40,722 bases of DNA, taken from Nitrospira sp. (GTDB taxonomy: Bacteria; Nitrospirota; Nitrospiria; Nitrospirales; Nitrospiraceae). A model generated the notes under the pieces. It was given only the letters and a program-made list of their open reading frames with translations. It was not told the DNA's origin and did not search any database. Location of the stretch: assembly GCA_023248215.1 (NCBI GenBank), contig JAHFEW010000037.1, forward strand, positions 1 to 40,722, written 5' to 3'. Shown here piece by piece: positions 1-40,722 of the stretch (its first letter is position 1; each line of letters opens with the position of its first letter). A program made the position numbers and the translations under genes.

Positions 1-2
1 TA

Positions 3-353
3 ACACGTTGGAGCGCCTCCTGGGGTACCCTCTGTCCCCTGATAAGAATATCGGAACAGCTTTCTAAGAAAGCCGGGTTCAATCGCTCCTCGGACCATTA
101 CTCGGACAGGCTCCTAGAATATGAAATTCCCAAGTACGACGGCGATCTGGGTACGCCTAATTTCTTCGTCCCGATCGACCAGCCTACGTGCAGGAAGAAA
201 ATTCGCACCATCGTCGATTGCTTCGCCACCCAGCGAGACAAACCATGGTTTTCCGAAGACACGTTTTTGTCGTTGATGCGGCTCCGTGGGATTGAATCCA
301 ACGCGCCTGACAAATATGCCGAAGCGTTCTATTGTCGGAAGCTTGTGGTGTAG
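3..353 (+). pseudogene. 3' remnant of a PIG-L (LmbE-like) deacetylase, open at window edge
   Basis: The frame is open from the window edge to TAG at 351-353. The last 80 or so codons read like the C-terminus of a PIG-L family zinc-dependent N-acetyl-sugar deacetylase: LLEYEIPKYDGDLGTPN, then a helix with RKKIRTIVDCFATQ, then LRGIESNAPDKYAEAF. Upstream of about position 105 the translation no longer looks like the family. The H-x-DH metal motif, expected a few dozen residues before EYEIPK, is not seen in any of the three plus frames. A different frame (2-67) is open until TAA at 65-67. I infer a 5'-truncated or rearranged copy; a normal gene cut by the window edge is possible but would need an unusual upstream part. 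It ends convergently with the M28 peptidase gene 17 bases further on. Confidence 0.5.
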
Positions 354-370
354 CGGTCGGCCTTGAAGCG

Positions 371-1963
371 CTATGGAGCATCGGCGAGTTGCCAGGCCAC
401 GGCGAGTACGTAACGTGCGGCGGCTGAGAGAATGTCGGGATTCATGGCTTCCGCAATATCGGTGGGTTGATGAAAATGCGGGTGGACCCCGCCGCTGACG
501 ATCGTCACCGTGGGAATTCCCGCCTCTTTAAACGGCACGTGGTCCCCACCGGGGAAGAACCCAAAAAGGTCGATGCGGTCGGCGAGTCCCGCCCTGGGTC
601 CTGCCTGTTGGGCGGCAGTCTTCTCCAATCCGGTCACCCCAATGGTGAGTCTCCCGTTCCCGGCCCCGGCGTGATCCACATTGATCATGGCGATGGTGGA
701 TCGCAGCGGCACGACCGGTTGAGTGACGTACAGTTTGGATCCCAGCAACCCCTGTTCTTCTCCGCTGAACGACACCAACACAATCGAACGTTTGAGGCCG
801 GCTGGAGTCGACGCGAGGACCCGCGCCACCTCTAACAGCACGGCAGTGCCCGACGCATTGTCGTCGGCTCCCGCAAAGAGCAGTCCGCCTTGTTTCCCAA
901 AATGATCGCGGTGTGCACCGATCACAATGGCTTCATCCTGGCTCGCGGCATCCTGTCCACGCATGATCGAGACGACGTTGTGGAGGGTACCCTCCTGCTG
1001 GACGCTGTGCCACCGCATTGTGATGGAGACATCGGTGGCCACCGATCGTGGAGTCATGGTCTCGTTGAGTTGCTGCTGGAAGGTGCGTAGCCGATCGAGG
1101 TTGTCTGGTTGCTGTGCACGGAGAATGCCCGAAGCAAGTGGGGTACTGATCCAGGCGCCGGGGATTGCCTCGTGAGGGTCCATCAACCCGTAGAAGGCAC
1201 TCGGTCGGTCTGTGACGCCACGACGAGTTTCATAGGCGTTGAGGATCGGACCGGTGGCGGTCAGATAACCGATGGCTCCCTGTGCTCGGGCCGTACGTGT
1301 TTTGTCTGCGTGGGACACCTGTTTGTCGTATCGATCAGGCTTGCCCCGGAGGAACAGCACCACTTTGTTCCGAACATCAAGCCCGGCATATTCGTCGAAT
1401 CCGTCTGTTGGGTCAGAGAGCCCGTATCCGACAAAGACGATGGAGGCCTGCAGGTCGGCCGACGGGGAATCGAGTATGGGGAGGTAATCGGTTCCGATCG
1501 AGGCAGGTGGAGAGTCGGATGCGAGTAAGGGGTGCAGGATGGGAGCATGGCCGATCGTCGTGCTGCGGACGGAAGTGGATTGGAGCCATGCTCGGTCGGA
1601 GAGCCGATCGGGCATGGCGTAGGGCTCGGAGACCGGCAAGCGCTGCGCATGCAGATGCATGAACCTGCGTTGAACGAACTCGGCGGATGCCAAGTCGTCT
1701 GGGGTACCGGTCTGGCGCCCATTGAACTCTGGGCCACTCAATGTCCGGATATCCGTCAGCATGCGCTCGCTGGAAATCATCTGCAAGGCTTGTGTGAGTG
1801 GCGTGGATGCGTCAAGCAAGCCATCTGCGAAACTCGTGGTCGCAACCAGGTCGACCATGAGGCCGATGACCAGCCCGAGCAGCCGTCGAGTATGGCGCGA
1901 GGCAGGGAGGTGAGCGTCTTTTTGTCGGGGATGCTCCGTAGGTATGGCGCGACCGCATCGCAT
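371..1963 (-). CDS. Secreted M28 family metallopeptidase with PA-like insert
   Basis: Predicted zinc aminopeptidase of family M28 (530 aa). An N-terminal hydrophobic segment (RRLLGLVIGLMVDLVATTSFADG) suggests export. The middle holds a PA-like region (VFVGYGLSDP, then KVVLFLRG). The catalytic domain follows with the expected ligands: GAHRDHFG near residue 348, GADDNASG near 366, SGEEQGLLGS near 400, INVDH, GGDHVPF, and a final H-x-H-x-P-x-D near 497. The canonical HxD motif is seen as H-R-D-H. I chose the ATG at 1963 because it overlaps the stop of the upstream DUF5069 gene (TGATG), which suggests translational coupling. A longer start at 2011 would add 16 residues and overlap that gene by 49 bases. 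Neither start has a clear ribosome binding site. Substrate is unknown. Confidence 0.85.
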   Translation of the reverse strand: MRCGRAIPTEHPRQKDAHLPASRHTRRLLGLVIGLMVDLVATTSFADGLLDASTPLTQALQMISSERMLTDIRTLSGPEFNGRQTGTPDDLASAEFVQRRFMHLHAQRLPVSEPYAMPDRLSDRAWLQSTSVRSTTIGHAPILHPLLASDSPPASIGTDYLPILDSPSADLQASIVFVGYGLSDPTDGFDEYAGLDVRNKVVLFLRGKPDRYDKQVSHADKTRTARAQGAIGYLTATGPILNAYETRRGVTDRPSAFYGLMDPHEAIPGAWISTPLASGILRAQQPDNLDRLRTFQQQLNETMTPRSVATDVSITMRWHSVQQEGTLHNVVSIMRGQDAASQDEAIVIGAHRDHFGKQGGLLFAGADDNASGTAVLLEVARVLASTPAGLKRSIVLVSFSGEEQGLLGSKLYVTQPVVPLRSTIAMINVDHAGAGNGRLTIGVTGLEKTAAQQAGPRAGLADRIDLFGFFPGGDHVPFKEAGIPTVTIVSGGVHPHFHQPTDIAEAMNPDILSAAARYVLAVAWQLADAP

Positions 1964-2400
1964 CAGATGGACGTGGCGGAGGCCTTCTGTGCAGACCAGC
2001 GTTGATACCATCGCCAGAGTGGAGGTTGCAGAAAGCGTGGAATGGGATAGCCTAGGCCGCGGACATAGCCATCATCCCGATCCAGCACTGCGAACGCCAA
2101 CCGGTATTTCTCGCGGAACACCCTGCAGCGCGTTTCGACCTCTTCGTCGGTGAGTTGTATGTGCAGACGAATCAACGCTCCAATGGCGTCATCCGATGCC
2201 TTGTCGCGAACACTGTCCTCGATGAAGGCGGGCGTGAGTTGGAATCGGCGCATGAAGGACTGATCTAGAGCGGAGGGATAGGCATATGTTCCGAGTGTGC
2301 CGGCCTGAAAGGCGCGCACCTTGTCGATCAATCGAGGCAACCAGATCATGCCTGCCAGGGTGTCGCTCCATCGGCGGGGTGGGTGCTGGCGAAGATCCAT
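1963..2400 (-). CDS. DUF5069 family protein
   Basis: A 145-aa protein that I place in DUF5069 from the N-terminal pattern SDTLAGMIWLPRLIDKVRA followed by a short Gly-containing turn and the helix ALDQSFMRRFQLTP. Such proteins are small, cytoplasmic and of unknown function. The C-terminus is rich in Trp and Arg (PPLWRWYQRWSAQK). It is the first gene of a two-gene minus-strand unit; its TGA shares a base with the ATG of the M28 peptidase. A possible -10 (TATAGT on the minus strand, 2449-2454) lies 50 bases upstream, without a convincing -35. No reaction can be assigned. Confidence 0.7.
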   Translation of the reverse strand: MDLRQHPPRRWSDTLAGMIWLPRLIDKVRAFQAGTLGTYAYPSALDQSFMRRFQLTPAFIEDSVRDKASDDAIGALIRLHIQLTDEEVETRCRVFREKYRLAFAVLDRDDGYVRGLGYPIPRFLQPPLWRWYQRWSAQKASATSI

Positions 2401-2596
2401 CGTCGTGCCTCGTGTTCACGGTCGCAAAGGGTACGTACCGACGGCTGCACTATAACACAAGAAAACGGTCCCATTGCAGAGTTCGGAATGGTCCATGTAC
2501 TATCGGTCCTCAGCCGAACGCCCCGGATATCATCCCAAGGGTGGTCCCGCGTCGCGCTCTGGGGAAGGTCGACACATCAGGCAAGAGGTAGGGATT

Positions 2597-2842
2597 ATGG
2601 CAGAGCAAGGGAAAGGTCTCTACGACCATCAGTACGGGCGGTTTCGTGACAATCAGGGCACGCATCAGGGTTATGAATTTCAGCACGGGCCTGCAGGCAG
2701 CACTCCTCCACCTGTGGTGACGTTCATAGATAAAATAAAATGGTGGACCTTGCGTGGGTGGCGGCGAAAGAAAATTCTCGCTGAGCGCGATCGATTTCAA
2801 CAGGAGATCATCCAGATCAAGACATCTCACCAGAAATCGTGA
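2597..2842 (+). CDS. Small hypothetical protein (81 aa)
   Basis: Not recognised. The ATG at 2597 is preceded by AGAGGTAGGG, a good ribosome binding site, whereas longer upstream ATG starts in the same frame lack one. The N-terminal half is polar and rich in Gly, His, Gln and Tyr (KGLYDHQYGRF, GTHQGYEFQHGP). A short Pro run follows, then a basic and aromatic helix (FIDKIKWWTLRGWRRKK) and a charged tail, which could lie along a membrane surface or nucleic acid. Its stop codon at 2840-2842 lies 23 bases before the start of the next gene, so the two may be co-transcribed. No function is proposed. Confidence 0.55.
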   Translation: MAEQGKGLYDHQYGRFRDNQGTHQGYEFQHGPAGSTPPPVVTFIDKIKWWTLRGWRRKKILAERDRFQQEIIQIKTSHQKS

Positions 2843-2865
2843 GATCTGCCCGGAGGAGTACTCCC

Positions 2866-3696
2866 GTGTCATATAAAAATGAGCTGGTCCGGCAGATGCA
2901 GGCAGTTCCTGGTAGGTATCGGTCAGGTAGAGCGTCCCTTCTACGCCCCGTGAGCTGTGTCGGTGTTGCGGCGCTCGCGGGCTTGTTGGTGGGCGGGGCA
3001 GGAGAGACGTGGGCCGTGCAGAAAGAAACCTCTGCAGAAAAGGCGGAGCATTTACGCCAACAGGCCAATCCAGAACTTTTCAACGACTGGACCTTTGACA
3101 AGGACCAAGTCGGAGAGGTTCCCAAGGGGTTTACTGTATTGGCGACGGAGGGACAGTCCGCCGGGGCATGGAAAATCGAGACGCAACCAACACCGCCCTC
3201 ATCTCCCAATGTTGTGCTTGGGGTGTCTCGATGTGCAACCTGCGTCCAGTTGCTCGTCGCGCAGGGATTTCAGTATGAGTATCCCGACCTGGTCATTCGT
3301 ATTCGTCAAGGAGTCGGTGCCACGCCAGGGCAGGTCGGTGTGGTGTTCGGAATGAAGGATCCCAAGAATTATTATGCGACTGTTGTGGACTTATCCCAGA
3401 AGGCTATTGAGGTGGTGCGTGTGATCGACGGGAAGGAGTCGGTGCTCGGCCGTGCAGCGCTCAGGGTCAAACAGGTTGAGTGGCATACGCTCCGGGTACA
3501 GCGCAATACCATCATCAGCAAGGACTTCGTGGAGACGGTGTTTGACGGGAATCTGGCGCTTTCTGTAGAGGACCAAGCCCTCGGGGTTGGACAGGTGGGG
3601 CTTTTGGTGCGAGGGGAGACGTCGGCGCATTTCGATAACTTCAATGCCGCCCCGCTGTACTCCAGCCGCCCCTTGTCGGCGCCGGCCGCCTATTAG
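2866..3696 (+). CDS. Exported protein with LamG/DUF1080-like beta-sandwich
   Basis: A 276-aa protein with an N-terminal hydrophobic segment (CVGVAALAGLLVGGAGETWA) that fits a signal peptide or anchor. The rest has the look of a concanavalin-like (LamG or 3-keto-disaccharide hydrolase-like, DUF1080) fold: FNDWTFDKDQVGEVPKGFT near the start, alternating beta strands such as YATVVDLSQKAIEVVRV, and GQVGLLVRGETSAHFDNF near the end. No catalytic residues can be named, so a binding role is as likely as an enzyme. I chose GTG at 2866 because GGAGGAG at 2852-2858 sits 7 bases upstream. A GTG at 2839 overlapping the previous stop is the alternative. Confidence 0.65.
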   Translation: MSYKNELVRQMQAVPGRYRSGRASLLRPVSCVGVAALAGLLVGGAGETWAVQKETSAEKAEHLRQQANPELFNDWTFDKDQVGEVPKGFTVLATEGQSAGAWKIETQPTPPSSPNVVLGVSRCATCVQLLVAQGFQYEYPDLVIRIRQGVGATPGQVGVVFGMKDPKNYYATVVDLSQKAIEVVRVIDGKESVLGRAALRVKQVEWHTLRVQRNTIISKDFVETVFDGNLALSVEDQALGVGQVGLLVRGETSAHFDNFNAAPLYSSRPLSAPAAY

Positions 3697-3738
3697 ACGG
3701 ATGGCCGTGAGCCTAATTCTTGCGAGAACATTTCACGC

Positions 3739-3767
3739 TTGCCTTTCTTATTTCGGTAGGATACAGT
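3739..3767 (+). promoter_or_regulatory. Candidate sigma-70 promoter for the RRM protein gene
   Basis: TTGCCT at 3739-3744 and TACAGT at 3762-3767 are separated by 17 bases; each matches the sigma-70 consensus at four of six positions. Transcription would begin near 3774, giving a leader of about 195 bases before the RRM gene. Prediction from sequence only. Confidence 0.4.
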
Positions 3768-3969
3768 GAAGGTGCTTCATTGCGAAGGGCCTTGGCGGTG
3801 AAGTAGAAAAATAATTACAGGGCTCGATTCGATGTTGTTTTGGGTTCTTCCCGGGAATTTCGGAAGCCAGAGCTAAGATTGCCGCTGTGTTTGCATCTTC
3901 GGCCCACTCCTTCCTCGTTTCTTTCTCGAGTCCCAGACAACACCATTTTATTCTCAAAGGAGGAACCCA

Positions 3970-4272
3970 ATGGGTTCGAAGATCTACGTTGGCGGCTTGC
4001 CATATTCAACCACCGAGCAGCAGTTAAGCGATCTGTTCGCGGTGCACGGGGCGGTGACGTCGGCGCGCATCATCACGGACAAGTTTACCGGGCAGTCACG
4101 GGGTTTCGGCTTCGTGGAAATGTCGGGAGATTCCGAGGCGCAAGCGGCGATTAACGCGTTGAATGGAACGCAATTCGGTGGCCGCACCTTGACCGTGAAC
4201 GAAGCCCGCCCGCAGGAGCCCCGCTCCGGTGGTGGTGGCGGAGGACGTGGAATGGGCGGGGGCCGGCACTAA
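3970..4272 (+). CDS. RRM-domain RNA-binding protein (glycine-rich tail)
   Basis: A 100-aa protein with a single RNA recognition motif. RNP2 (KIYVGGLP) is at residues 4-11 and RNP1 (RGFGFVEM) near residues 44-51, with the usual beta-alpha-beta order and the closing strand GGRTLTVNEA. The tail is Arg/Gly-rich (a run of glycines, then RGMGGGRH). This is the bacterial Rbp type, a small single-stranded RNA binder often tied to cold or stress adaptation. The start is well supported by AAAGGAGGAACCC just upstream. The gene is monocistronic: it has its own terminator at 4301-4336. It has a long predicted leader. The DEAD-box helicase next door suggests an RNA-remodelling pair. Confidence 0.92.
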   Translation: MGSKIYVGGLPYSTTEQQLSDLFAVHGAVTSARIITDKFTGQSRGFGFVEMSGDSEAQAAINALNGTQFGGRTLTVNEARPQEPRSGGGGGGRGMGGGRH

Positions 4273-4300
4273 GCTGCGCTCGTTTCGTTATATCTATTTC

Positions 4301-4336
4301 AGGGGCTGCCGATAGGGTAGCCCCTGTGTTTTTCTT
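4301..4336 (+). terminator. Rho-independent terminator after the RRM gene
   Basis: AGGGGCTGCC (4301-4310) pairs with GGGTAGCCCCT across a five-base loop to give a ten-pair stem with one G-U pair. It is followed by GTGTTTTTCTT, a T-rich run. Confidence 0.85.
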
Positions 4337-4420
4337 ACCGTGTTGTCCTCTCTCTTGTCCGCAGGGCCTCAGGTTGCCTGCCCCTGTTTTCCCAAGATAG
4401 AGATTTAGGAGTGAAGTTGC

Positions 4421-5776
4421 ATGGTTTCGTTTGCTGAATTGTCTCTCACATCGTTTCTCGCTGACCGTCTACAACAGGCCGGCTTCACCGCGCCGACTCC
4501 CATTCAAAAAGCCGCCATTCCTTTGGCGCTGGAGGGGCGCGATCTGTTGGCCCAGGCCAAAACCGGGAGTGGAAAAACGCTGGCATTCCTTATTCCCTTG
4601 ATTGAACGGGCCGTCAAAGAGGGCTGGAAGGCTGCCGGCCATGCGCCGAGCGCCTCCTCTCATGCCGGTCCCTCTAGGTTGCCGCGAGCATTGGTGCTGG
4701 CGCCGACCCGTGAGTTGGCCCTCCAAATTGAAATGGAACTCCGCAAATACGCTCCGCCGTCGGTCACGTCTTTGGCCGTGTATGGCGGGATTCCCATCGA
4801 GCGGCATTACCGGGCCCTTCGGCAGCCGCCGTTGATTGTGATCGGCACGCCGGGGCGCCTGTTGGATGTGGCAGGATCGCGCCATCTGGACCTGCGTGGC
4901 GTCGAGTATGTCGTCATGGACGAAGCCGACCAAATGTTGGATCGCGGATTCTTGCGCGACATCCAGCGCATTCTGCAGTTGCTACCTGCTCAACGGCAGA
5001 CCATGCTGTTCTCGGCCACCTTTTCCCCGGAAATTTTGACGCTGGCGGAATCAATGCTGAAGAACCCCGCTCGCACAGCGGTGGATCCGGGGGTGAATAC
5101 GCCGACCACGATCACGCATGCCTATTATGTGGTTCCCAGCGAGTCCTCGCGGGTGCAGTTGATTCACACGTTGATTCAGCAGGCGGTGACCGGTGAGCAG
5201 TCGATGGTCTTTTGCGATCAAAAGTATAAAGTGAAACGCTTGGCCGCCCGTCTGGGTGGTGAGCCGGCTTCGGTGGGTGCGATTACCGGGAACCATTCCC
5301 AGGCTCAACGAGAGCGCACCCTCACGGCATTCCGGTCCGGGCGTCTGCGGTCGCTGGTGGCGACCGATGTGGCGGCACGCGGATTGGATGTCCCGTCCGT
5401 GTCGCAGGTCATTCACTATGAGCTGCCCGGCAACCCCACGTCGTACGTTCATCGCACCGGTCGGACGGGCCGTGCCGAACGGTCTGGTGCGACGCTCTTG
5501 ATTCTGTCTCCGCAAGAGGAGCATGAATACTTGGCCATGGTTCGCCGTTTGCGAATTCAAACTCGTCGACTGACGCTGCCCACCTTAGCGGTGTTACCGA
5601 CTCCCGTAAATGAGCCGGAGTCGAACGGCCCATCCAGGCATGACGGCCGAGGTCGCGAGGCCCGGCCACGCCGGGCGGGAGAGCGCCCAAATTCGATGCC
5701 CCAGGATTCGAGAGGCAGGCAGGGTGGTCGAGGCTGGCGTGCTGATCGCCCAGCCGCGCCACGTCACGGCCAATAG
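4421..5776 (+). CDS. DEAD-box ATP-dependent RNA helicase
   Basis: A 451-aa superfamily 2 helicase that unwinds RNA duplexes with ATP. All signature motifs are visible in order: Q motif (GFTAPTPIQ, near residue 22), Walker A (AKTGSGKT, near 46), PTRELA (near 97), TPGR (near 144), DEAD (near 168), SAT (near 199), ARGLDVP (near 319) and HRTGRTGR (near 344). The C-terminal 60 residues are basic, rich in Arg and Gly (DGRGREARPRR, GRQGGRGWR), a likely RNA-binding tail as in RhlE and CsdA types. The sequence does not decide between those subfamilies. TAGGAG 11 bases before the ATG is the likely ribosome binding site. It follows the RRM gene but beyond a terminator. Confidence 0.95.
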   Translation: MVSFAELSLTSFLADRLQQAGFTAPTPIQKAAIPLALEGRDLLAQAKTGSGKTLAFLIPLIERAVKEGWKAAGHAPSASSHAGPSRLPRALVLAPTRELALQIEMELRKYAPPSVTSLAVYGGIPIERHYRALRQPPLIVIGTPGRLLDVAGSRHLDLRGVEYVVMDEADQMLDRGFLRDIQRILQLLPAQRQTMLFSATFSPEILTLAESMLKNPARTAVDPGVNTPTTITHAYYVVPSESSRVQLIHTLIQQAVTGEQSMVFCDQKYKVKRLAARLGGEPASVGAITGNHSQAQRERTLTAFRSGRLRSLVATDVAARGLDVPSVSQVIHYELPGNPTSYVHRTGRTGRAERSGATLLILSPQEEHEYLAMVRRLRIQTRRLTLPTLAVLPTPVNEPESNGPSRHDGRGREARPRRAGERPNSMPQDSRGRQGGRGWRADRPAAPRHGQ

Positions 5777-5836
5777 TTGAGGAACCGCCTTGTTCGGCAG
5801 GGATTGCCGGACGGGCCCGATGGAGGAAGGGCGTCA

Positions 5837-6373
5837 ATGAGACATGGACGTAACCTATTAGTGGGCCTGGTGATAGCCTTGAGTAGCGGTCAAGCATTCA
5901 GCGAGGGGGCCTACGCACAAAGCGATGTGGCAATCGCCGATGGCATGAAGGTGTCGTTGGAGTATACGTTGACGCTTCCGGACAAGTCCGTGGCCGATTC
6001 GAACGTCGGTCAGGCGCCGATCACGTTCCTGCAGGGGGCCCATGAGATTGTCCCCGGGCTTGAGAAAGCCCTCGATGGGATGAAGGCTGGCCAGAAGCGA
6101 CGCATCGACGTGGCGGCGCAGGATGCCTATGGTCCCTACAACAATAAGTTGCGACAGACCGTTGACAAAGAGAAGCTCCCCAAGGACGTGAAGGTGGGAG
6201 ACATCTTGCAAGCCGCGGATAACCGATTGGTGAAGGTCCTGGAAGTGAATGAAAAAAAGGTGCTCATCGATCTCAATCATCCGCTGGCGGGAAAGACGCT
6301 CACCTTCGACGTGAATATCCTCAAGGTCGAAAAGGGCGACGCATCGGACGCCCCCGAAAGCAAGACGCCTTAA
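5837..6373 (+). CDS. Exported FKBP-type peptidyl-prolyl isomerase (SlyD-like)
   Basis: A 178-aa protein starting with a signal peptide (RNLLVGLVIALSSGQAFSEGAYA). The body matches the SlyD branch of FKBPs: VSLEYTLTLPDKSVADS at the start of the first FKBP strand, then PITFLQGAHEIVPGLEKALDGMKAGQK, the flap insert (YGPYNNKLRQTV) and the closing LIDLNHPLAGKTLTFDVNIL. It would catalyse cis-trans isomerisation of prolyl bonds and act as a periplasmic chaperone. There is no His-rich metal-binding tail like that of E. coli SlyD. The ATG at 5837 has GGAGGAAGG at 5822-5830, a strong reason to reject longer readings from a TTG at 5777. The downstream neighbour is convergent. Confidence 0.9.
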   Translation: MRHGRNLLVGLVIALSSGQAFSEGAYAQSDVAIADGMKVSLEYTLTLPDKSVADSNVGQAPITFLQGAHEIVPGLEKALDGMKAGQKRRIDVAAQDAYGPYNNKLRQTVDKEKLPKDVKVGDILQAADNRLVKVLEVNEKKVLIDLNHPLAGKTLTFDVNILKVEKGDASDAPESKTP

Positions 6374-6386
6374 GCTCCTTATGTGC

Positions 6387-9300
6387 TCACCAGATCGGCG
6401 GACCAGCCGGCGAAAAAGCCGGCTGCGCTTCGCGCCGGTGTGGTGTCTTCCGAATCGCCGTGACGGTCAGCGTCACGGCGGCGAAATGCGCTTCGACGAT
6501 CCCCTCAATGACATAGGCCTGATTCGTGGCGAGCAGATGGCACGTCTGCCGATAGACATTCGGAAAGATGGTCGCATCGTACAGCCCGGTCAGGTCTTCG
6601 AAGCTCACGAATTCCATTGGGTCGCCCTGTTTTGTGTGGACGACCTTCTCCGTAATCAGAACGCCCATCATGGTGATCGAATGGCCGATGTGCTGCATCA
6701 TGTCACAGGCGGCAATCGTACCAGGTGGGATCTGCGTGATGGGAACCAGGTTGAGCGGGTGGCACCGGAGAGGAAAGCCGAATGCATCGATCTCCTGCGC
6801 GATCAGCCGTGACAGCGCATATTCCGGCGGGATGGGCAGATAGCCAGGAGCTGACCGATGTTGCCAGGCTAGCAGGCGCCAGAGCAGGGCCGGTCTGGTG
6901 AGTTCACCGGCGATGCGGTCGAAACAGCCGGCTTTGATGAGGAGTCGAGCCTGGGAGGGATCGGGTTGGACCCGGTCTAGAAAATCCTGCAGCGACCGAA
7001 ATGGGCCCTCCGTGGTGCGTTGCGCAACCAACGCCGTGACGAGATCCTGCTGAAGACCTTTGATCTGCATCAACCCGACGCGTACCACCTGGGCCTGGCC
7101 CTGATAGGCCCAGGTGCTTTCATTGAGATCCGGCGGCAGAATCGTCAGCCCCATCCGCCGCGCTTCCGATAAATAGGCAAATGTCGAGTAGAACCCGCCC
7201 TGGTTGCTGATGACCGCTGCGATGAATTCGGCTGGGTAGTGGGCGCGGAGATAGGCGGACTTGAATGACACCTGCGCGTAACTGGCCGAATGGGGTTTGC
7301 AGAAACTATAACCGGCAAAACTCATGATCATGGCCCAGATCTGCTCGATGACGGGCACGCCGGCGCCCCGAGCCAGGGCGCCGGCACAAAACTGCCGTTG
7401 GTAGTCGTGGAGCTGTCGTTGCTTGTGTTTCTTGCTGAGTACTTTTCGCAATTGATCGCCGTCTCCGAGCGAAAATCCACCTAACGCGACGGCCACATTC
7501 ATCACATCTTCCTGGTAGACCATGATGCCGAAGGTGTCACCCAGCACATCTTGTAACGCCGGGTGGAGCATGCGATACGGCTGACCGTGCGCACGACGGA
7601 TAAAGTCGTCGGTGAACCGGTGTGCGGCAGGCCGGATGATGGAGGAGACGATCGTCAGGTATTCAAAGTCATCGGCCAGTGCCTGCTGTGCGGCCGGCAT
7701 GGTGGTCCAGAGTTTTTTGAGCAGGAGTCGCGTTGCGGGTGATTCCACGTAGAAGCAGCCCATGGTGTCGCCCCGGCGAATTAAGGTTTTAGTCGGCACG
7801 TCGGAGAGCGGATCCCATGTCGCATAGTCGATCCGTCGGCCGGTATGTTCGGCGATGGCGGCCAGCGCGTCACGAATGACAGCCAGCGAGCGATTGCCCA
7901 GGAGGTCGATCTTCACCAGCCCGGCCTCTTCTGCCTGATCTTTTTCCCATTGAATAACCGGTAGGCCCTTGGCTGATCGTTCAACCGGCACATATCGGCG
8001 GATCTCGTCCGGCACGAGGACGATGCCGCCGCAATGCAGGCCCAGATTGCGAAAGTGCCCCTCGATTTGAACGGCCCATTGGAGGATTTCTGGCCAGGGC
8101 GAGCACAGCTGCAGATTGCGGCAGAGCTCTGTCGCCCACTGTTTAGAGGTCATGTTCGAAGTAGTGTCATATCTATCCGCCTTGCGGAGTATCATCGGCA
8201 GCACGCGTCTGATTTCCGCCGCCGGCAGGCCATAGACTTTGGCGGTCTCGCGAATCGCCGCCCGGGTCGCCAGCGTATTCTGATTGGCGACCATCGCTGC
8301 CGACCGTTCGCCGTATTGAGTAAAGACCCAGTCGAGGATGGCGTCCCGTTCATCCCAAGGAAAGTCGATATCGATATCGGGGGGATCATGCCGTTCGGGG
8401 TTGAGGAACCGCTCAAAAACTAGACGGTGTCGAATCGGATCGACGTGGGTGATCCGCAAACAATAGGAGACGATGGAGGCGGCGGCAGAACCTCGCCCGC
8501 AGGTACGGGGCGCCTGCTTGACGATCTCTTCGACGATCAAAAAATAATGCGCATACCCCTTGTCGCGGATCACCGCGAGTTCATGCTTCATGCGTGCTGA
8601 GACTGCCCGGGAGAGTGTGCCATAACGCTTCTTCGCACCGGCATAGGTATGTGTGCGAAGGCGGTCGAAGGCGTAGGTCGCTGAGAGTTCTCGAAATGAG
8701 GGAAAGATCGTGTCTTTAAAATTCCAATCGGTGTCGCACAGCTCGGCGATGCGCCGGCTGTTGGCGAGGGATTCAGGCACGTGAGGAAACTGCCGTTCTA
8801 TTTGTGACGGTGGCATCAACCAGTGGGTTAGAGCGCAACAGGCGTCGTCAGGCAATTGAGTGAGGGTCGTGTTCAGCGCAATGGCGCGCAAGAGCCGGTG
8901 GATGTGATAGTCGGACGGAGTCAGGAATTGGGCACGAGTTGTCGCGACAGGCGGCAACATGGATCGGCGGCTGAATGCCAGGGTATCGGCCATCTTCGGT
9001 CCCGGCGTCAGTTCGACGAACAGATCCTCCTGCGAATCTTGCCGCCACTGAGTCATCGCCGGCTGGTCATCGGAGAGGATGATCAGGCCGGGCCGGTGTC
9101 GAGCGACTGTCCTGATGAAGTCGAAGGGTTCATCGTTATGGCGGGCCGATAGGATGCGGCAGAGGTTGCCATAGCCGGCTGATGTTTTGGCCAGCAGGAT
9201 TGCTCGGTGAGCGTGGCACGTCAGTTCAGCGCCAAGAATGGGTTTGATTCCGGATGCTCGGGCGACATCGAGAAATCGGATGGCGCCATACAGACCGTTC

Positions 9301-9428
9301 GTATCGGTAAGCGCCAGGGTATCACTGCCCTGCGCGCGCGCCGTCTGGCAGAGCGCTTCCAGTGACGGGACTCCCTCCATCGGTGAATAGGAGGAATGGA
9401 CATGCAAATGAACGAATGGAGAAGACAT
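6387..9428 (-). CDS. dnaE2: Error-prone DNA polymerase III alpha subunit, DnaE2/ImuC type
   Basis: A 1013-aa C-family polymerase, shorter than the roughly 1160 residues of the replicative DnaE and matching the DnaE2 class. The N-terminal PHP domain has HLHVHSSYSPMEG, but its second motif reads LTDTNGLYG where a His normally follows the Asp, so proofreading by this domain is doubtful. The polymerase acidic motif PDIDIDFPWDERD lies near residue 347 and the third carboxylate in KIDLLGNRSL near 505. Helix-hairpin-helix and OB-fold regions follow (MGVLITEKVVHTK, then FEDLTGLYDATIFP). In the ImuB/DnaE2 mutasome it performs translesion synthesis and damage-induced mutagenesis. It starts 15 bases after imuB in the same unit and ends convergently with the FKBP gene. 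Confidence 0.92.
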   Translation of the reverse strand: MSSPFVHLHVHSSYSPMEGVPSLEALCQTARAQGSDTLALTDTNGLYGAIRFLDVARASGIKPILGAELTCHAHRAILLAKTSAGYGNLCRILSARHNDEPFDFIRTVARHRPGLIILSDDQPAMTQWRQDSQEDLFVELTPGPKMADTLAFSRRSMLPPVATTRAQFLTPSDYHIHRLLRAIALNTTLTQLPDDACCALTHWLMPPSQIERQFPHVPESLANSRRIAELCDTDWNFKDTIFPSFRELSATYAFDRLRTHTYAGAKKRYGTLSRAVSARMKHELAVIRDKGYAHYFLIVEEIVKQAPRTCGRGSAAASIVSYCLRITHVDPIRHRLVFERFLNPERHDPPDIDIDFPWDERDAILDWVFTQYGERSAAMVANQNTLATRAAIRETAKVYGLPAAEIRRVLPMILRKADRYDTTSNMTSKQWATELCRNLQLCSPWPEILQWAVQIEGHFRNLGLHCGGIVLVPDEIRRYVPVERSAKGLPVIQWEKDQAEEAGLVKIDLLGNRSLAVIRDALAAIAEHTGRRIDYATWDPLSDVPTKTLIRRGDTMGCFYVESPATRLLLKKLWTTMPAAQQALADDFEYLTIVSSIIRPAAHRFTDDFIRRAHGQPYRMLHPALQDVLGDTFGIMVYQEDVMNVAVALGGFSLGDGDQLRKVLSKKHKQRQLHDYQRQFCAGALARGAGVPVIEQIWAMIMSFAGYSFCKPHSASYAQVSFKSAYLRAHYPAEFIAAVISNQGGFYSTFAYLSEARRMGLTILPPDLNESTWAYQGQAQVVRVGLMQIKGLQQDLVTALVAQRTTEGPFRSLQDFLDRVQPDPSQARLLIKAGCFDRIAGELTRPALLWRLLAWQHRSAPGYLPIPPEYALSRLIAQEIDAFGFPLRCHPLNLVPITQIPPGTIAACDMMQHIGHSITMMGVLITEKVVHTKQGDPMEFVSFEDLTGLYDATIFPNVYRQTCHLLATNQAYVIEGIVEAHFAAVTLTVTAIRKTPHRREAQPAFSPAGPPIW

Positions 9429-9443
9429 GGTTGGTCGTGGGCC

Positions 9444-10625
9444 TCAATGGTGTCGGCCATACCGAATGATTTCGTTTCCAAAGCGTGTTCTCAGCCGGTC
9501 GAGCGCGAGTGTCAGCTGCTCTGTGCGGGTTCGTCGCTGAGGCGTGGGATCGAGGGTATCGAACAGTCGACATTGCTCAATGGGCGTCATGAGCCCGGTG
9601 GCAGCAAGCGTCAAGGCACGGATACGGATGCGGCGGCGAACACATCGTTCAAAGAGGACGCGGAGAGGCGGCGTCAGATCAATGTCCCAGTAACTGGGCG
9701 GATCGATTGGCCGGTGGTCTTCCATAGTGACGTGATCGCTATAACGAATCGTCAGGGCCAGCTGCCGGCAGACACGTTGTTGAATGCGCAGCGTCCGGCA
9801 GAGCTGTTCAAGCAGATCGGCAAGATGGTTCCAGAAAACGCGGGCGTCGTTGGTGTCCGGCTCCAGCACGTGCGAGCATGTGAGTTCGGGTTGGACTGGC
9901 GGGGGCATGACCGGTGTGGAATCGATGCCTTGCGCCCAGCGCAGCAAGGGGGCTGCCAATTTTCCGACGGCAATATCGAGGGCGGGGAGGGGAATGTCGG
10001 CTACATCACCAAATGTCCGGAGATTCAGATCGGCCAGGCATTGGCGGATCTGTTTCATCTGCGGGCGGTGGAGGAGCGGCAAGGTCTCGATCGGCAAGGG
10101 AGCCATGAAAGCTCGTTCTGAGCCGTGGCGGACTTCATAGAGTTGCGCCGGCTGCACCAGGCCGGCGGCGGCCTGTGCGACGAGTTTGTTGCTGCCGATT
10201 CCCAGCACGCCGTCGAGATGGGCTTGGAGGGCGATGTCTCGTTGCAGGCGTGCGGCGGCATCGCAGGTGGGACCGAAGAGCCGTGTCGTGCCGGTCAGAT
10301 CTAAGAGAAACGATCCGGGTCTTGTCGGCTCCCAGACCGGTGCATAGCGGGTGACGACGTGGGACAGCATCGCATGAGCCTGAGCGGTGCGGACCGAATT
10401 AGGCGTGAGAATGCGAAGTGCGGGACAGCGTTGTAAGGCCTGCTGAACGGTCATACCTTGGCACAGGCCGTCGGCAAGGGCCTCAGGAGACACTTCATGT
10501 AATCGGCTGCGTGGGTGTGCGATTGGTGCGAGGCCGATCGGTTGGTGACAGAGGCGAGGCTCGGCCAGGCGGGCGAGCGCAAGTTCGAACGACGGCACCG
10601 CAAGGCACACAATCTGGCGATCCAT
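9444..10625 (-). CDS. imuB: ImuB-like Y-family polymerase homologue, catalytic residues missing
   Basis: About 393 aa with Y-family architecture: palm start MDRQIVCLAVPSFELALARL, LLDLTGTTRLFG, the HhH-type segment LGIGSNKLVAQAAAGLVQP, and a little-finger domain ending LALDRLRTRFGNEI. The acidic residues of active enzymes are absent. The usual D-x-D-x-F-F near the start is replaced by LAVPSF, and the usual S-x-D-E-x-F-L-D by PGSFLLD. This is the hallmark of ImuB, which links DnaE2 to the sliding clamp and does not polymerise. It lies between the lexA-like gene and dnaE2. The ATG at 10625 places the family's first strand directly after the start; a GTG at 10640 adds five residues. A clear clamp-binding motif was not identified. 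Confidence 0.85.
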   Translation of the reverse strand: MDRQIVCLAVPSFELALARLAEPRLCHQPIGLAPIAHPRSRLHEVSPEALADGLCQGMTVQQALQRCPALRILTPNSVRTAQAHAMLSHVVTRYAPVWEPTRPGSFLLDLTGTTRLFGPTCDAAARLQRDIALQAHLDGVLGIGSNKLVAQAAAGLVQPAQLYEVRHGSERAFMAPLPIETLPLLHRPQMKQIRQCLADLNLRTFGDVADIPLPALDIAVGKLAAPLLRWAQGIDSTPVMPPPVQPELTCSHVLEPDTNDARVFWNHLADLLEQLCRTLRIQQRVCRQLALTIRYSDHVTMEDHRPIDPPSYWDIDLTPPLRVLFERCVRRRIRIRALTLAATGLMTPIEQCRLFDTLDPTPQRRTRTEQLTLALDRLRTRFGNEIIRYGRHH

Positions 10626-10652
10626 ATCTTCAGCAGACACGGTGAGGGCGTG

Positions 10653-11198
10653 CTAGTTCTTGCAGTATCGAATCACCCCGATCACCAGCCCCTCGATCCG
10701 GAGCGAGTCCGCCGGTTTGATAATGATCGGCTTCATCATGTCATTTGCCGGCCGTAGTTCGATCGTGGAGCCTTTGCGGTAATAGGTTTTGATCGTGGCT
10801 TCATTGTTGACGATCGCAATCACCGTCTGGCCGTTCCGGGCCGTATTCTGTTTTTGGACGATGACGAGATCGCCGGGGAGAATGCCTTCGTCCCGCATCG
10901 ACTCGCCCTTCACCCGCAAAGCAAACGTTTCGCCGCGCCCCATCATGCCGGGAGGGACTTCAACGAGTTCGGTTTGAGGAATCGGTTCGATGGGATCGCC
11001 CGCCGCCACCAGGCCGGCGAGGGGAATGTGTGCTGCGGCTGTGAGGTGATCGATCGCCAATCGAACGGCGAACGGAATCTTATGGGTGCCGATTTCGTAG
11101 CGCGCGATGGTCTGGCGGGTTGTTTTCAGCCGATCGGCAAGCTGATTCTGGGTGAGTCCAAGAGCCTGACGTGCTTTTTTGAGGTCTACCGAGTGCAT
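10653..11198 (-). CDS. lexA: LexA-like SOS repressor with XRE-type HTH
   Basis: A 181-aa self-cleaving repressor. Residues 6-54 form an XRE/Cro-CI type helix-turn-helix (LGLTQNQLADRL, then TTRQTIARYEIG), not the winged helix of classical LexA. The S24 domain follows: cleavage pair Ala61-Gly62 in PLAGLVAAG, catalytic Ser100 in GESM and Lys137 in EATIKTYY. The Ser-Lys distance of 37 equals that of E. coli LexA (119 to 156). It probably represses imuB-dnaE2, with which it forms a unit, and perhaps uvrB. I chose ATG at 11198. The longer frame starts at TTG 11234, but that TTG is the first half of a consensus -35 (TTGACA), so it is unlikely to be translated. The start lies on a 19-bp palindrome. 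Confidence 0.88.
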   Translation of the reverse strand: MHSVDLKKARQALGLTQNQLADRLKTTRQTIARYEIGTHKIPFAVRLAIDHLTAAAHIPLAGLVAAGDPIEPIPQTELVEVPPGMMGRGETFALRVKGESMRDEGILPGDLVIVQKQNTARNGQTVIAIVNNEATIKTYYRKGSTIELRPANDMMKPIIIKPADSLRIEGLVIGVIRYCKN

Positions 11199-11215
11199 GT
11201 AACGAATCGTTACAT
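11197..11215. promoter_or_regulatory. Perfect 19-bp palindrome, probable operator of the LexA-like repressor
   Basis: ATGTAACGAATCGTTACAT has two perfect 9-base arms around one base. It overlaps the repressor start codon and the expected -10 region of its promoter, which is the right position for autorepression. It lies 63 bases upstream of uvrB on the other strand. Confidence 0.75.
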
Positions 11216-11234
11216 AGCGGGAGAGGCCTGTCAA
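11206..11234 (-). promoter_or_regulatory. Promoter of the lexA-imuB-dnaE2 unit
   Basis: The -35 is a perfect TTGACA (minus strand, 11234-11229). The -10 is weak (TAACGA at 16 bases or AACGAT at 17 bases spacing) and lies inside the palindrome. Transcription would begin at or next to the ATG at 11198, implying a leaderless mRNA. Confidence 0.6.
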
Positions 11235-11262
11235 GAGGAGGCGATCAGGTCGGCGCGCATGC

Positions 11263-11268
11263 TAAGAT
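11263..11268 (+). promoter_or_regulatory. Candidate -10 element for uvrB
   Basis: TAAGAT matches the -10 consensus at four of six positions and ends 9 bases before the uvrB ATG, so the transcript would have almost no leader. No matching -35 is seen, and no ribosome binding site precedes uvrB. Confidence 0.35.
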
Positions 11269-11277
11269 GACTCAGCT

Positions 11278-13275
11278 ATGCCCCCTTTCAAACTCGAAGC
11301 TCCATTCAAACCCTGCGGTGATCAGGGACAAGCCATTGAGAAGCTGACGTCCGGAATCCTGGCCGGGAAGCAGCATCAGGTGTTGCTCGGAGTTACCGGA
11401 TCCGGCAAGACCTTCACCATGGCCAATGTGGTCGAACGGGTGCAGAAGCCGACGCTGGTTCTCGTGCATAATAAAACCCTGGCAGGCCAGCTCTACCAGG
11501 AATTCAAACAGTTCTTCCCTCACAATGCCGTCGAGTACTTCATCAGCTATTACGATTACTACCAGCCGGAAGCCTACATCCCGCAAAGCGACACGTACAT
11601 TGCGAAAGATGCCTCGATCAACGATGCGATCGATCAGATGCGCCACGCGGCGACGACGTCGTTGCTGCAGCGCAATGATGTGCTGATCGTGTCGTCGGTC
11701 TCGTGCATCTACGGCCTCGGCTCGCCGGAGGTCTACCACGATATGTTGGTGTATCTCGAAGAGGGGATGGAGACGCGGCGCGAAAAGATCCTGGCGAAGC
11801 TGGTCGATATTCAGTATGCGCGCAACGACTTAGATTTCCACCGCGGCACCTTTCGCGCGCGCGGCGATGTCATCGAGATTTTTCCGGCTTCATCGGAAGC
11901 GAAGTCGGTGCGCATCGAACTCTTCGGGGATGTGGTCGATGCCATCCATGAGATTGATCCGCTGACCGGTAAATCGTTGGGCAAGTTGCCGAAGATCGCC
12001 ATCTATCCGAACACGCACTATCTCATTGCGCCCGACCGGTACGAACGAGCGATCACGGGAATTGAGGAAGAATTGGATGCGCGAGTGGCGGCATTCAGGA
12101 AGAACGGCCAGTTGCTCGAGGCGCAACGGATCGAGCAGCGGACCAAGTTCGATCTCGAGATGATTCGCGCCATGGGGTATTGCCATGGGATCGAGAACTA
12201 TTCGCGCCACTTAAGCGGGCGCGCACCGGGAGACCCCCCCCCGACGCTGTTGGATTATTTTCCCAAGGATTTCCTGTTGATCATCGATGAGTCGCACGCG
12301 ACGGTGCCGCAGGTCGGCGGCATGTACGAAGGTGACTTTTCGCGGAAACGGACCCTCGTGGACTACGGATTCCGATTGCCATCCGCCGTCGATAATCGTC
12401 CGCTGAAGTTTGCCGAATTCGAGCGGATGCTGAAGCAAGTGATTTACGTGTCGGCCACACCGGGACCCTATGAGCTGGACCATGCCAAAGGCGAGGTCAT
12501 TGAGCAGATCATTCGCCCGACCGGTCTGATGGATCCCCTCATCGACGTGCGTTCGGCCAAGGGGCAAGTGGATGACCTGCTGGCCGAAGTGCGGGCGGAA
12601 GCGGCGAAGGGAAACCGTGTACTGGTCACGACCCTGACCAAACGTATGGCCGAAGACCTCACCGAGTATTATCACGACCTCGGTGTGAAGGTTCGCTATC
12701 TGCACTCCGACGTTAAGACCCTGGAGCGGGCGGAAATTATTCGCGACCTCCGGCGCGGAGTGTTTGATGTGCTGGTCGGGATCAACCTGTTGCGGGAGGG
12801 CCTCGATTTACCCGAAGTCAGTTTGGTGGCGATTCTCGATGCGGATAAGGAAGGCTTTCTCCGGTCGCATCGGTCGTTGATTCAAACGGCGGGGCGCGCG
12901 GCACGAAACCTGGAGGGGCGCGTCATTTTTTACGGCGATACGGTTACCGAGTCGATGCGGCGTGCCATAGAGGAAACCGCGCGCCGGCGTCATATTCAAG
13001 AGGCCTATAATACCGCCAACGGGATTACGCCTGAGAGCATCAAGAAAAGTATCCCCACGCTGGAATATGCGACGGCTGAGATGGATTATGTTCAGCTGGA
13101 CATGGCGGCTGAAGCGCCGGCACCCTACAAAACCGATGAGGATGTGGGTCAGTTGGTGCAGCGGCTGGAGGTCGAGATGAAGGCGGCGGCGAAGAAGTTG
13201 GAGTTTGAGCGAGCGGCCGAGCTACGGAACCGAATCAGGGCACTAAAGTTGAAGGCGCTTGAACTGGCCCAGTAG
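11278..13275 (+). CDS. uvrB: Excinuclease ABC subunit UvrB
   Basis: A 665-aa protein of the usual length. UvrB is the damage-verifying helicase-like subunit of nucleotide excision repair; it is loaded by UvrA and recruits UvrC. Visible features are Walker A ([11 protein letters not shown], near residue 39), the beta-hairpin region [18 protein letters not shown] (near 93), the DEAD-like DESH motif ([10 protein letters not shown], near 336), SATPGPYE (near 390), RxGRAARN (QTAGRAARN near 540) and a C-terminal UVR motif ([21 protein letters not shown]). It is divergent from the lexA-like cassette and may share SOS control. The ATG has no upstream ribosome binding site. Confidence 0.98.
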
Positions 13276-13309
13276 AGGCTGCGCGCGCTGGAACGAAAGT
13301 CAGTCCCCC

Positions 13310-13570
13310 TTACATCTGCTTATAGAGGTAGGCGCCGAGAAACATTCCCAGCACGCTGAGCAAGCTGACCTTAATGCTGAAGCCGAACGTCAGTTTGAGA
13401 AGGACCAGATCGATGGTGAGGGGTGGGTTGATTCCAGGCGAAAAGTTGCTGGCAAAGATGTTTTGAATAGCGCCGTTCGGGGCCATGACCCGAAGAATTT
13501 CTCCGAAAATCCCGCCCAGCATGCCGCCGATCAGGATAAAGATCAGCAGGACGCCGATCGATTTTCTCAT
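13310..13570 (-). CDS. DUF4321 family small membrane protein
   Basis: An 86-aa protein with two predicted membrane segments: SIGVLLIFILIGGMLGGIFGEIL at the N-terminus and VSLLSVLGMFLGAYLYKQM at the C-terminus. Between them is a short extracytoplasmic stretch ending in LTIDLVLLKLTFGFSI. This layout and the G-G-x-x-G-G-x-x-G-E motif fit DUF4321, a family of unknown function. GGAGAG 7 bases before the ATG at 13570 fixes the start; longer readings upstream lack one. It is convergent with uvrB, with 34 bases between them and no obvious terminator. Confidence 0.75.
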   Translation of the reverse strand: MRKSIGVLLIFILIGGMLGGIFGEILRVMAPNGAIQNIFASNFSPGINPPLTIDLVLLKLTFGFSIKVSLLSVLGMFLGAYLYKQM

Positions 13571-13864
13571 CCGATGTCTCTCCTGGTTCGCAAGCGCCGG
13601 TGTGCATCTGCCGACGTTGGGCACCATATCGGAAGCGTAAAATGATGTCAACAAAATGCATGCCAGCCGACATTGTCGCTGTATGTTGTGGATAGCCAAG
13701 GGCCTTGCGGCACATGTTTTCGCGCGAGGTCTCCTCTGGCGCTCGTGTGCGAAGAGGGAAAAAGTCCTGTGATCGTCTCGTTGGGGAAGGTCGTTCGCCT
13801 CTTTGGCGAGAAGACTGGGTGGGCAATGTCCAGCGTCATCGTCCGGCTTGGGCCCCCGAATATC
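13571..13864. other. Intergenic region without a recognisable gene
   Basis: Between the DUF4321 gene and ffh, 410 bases carry no convincing coding frame on either strand. The 3' part holds the ffh promoter. No tRNA-like or riboswitch-like structure was recognised. Confidence 0.5.
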
Positions 13865-13892
13865 TTGACTTCACGCACCGCCGTTCTATAGA
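13865..13892 (+). promoter_or_regulatory. Promoter of ffh
   Basis: TTGACT (13865-13870) and TATAGA (13887-13892) are separated by 16 bases. Transcription would start near 13900, leaving a leader of about 80 bases before the GTG of ffh. Confidence 0.6.
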
Positions 13893-13980
13893 CTTCCCGA
13901 TGCTATTTTTTTGAGACTTTTCGAGGCGATCGGAGATCTGGCTCGAACCCGGCTTCGATGGCCTTTTTCTTTGGTGACTG

Positions 13981-15327
13981 GTGCTTGACGCGCTGAGCGA
14001 AAAATTCGAACGGATTCTCAAGAAGCTTCGGGGGCAGGGTGTGCTCACGGAGGAGAACATCGCTGAGGCGTTGAAGGAAGTGCGTCTCGCGCTGCTTGAG
14101 GCCGACGTCAATTTCAAAGTCGTCAAGGAGTTCCTGGATCGCGTTCGTGAGAAGGCGGTTGGTCAGGAAGTGCTGAAAAGTCTGACCCCCGGCCATCAGG
14201 TCGTCAAAGTCGTCTGGGACGAACTCCGCGGGATGATGGGCGGTGAACGGTCCGGAATCAATCTTGCTTCCAGGCCGCCGACCATTGTCATGATGGTGGG
14301 ATTGCAAGGAGCCGGGAAAACGACGACCTCGGGCAAGTTGGCCCGGTTGTTCAAAGGCCAGGGGAAACGCGTGTTGCTCGTGGCGGCCGATCCGCGCCGG
14401 CCTGCGGCCGGTGATCAGCTTGCCAGTCTGGGGCAAGATCTGGGCATCGAGGTCCATCGGTTTGATCAAGCCGATGCCTCGCGCGCCGATGTGGTGCGTA
14501 TTTGCGAGCGAGGGGTGCAGCGCGGCCAAGAACAGGGCTATGACCTCATCGTGCTGGATACCGGCGGCCGCCTGCATGTCGACGATGAATTGATGGCCGA
14601 ACTCGTGGCGGTCAAGCAGGCGGTGAACCCCCACGAGGTGCTGCTGGTTGCCGATGCCATGACCGGGCAGGATGCCGTCAATATGGCCGGCCAGTTTGAC
14701 CGGCAAGTGGGGCTCACCGGTGTCATCCTGACGAAAGTCGAGGGGGACGCACGCGGCGGTGCCGTGCTCTCGATCCGAGCCGTCACCGGCAAGCCGATCA
14801 AGTTTCTCGGTATGGGGGAAAAGCTCGATGCTCTGGAGCCATTCCATCCGGATCGGATGGCGTCGCGGATTCTTGGGATGGGTGATGTCCTCTCGTTGAT
14901 CGAAAAGGCGCAGGAAACGTTTTCACGGGAAGAGGCCGAAGCTGCTCAAAAGAAACTGACCAGCAACACCTTCACGCTGGAAGATTTTCGGTCTCAACTC
15001 GGGCAGATGAATCGGCTGGGTTCGTTCGAGCAAATCCTGGGGATGCTGCCCGGCGGCCAAAAGTTAAAAGATCTCGCGAACAATGGGTTGCCTGAAAAAG
15101 AAATGAAACGGGTCGCGGCCATGATCGATTCCATGACCATGCGTGAGCGGCGTGATCATACCGTGATTAATGGTAGCCGGAAGAAGCGGATTGCGCGCGG
15201 CAGCGGGACGAGCGTGCAAGAGGTCAACCGCTTGATCAAGCAATTTCTGCAGGCCAGGAAAATTGCCAAGGTCATGTCGGGATCCGGTGGCCGGAGGCAG
15301 TTAGCACAAATGTTTCGTGGGATGTGA
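13981..15327 (+). CDS. ffh: Signal recognition particle GTPase Ffh (SRP54)
   Basis: A 448-aa SRP54 protein that binds 4.5S RNA and signal sequences of nascent membrane proteins and docks with FtsY. N domain: residues 1-90 (LSEKFERILKKLRGQG, then ALLEADVNFKVVKEF). G domain: G1 GLQGAGKTTTSGKLA near 105, DPRRPAAGDQL near 138, LDTGGRLHVDDELM near 188, and TKVEGDARGGAVLS near 246. The Met-rich M domain follows from about 300 (LGQMNRLGSFEQILGMLPG, then IKQFLQARKIAKVM). Translation starts at GTG 13981, because the conserved N-terminus begins there; the upstream ribosome binding site is weak. It precedes the rpsP operon, as in many bacteria. Confidence 0.97.
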   Translation: MLDALSEKFERILKKLRGQGVLTEENIAEALKEVRLALLEADVNFKVVKEFLDRVREKAVGQEVLKSLTPGHQVVKVVWDELRGMMGGERSGINLASRPPTIVMMVGLQGAGKTTTSGKLARLFKGQGKRVLLVAADPRRPAAGDQLASLGQDLGIEVHRFDQADASRADVVRICERGVQRGQEQGYDLIVLDTGGRLHVDDELMAELVAVKQAVNPHEVLLVADAMTGQDAVNMAGQFDRQVGLTGVILTKVEGDARGGAVLSIRAVTGKPIKFLGMGEKLDALEPFHPDRMASRILGMGDVLSLIEKAQETFSREEAEAAQKKLTSNTFTLEDFRSQLGQMNRLGSFEQILGMLPGGQKLKDLANNGLPEKEMKRVAAMIDSMTMRERRDHTVINGSRKKRIARGSGTSVQEVNRLIKQFLQARKIAKVMSGSGGRRQLAQMFRGM

Positions 15328-15441
15328 CCACGTGGTGTGCGTGTAGCATGATGCAGCGTTGAGTTGAATGGTGGATGAGGGAGTAATAACCGAGCGCACA
15401 CAGCCGATGGCTGAACGGCGCATTGATCGAAGGAGGTTCTG

Positions 15442-15723
15442 ATGGCGGTTCATTTACGGTTAGCACGAACGGGGCGACACAAGCGACCGATGTATCGAGT
15501 CATTGCGGCGGATTCACGGAAACCGCGTGACGGGCGGTTTTTAGAGATTCTCGGCATTTTCGATCCGCTGAAGAATCCGGCGGTGCCGGTTTTGAAGTCG
15601 GAGCGTGTGCTGACATGGTTGCGGCATGGGGCTCAACCCACCGTGACCGTGCGGACGCTGCTCAAGCGGCATGGTGTGTGGAAGCAATTCGAGACCGAGA
15701 AGGCCGAGAAGAGTAAAAAGTAG
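15442..15723 (+). CDS. rpsP: 30S ribosomal protein S16
   Basis: A 93-aa ribosomal protein of the small subunit. The N-terminus MAVHLRLARTGRHKRPMYRV and the central DGRFLEILGIFDPL are diagnostic, with a Lys/Glu-rich tail. AAGGAGG directly before the ATG is a strong ribosome binding site. It opens the conserved rpsP-rimM-trmD-rplS run, with rimM 10 bases downstream. Confidence 0.98.
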   Translation: MAVHLRLARTGRHKRPMYRVIAADSRKPRDGRFLEILGIFDPLKNPAVPVLKSERVLTWLRHGAQPTVTVRTLLKRHGVWKQFETEKAEKSKK

Positions 15724-15733
15724 AAAGGCGCAA

Positions 15734-16261
15734 GTGACGACGCTCGATCAAGCAGAACTCGTCACCATCGGAAGGATCGAGCGATCCTTCGGGGTGCGAG
15801 GCGAGGCGCGCGTGCGTTCGCTCAGTGACGTGCCCGGACGGTTCGAGGCACTTCGGCAGGTGACGATTGTGGGGCCGGGGGGGAAGACCATCGATACTCT
15901 CGTGACCCACGTGCGGCCCGGCGGTCCAACGTTGATTATGGGGTTCGAAGCCTTCACGACCCCGGAGCAGGTCGCCGAGTTTCGCGGAGGATTCGTCCAA
16001 GCTCCCCGCGGAGACTCGCCGGCGTTGCCGGCCGATCAGTACTATCAGTGTGATCTGATCGGGATGCTCGTGCAGGATGAAGCCGGTACGGTGCTGGGCC
16101 GCCTGGAAGGTGTTTGGAACATGTCCGATAATCAGGCGTTCGTGGTTCGGCAGGACGGAAAAGAAATGTTGATCCCTGCGGCGAAACAGGTCGTGGTGGC
16201 GGTGGACGTGGCAGGGCGAGTGATGACGGTTCGATTGCCGGAAGGGTTCGGAGATCTGTAA
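15734..16261 (+). CDS. rimM: Ribosome maturation factor RimM
   Basis: A 175-aa 16S rRNA processing factor that binds S19 and helps mature the 30S head. The N-terminal RimM domain shows LVTIGRIERSFGVRGEARVRSL and the C-terminal PRC-barrel shows LIGMLVQDEAGTVLGRLEGVW and EMLIPAAKQVVVAVDVAGRVMTV. I chose GTG at 15734, 10 bases after the rpsP stop, because the conserved strand follows directly; longer readings run into rpsP. The ribosome binding site is weak (AGAAAGGCG), suggesting coupling to rpsP translation. trmD starts 1 base after its stop. Confidence 0.95.
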   Translation: MTTLDQAELVTIGRIERSFGVRGEARVRSLSDVPGRFEALRQVTIVGPGGKTIDTLVTHVRPGGPTLIMGFEAFTTPEQVAEFRGGFVQAPRGDSPALPADQYYQCDLIGMLVQDEAGTVLGRLEGVWNMSDNQAFVVRQDGKEMLIPAAKQVVVAVDVAGRVMTVRLPEGFGDL

Positions 16262-16262
16262 A

Positions 16263-17036
16263 ATGCGGTGCGCCGTCCTGACATTGTTCCCGGACATGGT
16301 GGCCCCGGTTCTTGGCCAGAGTATCCTCAAGCGCGCCCAGGAGAAGGGGTTGCTGGGGATCTCCGTTCAGAATTTGCGCGACCATACCTCTGATCGGCAT
16401 AAAACGGCCGATGATGTGCCGTACGGCGGTGGAGCCGGGATGGTCATGAAGGCAGAGCCAATTCTGCAGGCGGTCGACGCGTTGCGTGCCGTCTATCAAG
16501 GCTCCGCTCCAGGCGCGACCCTACGGGTAATTGTGCCGTCTCCGCAGGGGCGGCCGTTCACGCAGGATCTGGCACAGTCCCTGGCGCAGGATGAACGTGT
16601 GGTGGTGTTTCTTTGTGGGCATTATGAAGGCATCGATGAGCGTGTCCGGCTGGCGTTGCATCCTGAGGAAATCTCGGTCGGCGATTATGTGCTGACGGGG
16701 GGAGAATTGCCGGCCTTGGTGATGATCGATGCAGCGGCCCGCCTGATCCCAGGCGTATTGGGCGATGCGGCCTCGGCGGTTGAGGAATCTTTTACCGAGG
16801 GATTGTTGGAATATCCGCACTACACTAGGCCGGCGGAAGTGCGTGGGATGGCCGTTCCGGAGGTATTGGTCTCGGGCCACCATGAGGCCATTCGGGTGTG
16901 GCGCCGGAAGGAAGCGTTGCGGAACACCTATCTGAAGCGGCCGGATCTGCTGCGGGATGGCGAACTCGGGTCGGAAGATCGGCGGTTGTTGAACGAAGTG
17001 ATGCAAGAGAGTCTTGTACAGGTACCTGTTCGTTGA
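16263..17036 (+). CDS. trmD: tRNA (guanine-N1)-methyltransferase TrmD
   Basis: A 257-aa SPOUT-class enzyme that methylates G37 of tRNAs from S-adenosylmethionine and so prevents +1 frameshifting. Diagnostic stretches are the N-terminal [20 protein letters not shown], the [28 protein letters not shown] segment (given here as its parts [13 protein letters not shown] and [10 protein letters not shown]), and the trefoil-knot cofactor region [12 protein letters not shown] and [19 protein letters not shown]. Its ATG is one base after the rimM stop, so it is probably translated by coupling. The stop lies 19 bases before rplS. Confidence 0.97.
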
Positions 17037-17055
17037 GAGGAGGAGGGGAAAGACT

Positions 17056-17469
17056 ATGAATCGGCTAGAACGGATCCAACGATCCTTAACCAAGAAGACG
17101 GTGCCCAAGTTCGAGATCGGGGATACCGTTCGTGTACATGTGAAGGTGGTCGAGGGTGAAAAAGAGCGTATCCAGGTGTATGAAGGAACGGTCATCGCCA
17201 GAAAAGGGACGCTCAATAGCGAAACATTCACGGTACGCAAGCTGTCCTATAACGTCGGCGTCGAGCGAACATTCCCGATCCATTCGCCCAATGTGGCCAA
17301 GGTCGACGTTGTCCGTCAGGGGCGCGTCCGCCGCGCTAAGCTCTATTATCTGCGCACCAAGAAGGGCAAGTTTGCCAAGGTGGAAGATCGCGAGTTCAAG
17401 GTCGAAAGCAAAGCGCAGGCAGCCGCCAAGCTTGAGGCGGCGGAAACCGCTGCGGCCGCAAAGGCCTAA
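17056..17469 (+). CDS. rplS: 50S ribosomal protein L19
   Basis: A 137-aa large-subunit protein at the 30S-50S interface. Diagnostic parts are [33 protein letters not shown] and [20 protein letters not shown], followed by [17 protein letters not shown]. The C-terminal tail is longer than in E. coli (about 115 aa) and Ala-rich ([19 protein letters not shown]). The ATG at 17056 is chosen for the strong GAGGAGGAGGGG just upstream; an earlier frame overlapping trmD has no such support. Confidence 0.97.
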
Positions 17470-17518
17470 TAGACCGGTCGTGCTGTGTTCCGACTGAGAC
17501 CAGGACAGAGGCGCACGT

Positions 17519-18193
17519 TTGGTTGGTACTCCGAACCCGATAACAGGGGGCCCCACCGAAGAGTTTGAGGTGGAGGCCAGATGCTGTGGGTACCGGCGCA
17601 TTGCAGGTCTCGATGAGGCCGGACGTGGGCCTCTCGCCGGTCCCGTTGTCGCGGCTGCAGTCGTGTTGCCGCGTCGGTGCAGCCTGCCAGGATTGGACGA
17701 TTCCAAACAGGTCAGCGAGTCGGACCGAGGCCGGTTGTTCGACGAAATCGTTCGTCGGGCAATGGGCATCGGCATCGGATCCGCGACGGAGGCGGAGGTC
17801 GACCGGCTGAATATCCTTGAAGCGACCCGGTTGGCGATGCGGCGCGCCCTGCAGGCACTTCCTCTATCGCCGGATTTCCTCCTGTTGGATGCCGTGACCC
17901 TTCCGGGGCTCTCGGTTTCTCAGCGCGCCATCATCAAAGGCGATGGGTTGTCCTGCTCCATCGCAGCGGCATCGATTATCGCCAAGGTGACGCGCGATCG
18001 ACTGATGGTCGAGTATCACCGCTGGTACCCCCAATACAATTTTGCCGAGCACAAAGGGTATGGGACCCCGGACCATCTCCGTCTGCTCCGGCAGTACGGG
18101 CCTTGTGCGATCCACCGCTGTAGTTTTGCTCCCGTCCAGCATCTCCTCGCAGACAACATGGCGGCATTCCACTCGGTTGTCGACCGCGTCTGA
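17519..18193 (+). CDS. rnhB: Ribonuclease HII
   Basis: A 224-aa enzyme that cleaves RNA at RNA-DNA junctions, including single ribonucleotides in DNA. The core begins at IAGLDEAGRGPLAGPV (first catalytic Asp and Glu), followed by LDDSKQVSESDR, LLLDAVTLPG, and the conserved KGDGLSCSIAAASIIAKVTRDRLM region (read as KGDGLSCSIAAAS and IIAKVTRDRLM), ending GYGTPDHLRLLRQYGPC and HRCSFAPV. The start is TTG at 17519, which has GAGG 7 bases upstream; a GTG at 17570 is the alternative and would still retain the core. It sits between rplS and yraN in the usual order. Confidence 0.95.
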   Translation: MVGTPNPITGGPTEEFEVEARCCGYRRIAGLDEAGRGPLAGPVVAAAVVLPRRCSLPGLDDSKQVSESDRGRLFDEIVRRAMGIGIGSATEAEVDRLNILEATRLAMRRALQALPLSPDFLLLDAVTLPGLSVSQRAIIKGDGLSCSIAAASIIAKVTRDRLMVEYHRWYPQYNFAEHKGYGTPDHLRLLRQYGPCAIHRCSFAPVQHLLADNMAAFHSVVDRV

Positions 18194-18209
18194 CAGCCAG
18201 CGTCAACCG

Positions 18210-18596
18210 ATGCGCGACCGACGCCGTATGGTAGGAGATGAAGGAGAGGGTCGAGCCGAGGCCTATCTACGTCGGCAGGGGTTTCGAATTCTTGGCCGCA
18301 ATGTGCGGTCACCGTTGGGCGAGCTGGACCTGGTTGCCGATGATCAGGGGGTGCTGGTGTTCGTCGAAGTGAAACGGCGCCGAACAGGGACGTTCGGCGG
18401 TGCGATTGAAGCGGTCGACGCACGCAAGCGTGCCAAATTGATTCAATTGGCGGCACAATATCTGGCCCAACATCGGATTCGGAATCGCGCCTGCCGGTTC
18501 GACGTCGTGTTGATACAGGACGATATCGAGACCGCTGAGGCCGTGCAGCATATTGCGAATGCATTCGACCTCGCAGGGGATGATCTGCGATGGTAG
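18210..18596 (+). CDS. yraN: UPF0102 (YraN) family endonuclease-like protein
   Basis: A 128-aa member of UPF0102, a PD-(D/E)XK-fold family with no firmly established activity. Visible motifs are GEGRAEAYLRRQGFRILGRN, then the acidic pair GELDLVADDQGVLVFVEVKRRR (read as GELDLVADD and LVFVEVKRR) that matches the nuclease-like core, then FDVVLI. I took ATG 18210, 16 bases after the rnhB stop; a second ATG at 18231 sits closer to the conserved region and is possible. Its position after rnhB is common in bacteria. Confidence 0.9.
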   Translation: MRDRRRMVGDEGEGRAEAYLRRQGFRILGRNVRSPLGELDLVADDQGVLVFVEVKRRRTGTFGGAIEAVDARKRAKLIQLAAQYLAQHRIRNRACRFDVVLIQDDIETAEAVQHIANAFDLAGDDLRW

Positions 18597-18698
18597 GATG
18601 AGAAGCGATGTCCTGAGTCATCGGCACGGTTCGTGCCGCGCCAAACGGCGAAGGCCTGCGATACCACTCCGGCCGAATTGCCGTTGTTGCCACCATCC

Positions 18699-19367
18699 AT
18701 GATTCAACTCTTCCACGTCTCAAAGTATTATGACCGCCGCCTGGCGCTCTCAGACATTACCCTCGAAATCGAGAAGGGAGAGTTCGTTCTTTTGATGGGG
18801 CCGAGCGGGGCCGGAAAATCGACCCTGCTGAAGTTATTGATCGGGGCAGAACGACCCGAGGAAGGGCAGATTTTGGTGCAGGGCCGCAGCTTGTCGAAGT
18901 TGCGACCGTCTGAAATCCCTTTGCTGCGTCGAAAAGTGGGCGTCGTCTTGCAGGATTTCCGCCTCTTGCCTAAGAAAACCATCTTCGACAATGTGTCGCT
19001 GCCCCTGCTGGTTCAGGGGGCCTCGACCGGCGAAATCAGGCGAAAGGTGACGGAGGCGCTGCGCGCGGTCGGGTTGGACCATAAAAAGGACCTGTTTCCC
19101 CCGGGCCTCTCTACTGGCGAACAACAACGAATTTGCATCGCCCGCGCGATCGTCAATGGGCCGATCGTGCTCCTGGCCGATGAGCCGACGGGGAATTTGG
19201 ACCCCGAGTTGACGAGCGAAATCATCGAACTGTTCAAATCGATCAACGCCCGAGGCACCACCGTCATCGTGGCGACGCACGATCCCAACGTCTTGGCCCA
19301 GGTCAATCGCCGGGTGATCACATTGGATCACGGCAAGGTGGTGTCGCACGAACAGGTGTGTTCATGA
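18699..19367 (+). CDS. ftsE: Cell division ATP-binding protein FtsE
   Basis: A 222-aa ABC ATPase that with FtsX forms a transmembrane complex controlling septal peptidoglycan hydrolases. Motifs: Walker A GPSGAGKSTLL near residue 36, Q-loop VLQDFRLLPKKTIFDNV near 88, signature LSTGEQQRICIARA near 138 (TGEQQ in place of the common SGGEQ), Walker B VLLADEPTGNLDP near 161 and the H-loop ATHD near 194. ATG 18699 matches the usual FtsE start (MIQLFHVSKYY). A longer reading from 18633 lacks family similarity. Its stop overlaps the ftsX ATG (ATGA). Confidence 0.96.
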   Translation: MIQLFHVSKYYDRRLALSDITLEIEKGEFVLLMGPSGAGKSTLLKLLIGAERPEEGQILVQGRSLSKLRPSEIPLLRRKVGVVLQDFRLLPKKTIFDNVSLPLLVQGASTGEIRRKVTEALRAVGLDHKKDLFPPGLSTGEQQRICIARAIVNGPIVLLADEPTGNLDPELTSEIIELFKSINARGTTVIVATHDPNVLAQVNRRVITLDHGKVVSHEQVCS

Positions 19368-20263
19368 GACGCCTCATGTACCTCCTGCGGGAGGCGCTGG
19401 CCAATGTGTTGACGAATCGGACGACCACGATGGTCGCGGTGGCAACCACCGCCTTTACGTTTGCTTGCGTCGGGGTATTTTTGCTGCTCTATGTCAATCT
19501 ACGGGCCATGGCTCTGTCTCTGGAGCAGGACATCCAGGTCATCGTCTATCTTCAGGATGACGTGACCGGCCAGGCGAGGGCCGAGATCGAGCAACAGTTG
19601 AAAGCCGATCGAGCGATTGCGTCGCTGGCCTTCGTCTCCAAGGAACAGGCGCTGGCGGATTTTCAGGTCCAGTTTCCGGCTGAATCACATCTTCTGCAGG
19701 GGCTTGGGCAGAACCCATTGCCGGCGTCGTTCGTGGTGACGCTGGCTGCGGAGTCCCGTTCGTCCGATGCGATGCGCCGCTGGGCCGATCGCGCGCAGTT
19801 GATCCCTGGGGTCGGGCAGGTCCAATATAACCAAGCGTGGGTCGAGGCCTTGGCCGGCATCGTCAAGTACATTGAAGTCGCCGCGATTATTGTCGGCGTC
19901 ATTTTGTCGGCCGCATCGGTGACGATCATTGCGAACACGATCCGCCTGGCGCTCTATTCGCGCCGGGAAGAAATCGAAATTCTGGGCCTGATCGGCGCGA
20001 GCACGGCCTTCATTCGAGTGCCCTATCTGCTCGAAGGGGCGGCGCTCGGCTTGCTTGGCAGCGCCCTCTCATTGGTGATCTTGAAAGCCGGGTTTGAGTT
20101 GTTCCGTCATGAAATCCGGTCTGCCAGCCGATTTCTTGGGGTGGATGCGTTACTCACCTTCTTCCCGTTTGAGATGTGCCTGGTCCTGGTGCTCGTGGGG
20201 TTGTTTCTCGGCTGTGCCGGCAGTTTTCTCTCGCTGTTGCGCTTTGGAGAAGGACGCGCATGA
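19364..20263 (+). CDS. ftsX: Cell division protein FtsX
   Basis: A 299-aa inner-membrane partner of FtsE. The topology is typical: a short cytoplasmic start (LYLLREALANVLTNR-like, read here as LLREALANVLTNRTTT), TM1 (VATTAFTFACVGVFLLLYV), a periplasmic loop of about 120 residues with IQVIVYLQDDV and PLPASFVVTL, then TM2 (AAIIVGVILSAASVTIIANT), TM3 and TM4 (FEMCLVLVLVGLFLGCAGSFLSLL). The periplasmic loop is where EnvC-type activators dock. ATG at 19364 overlaps the ftsE stop, and its own stop overlaps the ATG of the EnvC-like gene, so all three are translationally coupled. Confidence 0.95.
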   Translation: MRRLMYLLREALANVLTNRTTTMVAVATTAFTFACVGVFLLLYVNLRAMALSLEQDIQVIVYLQDDVTGQARAEIEQQLKADRAIASLAFVSKEQALADFQVQFPAESHLLQGLGQNPLPASFVVTLAAESRSSDAMRRWADRAQLIPGVGQVQYNQAWVEALAGIVKYIEVAAIIVGVILSAASVTIIANTIRLALYSRREEIEILGLIGASTAFIRVPYLLEGAALGLLGSALSLVILKAGFELFRHEIRSASRFLGVDALLTFFPFEMCLVLVLVGLFLGCAGSFLSLLRFGEGRA

Positions 20264-21456
20264 CCTGGATTCGCTGGGGATTCGTTATGGTGGGCATCCA
20301 TGTGGCTTTGTGGGCCGCCCCCGCAATGGTCCCAGCAGAGCGCAAGGATTCGTATGCAGACAAGATCGAACAGGAAAAGAAAACGCTGGAAAAGTTGCGC
20401 GGCACGATCGTCGAGAAACGCAAGAAGTCAGACGAGGCGGAAAAAAAACGCGAGTCGGTCCTGCAGGGCCTCCAGTCGTTGGACGAGCGTCTCGTCCGCT
20501 ATCGGCAAGAACATCAGGACATTCGGAAGCAGCTCAAGAAGAAGGACTTGGAAATCGAGCACATGAGCGTGCAGCTGAGCCGGCTCTCAGAGCGTATCGA
20601 TGAGCGACAGGATGCCATTGCCGCCCGCTTGCGAGTCCAGTATGTCGAGGGACGGTTTTGGCATCTGAAGACGCTGCTCGCTGCCAGTTCCTCGGGAGAC
20701 TTTCAGCGGCGGTTCCGTTACCTCTCAGCCGTGACTCGACGAGAATACGACATCATGGAAACCTACCGGAAAGATGCCGAACGGATCGCCGAGGTTGAGC
20801 GGAGTCGGGAAGAGGCCCGCCAGGGCATCTTGGCCTATAAGGCCAGCACAGAAGAAAAGTTGGCCCAGATTCAGGGGCTCAAAAAAGAGAAGCGGGTCTA
20901 TCTCGCTAAGATTACGCAGGAAAAAGAATCACATGATCGGGCAGTGGAAGAACTGGAGCGTTCTGCCACAAGGGTAGACAGCCTATTGAAAGAGCTGGAG
21001 ACCCGGCGCCGGGCGGCGATGGCGACTCGTCCACCGCCCATGGCGGGAGGACTTAAAGCGTTACGAGGGACCCTTTTATGGCCGACGGACGGGCAGGTGG
21101 TGTCATACTTCGGCCGGCAGAAGCATCCGACCTTTAATACCTATATTCAGCGAAAGGGGATTGAGATTCGCGCGGCAGAAGGGAGTAATATACGGTCGGT
21201 GCTTGCCGGTCAGGTTGTGTATGCGGACTGGTTGAAAGGCTACGGACTCGTTATAATTGTGGATCATGCCAACGGAGTTTTCTCGCTCTACGCCCACGCT
21301 TCAAAAATTTTGACGTCCGTCGGGACTCGAATTGAAGCCGGGGAGGCGGTCGGTGAAACGGGAGACACGGGCATGACGGGTGAAAATACGCTCTATTTTG
21401 AGCTACGTGAGGGGGCCGAACCGGTGGATCCCCTGGCGTGGCTTTCAAAACGGTAG
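20260..21456 (+). CDS. envC: EnvC-like murein hydrolase activator (coiled coil + degenerate LytM)
   Basis: A 398-aa exported protein. A signal peptide (WGFVMVGIHVALWAAPAMVPA) is followed by long coiled coils (residues about 30-255, heptad-rich with many Lys, Glu and Arg) and a C-terminal M23/LytM domain (WPTDGQVVSYFG onwards). The M23 zinc motif H-x-x-x-D is replaced: where active enzymes have H-R-G-x-D, this reads QRKGIEI. LYAH and the final HxH region are also altered (ENTLYFELREG in place of GPHLHFE). This is the EnvC condition: a non-enzymatic activator of amidases, recruited by FtsEX. ATG at 20260 overlaps the ftsX stop, and the overlap with ftsX agrees with function. Confidence 0.92.
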   Translation: MTWIRWGFVMVGIHVALWAAPAMVPAERKDSYADKIEQEKKTLEKLRGTIVEKRKKSDEAEKKRESVLQGLQSLDERLVRYRQEHQDIRKQLKKKDLEIEHMSVQLSRLSERIDERQDAIAARLRVQYVEGRFWHLKTLLAASSSGDFQRRFRYLSAVTRREYDIMETYRKDAERIAEVERSREEARQGILAYKASTEEKLAQIQGLKKEKRVYLAKITQEKESHDRAVEELERSATRVDSLLKELETRRRAAMATRPPPMAGGLKALRGTLLWPTDGQVVSYFGRQKHPTFNTYIQRKGIEIRAAEGSNIRSVLAGQVVYADWLKGYGLVIIVDHANGVFSLYAHASKILTSVGTRIEAGEAVGETGDTGMTGENTLYFELREGAEPVDPLAWLSKR

Positions 21457-21481
21457 GTCTCGGAAGGAAGGAACCCACGTT

Positions 21482-22828
21482 ATGGAACAGCGGCGAAGCC
21501 GACGGTGGTTATATCTTTTGCTGATGGTGACGGTAGCCCTGGGAATCGGCATTGTGCTGGAAAAAGGCTTGGAGCGGACGGGCCATGCCTCCGAAACCTA
21601 TGAGGAGCTCCGCACCTTCTCAGAGGTCTTGACGCAGGTGCAAAAACACTATGTCGATGACACGAAGGTGAAAGATCTCGTCCAGGGCGCGATCCGCGGG
21701 ATGCTCTCGACGTTGGATCCGCACTCGGCCTACATGACGCCTGACATGTACAAGGAAATGCAGGTCGAGACGAAAGGCGAGTTCGGTGGGGTGGGGATTC
21801 AGATCGGCGTGAAGGAAAATCGGTTGGCCGTCATTGCCCCAATCGAAGGGACGCCGGCGCATCGGGCTGGGATTAAGGCGGGCGATTTCATTACCAAGGT
21901 GAACGACGAATCCACTAAGGACCTGACGCTGATGGATGCCGTGCAAAAAATGCGCGGCCCTAAAGGCACCAAGGTCAACCTCACCATTCAGCGAGATGGC
22001 ACGACGGACCCCCTGGCGTTCTCGCTCGTGCGGGATACCATCAAGATCGAAAGCGTCAAGTTCAAGGTGATCGACAACACCATTGGGTATGTGCGGTTGA
22101 CGCAGTTTCAGGAAGCAACGGGAAGAGATCTGGGTCGGGCGCTCAAGCAGTTCAAGGAGCAGAAGGTTCAGGGTACGGTCCTCGACCTCCGGAACAATCC
22201 CGGTGGCTTGTTGACAGCGGCGGTGGATGTGTCCGAACAGTTCGTGGGGAACGGGAAACTGATCGTCTATACGAAGGGCCGCGAGGGGAAAAAAGATGAG
22301 TGGTTCTCCAAGACCAAGGAGACGCTCGAGGATTCCCCGATGATCATCCTGGTGAACGAAGGGTCTGCCAGTGCGTCGGAGATTGTGGCCGGAGCCTTGC
22401 AGGATTGGGGGCGGGCCGTCATTGTCGGGACCACTTCATTCGGCAAGGGTTCTGTGCAGACGATCCTGCCGCTGGGTGATGGCTCAGGACTTCGGCTCAC
22501 GACGGCTAAGTACTATACGCCGAAGGGGCGTTCAATCCAGTCGACCGGCATTACGCCGGACATTGTGGTGAAATTGCAGGCACAGACGGTGGCGAAGGCG
22601 GGCGAAAAAGACGGCAAGGAGGCGGAGCCAAAGACGGCGAAAGCGCCAGTGAGTGGGAAGGACTCGCCGTCTTCTTCGAAGTCCGGTGAGGATCCCACAC
22701 ACAAGAATGGTGCCGCACCGGCGGTCGAGGCGGGCGGGGAGCTCTCGATCGAGGACGATGTCCAGCTTCAAAAGGCGGTTGAATTGCTGAAGACCTGGAA
22801 GATCTTTAAGGAGCTTCGTCCCGCTTAA
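21482..22828 (+). CDS. ctpA: Carboxyl-terminal processing protease CtpA (S41)
   Basis: A 448-aa periplasmic serine protease of family S41. A single N-terminal membrane anchor (WLYLLLMVTVALGIGIVL) leads to a PDZ domain (GEFGGVGIQIGVKE, GTPAHRAGIKAGDFITKV) and the catalytic region with Ser in NEGSASASEIVAGALQ and Lys in GTTSFGKGSVQ, the Ser/Lys dyad of the family. The tail is low complexity (Lys, Ser, Pro, Ala) before a final helix. It trims C-termini of envelope proteins, and homologues often act on peptidoglycan hydrolases, which fits the ftsEX-envC neighbours. AAGGAAGGAACC precedes the ATG at 21482. The 3' end overlaps the convergent HhH gene by 23 bases. Confidence 0.96.
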   Translation: MEQRRSRRWLYLLLMVTVALGIGIVLEKGLERTGHASETYEELRTFSEVLTQVQKHYVDDTKVKDLVQGAIRGMLSTLDPHSAYMTPDMYKEMQVETKGEFGGVGIQIGVKENRLAVIAPIEGTPAHRAGIKAGDFITKVNDESTKDLTLMDAVQKMRGPKGTKVNLTIQRDGTTDPLAFSLVRDTIKIESVKFKVIDNTIGYVRLTQFQEATGRDLGRALKQFKEQKVQGTVLDLRNNPGGLLTAAVDVSEQFVGNGKLIVYTKGREGKKDEWFSKTKETLEDSPMIILVNEGSASASEIVAGALQDWGRAVIVGTTSFGKGSVQTILPLGDGSGLRLTTAKYYTPKGRSIQSTGITPDIVVKLQAQTVAKAGEKDGKEAEPKTAKAPVSGKDSPSSSKSGEDPTHKNGAAPAVEAGGELSIEDDVQLQKAVELLKTWKIFKELRPA

Positions 22829-23291
22829 CGGACGCGGTCCGTTGTTGGCGGATGGCTGCGAGGAGCGAATCTTCTGATCCTGAAAATCCTGGTTGCGTCC
22901 TCAAGAGGTGGGACTCGACCAGGGTTTCCAGATCGGCCAGTGTGCGAATGTTCAGCCGGAAATACAGATAACTCACCAACGCATCGGAGAGCCCCGGCAG
23001 CGAAGCCCATCCCGCGACGTCCTCAGGTAATGGAGTCTTGAGTTCTTCGTAGGCGCGAATCGTTCCCGTCGCGAGAAACTCTTCTATCTTTTCCGCCAAA
23101 TCCCGTCCAATTCCAGGGATCGTTTGAAGCTGATGCCGTGCGGCAAGGTCGGCGAGGTCTCCTGATATGGTCAGGATCGAGTCGGCAGCCTTTCTGTAGG
23201 CACGCACACGATAGGGGTTGGCGCGTCGGGTAGCCAGCAGATTCGCCATCGCACGAAAGAGTTGGGCGAGTTGATTGATGCAGTCATCCAT
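22806..23291 (-). CDS. Stand-alone PolX N-terminal-like helix-hairpin-helix protein
   Basis: A 161-aa protein resembling only the N-terminal part of family X DNA polymerases (the PolX/polymerase beta 8-kDa-like domain): LAQLFRAMANLLATR, PYRVRAYRKAADSI, and the helix-hairpin-helix LQTIPGIGRDLAEKIEEFL. A second HhH-like turn follows (WASLPGLSDALVSYLYFRL). The nucleotidyl transferase palm and the PHP domain of PolX are absent, so it probably binds DNA without polymerising. ATG 23291 is preferred because the PolX pattern starts right there; an ATG at 23324 would add 11 residues. No ribosome binding site is clear for either. It overlaps the end of ctpA by 23 bases in convergent orientation. Confidence 0.75.
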   Translation of the reverse strand: MDDCINQLAQLFRAMANLLATRRANPYRVRAYRKAADSILTISGDLADLAARHQLQTIPGIGRDLAEKIEEFLATGTIRAYEELKTPLPEDVAGWASLPGLSDALVSYLYFRLNIRTLADLETLVESHLLRTQPGFSGSEDSLLAAIRQQRTASVKRDEAP

Positions 23292-23369
23292 AATTGTACA
23301 ACGGCGTCGATAGTCCTCCGGCATTGTGAGAGGAACGCGTGGCAAACGGCAAGGCCCAGACAGGTCTGG

Positions 23370-23399
23370 TTGACAATCGGTTTTCCTGTTTCATAGGAT
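23370..23399 (+). promoter_or_regulatory. Promoter of the thiS-thiG(-thiE) unit
   Basis: A perfect -35 TTGACA (23370-23375) and TAGGAT (23394-23399) are separated by 18 bases. Transcription would begin near 23406, leaving fewer than 20 bases of leader, too short for a TPP riboswitch; the riboswitch core sequences were looked for and not found. Confidence 0.6.
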
Positions 23400-23423
23400 G
23401 ACCGGACAGAGTGAGGTGTTGTG

Positions 23424-23630
23424 GTGACCATCCAGGTCAACGGTGAATCTCGCGGGGTCGGCGATGGGCAGACGGTCGCGACCTTGCTGCATGAGTTGGA
23501 CATTCGGGCCGATCGGGTGGCTGTCGAATTGAATCTGGAGATTCTGGATCGGAACGATTTCGAGACCCGCGGCCTCCGCGAGGGAGATCGGGTGGAAATA
23601 TTGAGCTTCATCGGTGGTGGCGCGGAGTAA
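23424..23630 (+). CDS. thiS: Sulfur carrier protein ThiS
   Basis: A 68-aa ubiquitin-fold sulfur carrier for thiazole synthesis. The beta-grasp pattern is clear: VTIQVNGESRGVGDGQTVATLL, then RVAVELNLEIL and RVEILSFIGGG (each shown as separate parts). In the family the chain ends in Gly-Gly, which is adenylated by ThiF and thiocarboxylated. Here the sequence runs FIGGGAE and then stops, so two residues follow the last Gly. GTG at 23424 is favoured over GTG 23421 because GAGG at 23413-23416 is 7 bases away. thiG starts 3 bases after the stop. No thiF is in the window. Confidence 0.9.
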   Translation: MTIQVNGESRGVGDGQTVATLLHELDIRADRVAVELNLEILDRNDFETRGLREGDRVEILSFIGGGAE

Positions 23631-23633
23631 TCT

Positions 23634-24413
23634 ATGGATACGATCAACGATCGGTTGGTAATTGCCGGCAGAGAATTCAAGTCCCGCCTCTGGGTCGGGA
23701 CCGGAAAATATAAGAATTTCGTGGAAACCAAAAAAGCGATCGACGCATCCGGCGCCGACGTGGTCACGGTCGCGGTACGTCGGGTCAATATTACGGATCG
23801 CTCCAAGGAAAATCTTCTGGACTATCTCGATCCGAAGAAATACATCATTCTGCCGAACACCGCCGGCTGTTACACGGTGGAAGACGCCGTCCGATACGCC
23901 CGTTTAGCGCGAGCGGCCGGCGTGTCAGATCTGGTGAAGCTGGAAGTGCTCGGCGACGAGAAGACCCTGTTTCCCGATACCGCCGGATTGATCGAAGCGG
24001 CGAAGATTCTTATCAAAGAAGGGTTCATCGTCCTTCCCTATACGAACGACGATCCGATCGTTGCCAGGAAGCTGGTGGATATCGGCTGCCCCGCCGTGAT
24101 GCCGCTGGCCGCTCCCATCGGCTCTGGCCTTGGTATCAGGAATCCGTACAACCTGAAGATCATCATGGAGACTGTGAAGGTGCCGATCATCGTGGACGCC
24201 GGCGTCGGAACGGCTTCCGATGCGGCGCTGGCGATGGAATATGGCGCGGACGCGGTGCTGATGAATACCGCCATTGCCGGCGCGCAGGATCCTCTCGCGA
24301 TGGCCGAAGCCATGAAGTACGCCGTCTGGGCCGGCCGCTTGGCCTACAAAGCAGGGCGCATTCCCCGTAAACTCTACGCAACGGCCAGCAGCCCAATCGA
24401 GGGCATGCTGTAA
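23634..24413 (+). CDS. thiG: Thiazole synthase ThiG
   Basis: A 259-aa TIM-barrel enzyme that makes the thiazole phosphate from 1-deoxy-D-xylulose 5-phosphate, dehydroglycine or iminoglycine and the thiocarboxylate of ThiS. Diagnostic parts: [44 protein letters not shown], the Schiff-base Lys in [33 protein letters not shown], and [29 protein letters not shown] (parts of which form the phosphate site). Length is typical. It lies directly after thiS, which supplies its sulfur. Confidence 0.97.
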
Positions 24414-24429
24414 GCCAGTCTTGAGTCGT

Positions 24430-24461
24430 GAGTGTTTGAGTGCTGAGTTTCCAACACTCAG
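24430..24461 (+). other. Weak inverted repeats between thiG and thiE
   Basis: GAGTGTT (24430-24436) can pair with AACACTC (24453-24459), and CTGAGT (24443-24448) can alternatively pair with ACTCAG (24456-24461). The two share the same 3' bases, so they exclude each other. No T-run follows. It may tune thiE expression or be chance. Confidence 0.3.
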
Positions 24462-24472
24462 AATTTCTTTGA

Positions 24473-25099
24473 ATGCCCTCCGTCGATTTCCGTCTGTATC
24501 TAGTGACTGATCGTCATCAGACCGCCGGGCGTCCTCTCTTGTCGGTGGTCGGGCGCGCCGTACGCGCCGGGGTGCGCGCGGTGCAACTGCGTGAACGCGA
24601 TCTGCCGACCCGCGAGCTGCTCTCACTGGCGGCGGACCTTCAACGAGAGGTGCCGGAGGCCAACCTGTTTATCAACGACCGCGTGGATCTAGCTCTGGCA
24701 CTCGTCTCTCATGGAGTGCACTTGCGCGAGAGTAGCCTGCCGACACCGGTGGTGCGTGGCATGCTGCGCCCGCAGCAACTGCTCGGCCGGTCCGTTCATT
24801 CCATCGATGGCGTGGAAGCAGCGGAATGCCAGGGCGCGGATTTTGTAGTGCTGGGTCCGATCTATGATACGCCGTCGAAGCAAGAATATGGGCCGCCGCT
24901 CGGGCTGCGGGTGCTGGAACATGCGGCGCGTACGGCTCGCATTCCGATCTTTGCGATCGGCGGGATCACTGCCGCGCGTGCGCGAGAGGTGCGACGTGCG
25001 GGGGGCTTCGGCATCGCGGTGTTGTCGTCGATCTTGAGTGCGTCGAATGTCGAGCAGTCGACCGAAGAACTCATGTCCGCGATCGAGCTCGCGCGATGA
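24473..25099 (+). CDS. thiE: Thiamine-phosphate synthase ThiE (or TenI-like)
   Basis: A 208-aa TIM barrel that joins the pyrimidine diphosphate and thiazole phosphate to thiamine phosphate. Motifs: LYLVTDR at the start, VQLRERDLPTRELL, NDRVDLAL, HLRESSLPTP, GRSVHS, DFVVLGPIYDTPSKQ, and the phosphate-binding IFAIGGITAAR and FGIAVLSSIL. TenI aromatases share this fold; the VQLRERDL segment and the GPIYDTPSK loop fit either, so ThiE is a likely but not certain assignment. ATG 24473 lacks a strong ribosome binding site. It follows thiG by 59 bases. Confidence 0.85.
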   Translation: MPSVDFRLYLVTDRHQTAGRPLLSVVGRAVRAGVRAVQLRERDLPTRELLSLAADLQREVPEANLFINDRVDLALALVSHGVHLRESSLPTPVVRGMLRPQQLLGRSVHSIDGVEAAECQGADFVVLGPIYDTPSKQEYGPPLGLRVLEHAARTARIPIFAIGGITAARAREVRRAGGFGIAVLSSILSASNVEQSTEELMSAIELAR

Positions 25100-25166
25100 T
25101 GGTACGTCTCGATGTCTCGACGACGCGCATCGACACATTCACATTTGAGGTGGTTGCCTGATGTAG

Positions 25167-25195
25167 TTGACCACCCCCTATGCGGATGATAGAAT
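25167..25195 (+). promoter_or_regulatory. Promoter of the proteasome operon
   Basis: TTGACC (25167-25172) and TAGAAT (25190-25195) stand exactly 17 bases apart, each five of six to the sigma-70 consensus. Transcription would start near 25202, about 54 bases upstream of the mpa ATG. Confidence 0.7.
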
Positions 25196-25200
25196 CCGCA
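25181..25200. promoter_or_regulatory. Dyad over the proteasome promoter -10, candidate operator
   Basis: TGCGGAT (25181-25187) and ATCCGCA (25194-25200) are perfect inverted 7-base arms around 6 bases. The dyad covers the -10 element TAGAAT, a position where a bound repressor would block polymerase. The regulator is unknown. Confidence 0.5.
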
Positions 25201-25255
25201 CAGACGTGGACGACCGTGACTGACAAGGCTTTCGAACGATTCAACGAGTAGAGCG

Positions 25256-27025
25256 ATGGCCGAATCAAAAGGGAGTTCAGGCCGACTCCGGTCCTTCCGT
25301 GATTCCGTCAAGCGCCTTACAAAGTCACTTTCTGACGGAGAGGGGATCGTGACACACAAGAACGACGAACATGTGCGCGAGGTTGAAAAACTTCGCATCC
25401 AAATCCAGTCGATGGAAGAGGAGATTCGGCGGCTCTACCAGTCACGGTACCAGCTTGAGCAGACGACGAAGCAAAACGAAAAGCTCGTCGCAACCCTCCA
25501 AGAAGCGAAATCTCAAATCGAAGCGCTGCGGGCCGAAGTCGAGAAGCTGACCGCTCCGCCCTCCACCTATGGCATTTTTTCCAGTCTGGATACCGATGGA
25601 ACTGGGAATGTCTATGTATCCGGGCGCAAGATGAAGGTCAGTCTCCATCCCTCCATCAAAGCGAAGGCACTCCGCAAAGGGCAGGAAGTCATCCTCAATG
25701 AAGCGTTGAATGTCATTGAGGTGCGTGGGTTTGATGTGCAGGGGGAAGTTGTCCGCCTGAAGGATGTATTGGAGGGCAACCGGGCGTTGGTGACGTTGCA
25801 CTTCGATGAAGAAAAGGTGGCTGAACTCGGCGAGCCTTTGTTAAGTGAGCGTCTCAGTGTCGGGGACCACTTATTGTACGATCCGCGGTCGGGCTGCGTC
25901 ATCGAAAAGCTGCCGAAGTCAGAAGCTGAGGAGCTGGTGCTCGAGGAAGTGCCGGATGTGGACTATGAGCACATCGGGGGACTCCAGAAGGAAATCGAGC
26001 AAGTGCGCGATGCAGTAGAGTTACCGTTTCTCTATCCGCAGGTCTTCTCGAACTACAAACTGCATGCGCCGAAGGGGGTGTTGCTCTATGGTCCGCCCGG
26101 CTGCGGAAAGACTCTGATCGCCAAGGCCGTCGCCAGTTCGATCGCCAAGAAGCTTGGTCATTTGAAGGACAAGCAACTCCGAAGCTATTTTCTCCATGTC
26201 AAGGGACCCGAACTGTTGAACAAGTATGTGGGTGAGTCGGAGCGGCAGGTGCGCGAAGTTTTCAAGAAGGCCAAAGAGCGGGCCGATGACGGCCATCCGG
26301 TGATCGTGTTCTTCGACGAAATGGATGCGCTCTTCCGCACGCGTGGTACAGGTATCTCGTCCGATATCGAATCGACCATCGTCCCGCAGTTCCTGTCGGA
26401 GATCGACGGGGTGGAGCGGCTGAACAACGTGATTGTCATCGGCGCCAGCAACCGGCAGGACTTGATCGATCCGGCCGTGCTGCGAGCGGGCAGGCTGGAT
26501 GTGAAGGTGAAGGTCGGCCGCCCCGATGCCACCGCGGCGCGCGATATTTTCTCCAAGTATGTCACGACCGACTTGCCATTCTCGGAAGACGATCTGAAAC
26601 GGCACGGCGGGGATGTCCGCGCCCTCGTCGATTCCCTCATGAACCTGACCGTTGATGCCATGTACGCGACCTCGGACGAAAACAAGTTCATTGAGGTGAC
26701 GTATGCGAACGGCGAGAAGGAAGTGCTGTACTTCAAGGACTTTGCCAGCGGTGCCTTGATCGAGGGCATCGTGTCGCGTGCCAAGAAATTTGCGGTGAAG
26801 CGGGCCATTGCTCAAGAGGGAACCGGTCTCCGGGCGGAGGATCTTATTCGGGCGATTCGTGAGGAGTTCAAAGAGCACGAAGACTTGCCCAACACCACCA
26901 ATCCGGACGATTGGGCGAAGGTCGCCGGCAAGAAGGGCGAGAAGATTGTCCACCTTCGGACAATCAGCGGCGGGCCGGCGGAGGCTCGCCAAATTGAAAC
27001 GGTCAACACCGGTCACTACCTGTAG
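25256..27025 (+). CDS. mpa: Proteasome-activating AAA ATPase (Mpa/ARC)
   Basis: A 589-aa ring ATPase that unfolds tagged substrates and feeds them into the 20S proteasome. Residues 40-100 form a coiled coil (EVEKLRIQIQSMEEEI region), the site that binds Pup in mycobacterial Mpa. OB-type inter-domains follow. The AAA domain has Walker A GPPGCGKTLIAKA near residue 278, Walker B VIVFFDEMDALF near 350, and arginine-finger region DPAVLRAGRLDVKV near 405. The protein ends NTGHYL, close to the C-terminal GQYL of mycobacterial Mpa that docks into the alpha ring. ATG 25256 lies after a strong promoter, and dop follows 15 bases later. Confidence 0.96.
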   Translation: MAESKGSSGRLRSFRDSVKRLTKSLSDGEGIVTHKNDEHVREVEKLRIQIQSMEEEIRRLYQSRYQLEQTTKQNEKLVATLQEAKSQIEALRAEVEKLTAPPSTYGIFSSLDTDGTGNVYVSGRKMKVSLHPSIKAKALRKGQEVILNEALNVIEVRGFDVQGEVVRLKDVLEGNRALVTLHFDEEKVAELGEPLLSERLSVGDHLLYDPRSGCVIEKLPKSEAEELVLEEVPDVDYEHIGGLQKEIEQVRDAVELPFLYPQVFSNYKLHAPKGVLLYGPPGCGKTLIAKAVASSIAKKLGHLKDKQLRSYFLHVKGPELLNKYVGESERQVREVFKKAKERADDGHPVIVFFDEMDALFRTRGTGISSDIESTIVPQFLSEIDGVERLNNVIVIGASNRQDLIDPAVLRAGRLDVKVKVGRPDATAARDIFSKYVTTDLPFSEDDLKRHGGDVRALVDSLMNLTVDAMYATSDENKFIEVTYANGEKEVLYFKDFASGALIEGIVSRAKKFAVKRAIAQEGTGLRAEDLIRAIREEFKEHEDLPNTTNPDDWAKVAGKKGEKIVHLRTISGGPAEARQIETVNTGHYL

Positions 27026-27040
27026 CACGCTCGATATTCC

Positions 27041-28540
27041 ATGAACGACTCTCATTCGCACAATCTGTCCCGTGTCATCGGCACGGAGACCGAATTTGGT
27101 ATCGCCAGTCGCGATCCGAACGCGGCGGACCCCGTGGCCAATTCCATTCATCTGATCGGACATTACCCGAATCTGCCGGCGCCTCACGCGGTGTGGGATT
27201 ACGAGAATGAAAATCCCTTGCTGGATGCGCGCGGGTTCGAGGTGGATGGAGAGCGGGAACGACCGGGGCCGGACTACAATCGGCAGCTCAATAAAGTCTT
27301 GGCCAACGGCGGCCGGCTCTATGTCGATGGCGCGCACCCTGAATATTCCACACCGGAATGTACCAATGCCAGGGAAGTGGTGGCATTTGAACGGGTCGGA
27401 GAGCGCATCATTGCGCAGGCGTTGGACGGCATCATCAAGGCACGCGGGCATGAGCAGTTCGTCTTGTATAAGAACAATTCCGACGGCAAGGGCAACAGTT
27501 ACGGATATCACGAGAACTACCTCGTGTCGCGCGCGGTGTCGTTCGAACGGATCACACAGGTGCTGACCCCTTTCCTCGTCACGCGGCCAATTTTTGCAGG
27601 ATCGGGCAAGGTCGGGGCGGAGAATCAGACCAGTTCGGTTGAATATCAAATCTCGCAGCGGGCCGATTTCTTCGAGACCCTCGTCGATCTCAACACCATG
27701 GTCCGGCGGCCCATCATCAATACGCGCGATGAGCCGCATTCCGATTCGGCGAAGTACCGTCGGCTCCATGTGATCGTCGGGGACGCCAACATGGCTGAGT
27801 TGTCGACCTACCTCAAGGTCGGAACCTTGTCGATCGTGCTGGACTTGCTTGAGGCTGGAGCCGATCTTCCCCGAATCAATCTGGCGGATCCGGTTGGTGC
27901 CATCAAGCAAGTGTCACGGGACGTGCGGGTCAAGGAGACCCTGAAGCTGGTCGATGGGAGCGCGACGACCGCGATCGCGGTGCAGCGAGCCTACCTCAAG
28001 GCTGCTCAGGGTTTTTATGCCTGCCATGAACTCGACCAAGTGACAAAAGACGTGCTGGTGCGATGGGAAGATGTGCTCGACCGGTTGGAGCGGGACCCTC
28101 GATTGTTGGTGCGGGAGTTGGATTGGGTGGCCAAGCGCTATTTGATCGAATCGTACATCGAGCGCAAGTCCTGTGGATGGGACGATCCGCGCGTGCGCTT
28201 GATGGATCTCCAATATCACGATGTCCGTCTTGACAGGGGGTTGTACTATACGCTGGAACGCAGCCACAGGATCGAGCGCGTGGTTCTCGATCATGAGATC
28301 GCACGAGCGGAGTTCACTCCGCCGGTAGGCACGCGGGCCTATTTTCGAGGTCAGTGCGTCAAGAAGTACCCGAATGCCGTTTATGGGGCGAGTTGGACGT
28401 CGGTGTTGTTCGATATCGGGCAGAACAAGATCAAGAAAATCCCATTGATGGAACCCTTACGCGGGACTGAAGCGCTGACGGGGGAACTCTTGGCCCAGGC
28501 CGAAACGGCGGCCGCGCTGCTCGAAAAACTTTCGACCTAG
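27041..28540 (+). CDS. dop: Depupylase/deamidase Dop
   Basis: A 499-aa carboxylate-amine ligase-fold protein. Dop deamidates Pup's C-terminal Gln where needed and removes Pup from substrates. It shares with PafA the start VIGTETEFGIASRD, the Asp-bearing RLYVDGAHPEYSTPE, NNSDGKGNSYGYHENYL and RDEPHSDSAKYRRLHVIVGD (shown in parts). It is told from PafA by the Dop-specific loop at about residues 45-85, with WDYENENPLLDARGF. The start is ATG 27041, without a ribosome binding site but close behind mpa. prcB begins 13 bases after its stop. Confidence 0.95.
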   Translation: MNDSHSHNLSRVIGTETEFGIASRDPNAADPVANSIHLIGHYPNLPAPHAVWDYENENPLLDARGFEVDGERERPGPDYNRQLNKVLANGGRLYVDGAHPEYSTPECTNAREVVAFERVGERIIAQALDGIIKARGHEQFVLYKNNSDGKGNSYGYHENYLVSRAVSFERITQVLTPFLVTRPIFAGSGKVGAENQTSSVEYQISQRADFFETLVDLNTMVRRPIINTRDEPHSDSAKYRRLHVIVGDANMAELSTYLKVGTLSIVLDLLEAGADLPRINLADPVGAIKQVSRDVRVKETLKLVDGSATTAIAVQRAYLKAAQGFYACHELDQVTKDVLVRWEDVLDRLERDPRLLVRELDWVAKRYLIESYIERKSCGWDDPRVRLMDLQYHDVRLDRGLYYTLERSHRIERVVLDHEIARAEFTPPVGTRAYFRGQCVKKYPNAVYGASWTSVLFDIGQNKIKKIPLMEPLRGTEALTGELLAQAETAAALLEKLST

Positions 28541-28553
28541 TCACGATATTCAC

Positions 28554-29378
28554 ATGAAAAACGGCTCATTCCTTCCACATCACGAAGGGTCTAGTTTTTT
28601 TGACTTCCTCGCCAGGCACTATCCCGAATTGACGCCCTGTCTGAACGAGATCGGTGGACAGCGTATGGCCATGTCCCAGGACCTGAGCCGGCCCGGAACG
28701 ATCCCGGTGCCGCATGGGACAACGGTCCTGGCCCTGAAGTATCGCGACGGAGCCATTATTGCCGGTGATCGTCGGGCAACTGAGGGGTTTCAGATCGCTG
28801 ACCGGCGAATTGAAAAGGTATTCCGCATCGACGACTATTCCGCCATGGCGATTGCCGGGGCAGCCGGACCTTGTATTGAGATGGCCAAGCTGTTTCAGAC
28901 CGAACTCGAACATTACGAAAAACTGGAGGGCGTGCAGCTCTCCTGTGAGGGGAAGGCTAATAAGCTGGGACAGATGGTCAAGGCCAATCTGCCGATGGTG
29001 TTCCAGGGATTGGTCGTCATGCCGCTCTATGTCGGCTACGATCTGAAGCGGAAAGAAGGTCGAATTTTCAAGTACGACATCACGGGGGGCCGCTACGAAG
29101 AGTCCGACCACCATTCCATCGGGTCCGGCGGCAAGGATGCCCGCAACACGATGCGCGAACATTACCATTCGGGGCTTCCGGAAGAAGAGGCGATTCGCGT
29201 CGGACTCCTGGCGCTCTACAATGCTGCGGATGAGGATGTGGGAACCGGGGGGCCTGATTTGGTTCGAGGTATTTATCCGACGGCGAAAATCGTCAGCCAC
29301 GCCGGTATTACCGATGTTCCTGAGGAACGAGTCCGCGCCCTGTACGAAACCATGATCGCGCAGCGAAGGAGAACCTAG
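28554..29378 (+). CDS. prcB: 20S proteasome subunit beta, PrcB
   Basis: A 274-aa precursor of the catalytic beta subunit. A 55-residue propeptide (with SSFFDFLARHYPEL, like that of mycobacterial PrcB) ends HG before Thr56, the nucleophile of the mature chain (TTVLALKYRDG). Asp72 and Lys88 stand at mature positions 17 and 33, as in active beta subunits. Downstream features include ELEHYEKLEGVQLSCEGK and GTGGPDLVRGIYPTAKIV. It is an active-type peptidase that assembles with PrcA into a 28-mer. No tag gene fits between dop and prcB. prcA follows 3 bases after the stop. Confidence 0.96.
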   Translation: MKNGSFLPHHEGSSFFDFLARHYPELTPCLNEIGGQRMAMSQDLSRPGTIPVPHGTTVLALKYRDGAIIAGDRRATEGFQIADRRIEKVFRIDDYSAMAIAGAAGPCIEMAKLFQTELEHYEKLEGVQLSCEGKANKLGQMVKANLPMVFQGLVVMPLYVGYDLKRKEGRIFKYDITGGRYEESDHHSIGSGGKDARNTMREHYHSGLPEEEAIRVGLLALYNAADEDVGTGGPDLVRGIYPTAKIVSHAGITDVPEERVRALYETMIAQRRRT

Positions 29379-29381
29379 TCG

Positions 29382-30065
29382 ATGCCGTTGCCCTACTACG
29401 TCTCGCCTGAACAGATGATGCAGGATAAGGCGGAGTATGCCAAGAAAGGCATCGCGAAGGGGCGCTCGATCATTGCGCTTGAGTATAGCGACGGCATTCT
29501 GCTGGCGGCGGATAATCCCAGCTCTTCGTTACACAAAGTCTCCGAAGTGTACGACCGTATTGCGTTCGCCGGGGCCGGCAAGTATAGCGAGTTCGAGCAT
29601 CTCCGGAAGGCGGGCATTCGCCATGCGGACCTGACCGGCTACATGTACAGCCGCGATGACGTCAGTGCGCGCACCTTGTCCAATGCCTATTCGCAGAGCT
29701 TGGGGACGGCCTTCAGCACGGACGTCAAACCGCTGGAAGTGGAAATCCTCGTGGTGCAGGTCGCTGCGAACGGCCAGGCGAGTGAGATCTATCGCATCTC
29801 CTTCGACGGGAGCATCGTCGATGAAAAAAGTTTTGCAGTCATTGGGGGACGGTCAGAAGCCGTTCAGCAATACTTGCGGGAACATGCCACGGCGCAGCCT
29901 CCGACGCTCAAGGATGGTCTGAGGCGCTGTCTTGCCGCCCTGGAGCAGGTCGCCGGTCAAAAAATCCCCTCTGAAAACCTCGAAGTGGCAGTGCTGGACA
30001 GAAACCGTCTCGGGCGGAAGTTCAAACGATTGAGCAGTATCGACATTTCCCAACTCTTCGCCTAA
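29382..30065 (+). CDS. prcA: 20S proteasome subunit alpha, PrcA
   Basis: A 227-aa alpha subunit that forms the outer gate ring and binds the ATPase C-terminus. The start MPLPYYVSPEQMMQDKAEYAKKGIAKG (start shown in parts: PYYVSPEQMM and DKAEYAKKGIAKG) matches actinobacterial PrcA, followed by SIIALEYSDGILLAADNPS and IAFAGAGKYSEFEHLR. There is no catalytic Thr at the N-terminus. Its ATG is 3 bases after prcB, with AAGGAGA just upstream inside the end of prcB, so the two are translated together in near equal amounts. Confidence 0.96.
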   Translation: MPLPYYVSPEQMMQDKAEYAKKGIAKGRSIIALEYSDGILLAADNPSSSLHKVSEVYDRIAFAGAGKYSEFEHLRKAGIRHADLTGYMYSRDDVSARTLSNAYSQSLGTAFSTDVKPLEVEILVVQVAANGQASEIYRISFDGSIVDEKSFAVIGGRSEAVQQYLREHATAQPPTLKDGLRRCLAALEQVAGQKIPSENLEVAVLDRNRLGRKFKRLSSIDISQLFA

Positions 30066-30168
30066 CCGCCGATCAACCTGTCTTCACCACTGTCGATTCG
30101 TCGCATGCAGAACATGAGGGCTGCGGTGGCTCCCTGTTTCATGCTTAGTGCGCAATCAGAGGCCTCTG

Positions 30169-30197
30169 TTGAAGCCTCACGCGTCACGGTGTATCCT
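30169..30197 (+). promoter_or_regulatory. Candidate promoter of pafA
   Basis: TTGAAG (30169-30174) and TATCCT (30192-30197) are separated by 17 bases. Transcription would start near 30204, giving a leader of about 26 bases that holds a GAGGGA ribosome binding site at 30213-30218. Confidence 0.45.
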
Positions 30198-30204
30198 GGA
30201 TACA
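30190..30204. promoter_or_regulatory. Palindrome over the pafA promoter -10
   Basis: TGTATCCTGGATACA is a perfect palindrome (7 bases, 1 central, 7 bases) that covers the candidate -10 TATCCT and ends 25 bases before the chosen start. A likely repressor site, unproven. Confidence 0.45.
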
Positions 30205-30229
30205 GATGGTTTCGAGGGACCACGCACCC

Positions 30230-31606
30230 ATGCAACAACGTATTTTCGGCCTGGAGAACGAATACGGACTGATCTTCTCCCCCAACGGGAAGATTTATCT
30301 CCCGATGGAGAAAGTGCTGGGCTATATCTTCGAAGGGCTGATCCCCAATAGTTGGCCATCCAACGCGTTTCTCGTCAACGGGGCGCGATTTTACCAAGAT
30401 ACGGGATGCCATCCCGAGTACTCCACCCCAGAATGCGACAACATACTGGACTTGGTCATTCACGACAAGGCCGGTGAGCGCTTGTTGGAGGCCTGTTTGC
30501 CGGCGGCTGAAGAGCGGCTGCGGGAGGAAGGCTTGGCGGGCGAAATCTATATTTTCAAGAACAATACCGATTCGCTCGGCAATACCTACGGCTGCCATGA
30601 GAATTACCTGATGCGCCGGGACGTCGATTTCTGGAAGGTCACCGAACAACTCATTCCGTTTTTCGTGACGCGGCAAATCTATTCCGGCGCCGGGAAGGTG
30701 TTGAAAGTCTCGGGCAAGCCGCAATACTTCATCTCGCAGCGTGCGCAGCATATTCATGAAAAGACCTCGTCATCGACGACGTCGTCGCGGAGCATCATCA
30801 ACACCCGTGACGAGCCGCACGCAGATGCGGAGAAATATCGGCGGCTCCACATCATTGTGGGTGATTCGAACATGTCGGAATATGCGACCTATCTGAAGGT
30901 TGGGACTGCGACATTGGTGCTCTCCATGATCGAGGCGGGATTTTCCGTGAGTGGCATGGAACTCGAAGATCCCGTCAAAGCCATCCGCGAGATTTCCCGC
31001 GATCCCACACTCAATAAAAAGGTAAAGCTGGACGATGGCCGACAGATGACCGCGATCGAAATCCAGCGGGTCTATGTCGCCCGCGCGAACGAGTTTCTTG
31101 CCGGGCAAGCACATGATCCGGTTCTGGACGACGTGCTTGAAAAATGGGTGTCGGTGCTGGATCGTCTCGAAGAGGATCCTATGCAACTGGTGCATGAAGT
31201 CGATTGGGTGATGAAGAAACATCTCATCCAGTCGTACACGGACAAAAAAGACTGCGGCTGGGACGATCCTCGTGTTTTCCTGTTGGATTTGCAGTTTCAT
31301 GACGTGAAACGGACCCGCGGGCTGTATTATCTGATGGAGAATCGGGGGATGGCTCTCCGCGTGGTGGAAGAAGAGGCGGTGCAGCGCGCCATGTCGGTGC
31401 CACCCCAGACGACTCGTGCAAAAGTCCGCGGCGACTTTATCCGGTTTGCGCGGGCCAAGAATCGCTCCTACACGGTAGACTGGACCTATCTGAAGTTGAA
31501 TGGGTATTGGGAAGAGACCATTCTCTGCATGGATCCCTTCAGCGCGGTGAACCGGCGGGTCGAAGAATTGTTGTCGCAGGTCTCCGGCGCGCGATTGTAT
31601 CGATGA
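30230..31606 (+). CDS. pafA: Pup-protein ligase PafA
   Basis: A 458-aa ligase that uses ATP to join the C-terminal Glu of the small tag to substrate lysines. It begins MQQRIFGLENEYGLIF, matching the family N-terminus, and carries RFYQDTGCHPEYSTPE, NNTDSLGNTYGCHENYL and RDEPHADAEKYRRLHIIVGD (shown in parts). It lacks the Dop loop. The ATG at 30230 is chosen over 30206 because GAGGGA lies 11 bases upstream and the family start is there. It is 164 bases after prcA, with its own predicted promoter and palindrome. The M23 gene follows by 31 bases. Confidence 0.95.
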   Translation: MQQRIFGLENEYGLIFSPNGKIYLPMEKVLGYIFEGLIPNSWPSNAFLVNGARFYQDTGCHPEYSTPECDNILDLVIHDKAGERLLEACLPAAEERLREEGLAGEIYIFKNNTDSLGNTYGCHENYLMRRDVDFWKVTEQLIPFFVTRQIYSGAGKVLKVSGKPQYFISQRAQHIHEKTSSSTTSSRSIINTRDEPHADAEKYRRLHIIVGDSNMSEYATYLKVGTATLVLSMIEAGFSVSGMELEDPVKAIREISRDPTLNKKVKLDDGRQMTAIEIQRVYVARANEFLAGQAHDPVLDDVLEKWVSVLDRLEEDPMQLVHEVDWVMKKHLIQSYTDKKDCGWDDPRVFLLDLQFHDVKRTRGLYYLMENRGMALRVVEEEAVQRAMSVPPQTTRAKVRGDFIRFARAKNRSYTVDWTYLKLNGYWEETILCMDPFSAVNRRVEELLSQVSGARLYR

Positions 31607-31637
31607 CGTAGGCTGAAGAACTGACTAGAGACAAACC

Positions 31638-32624
31638 ATGTCGCATCTTGATCGTTTCCTCATCATCTCCGTGGTGCTGCTGGCCAGCGTGTTTCCTGTC
31701 GAGTTGTTTCCGAATACCGTGCCCGCGCATCGGGGCGCCGACGGACAATTCAGCGGGAAGCAGGGGCAGGTCGTCATCATCAAGGTGCCGGATCTCAAGG
31801 ATGTTACCAGCGTCAAGGGCCGATTCCTGGGGCGCACCATGACGCTGTTTCAGGACTCTTCCAGCGGGGGCGGATTCGGATATATCGGGTTGCTGGGGAT
31901 TGATTTGCAGGATGAGCCGGGCGCGCATGAGTTGACGATCGATGCGCAACTGGGCGAGCAGACGCGGCACTTCAGCTACCAGGTGTTCGTGGCGAAAGAA
32001 AAATTCGCCGTCGAACATCTCAAGTTGCCGAAAGACAAGGTCGATCTCGACGACAAAGCGGCTGCCCGCTGGAAGGCCGAGCAAGAAGACGTCCGCAAAG
32101 CCCTGGCCGAAGAATCCGCCCTGCGGCTATGGCAGGCCGGGTTTATCGAGCCGGTTCATGGAAAACGAACCGGCATTTTCGGCAGCGTCCGTATCATGAA
32201 CGGCCAGGCCAGAAATCCGCACAATGGGGAAGATATCGGTGCCCCGCTCGGTACCGACGTCATGGCCAGCAACGACGGGGTAGTGCGCCTCACCGTGGAC
32301 CATATTTTCTCCGGCCGTGGCATCTATGTGGATCACGGCCTCGGTCTCTATTCGATGTATTTTCACCTCTCCGACGTTGTGGTCAAAGAAGGCGATTTGA
32401 TCAAGGCCGGACAGATCATCGGCAAGGTCGGCGCCACGGGCCGTGCCACCGGTCCGCATCTCCACTGGGGGATGAAGGTGAACGGCGCCCGCGTGAACCC
32501 TTATGCTCTGCTCGAATTGCCCTTCCCTCATCATCCCGTCGCGTCACGGCCGATGTTGGCCGCGCCGGAGAATCCCGCACAGACGGAATCGAGCTCACCA
32601 GCAGTCGGCAGTGACACACGTTAG
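31638..32624 (+). CDS. Exported M23 family metallopeptidase
   Basis: A 328-aa protein: signal peptide or anchor (FLIISVVLLASVFPVELFP), an N-terminal beta-rich part (FSGKQGQVVIIKVPDLK, shaped like an immunoglobulin-like region), a Lys/Glu-rich linker, and a C-terminal LytM domain from about residue 175. The zinc ligands are kept: NPHNGEDI (His and Asp), and GPHLHWG (His-x-His), in contrast to the EnvC-like protein elsewhere in the window. So it can be an active peptidoglycan endopeptidase. It follows pafA on the same strand, but a functional link to the proteasome is not evident. Confidence 0.9.
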   Translation: MSHLDRFLIISVVLLASVFPVELFPNTVPAHRGADGQFSGKQGQVVIIKVPDLKDVTSVKGRFLGRTMTLFQDSSSGGGFGYIGLLGIDLQDEPGAHELTIDAQLGEQTRHFSYQVFVAKEKFAVEHLKLPKDKVDLDDKAAARWKAEQEDVRKALAEESALRLWQAGFIEPVHGKRTGIFGSVRIMNGQARNPHNGEDIGAPLGTDVMASNDGVVRLTVDHIFSGRGIYVDHGLGLYSMYFHLSDVVVKEGDLIKAGQIIGKVGATGRATGPHLHWGMKVNGARVNPYALLELPFPHHPVASRPMLAAPENPAQTESSSPAVGSDTR

Positions 32625-32630
32625 CGTGTG
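32615..32630 (+). terminator. Weak hairpin at the end of the M23 gene
   Basis: CACACG (32615-32620) and CGTGTG (32625-32630) form a six-pair stem around TTAG, overlapping the stop codon. No T-run follows, so intrinsic termination is doubtful. The next gene is convergent. Confidence 0.25.
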
Positions 32631-32690
32631 AAGTGTTCTGGAACAGTTCACGAGCCACCAACCGGGCCAAACTCTCCGGACTTTTGCGAA

Positions 32691-35129
32691 TCATCTCTGC
32701 CAGGGTGACCTTTCCAGACTTGGATCAAGGGCCGCTAGCACCGCTTTTATCAGCGAGTCGGGTGTGTATGGTTTTGGGAGGAATGCGGTGTGTGAATCAA
32801 AGCATTCAGGCAACTTTCCCTCTCGGTCGAAATAACCGGATGTGATGATGACTTGAATGTCTGGTTGCAAGGTTCTGAGTTCGGCGGCCAGTTGTGCACC
32901 GCCCATACCCGGCATAATCATATCGGTGACCAATAGTGCGATGTTGTTTGTCTGCAACCGAGCCATGCTCAAGGCTTCCTCGGCGGTTCGTGCTGATAAT
33001 ACGGTGTAATGCTGGGCGGCGAGCACGGTATGTGCCAAGCCTCGGACCATGTCATTGTCTTCCACCAAAAGAATTGTTTCTGACCTCTCGACGGTGCCTT
33101 GGGGCTGAACCGCTGGACGCGGCGGGTCGGATTGCTCGGTAACACGCGGCAGGTAGATCGTGAAGGTGGTGCCTTTTCCGGGCTCGCTCCTGACTCCGAC
33201 GGTACCTCCGCTTTGCCTGACAATCCCATAGACCGTGGAGAGGCCAAGGCCGGTTCCCTTCCCCTGTTCTTTCGTGGTGAAAAAAGGCTCAAATACATGT
33301 GCCAGCGTCTCCGCATCCATGCCGCAGCCTGTGTCGCGGACCACCAACGTAATATACGGACCGGGGGCGAGAGGGTCCGGCCAGAAAGGATCAGAGTGGG
33401 AGATGGACATTTCTTTGGTTTCAAGCTCAAGCCGCCCGCCCTGTGGCATCGCATCGCGGGCATTGACGACGAGATTCATCACCACCTGTTCGATCTGCCC
33501 AGGGTCTGCTTTGATTCGCCCTAACGTAGGGTCCAATGTGACGATGAGATTGATGTCCTCGCCGATGACACGCTTCATTAACTCGACAATGTCGACCACC
33601 CGGTCATTAAGGTTGAGGGCTTGACGTTCGACAATTTGGTGACGTGTGAAAGCCAGCAATTGTCGAGTGAGCCCAGTGGCCTTGTGGCCGGCCTCCTTGA
33701 TTTGTGCCATACCGCGTTGAACTCGGGCGTTCAACCCGGGCTCATCCATCAACAGCTCGGTCCAGCTGTTGATGACGGTCAAGAGATTGTTGAAGTCGTG
33801 TGCAATTCCTCCGGCCATGCGTCCCAGGGCTTCCATCTTTTGCGCCTGACGCAGCTGCCGCTCAAGGTCTTTGCGATGGAGGAATTGGCTGATCATGGCG
33901 CCCAATTCAGATACACGCTCCAATTTGGAGACCGTAGGGCGTAGTACGTCATAGGTCAAAAACTCCATGATACCCAGGATGTCTTTTCCATTATGGATTG
34001 GAAAAGCGATCCCTCCGTGAAGCTCAGCTTGACGAGCAGCCTGAATCGCAGGAAATCCGGCCTCCTTCTGAATATCTGGGCAGAGTATGGCTTTTCCGGT
34101 TTTCCAGACCTGCCCGGCTAGCCCCGTACCCTGCCGCAGTAACAGTGGTTGGTAGATTCGAGAGAAGTCCTCTGCGGGCAGTCCTGATTGGTGCCAAAGG
34201 GCATCGCAGCGTAACGTCTTTTCGTGGGAATCGACTAACCATAATGCGCCCAGCGCCCAGCCTTGGAGTTCGCACATGGCGCGGATGATTTTGGGCACGG
34301 CTTCATTCAAGGAGACCGATTCTTCGAGCGCGAGGCCGACGGCCAGTTGAATGGCGTGCATGGTTTCTGCCTGTCTCCGTTCGGTGATGTCGGTCTTGGC
34401 TCCAATCATGCGATAAGGCTTGCCATGATGGTCACGGAGCACATAGCCGTGATCGATCACATAGGCGTAGGTGCCGTCGGCCCTACGAAAGCGATACTCG
34501 GCGGTCCACAGATGTTGGTCTGACTGAAGCACTTGGGTGAGGTCGGCGATGACCGAGGCCCGATCTTCCGGATGGATCTGCTCAGACCAGGCGACCCATC
34601 CCTCCCCTAATTCCTGAGGGCCATATCCATATACAGTTTCGTACGCATCGTTCCACCAAATGACGCCCGACGTGATATCCCAGTCCCAGATTCCGTCTCG
34701 GGTGGCGAGACAGGTCAGATGAAACCGCTCTTCGCTTTTCCGCAAGGCTTGCTCGACACGGTGTCGGCCCATGGCATAGCGAATGGCGCGTCTCAGTGCA
34801 TCGGCCGTCAAGCGGCCTTTGACGAGATAATCTTGCGCACCGCGCAGGAGGGATTCCTCCGCGATGACGTCATTATCCAGCCCGGTCAGCACGATGACCG
34901 GAGCCTGGTGGGCTTGAGCCCGCACCCGATCGAGCGTTTCCAGCCCCTGGCTGTCCGGCAGGGAAAGATCCACCAAGACGGCATCCACAGGACTTTGCGC
35001 GAGCTTCACGAGGCCTGTTTCAAGCCTGTCGGCCCAATTGAGCATAAAGCTGTGAGGGGAGTGCTCGGAGAGTGCTTCGCGGATCAATTCAGCATCATCT
35101 TCATTATCTTCAATCAGCAACACATGCAT
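32691..35129 (-). CDS. Hybrid sensor histidine kinase, REC-PAS-GAF-HK-REC
   Basis: An 812-aa soluble kinase. Order: REC (residues 1-125, phospho-acceptor Asp in VLVDLSLPDS); PAS with PAC (about 135-255, LTCLATRDGIWDWDI); GAF (about 260-420); HisKA (AGGIAHDFNNLLTV, His near 444); HATPase with N-box MNLVVNARDAMPQGG, G1 DTGCGM and G2 GKGTGLGLSTVYGIV; and a C-terminal REC with VTDMIMPGMGG. The HDFNNLL motif is typical of kinases that pass phosphate to an attached or separate receiver. It is the last gene of a three-gene unit, 3 bases after the response regulator. There is no output domain. Confidence 0.93.
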   Translation of the reverse strand: MHVLLIEDNEDDAELIREALSEHSPHSFMLNWADRLETGLVKLAQSPVDAVLVDLSLPDSQGLETLDRVRAQAHQAPVIVLTGLDNDVIAEESLLRGAQDYLVKGRLTADALRRAIRYAMGRHRVEQALRKSEERFHLTCLATRDGIWDWDITSGVIWWNDAYETVYGYGPQELGEGWVAWSEQIHPEDRASVIADLTQVLQSDQHLWTAEYRFRRADGTYAYVIDHGYVLRDHHGKPYRMIGAKTDITERRQAETMHAIQLAVGLALEESVSLNEAVPKIIRAMCELQGWALGALWLVDSHEKTLRCDALWHQSGLPAEDFSRIYQPLLLRQGTGLAGQVWKTGKAILCPDIQKEAGFPAIQAARQAELHGGIAFPIHNGKDILGIMEFLTYDVLRPTVSKLERVSELGAMISQFLHRKDLERQLRQAQKMEALGRMAGGIAHDFNNLLTVINSWTELLMDEPGLNARVQRGMAQIKEAGHKATGLTRQLLAFTRHQIVERQALNLNDRVVDIVELMKRVIGEDINLIVTLDPTLGRIKADPGQIEQVVMNLVVNARDAMPQGGRLELETKEMSISHSDPFWPDPLAPGPYITLVVRDTGCGMDAETLAHVFEPFFTTKEQGKGTGLGLSTVYGIVRQSGGTVGVRSEPGKGTTFTIYLPRVTEQSDPPRPAVQPQGTVERSETILLVEDNDMVRGLAHTVLAAQHYTVLSARTAEEALSMARLQTNNIALLVTDMIMPGMGGAQLAAELRTLQPDIQVIITSGYFDREGKLPECFDSHTAFLPKPYTPDSLIKAVLAALDPSLERSPWQR

Positions 35130-35132
35130 GTG

Positions 35133-35573
35133 TTACCTCTTTAGTGCGGGGATTTTTGACACCAGGGTCCAGTACATTTCGAACTGTTTGACTACGGCGA
35201 TAAATCTGGTCAACGTCACGGGCTTGCGAATATAGGAGCAGGCGCCTTGTTCGAAGGAGCGGATAATATCCTCGTCCCGTTCACTGACTGTCAACATGAC
35301 GACTGGGAGCGGGCGAAAACGGAGATCTGATTTAATTTCCGTCAGGACTTCGAGCCCCGTCTTTTTCGGCATATTGATGTCCAGGAGTACCATGCCTGGG
35401 AGACGAGTTTGACTGAAGGGCCCTTCTCCGCGCAAATACGCTAACGCTTCCTCGCCGTCCCGTACGACGGCAATCCGATTGATCATGTTCACTTCCTCGA
35501 AAGCTTCTCGGATCAACAGGACGTCATCCTCATTGTCTTCTGCGATGAGAATATCGAACGGTCTCATAGTCAT
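35133..35573 (-). CDS. Single-domain response regulator (Rcp1/CheY-like)
   Basis: A 146-aa receiver domain alone. Acidic pocket: AEDNEDDVLLI near the start, phospho-acceptor Asp in VLLDINMPKKTGLEVL, conserved Lys in CSYIRKPVTLTRF. No DNA-binding domain is attached, so it acts as a phosphate shuttle or by protein contact. ATG at 35573 has GAGAGG (35586-35581 on the minus strand) 7 bases upstream; the GTG at 35579 is too close to it. The gene starts 2 bases after the large kinase's stop and ends 3 bases before the hybrid kinase, strongly suggesting one phosphorelay. Confidence 0.93.
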   Translation of the reverse strand: MTMRPFDILIAEDNEDDVLLIREAFEEVNMINRIAVVRDGEEALAYLRGEGPFSQTRLPGMVLLDINMPKKTGLEVLTEIKSDLRFRPLPVVMLTVSERDEDIIRSFEQGACSYIRKPVTLTRFIAVVKQFEMYWTLVSKIPALKR

Positions 35574-35575
35574 GG

Positions 35576-38500
35576 TCACACCTCTCTAGCAACATGCTGT
35601 GTCACGCCGAACGTGATGAAAAACTCGGACCCGCCTCCCTCGCGAGCGGTGACCCAGGCACGGCCGCCGTGTCGTTCCGCCACCTGCCGGACGATGGCCA
35701 ACCCTGCTCCGGTACCCTCCACTTCACGCCCGACCGCCCGTCGGAATAAATCAAAGATCCGATCACGTTGTTCTGGAGCGACTCCAGGACCCCGATCCCG
35801 CACGACCAACCCCAACAGTTGTGTTCCTTCAACATCCGTCTCGGAATACGACGCAATCTCGATCTCCGGAGGCTGCCCGGGGGAGACAAATTTGAGCGCA
35901 TTCGTGACCAGATTGTAGATGCCCTGGATGGCCCAGGTCGTATTGACCCGGACTCGTGGAAGGGGCGAGCAAATCGTGATCCGGGCGGCGGTATCTTTGA
36001 TACGGCTCTCTAGCCGACGCAGGACCTCTTGCACAAGCCGCTCTGCTTCGATGTCATCGACTGGTGGATCCATGCGCTGTGCGCGAGAGAGATTGAGAAT
36101 ATCAGTGAGCAATTGGTCGAGCCGCTGAGTTGCCCGGACGATCCGCCTGAGGAAGTCCCGGCCCTTCTCATCGAGCCGGTCCGAATAGCGCTCCTGGATG
36201 AGGAGGGAAAAGCTTTCGATCGCACGCAGCGGTTCCTTCAGGTCATGAGAGGTCACATACAAAAGGGTTTCAAGATCCTTGTTCTTCTTCAGGATCAATT
36301 CCTCGGAGCGTTTCCGTTCGGTGATGTCACGATTGGTTTCCAGCACGAGGCTGCGGCCGTTGGCTTTAAGGAGGCCCCACCGGCTTTCCACGAGCACCTC
36401 CTGCCCCTCTTTCGTCCGCTGATGAACTTCCCCCGTCCATTCGCCGGCGGATTCCAATGCGGCCTGGATCTCGGCGAGCGGAGAGGGGAAGCGCGTTCGT
36501 AACAAATGGTGACTGGACTGCCCGAGTGCCTCCGACGCGGCATAGCCATAGAGTTGCTCACATCCTCGATTCCACTCCGTGATCCCGCTCTGCATATCCC
36601 AGGCGAAGATCGGTTCATGAGACAATTCCAATAACTTGCGTTGCTGTTGCATGGTCTCTTCCGCATGCTTTCTCACGGTGATATCCCGGGCGATCTTCGA
36701 GATGCCGATGATGGCGCCCCTGGCATCCTTGATCGGGGAGATGGTCAGAGACACATCCAGAAGAGTGCCATCTTTGCGTCTTCGAAGGGTTTCGAATTGC
36801 TGAAACCGTTTTCCGGCCTTGACATGTTCGACGATCATCGCTGCTTCTTGTCGGCGATCAGGAGGGATGATCATCACGATGGATTGGCCAATCATTGCGT
36901 CGGCCGGATGGCCGAACATTTGTTCGGCGCCGTGATTCCAGGTGAGCACTCTTCCATCCAGAGAGTGGCTGATAGTGGCGTCGGAGGAGGACTCGACGAT
37001 CGCGGCCAGTCTGGCTTGGGCCTCCTCGGCATGCTTGCGATCGTCGATATCCGTATTCGTGCCCAGCCATTTCACGAGCCGGCCGTCTCCGTCCCGAAGC
37101 GGAACGGCCCGTGTGTGAAACCAGCGGTACCGACCGTCTGCTCCTTGAATGCGAAATTCGGTTTCGAATGGGTGGACTAACCCGACATGCTGCTGCCACT
37201 GCTCGATCGTAGTGTGCCGGTCGTCCGGATGGACTTGCTGAAGCCATCCGTTCCCCAGGTGTTCCTGATCGGGTACGCCGGTATAGTGAACCCACTGCGG
37301 ACTGAGATAGTCGCATGCTCCGTCCGGCAAGCAGGTCCAGATGAGCTGCGGCAAGCATTCCACGAGCTCACGGAATCGCGACTCGCTGGCTTTCAGCGCA
37401 TCCTCCGCCTGTTTTCTATGGGAAATATCACGCAAGATCACGGTAAATAACTTTTGCCCCCGCGCATGCAGTTGTGAAATGGACGCCTCGATGGGGAATT
37501 CTTCTCCATTCGCCCGAAGCCCATAGATGGTGCCGAGTGCCCCCATCTGACGCTTACTGACGGAGGTCCGACCAAATGCTTCCACATGCTGTGTATGTGC
37601 CGCTCGAAAGCGTTCGGGGATAAACTGTCCAACCGGCTGGCCGAGAGCCGTCTGGGCCGTGCAAGCGAACATGTTCTCTGCCGATGCGTTGAAGTGCGTG
37701 ATCTCTTGGCGTTCGTTGACCGTGATGATCGCATCCATCGCCGAACCAATAATGCCGCTGAGTCGCTCCTCACTCTCTCGAACGGCGGCGAGTGCTTCCT
37801 TATGTTCCGTAATGTCAATGCATGAGCCGATGAAACCAGCAAAGACGTCCTCGGCTTCATAGCGTGGCTGTCCATGGTCAAGGACCCAACGCCATTCGCC
37901 GTCGTGCCGTCGAAGTCGGTATTCCATCTTGAATTCTTGTCTCGCATTGAAGGAGTCTTCATAGACCTTCAGGCAGTGCTCAAAATCATCCGGGTGAACA
38001 TTCTCTGCCCAGCCGTTACCCAATTCCTGATCCATATGACGGCCCACGAATTCAAGCCAGGGCTGATTGAACCACGTGCACCCTTTGGTGGTATCGCTGA
38101 CCCAGACCAACACAGGAGCATGGTCGGCCATGATGCGAAACCGGTTTTCGCTGGTTCTCAATGCCGCTTGGATTCGCTTGCTCTGAGACAGTTCCTGTTC
38201 AAGTCGTTCGTTTGAGATACGAAGGTCCGCCGTGCGTTGCCGTACTTCGGACTCCAGGACAGTGTGGCTGACGCGGAGGGCTTCGTCGGCCTTCCGCCGC
38301 TCGGTGATATCCACGAGGGTTGAGCGGCTGGCGACGAACCGACCTTGTGAATCGGTCACGGCCGTGGCACTGAGCAGGATGGGAAGCACAGATCCGTCCT
38401 TCCGGACCATGTCGAGTTCCAGGTCGCGGATATGGCCTTCTTGGATAAAGCGAGGAAAACGTTCTCTCACAAGTTGGGCACTGGTAGAGGTCAAGAGCTC

Positions 38501-39088
38501 GGTGATTAGTTTCTTGCCGACAATCTCATCCTGACCGTATCCCAGCCAGTTGAGCTCGGTCTGATTGACGGCCATGACCAGGCCCTGAGCGTCAAGAGAA
38601 TGATACCCGCATGGCGCATGGTCATAGAGATCCCGGATCTCCTCTGCGCTTTTCAGCAACAGGCGTTCTCTCAACTGCAGGGCTTTATGTTCGACCTCCA
38701 AGGTCGCCGCTTTGATCAGGTCCTGGGTCATGTGCCGATGCTGGACAATCAGATAGGCAAGGACCGCAAATACGCTCAGGCTGACCGAGCGATTGAGTAG
38801 CGGAATCCATGAAGGAACGCCGGCAAGGGGAGGGGATATGACATAACCTAGGAACGTGAGGCCCGCACACACCACCGCCGTGACATAGGGACCCCGGGCA
38901 TAGGGGGCCCGGTAGGTGAGCACCAAGGGAACGAGGTAGAGAATCCAGATGGGGATCCCGCGAGGAGTGATGCCGTCCAGGATAAAGACCAACCCGATCA
39001 AGAGGCCGACCAGACCGAGTCTCGCTCCTCCGTGAACAGAGCGAGTGGTCGTTTCGTTCATCGGCCCGGCTTGACCAGCAATGGTCAT
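35576..39088 (-). CDS. Membrane sensor histidine kinase with six PAS domains
   Basis: A 1170-aa kinase. Four hydrophobic segments in the first 130 residues (LVGLLIGLVFILDGI, IPIWILYLVPLVL, VTAVVCAGLTFLGYVI, SVFAVLAYLIV) form a membrane module. Six PAS repeats follow, marked by YDHAPCGYHSLDA, MADHAPVLVWVSD, IGSAMDAIITVNE, VECLPQLIWTCLP, VESSSDATISHSL and LSHEPIFAWDMQ, most with a PAC tail ending in DITERK-like. The C-terminus has HisKA (TSHDLKEPLRAIE) and a HATPase domain (LVTNALKFVSPG, DRGPGVAPEQRDRIFDLF, GTGAGLAIVRQV). ATG 39088 is chosen because AGGAAA lies just upstream; starts further up lack a site. First gene of the phosphorelay unit. Confidence 0.93.
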   Translation of the reverse strand: MTIAGQAGPMNETTTRSVHGGARLGLVGLLIGLVFILDGITPRGIPIWILYLVPLVLTYRAPYARGPYVTAVVCAGLTFLGYVISPPLAGVPSWIPLLNRSVSLSVFAVLAYLIVQHRHMTQDLIKAATLEVEHKALQLRERLLLKSAEEIRDLYDHAPCGYHSLDAQGLVMAVNQTELNWLGYGQDEIVGKKLITELLTSTSAQLVRERFPRFIQEGHIRDLELDMVRKDGSVLPILLSATAVTDSQGRFVASRSTLVDITERRKADEALRVSHTVLESEVRQRTADLRISNERLEQELSQSKRIQAALRTSENRFRIMADHAPVLVWVSDTTKGCTWFNQPWLEFVGRHMDQELGNGWAENVHPDDFEHCLKVYEDSFNARQEFKMEYRLRRHDGEWRWVLDHGQPRYEAEDVFAGFIGSCIDITEHKEALAAVRESEERLSGIIGSAMDAIITVNERQEITHFNASAENMFACTAQTALGQPVGQFIPERFRAAHTQHVEAFGRTSVSKRQMGALGTIYGLRANGEEFPIEASISQLHARGQKLFTVILRDISHRKQAEDALKASESRFRELVECLPQLIWTCLPDGACDYLSPQWVHYTGVPDQEHLGNGWLQQVHPDDRHTTIEQWQQHVGLVHPFETEFRIQGADGRYRWFHTRAVPLRDGDGRLVKWLGTNTDIDDRKHAEEAQARLAAIVESSSDATISHSLDGRVLTWNHGAEQMFGHPADAMIGQSIVMIIPPDRRQEAAMIVEHVKAGKRFQQFETLRRRKDGTLLDVSLTISPIKDARGAIIGISKIARDITVRKHAEETMQQQRKLLELSHEPIFAWDMQSGITEWNRGCEQLYGYAASEALGQSSHHLLRTRFPSPLAEIQAALESAGEWTGEVHQRTKEGQEVLVESRWGLLKANGRSLVLETNRDITERKRSEELILKKNKDLETLLYVTSHDLKEPLRAIESFSLLIQERYSDRLDEKGRDFLRRIVRATQRLDQLLTDILNLSRAQRMDPPVDDIEAERLVQEVLRRLESRIKDTAARITICSPLPRVRVNTTWAIQGIYNLVTNALKFVSPGQPPEIEIASYSETDVEGTQLLGLVVRDRGPGVAPEQRDRIFDLFRRAVGREVEGTGAGLAIVRQVAERHGGRAWVTAREGGGSEFFITFGVTQHVAREV

Positions 39089-39161
39089 GGGTTTCCTGTT
39101 CGGTAGCCAGTCATGCTGTCGGCAGAGAATGCAGGGCAAACGATAACATGAAATTGGAAAT

Positions 39162-39167
39162 ATTATG
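39162..39167 (-). promoter_or_regulatory. Candidate -10 element for the sensor-kinase unit
   Basis: CATAAT on the minus strand matches the -10 consensus at five of six positions, 74 bases before the kinase ATG. No -35 matches at the right distance; a palindrome lies there instead. Confidence 0.35.
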
Positions 39168-39185
39168 AAGAAGTCTTTTTGTGTT

Positions 39186-39204
39186 GGGCAGATGCGATCT
39201 GCCC
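39186..39204. promoter_or_regulatory. Perfect inverted repeat upstream of the sensor-kinase unit
   Basis: GGGCAGATGCGATCTGCCC has 8-base perfect arms around GCG. It lies 18 bases upstream of the candidate -10 on the minus strand, where a -35 would be. No T-run follows on either strand, so an operator is more likely than a terminator. Confidence 0.45.
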
Positions 39205-39320
39205 TAGGGTGATCACTAGTCGAAATTTAACTTGCAGGTGAATACGTAGCGTGATGACTCGAGACTCATCATTTCCGCATCCGATTGCCATTCGAGACGG
39301 GCCACCGAATCGACAGTCAG

Positions 39321-39566
39321 TTAGAAATTCGTTTCTATACTGGAAGGAGTCTTATTCAGAACGGTGGCGGCGGCTTTCGAGAGGGCGGCGTCCTGCTCGT
39401 GGTCGAGCGCATAGAGGCGAAATTGCACGAGGCGGGCGGGAAGCAGATCCAGGAATTCTTCCAACGGCTCGGTCGACAGGCCCTTCGTGCCGGGATCATA
39501 GACGAGCAGGGGAATGCCGCGAGTGTCCTTGGGGCGGGAGAAAGAAAAGGTCCCGGGAGTCTTTGT
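39321..39566 (-). pseudogene. Open fragment without a start, likely gene remnant
   Basis: A minus-strand frame is open for about 80 codons between a TGA at 39569-39567 and a TAA at 39323-39321. It has no ATG. Its translation looks protein-like: RPKDTRGIPLLVYDPG, then LSTEPLEEFLDLLPARL and VQFRLYALDHEQDAALSKAA. I do not recognise the family. It may be the 3' part of a broken gene; the other five frames here look random. Confidence 0.35.
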
Positions 39567-39768
39567 TCAGACAGGCCTACTCGCCATTATCAGTGTATAG
39601 AACCACGCCATAGAACGTGCGAGGTCCAACGTCCTAGACCTCTTGTGTCTCGGATGAAAGCGCTATGCGTTGGAACCGCGCGGTCGTTCATCTCCACTGT
39701 CTCACATGGCCGGGCTGAGTGCTGAAGAGTGCATGAGAGCGGCCGTGTGCTGCCCATCACATGTCAGA

Positions 39769-39971
39769 AAGATCGGGCGGGAGTGTTGCCGCTAATCGCC
39801 GGATGGAGCGGAACCCAACTTGCCGCAGTGAGCGGCCCTTGCGCCTGGGAAGCAAGGGCGGAGCCGCTATTGTGTGAGGCTAGGCAAGCTGAGTTTAGCG
39901 GATTCGAGCGCGCAAGGTTTAGTTGGGTGCTCCCGGAGGTGTCTTCGCGGCAAACACTCCCGCCCGATCTT
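39769..39971. repeat. Extended imperfect palindrome (203 bp) with attC-like core motifs
   Basis: Nested inverted arms are seen. The outer pair is a perfect 19-base match (39769-39787 with 39953-39971, AAGATCGGGCGGGAGTGTT). It is followed by GCCGC with GCGGC, GGAGC with GCTCC, ACCCAACT (39813-39820) with AGTTGGGT (39921-39928), and CCTTGCGC (39837-39844) with GCGCAAGG (39910-39917). The left arm has an extra small hairpin of about 16 bases. ACCCAAC and GTTGGGT fit the RYYYAAC and GTTRRRY core sites of integron attC sites, 116 bases apart. The arms extend beyond those cores, which a simple attC would not do. No intact ORF is inside. Confidence 0.65.
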
Positions 39972-40116
39972 CATCCTTTTGTAGACCATACGCGAGAGCA
40001 ATCAGAGCGGTGGCTCCGGTTGTTTGCAGAAGAAATGAGGTCTTGCAATCGCACATCGTGAGGGGTAGCTCCCGCGCTCCCTGGCGCGTCCTGTTTCTGC
40101 GGAAAGGAGAGCCGGC

Positions 40117-40240
40117 GTGGCTCATCTACAGGGCCTATCGGCAATATGGGTATCGGTTGGCCGAGATTGCGGATTATTTGGGTGTCCATGCTGCCACGGT
40201 CAGCCGTCGCTTGAAGCGGGGCGAGCAGGCGAATGTGTGA
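40117..40240 (+). pseudogene. C-terminal fragment resembling a REP-associated (RAYT) transposase
   Basis: The translation LIYRAYRQYGYRLAEIADYLGVHAATVSRRLKRGEQ (read as IYRAYRQYGYRLAEIAD and YLGVHAATVSRRLKRGE) matches the helix-turn-helix tail found at the C-terminus of Y1 transposases of the RAYT group. Upstream residues in the same frame do not look like the rest of the enzyme, and the HUH motif is absent. I infer a decayed remnant. A DnaA- or sigma-like HTH is a less likely reading. It sits 146 bases after the 203-bp palindrome. Confidence 0.45.
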
Positions 40241-40254
40241 TTGCAAGACCCCTG

Positions 40255-40339
40255 TGCAGTCGCGCGCGTATTTCTCAGAGAAGCCGGCTTCGGCTAAAGC
40301 GGGAGAGGCGAAGAGGAGGAAGTAGAAGAGCCAGACCAT
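40255..40339 (-). pseudogene. Remnant of a small exported protein (signal peptide region)
   Basis: On the minus strand an ATG at 40339 opens a sequence with a classic signal peptide (MVWLFYFLLFASPALAEAG) followed by FSEKYARD. After that the translation loses any protein-like character and runs into the RAYT-like fragment on the other strand. I infer a 5' gene fragment cut by insertion or deletion. The family is not named with confidence. Confidence 0.35.
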
Positions 40340-40534
40340 CCACCTGGCGAGCCGCCGACAAGCGGGGCAAGTAGCAACATTAGCCTACTCCTCGCCTGGA
40401 GAACAGCGCAGGCAACAGTCAGGCGCTGCTGGAAAAGTAGAATGTCCCCCTTTCCCGTCCTCAGATTGCTTTCCATGCCCGTCTTGTCGGAGTAGAAAGT
40501 CTCCATCCATCGTTCCTTCCTCTTCAAGCGCTAG

Positions 40535-40563
40535 CAGGCTGTTGAAAAACCATTCTAACAGCC
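40535..40563. repeat. Short hairpin with a CAGGCTGTTGAAAAA end
   Basis: GGCTGTT (40537-40543) pairs with AACAGCC (40557-40563) around 13 bases. The end CAGGCTGTTGAAAAA (40535-40549) matches CAGGATGTTCAAAAA (40612-40626) at 13 of 15 positions, so the two belong to the same type of repeat end. Confidence 0.5.
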
Positions 40564-40611
40564 TTGAAATAGCGGACCGCTCTGTATCACAGGCAGGGAC
40601 AGAAGCACTCA

Positions 40612-40722
40612 CAGGATGTTCAAAAAGGCCGTCCAGCGAGGCCGCAGCGAGCGAAGAGGCAAAGCGTACTCTGCGCCGTACGTTGAGCCTCTGAGCGACG
40701 CGAGAACAAAGCTGGCGGCCTT
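40612..40722. repeat. Palindromic MITE-like repeat, cut by the window end
   Basis: The repeat begins CAGGATGTTCAAAAA. Nested inverted pairs follow: AAGGCCG (40625-40631) with CGGCCTT (40716-40722), AGAGGC (40655-40660) with GCCTCT (40687-40692), and CGTAC (40665-40669) with GTACG (40678-40682). The right end lies beyond the window. It is non-coding and folds as a long hairpin, as expected for a miniature inverted-repeat element. Confidence 0.6.

Follow-up and report, generated by a model that had tools for sequence, protein, structure and literature searches.

A nested palindrome of Nitrospira as a probable copy of a widespread element with a covarying three-way-junction core

Bacterial MITEs are usually regarded as emptied transposons and are defined by their ends. 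Chunjie, QMITE2, Correia and ERIC are short, non-coding, palindromic and intergenic, carry terminal inverted repeats (TIRs) and target-site duplications, occur in size variants and give strong hairpin transcripts; the same description suits the family of elements analysed here, in which the hairpin transcripts are predicted ones. What differs is the part that is kept: in MITEs the ends are normally conserved and the interiors vary, whereas in this family a covarying core is common to several phyla and to unrelated ends. Chunjie of Geobacter uraniireducens, a MITE of 235 bp present in dozens of copies in Geobacter (PMC10969869), may be a member of the family; it was compared by description only and the novelty of the family is therefore provisional. 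No precedent for the element was found, and a literature search with its loop sequences returned nothing relevant.

Three other systems invite comparison. Integron attC sites resemble the copy studied here in being imperfect palindromes with box-like motifs, of which the folded strand matters, but the family is larger, contains a three-way junction, lacks a conserved GTT core and is not linked to an integrase or to cassettes. REP/REPIN sequences mobilised by RAYT proteins are likewise intergenic, folded and dispersed palindromes, but those of the family are much longer and have TIRs and target-site duplications, and neither REP hallmarks nor a RAYT gene beside the copies were seen. The structured RNAs of Rfam (6S RNA and others) share the covarying multi-helix architecture and the size of about 150-250 nt, but three scans of the window and its relatives against Rfam 15 at permissive thresholds gave no family match. 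A partial 6S RNA match (40.5 bits, under the gathering threshold) sits elsewhere in the genome, at G000:C80:24120-24194, and 6S RNA, which has a different architecture, was rejected as an identity of the element.

The window, i.e. the whole analysed stretch of 40,722 nucleotides of a Nitrospira sp. contig, contains a 203-bp nested palindrome at positions 39769-39971. An earlier note had described it from the letters alone, and the palindrome proved genuine: its outermost arms (39769-39787 and 39953-39971) are 100% complementary over 19 nt, and it folds far beyond shuffled sequences, with -64.9 kcal/mol as DNA (shuffles -38.3, z -8.1) and -115.1 kcal/mol as RNA (shuffles -82.1, z -7.5); none of 200 shuffles folded as well. 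It has both this folding gain and many relatives, rather than being structureless and single-copy throughout its relatives. We consider, with a probability of roughly 60%, that it represents in Nitrospira a palindromic element of wide distribution, and that the conserved three-way-junction core of this element functions in the form of one folded single strand, most probably an RNA from the + strand. The parts of the element are as follows.

39769..39971, + strand: whole palindromic element in its Nitrospira form (outer stem and core); + is the best-folding strand
39769..39792, + strand: 5' outer arm, including the perfect 19-nt arm; pairs far better with its own arm than with arms swapped across loci
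39796..39942, + strand: conserved 147-nt core; full-length match to covariance model R1, 138.9 bits
39804..39810, + strand: helix 2, 5' side (partner 39928-39934); covariation
39816..39824, + strand: helix 3, 5' side (partner 39916-39925); covariation; overlaps the supposed R boxes
39828..39833, + strand: helix 4, 5' side (partner 39908-39913), closing the three-way junction; covariation
39835..39859, + strand: side hairpin, helix 5 (39835-39842 with 39852-39859); G-C to C-G switches
39860..39905, + strand: main arm, with helix 6 (39860-39869/39896-39905) and helix 7 (39878-39882/39886-39890); covariation
39870..39895, + strand: near-invariant internal loop and its helix, 5'-CUGUNUGAG...CGAGUUU-3' (alignments A2 and A6)
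39948..39971, + strand: 3' outer arm; complementarity, and energies of own versus swapped arms

The suggestion in the earlier note that the palindrome contains an attC site rested on two boxes, ACCCAAC (39813-39819) and GTTGGGT (39922-39928), which do lie at these positions, fit RYYYAAC and GTTRRRY and are suitably spaced. The complementarity noted beyond them is also real; helices extend well outside the boxes, the outer stem by about 40 bp, and inside them as well. In relatives, however, the GTT of the R' box is not conserved: it is replaced by GTC in L018, L020, L071 and others with pairing restored, the box upstream of nadA has the form GTCTGGT or GTCGGGT, its opposite side having changed to match, and distant members carry unrelated sequence at both positions. 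The genome does encode integron-type integrases (G000:C181:4650-5621, 450 bits; G000:C149:3352-4290, 386 bits, with an internal stop), but these matches, which exceed the search cut-off, are on other contigs; none was found on the contig of the window, where a nearby integrase had been proposed as a check, and copies occupy orthologous loci which are not integrons. A crude scan of the short contigs C181 and C149 detected no attC site, which says little. The palindrome can thus hardly be an integron attC site or a cassette remnant.

The core was defined by an alignment of 37 sequences with 48 consensus pairs. Its long stem, interrupted by small internal loops, leads to a three-way junction, from which a side hairpin and a main arm branch off. 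In the main arm a near-invariant internal loop places CUGUNUGAG opposite CGAGUUU; the version in the window is TTGTGTGAG...TGAGTTT. Double changes were observed in 25 of the 48 pairs in this first alignment (A2), which MAFFT had built without structure. With 79 sequences from several phyla, compensatory double changes affect 45 of the 48 pairs, although this alignment was fitted to the covariance model and leans towards it. As in a structured RNA, the covariation score of the 79 sequences (0.575) exceeded those of both the column-shuffle control (0.164) and the controls with slid partners (0.06-0.11), and one single strand was favoured. The outer arms differ in sequence among loci and yet pair with their own partner, at a mean of -43.6 kcal/mol compared with -25.5 kcal/mol for swapped arms. 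The possibility that the core is coding sequence was rejected, given the conserved stops (TGA, TAG) within it; the one open reading frame of this region that was scanned, at 39285-39725 upstream, had no Pfam match.

The preference for one strand is consistent. G-U pairs outnumber A-C mismatches by about 3:1, both in near copies (98:33) and in distant ones (94:33), and in 70 of 76 copies the strand equivalent to + of the window is more stable than the complementary one (34/37 and 36/39, p<1e-6 in each case). Symmetry would be expected of a palindrome that exists only in double-stranded form, whereas the observed strands are not symmetric, and it is therefore one folded single strand that is under selection. 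Judged from sequence, this strand is most likely RNA rather than single-stranded DNA. The bias nevertheless fits a folded single-stranded DNA intermediate equally well, which is a point against interpreting the core as an RNA module.

Covariance model R1, which comprises the 147-nt core with its 48 pairs, matched 57 of 395 Nitrospirota genomes, some of them from distant families, and most matches were full-length. For other phyla, genome contigs were first scanned with a pattern and then with R1; bare pattern matches, many of which are expected by chance, were left out of the counts. Members matched by R1 were found in Geobacter, in Desulfobacterota, in MAGs of Pseudomonadota and in Lutispora, the sole Bacillota genome. 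The distribution of the family is patchy: R1 matched 16 of 117 genomes in the order containing Geobacter, and only Lutispora itself among the 148 genomes of its class. Collections of plasmids and phages gave no useful match. The loop CTGTYTGAG/CGAGTTT also occurs in shorter or simpler long hairpins of Bacilli, Butyrivibrio, Clostridia and a gammaproteobacterium (L233, L179, L236, L176, L249), which may be additional members that lack the side hairpin.

Within the Nitrospiraceae, DNA searches detected homologues in 10 of 61 genomes and in 49 of 175 genomes of the family with a relative as query, and a profile search located 77 places among the fetched loci. Many of these sites recur: 18 loci lie beside a monothiol glutaredoxin gene (grx4), 11 precede nadA, and 14 adjoin a TldD-like gene together with a gene encoding about 155 aa (gene names are our own reading of the sequences). 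Such shared locations indicate that the copies were inherited in place over a long time; they are old, low-copy and syntenic, and the source genome has only two, on the contig of the window (C43) and on C156. Compensatory changes have accumulated in place at orthologous loci, in 8 pairs in context A and in 9 pairs in context B. Only 3 pairs show such compensation in context C (nadA), where A-C exceeds G-U; upkeep of the fold may therefore vary by locus, and some copies, with context C as the weak case, are perhaps decaying.

The low copy number and the conserved synteny beside grx4, nadA and the third locus would also suit a stationary small-RNA gene, or a terminator or 3'UTR structure, of the Nitrospiraceae which merely resembles mobile elements. 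This is very unlikely, since dispersed elements of other phyla match the model over its full length and have the same loop, and since presence within the family is patchy. Moreover, the copy in G007 is split in its side hairpin by an IS630-type transposase gene (L019:4876-5898) with an apparent TA target; the insert being this gene, the idea that the split copy carries an open reading frame in its loop was discarded. The neighbours of the copies are varied chromosomal genes, and the unbiased orientation of the copies relative to genes speaks against any fixed function in cis within mRNAs; a cis-regulator of a single gene was rejected on these two grounds. We also considered whether the outer arm in context A originated from an inverted grx4 tail, but this is not needed, as the same tail is present in element-free genomes. 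Genomes of genus g6 without the element (L292, L293, L295, L298, L299) have another nested palindrome, GCAGGGCATCCCTGCT...AGCAGGAACGCCCTGC, directly 3' of grx4, and palindromes appear to replace one another at this site. Tandem pairs of the element, about 220-250 nt apart and usually with one degenerate partner, were noticed in L017, L068, L074 and L083.

The copy in the window has no recognisable TIR and no target-site duplication. Outside the Nitrospiraceae, eight genomes contain 4-32 dispersed copies each, with sharp ends; these elements are about 190-300 bp long, have no transposase gene within them and are mostly intergenic. The 16 near-identical copies of G467 share the sharp ends CRGGCTGTTGCC...GGCAACAGCCYG, have unrelated flanks and are bordered by target duplications of 4 bp, with agreement at 83 of 120 positions and 10 perfect duplications out of 30 (0 of 5000 shuffles reach this). 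About 170 such ends occur in that genome, compared with 3 for a reversed control, and some belong to shorter core-less derivatives of 38, 100 and 139 bp. In G473, three subfamilies combine one core with three types of terminal repeat, and the subfamily ending in CTGGAGTTTCC has duplications of 8-11 bp (about 9 bp; 4 of 2000 shuffles), e.g. AACCAGAAT, ATCTTTTCA and GAGGGATCCTT. The copies of G469 end in GAGACCTTTGCATAAC and have 5-bp duplications (1 of 2000 shuffles). TIRs together with target-site duplication, as in MITEs, are thus present in all three genomes, and terminal repeats and duplication lengths vary both between and within hosts. The length of the target duplication is a property of the transposase. 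As the lengths differ, more than one enzyme has probably moved these ends, and one core is probably carried on MITEs with different transposases. A search with one Pfam family in two genomes gave matches in one of them, the six DDE_Tnp_1 matches of G467, none of which is flanked by the TIR.

TIRs, target-site duplications, short derivatives and a mostly intergenic spread are what would be expected of an ordinary MITE family, i.e. an internally deleted transposon whose core was inherited or spread horizontally without a function of its own, and stable hairpin transcripts from prokaryotic MITEs are known (PMC10969869). We regard this explanation as rather unlikely: a functionless interior would not be expected to keep nearly all of its pairs covarying, and its loop almost invariant, from phylum to phylum as the ends change, nor does this explanation suit the strand bias or the compensatory changes at fixed loci. 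It is still less probable that movement depends on the core as a folded site in single-stranded DNA, comparable to attC or to the ends of IS200/IS605, with one strand recognised by an as yet unnamed enzyme. The strand asymmetry and the dispersal agree with such a site, but the TIRs with their 4-, 5- and ~9-bp duplications indicate several double-strand (DDE-type) transposases, and relatives with the same ends exist without the core.

A constant core with changing ends is the reverse of an ordinary MITE, and the most economical interpretation of the core is a module that selection keeps as a folded RNA and that rides on MITEs. The elements would be moved in trans by any transposase fitting their ends, and the core may be a passenger or a helper module retained because of the way its RNA folds. 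The near-invariant loop is probably a binding site for a host factor or else a tertiary motif, and might in this way, for example, make insertions tolerable or the transcript stable. In Nitrospira the copies are presumably no longer mobile, although some loci continue to preserve the fold in situ. A fuller version of this account, in which a mobile structured RNA with its own function spread across phyla via the ends of unrelated transposons and is now a stationary small RNA in Nitrospira, is put forward only tentatively. With its centre kept by selection across phyla and its ends changing, the family suggests that a functional RNA can travel on short mobile palindromes. A simple covariance model suffices to scan for its members, Rfam would gain a family that it lacks, and the conserved loop provides a defined target for finding a binding partner.

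The suggestion of the earlier note that the palindrome could be an unknown non-coding element or a mobilised palindrome comes close to the picture provided by the relatives; a RAYT protein as the possible mover was not borne out. Copies elsewhere bear TIRs and target-site duplications, which REP/RAYT elements are not known to produce. The neighbouring “RAYT-like fragment” is a stretch of merely 40 residues with a helix-turn-helix (HTH), for which Pfam and NCBIfam give generic HTH matches and do not name RAYT. It forms the last ~40 codons of an HTH protein enclosed in a separate inverted-repeat element of 212 bp (40039-40250), whose repeats GGTCTTGCAATCGCACAT and ATGTGTGATTGCAAGACC are 94% complementary; we take this scrap to be a probable remnant of a RAYT-type transposase. 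Closer to the edge of the contig, the sequence GCAGGCTGTTGAAAAA at 40534-40549 resembles the terminal repeat TTTTTCAGCAGCCTGC of L019 and the CAGGCTGTTGCC termini of elements in G467; it may mark where another transposon ends.
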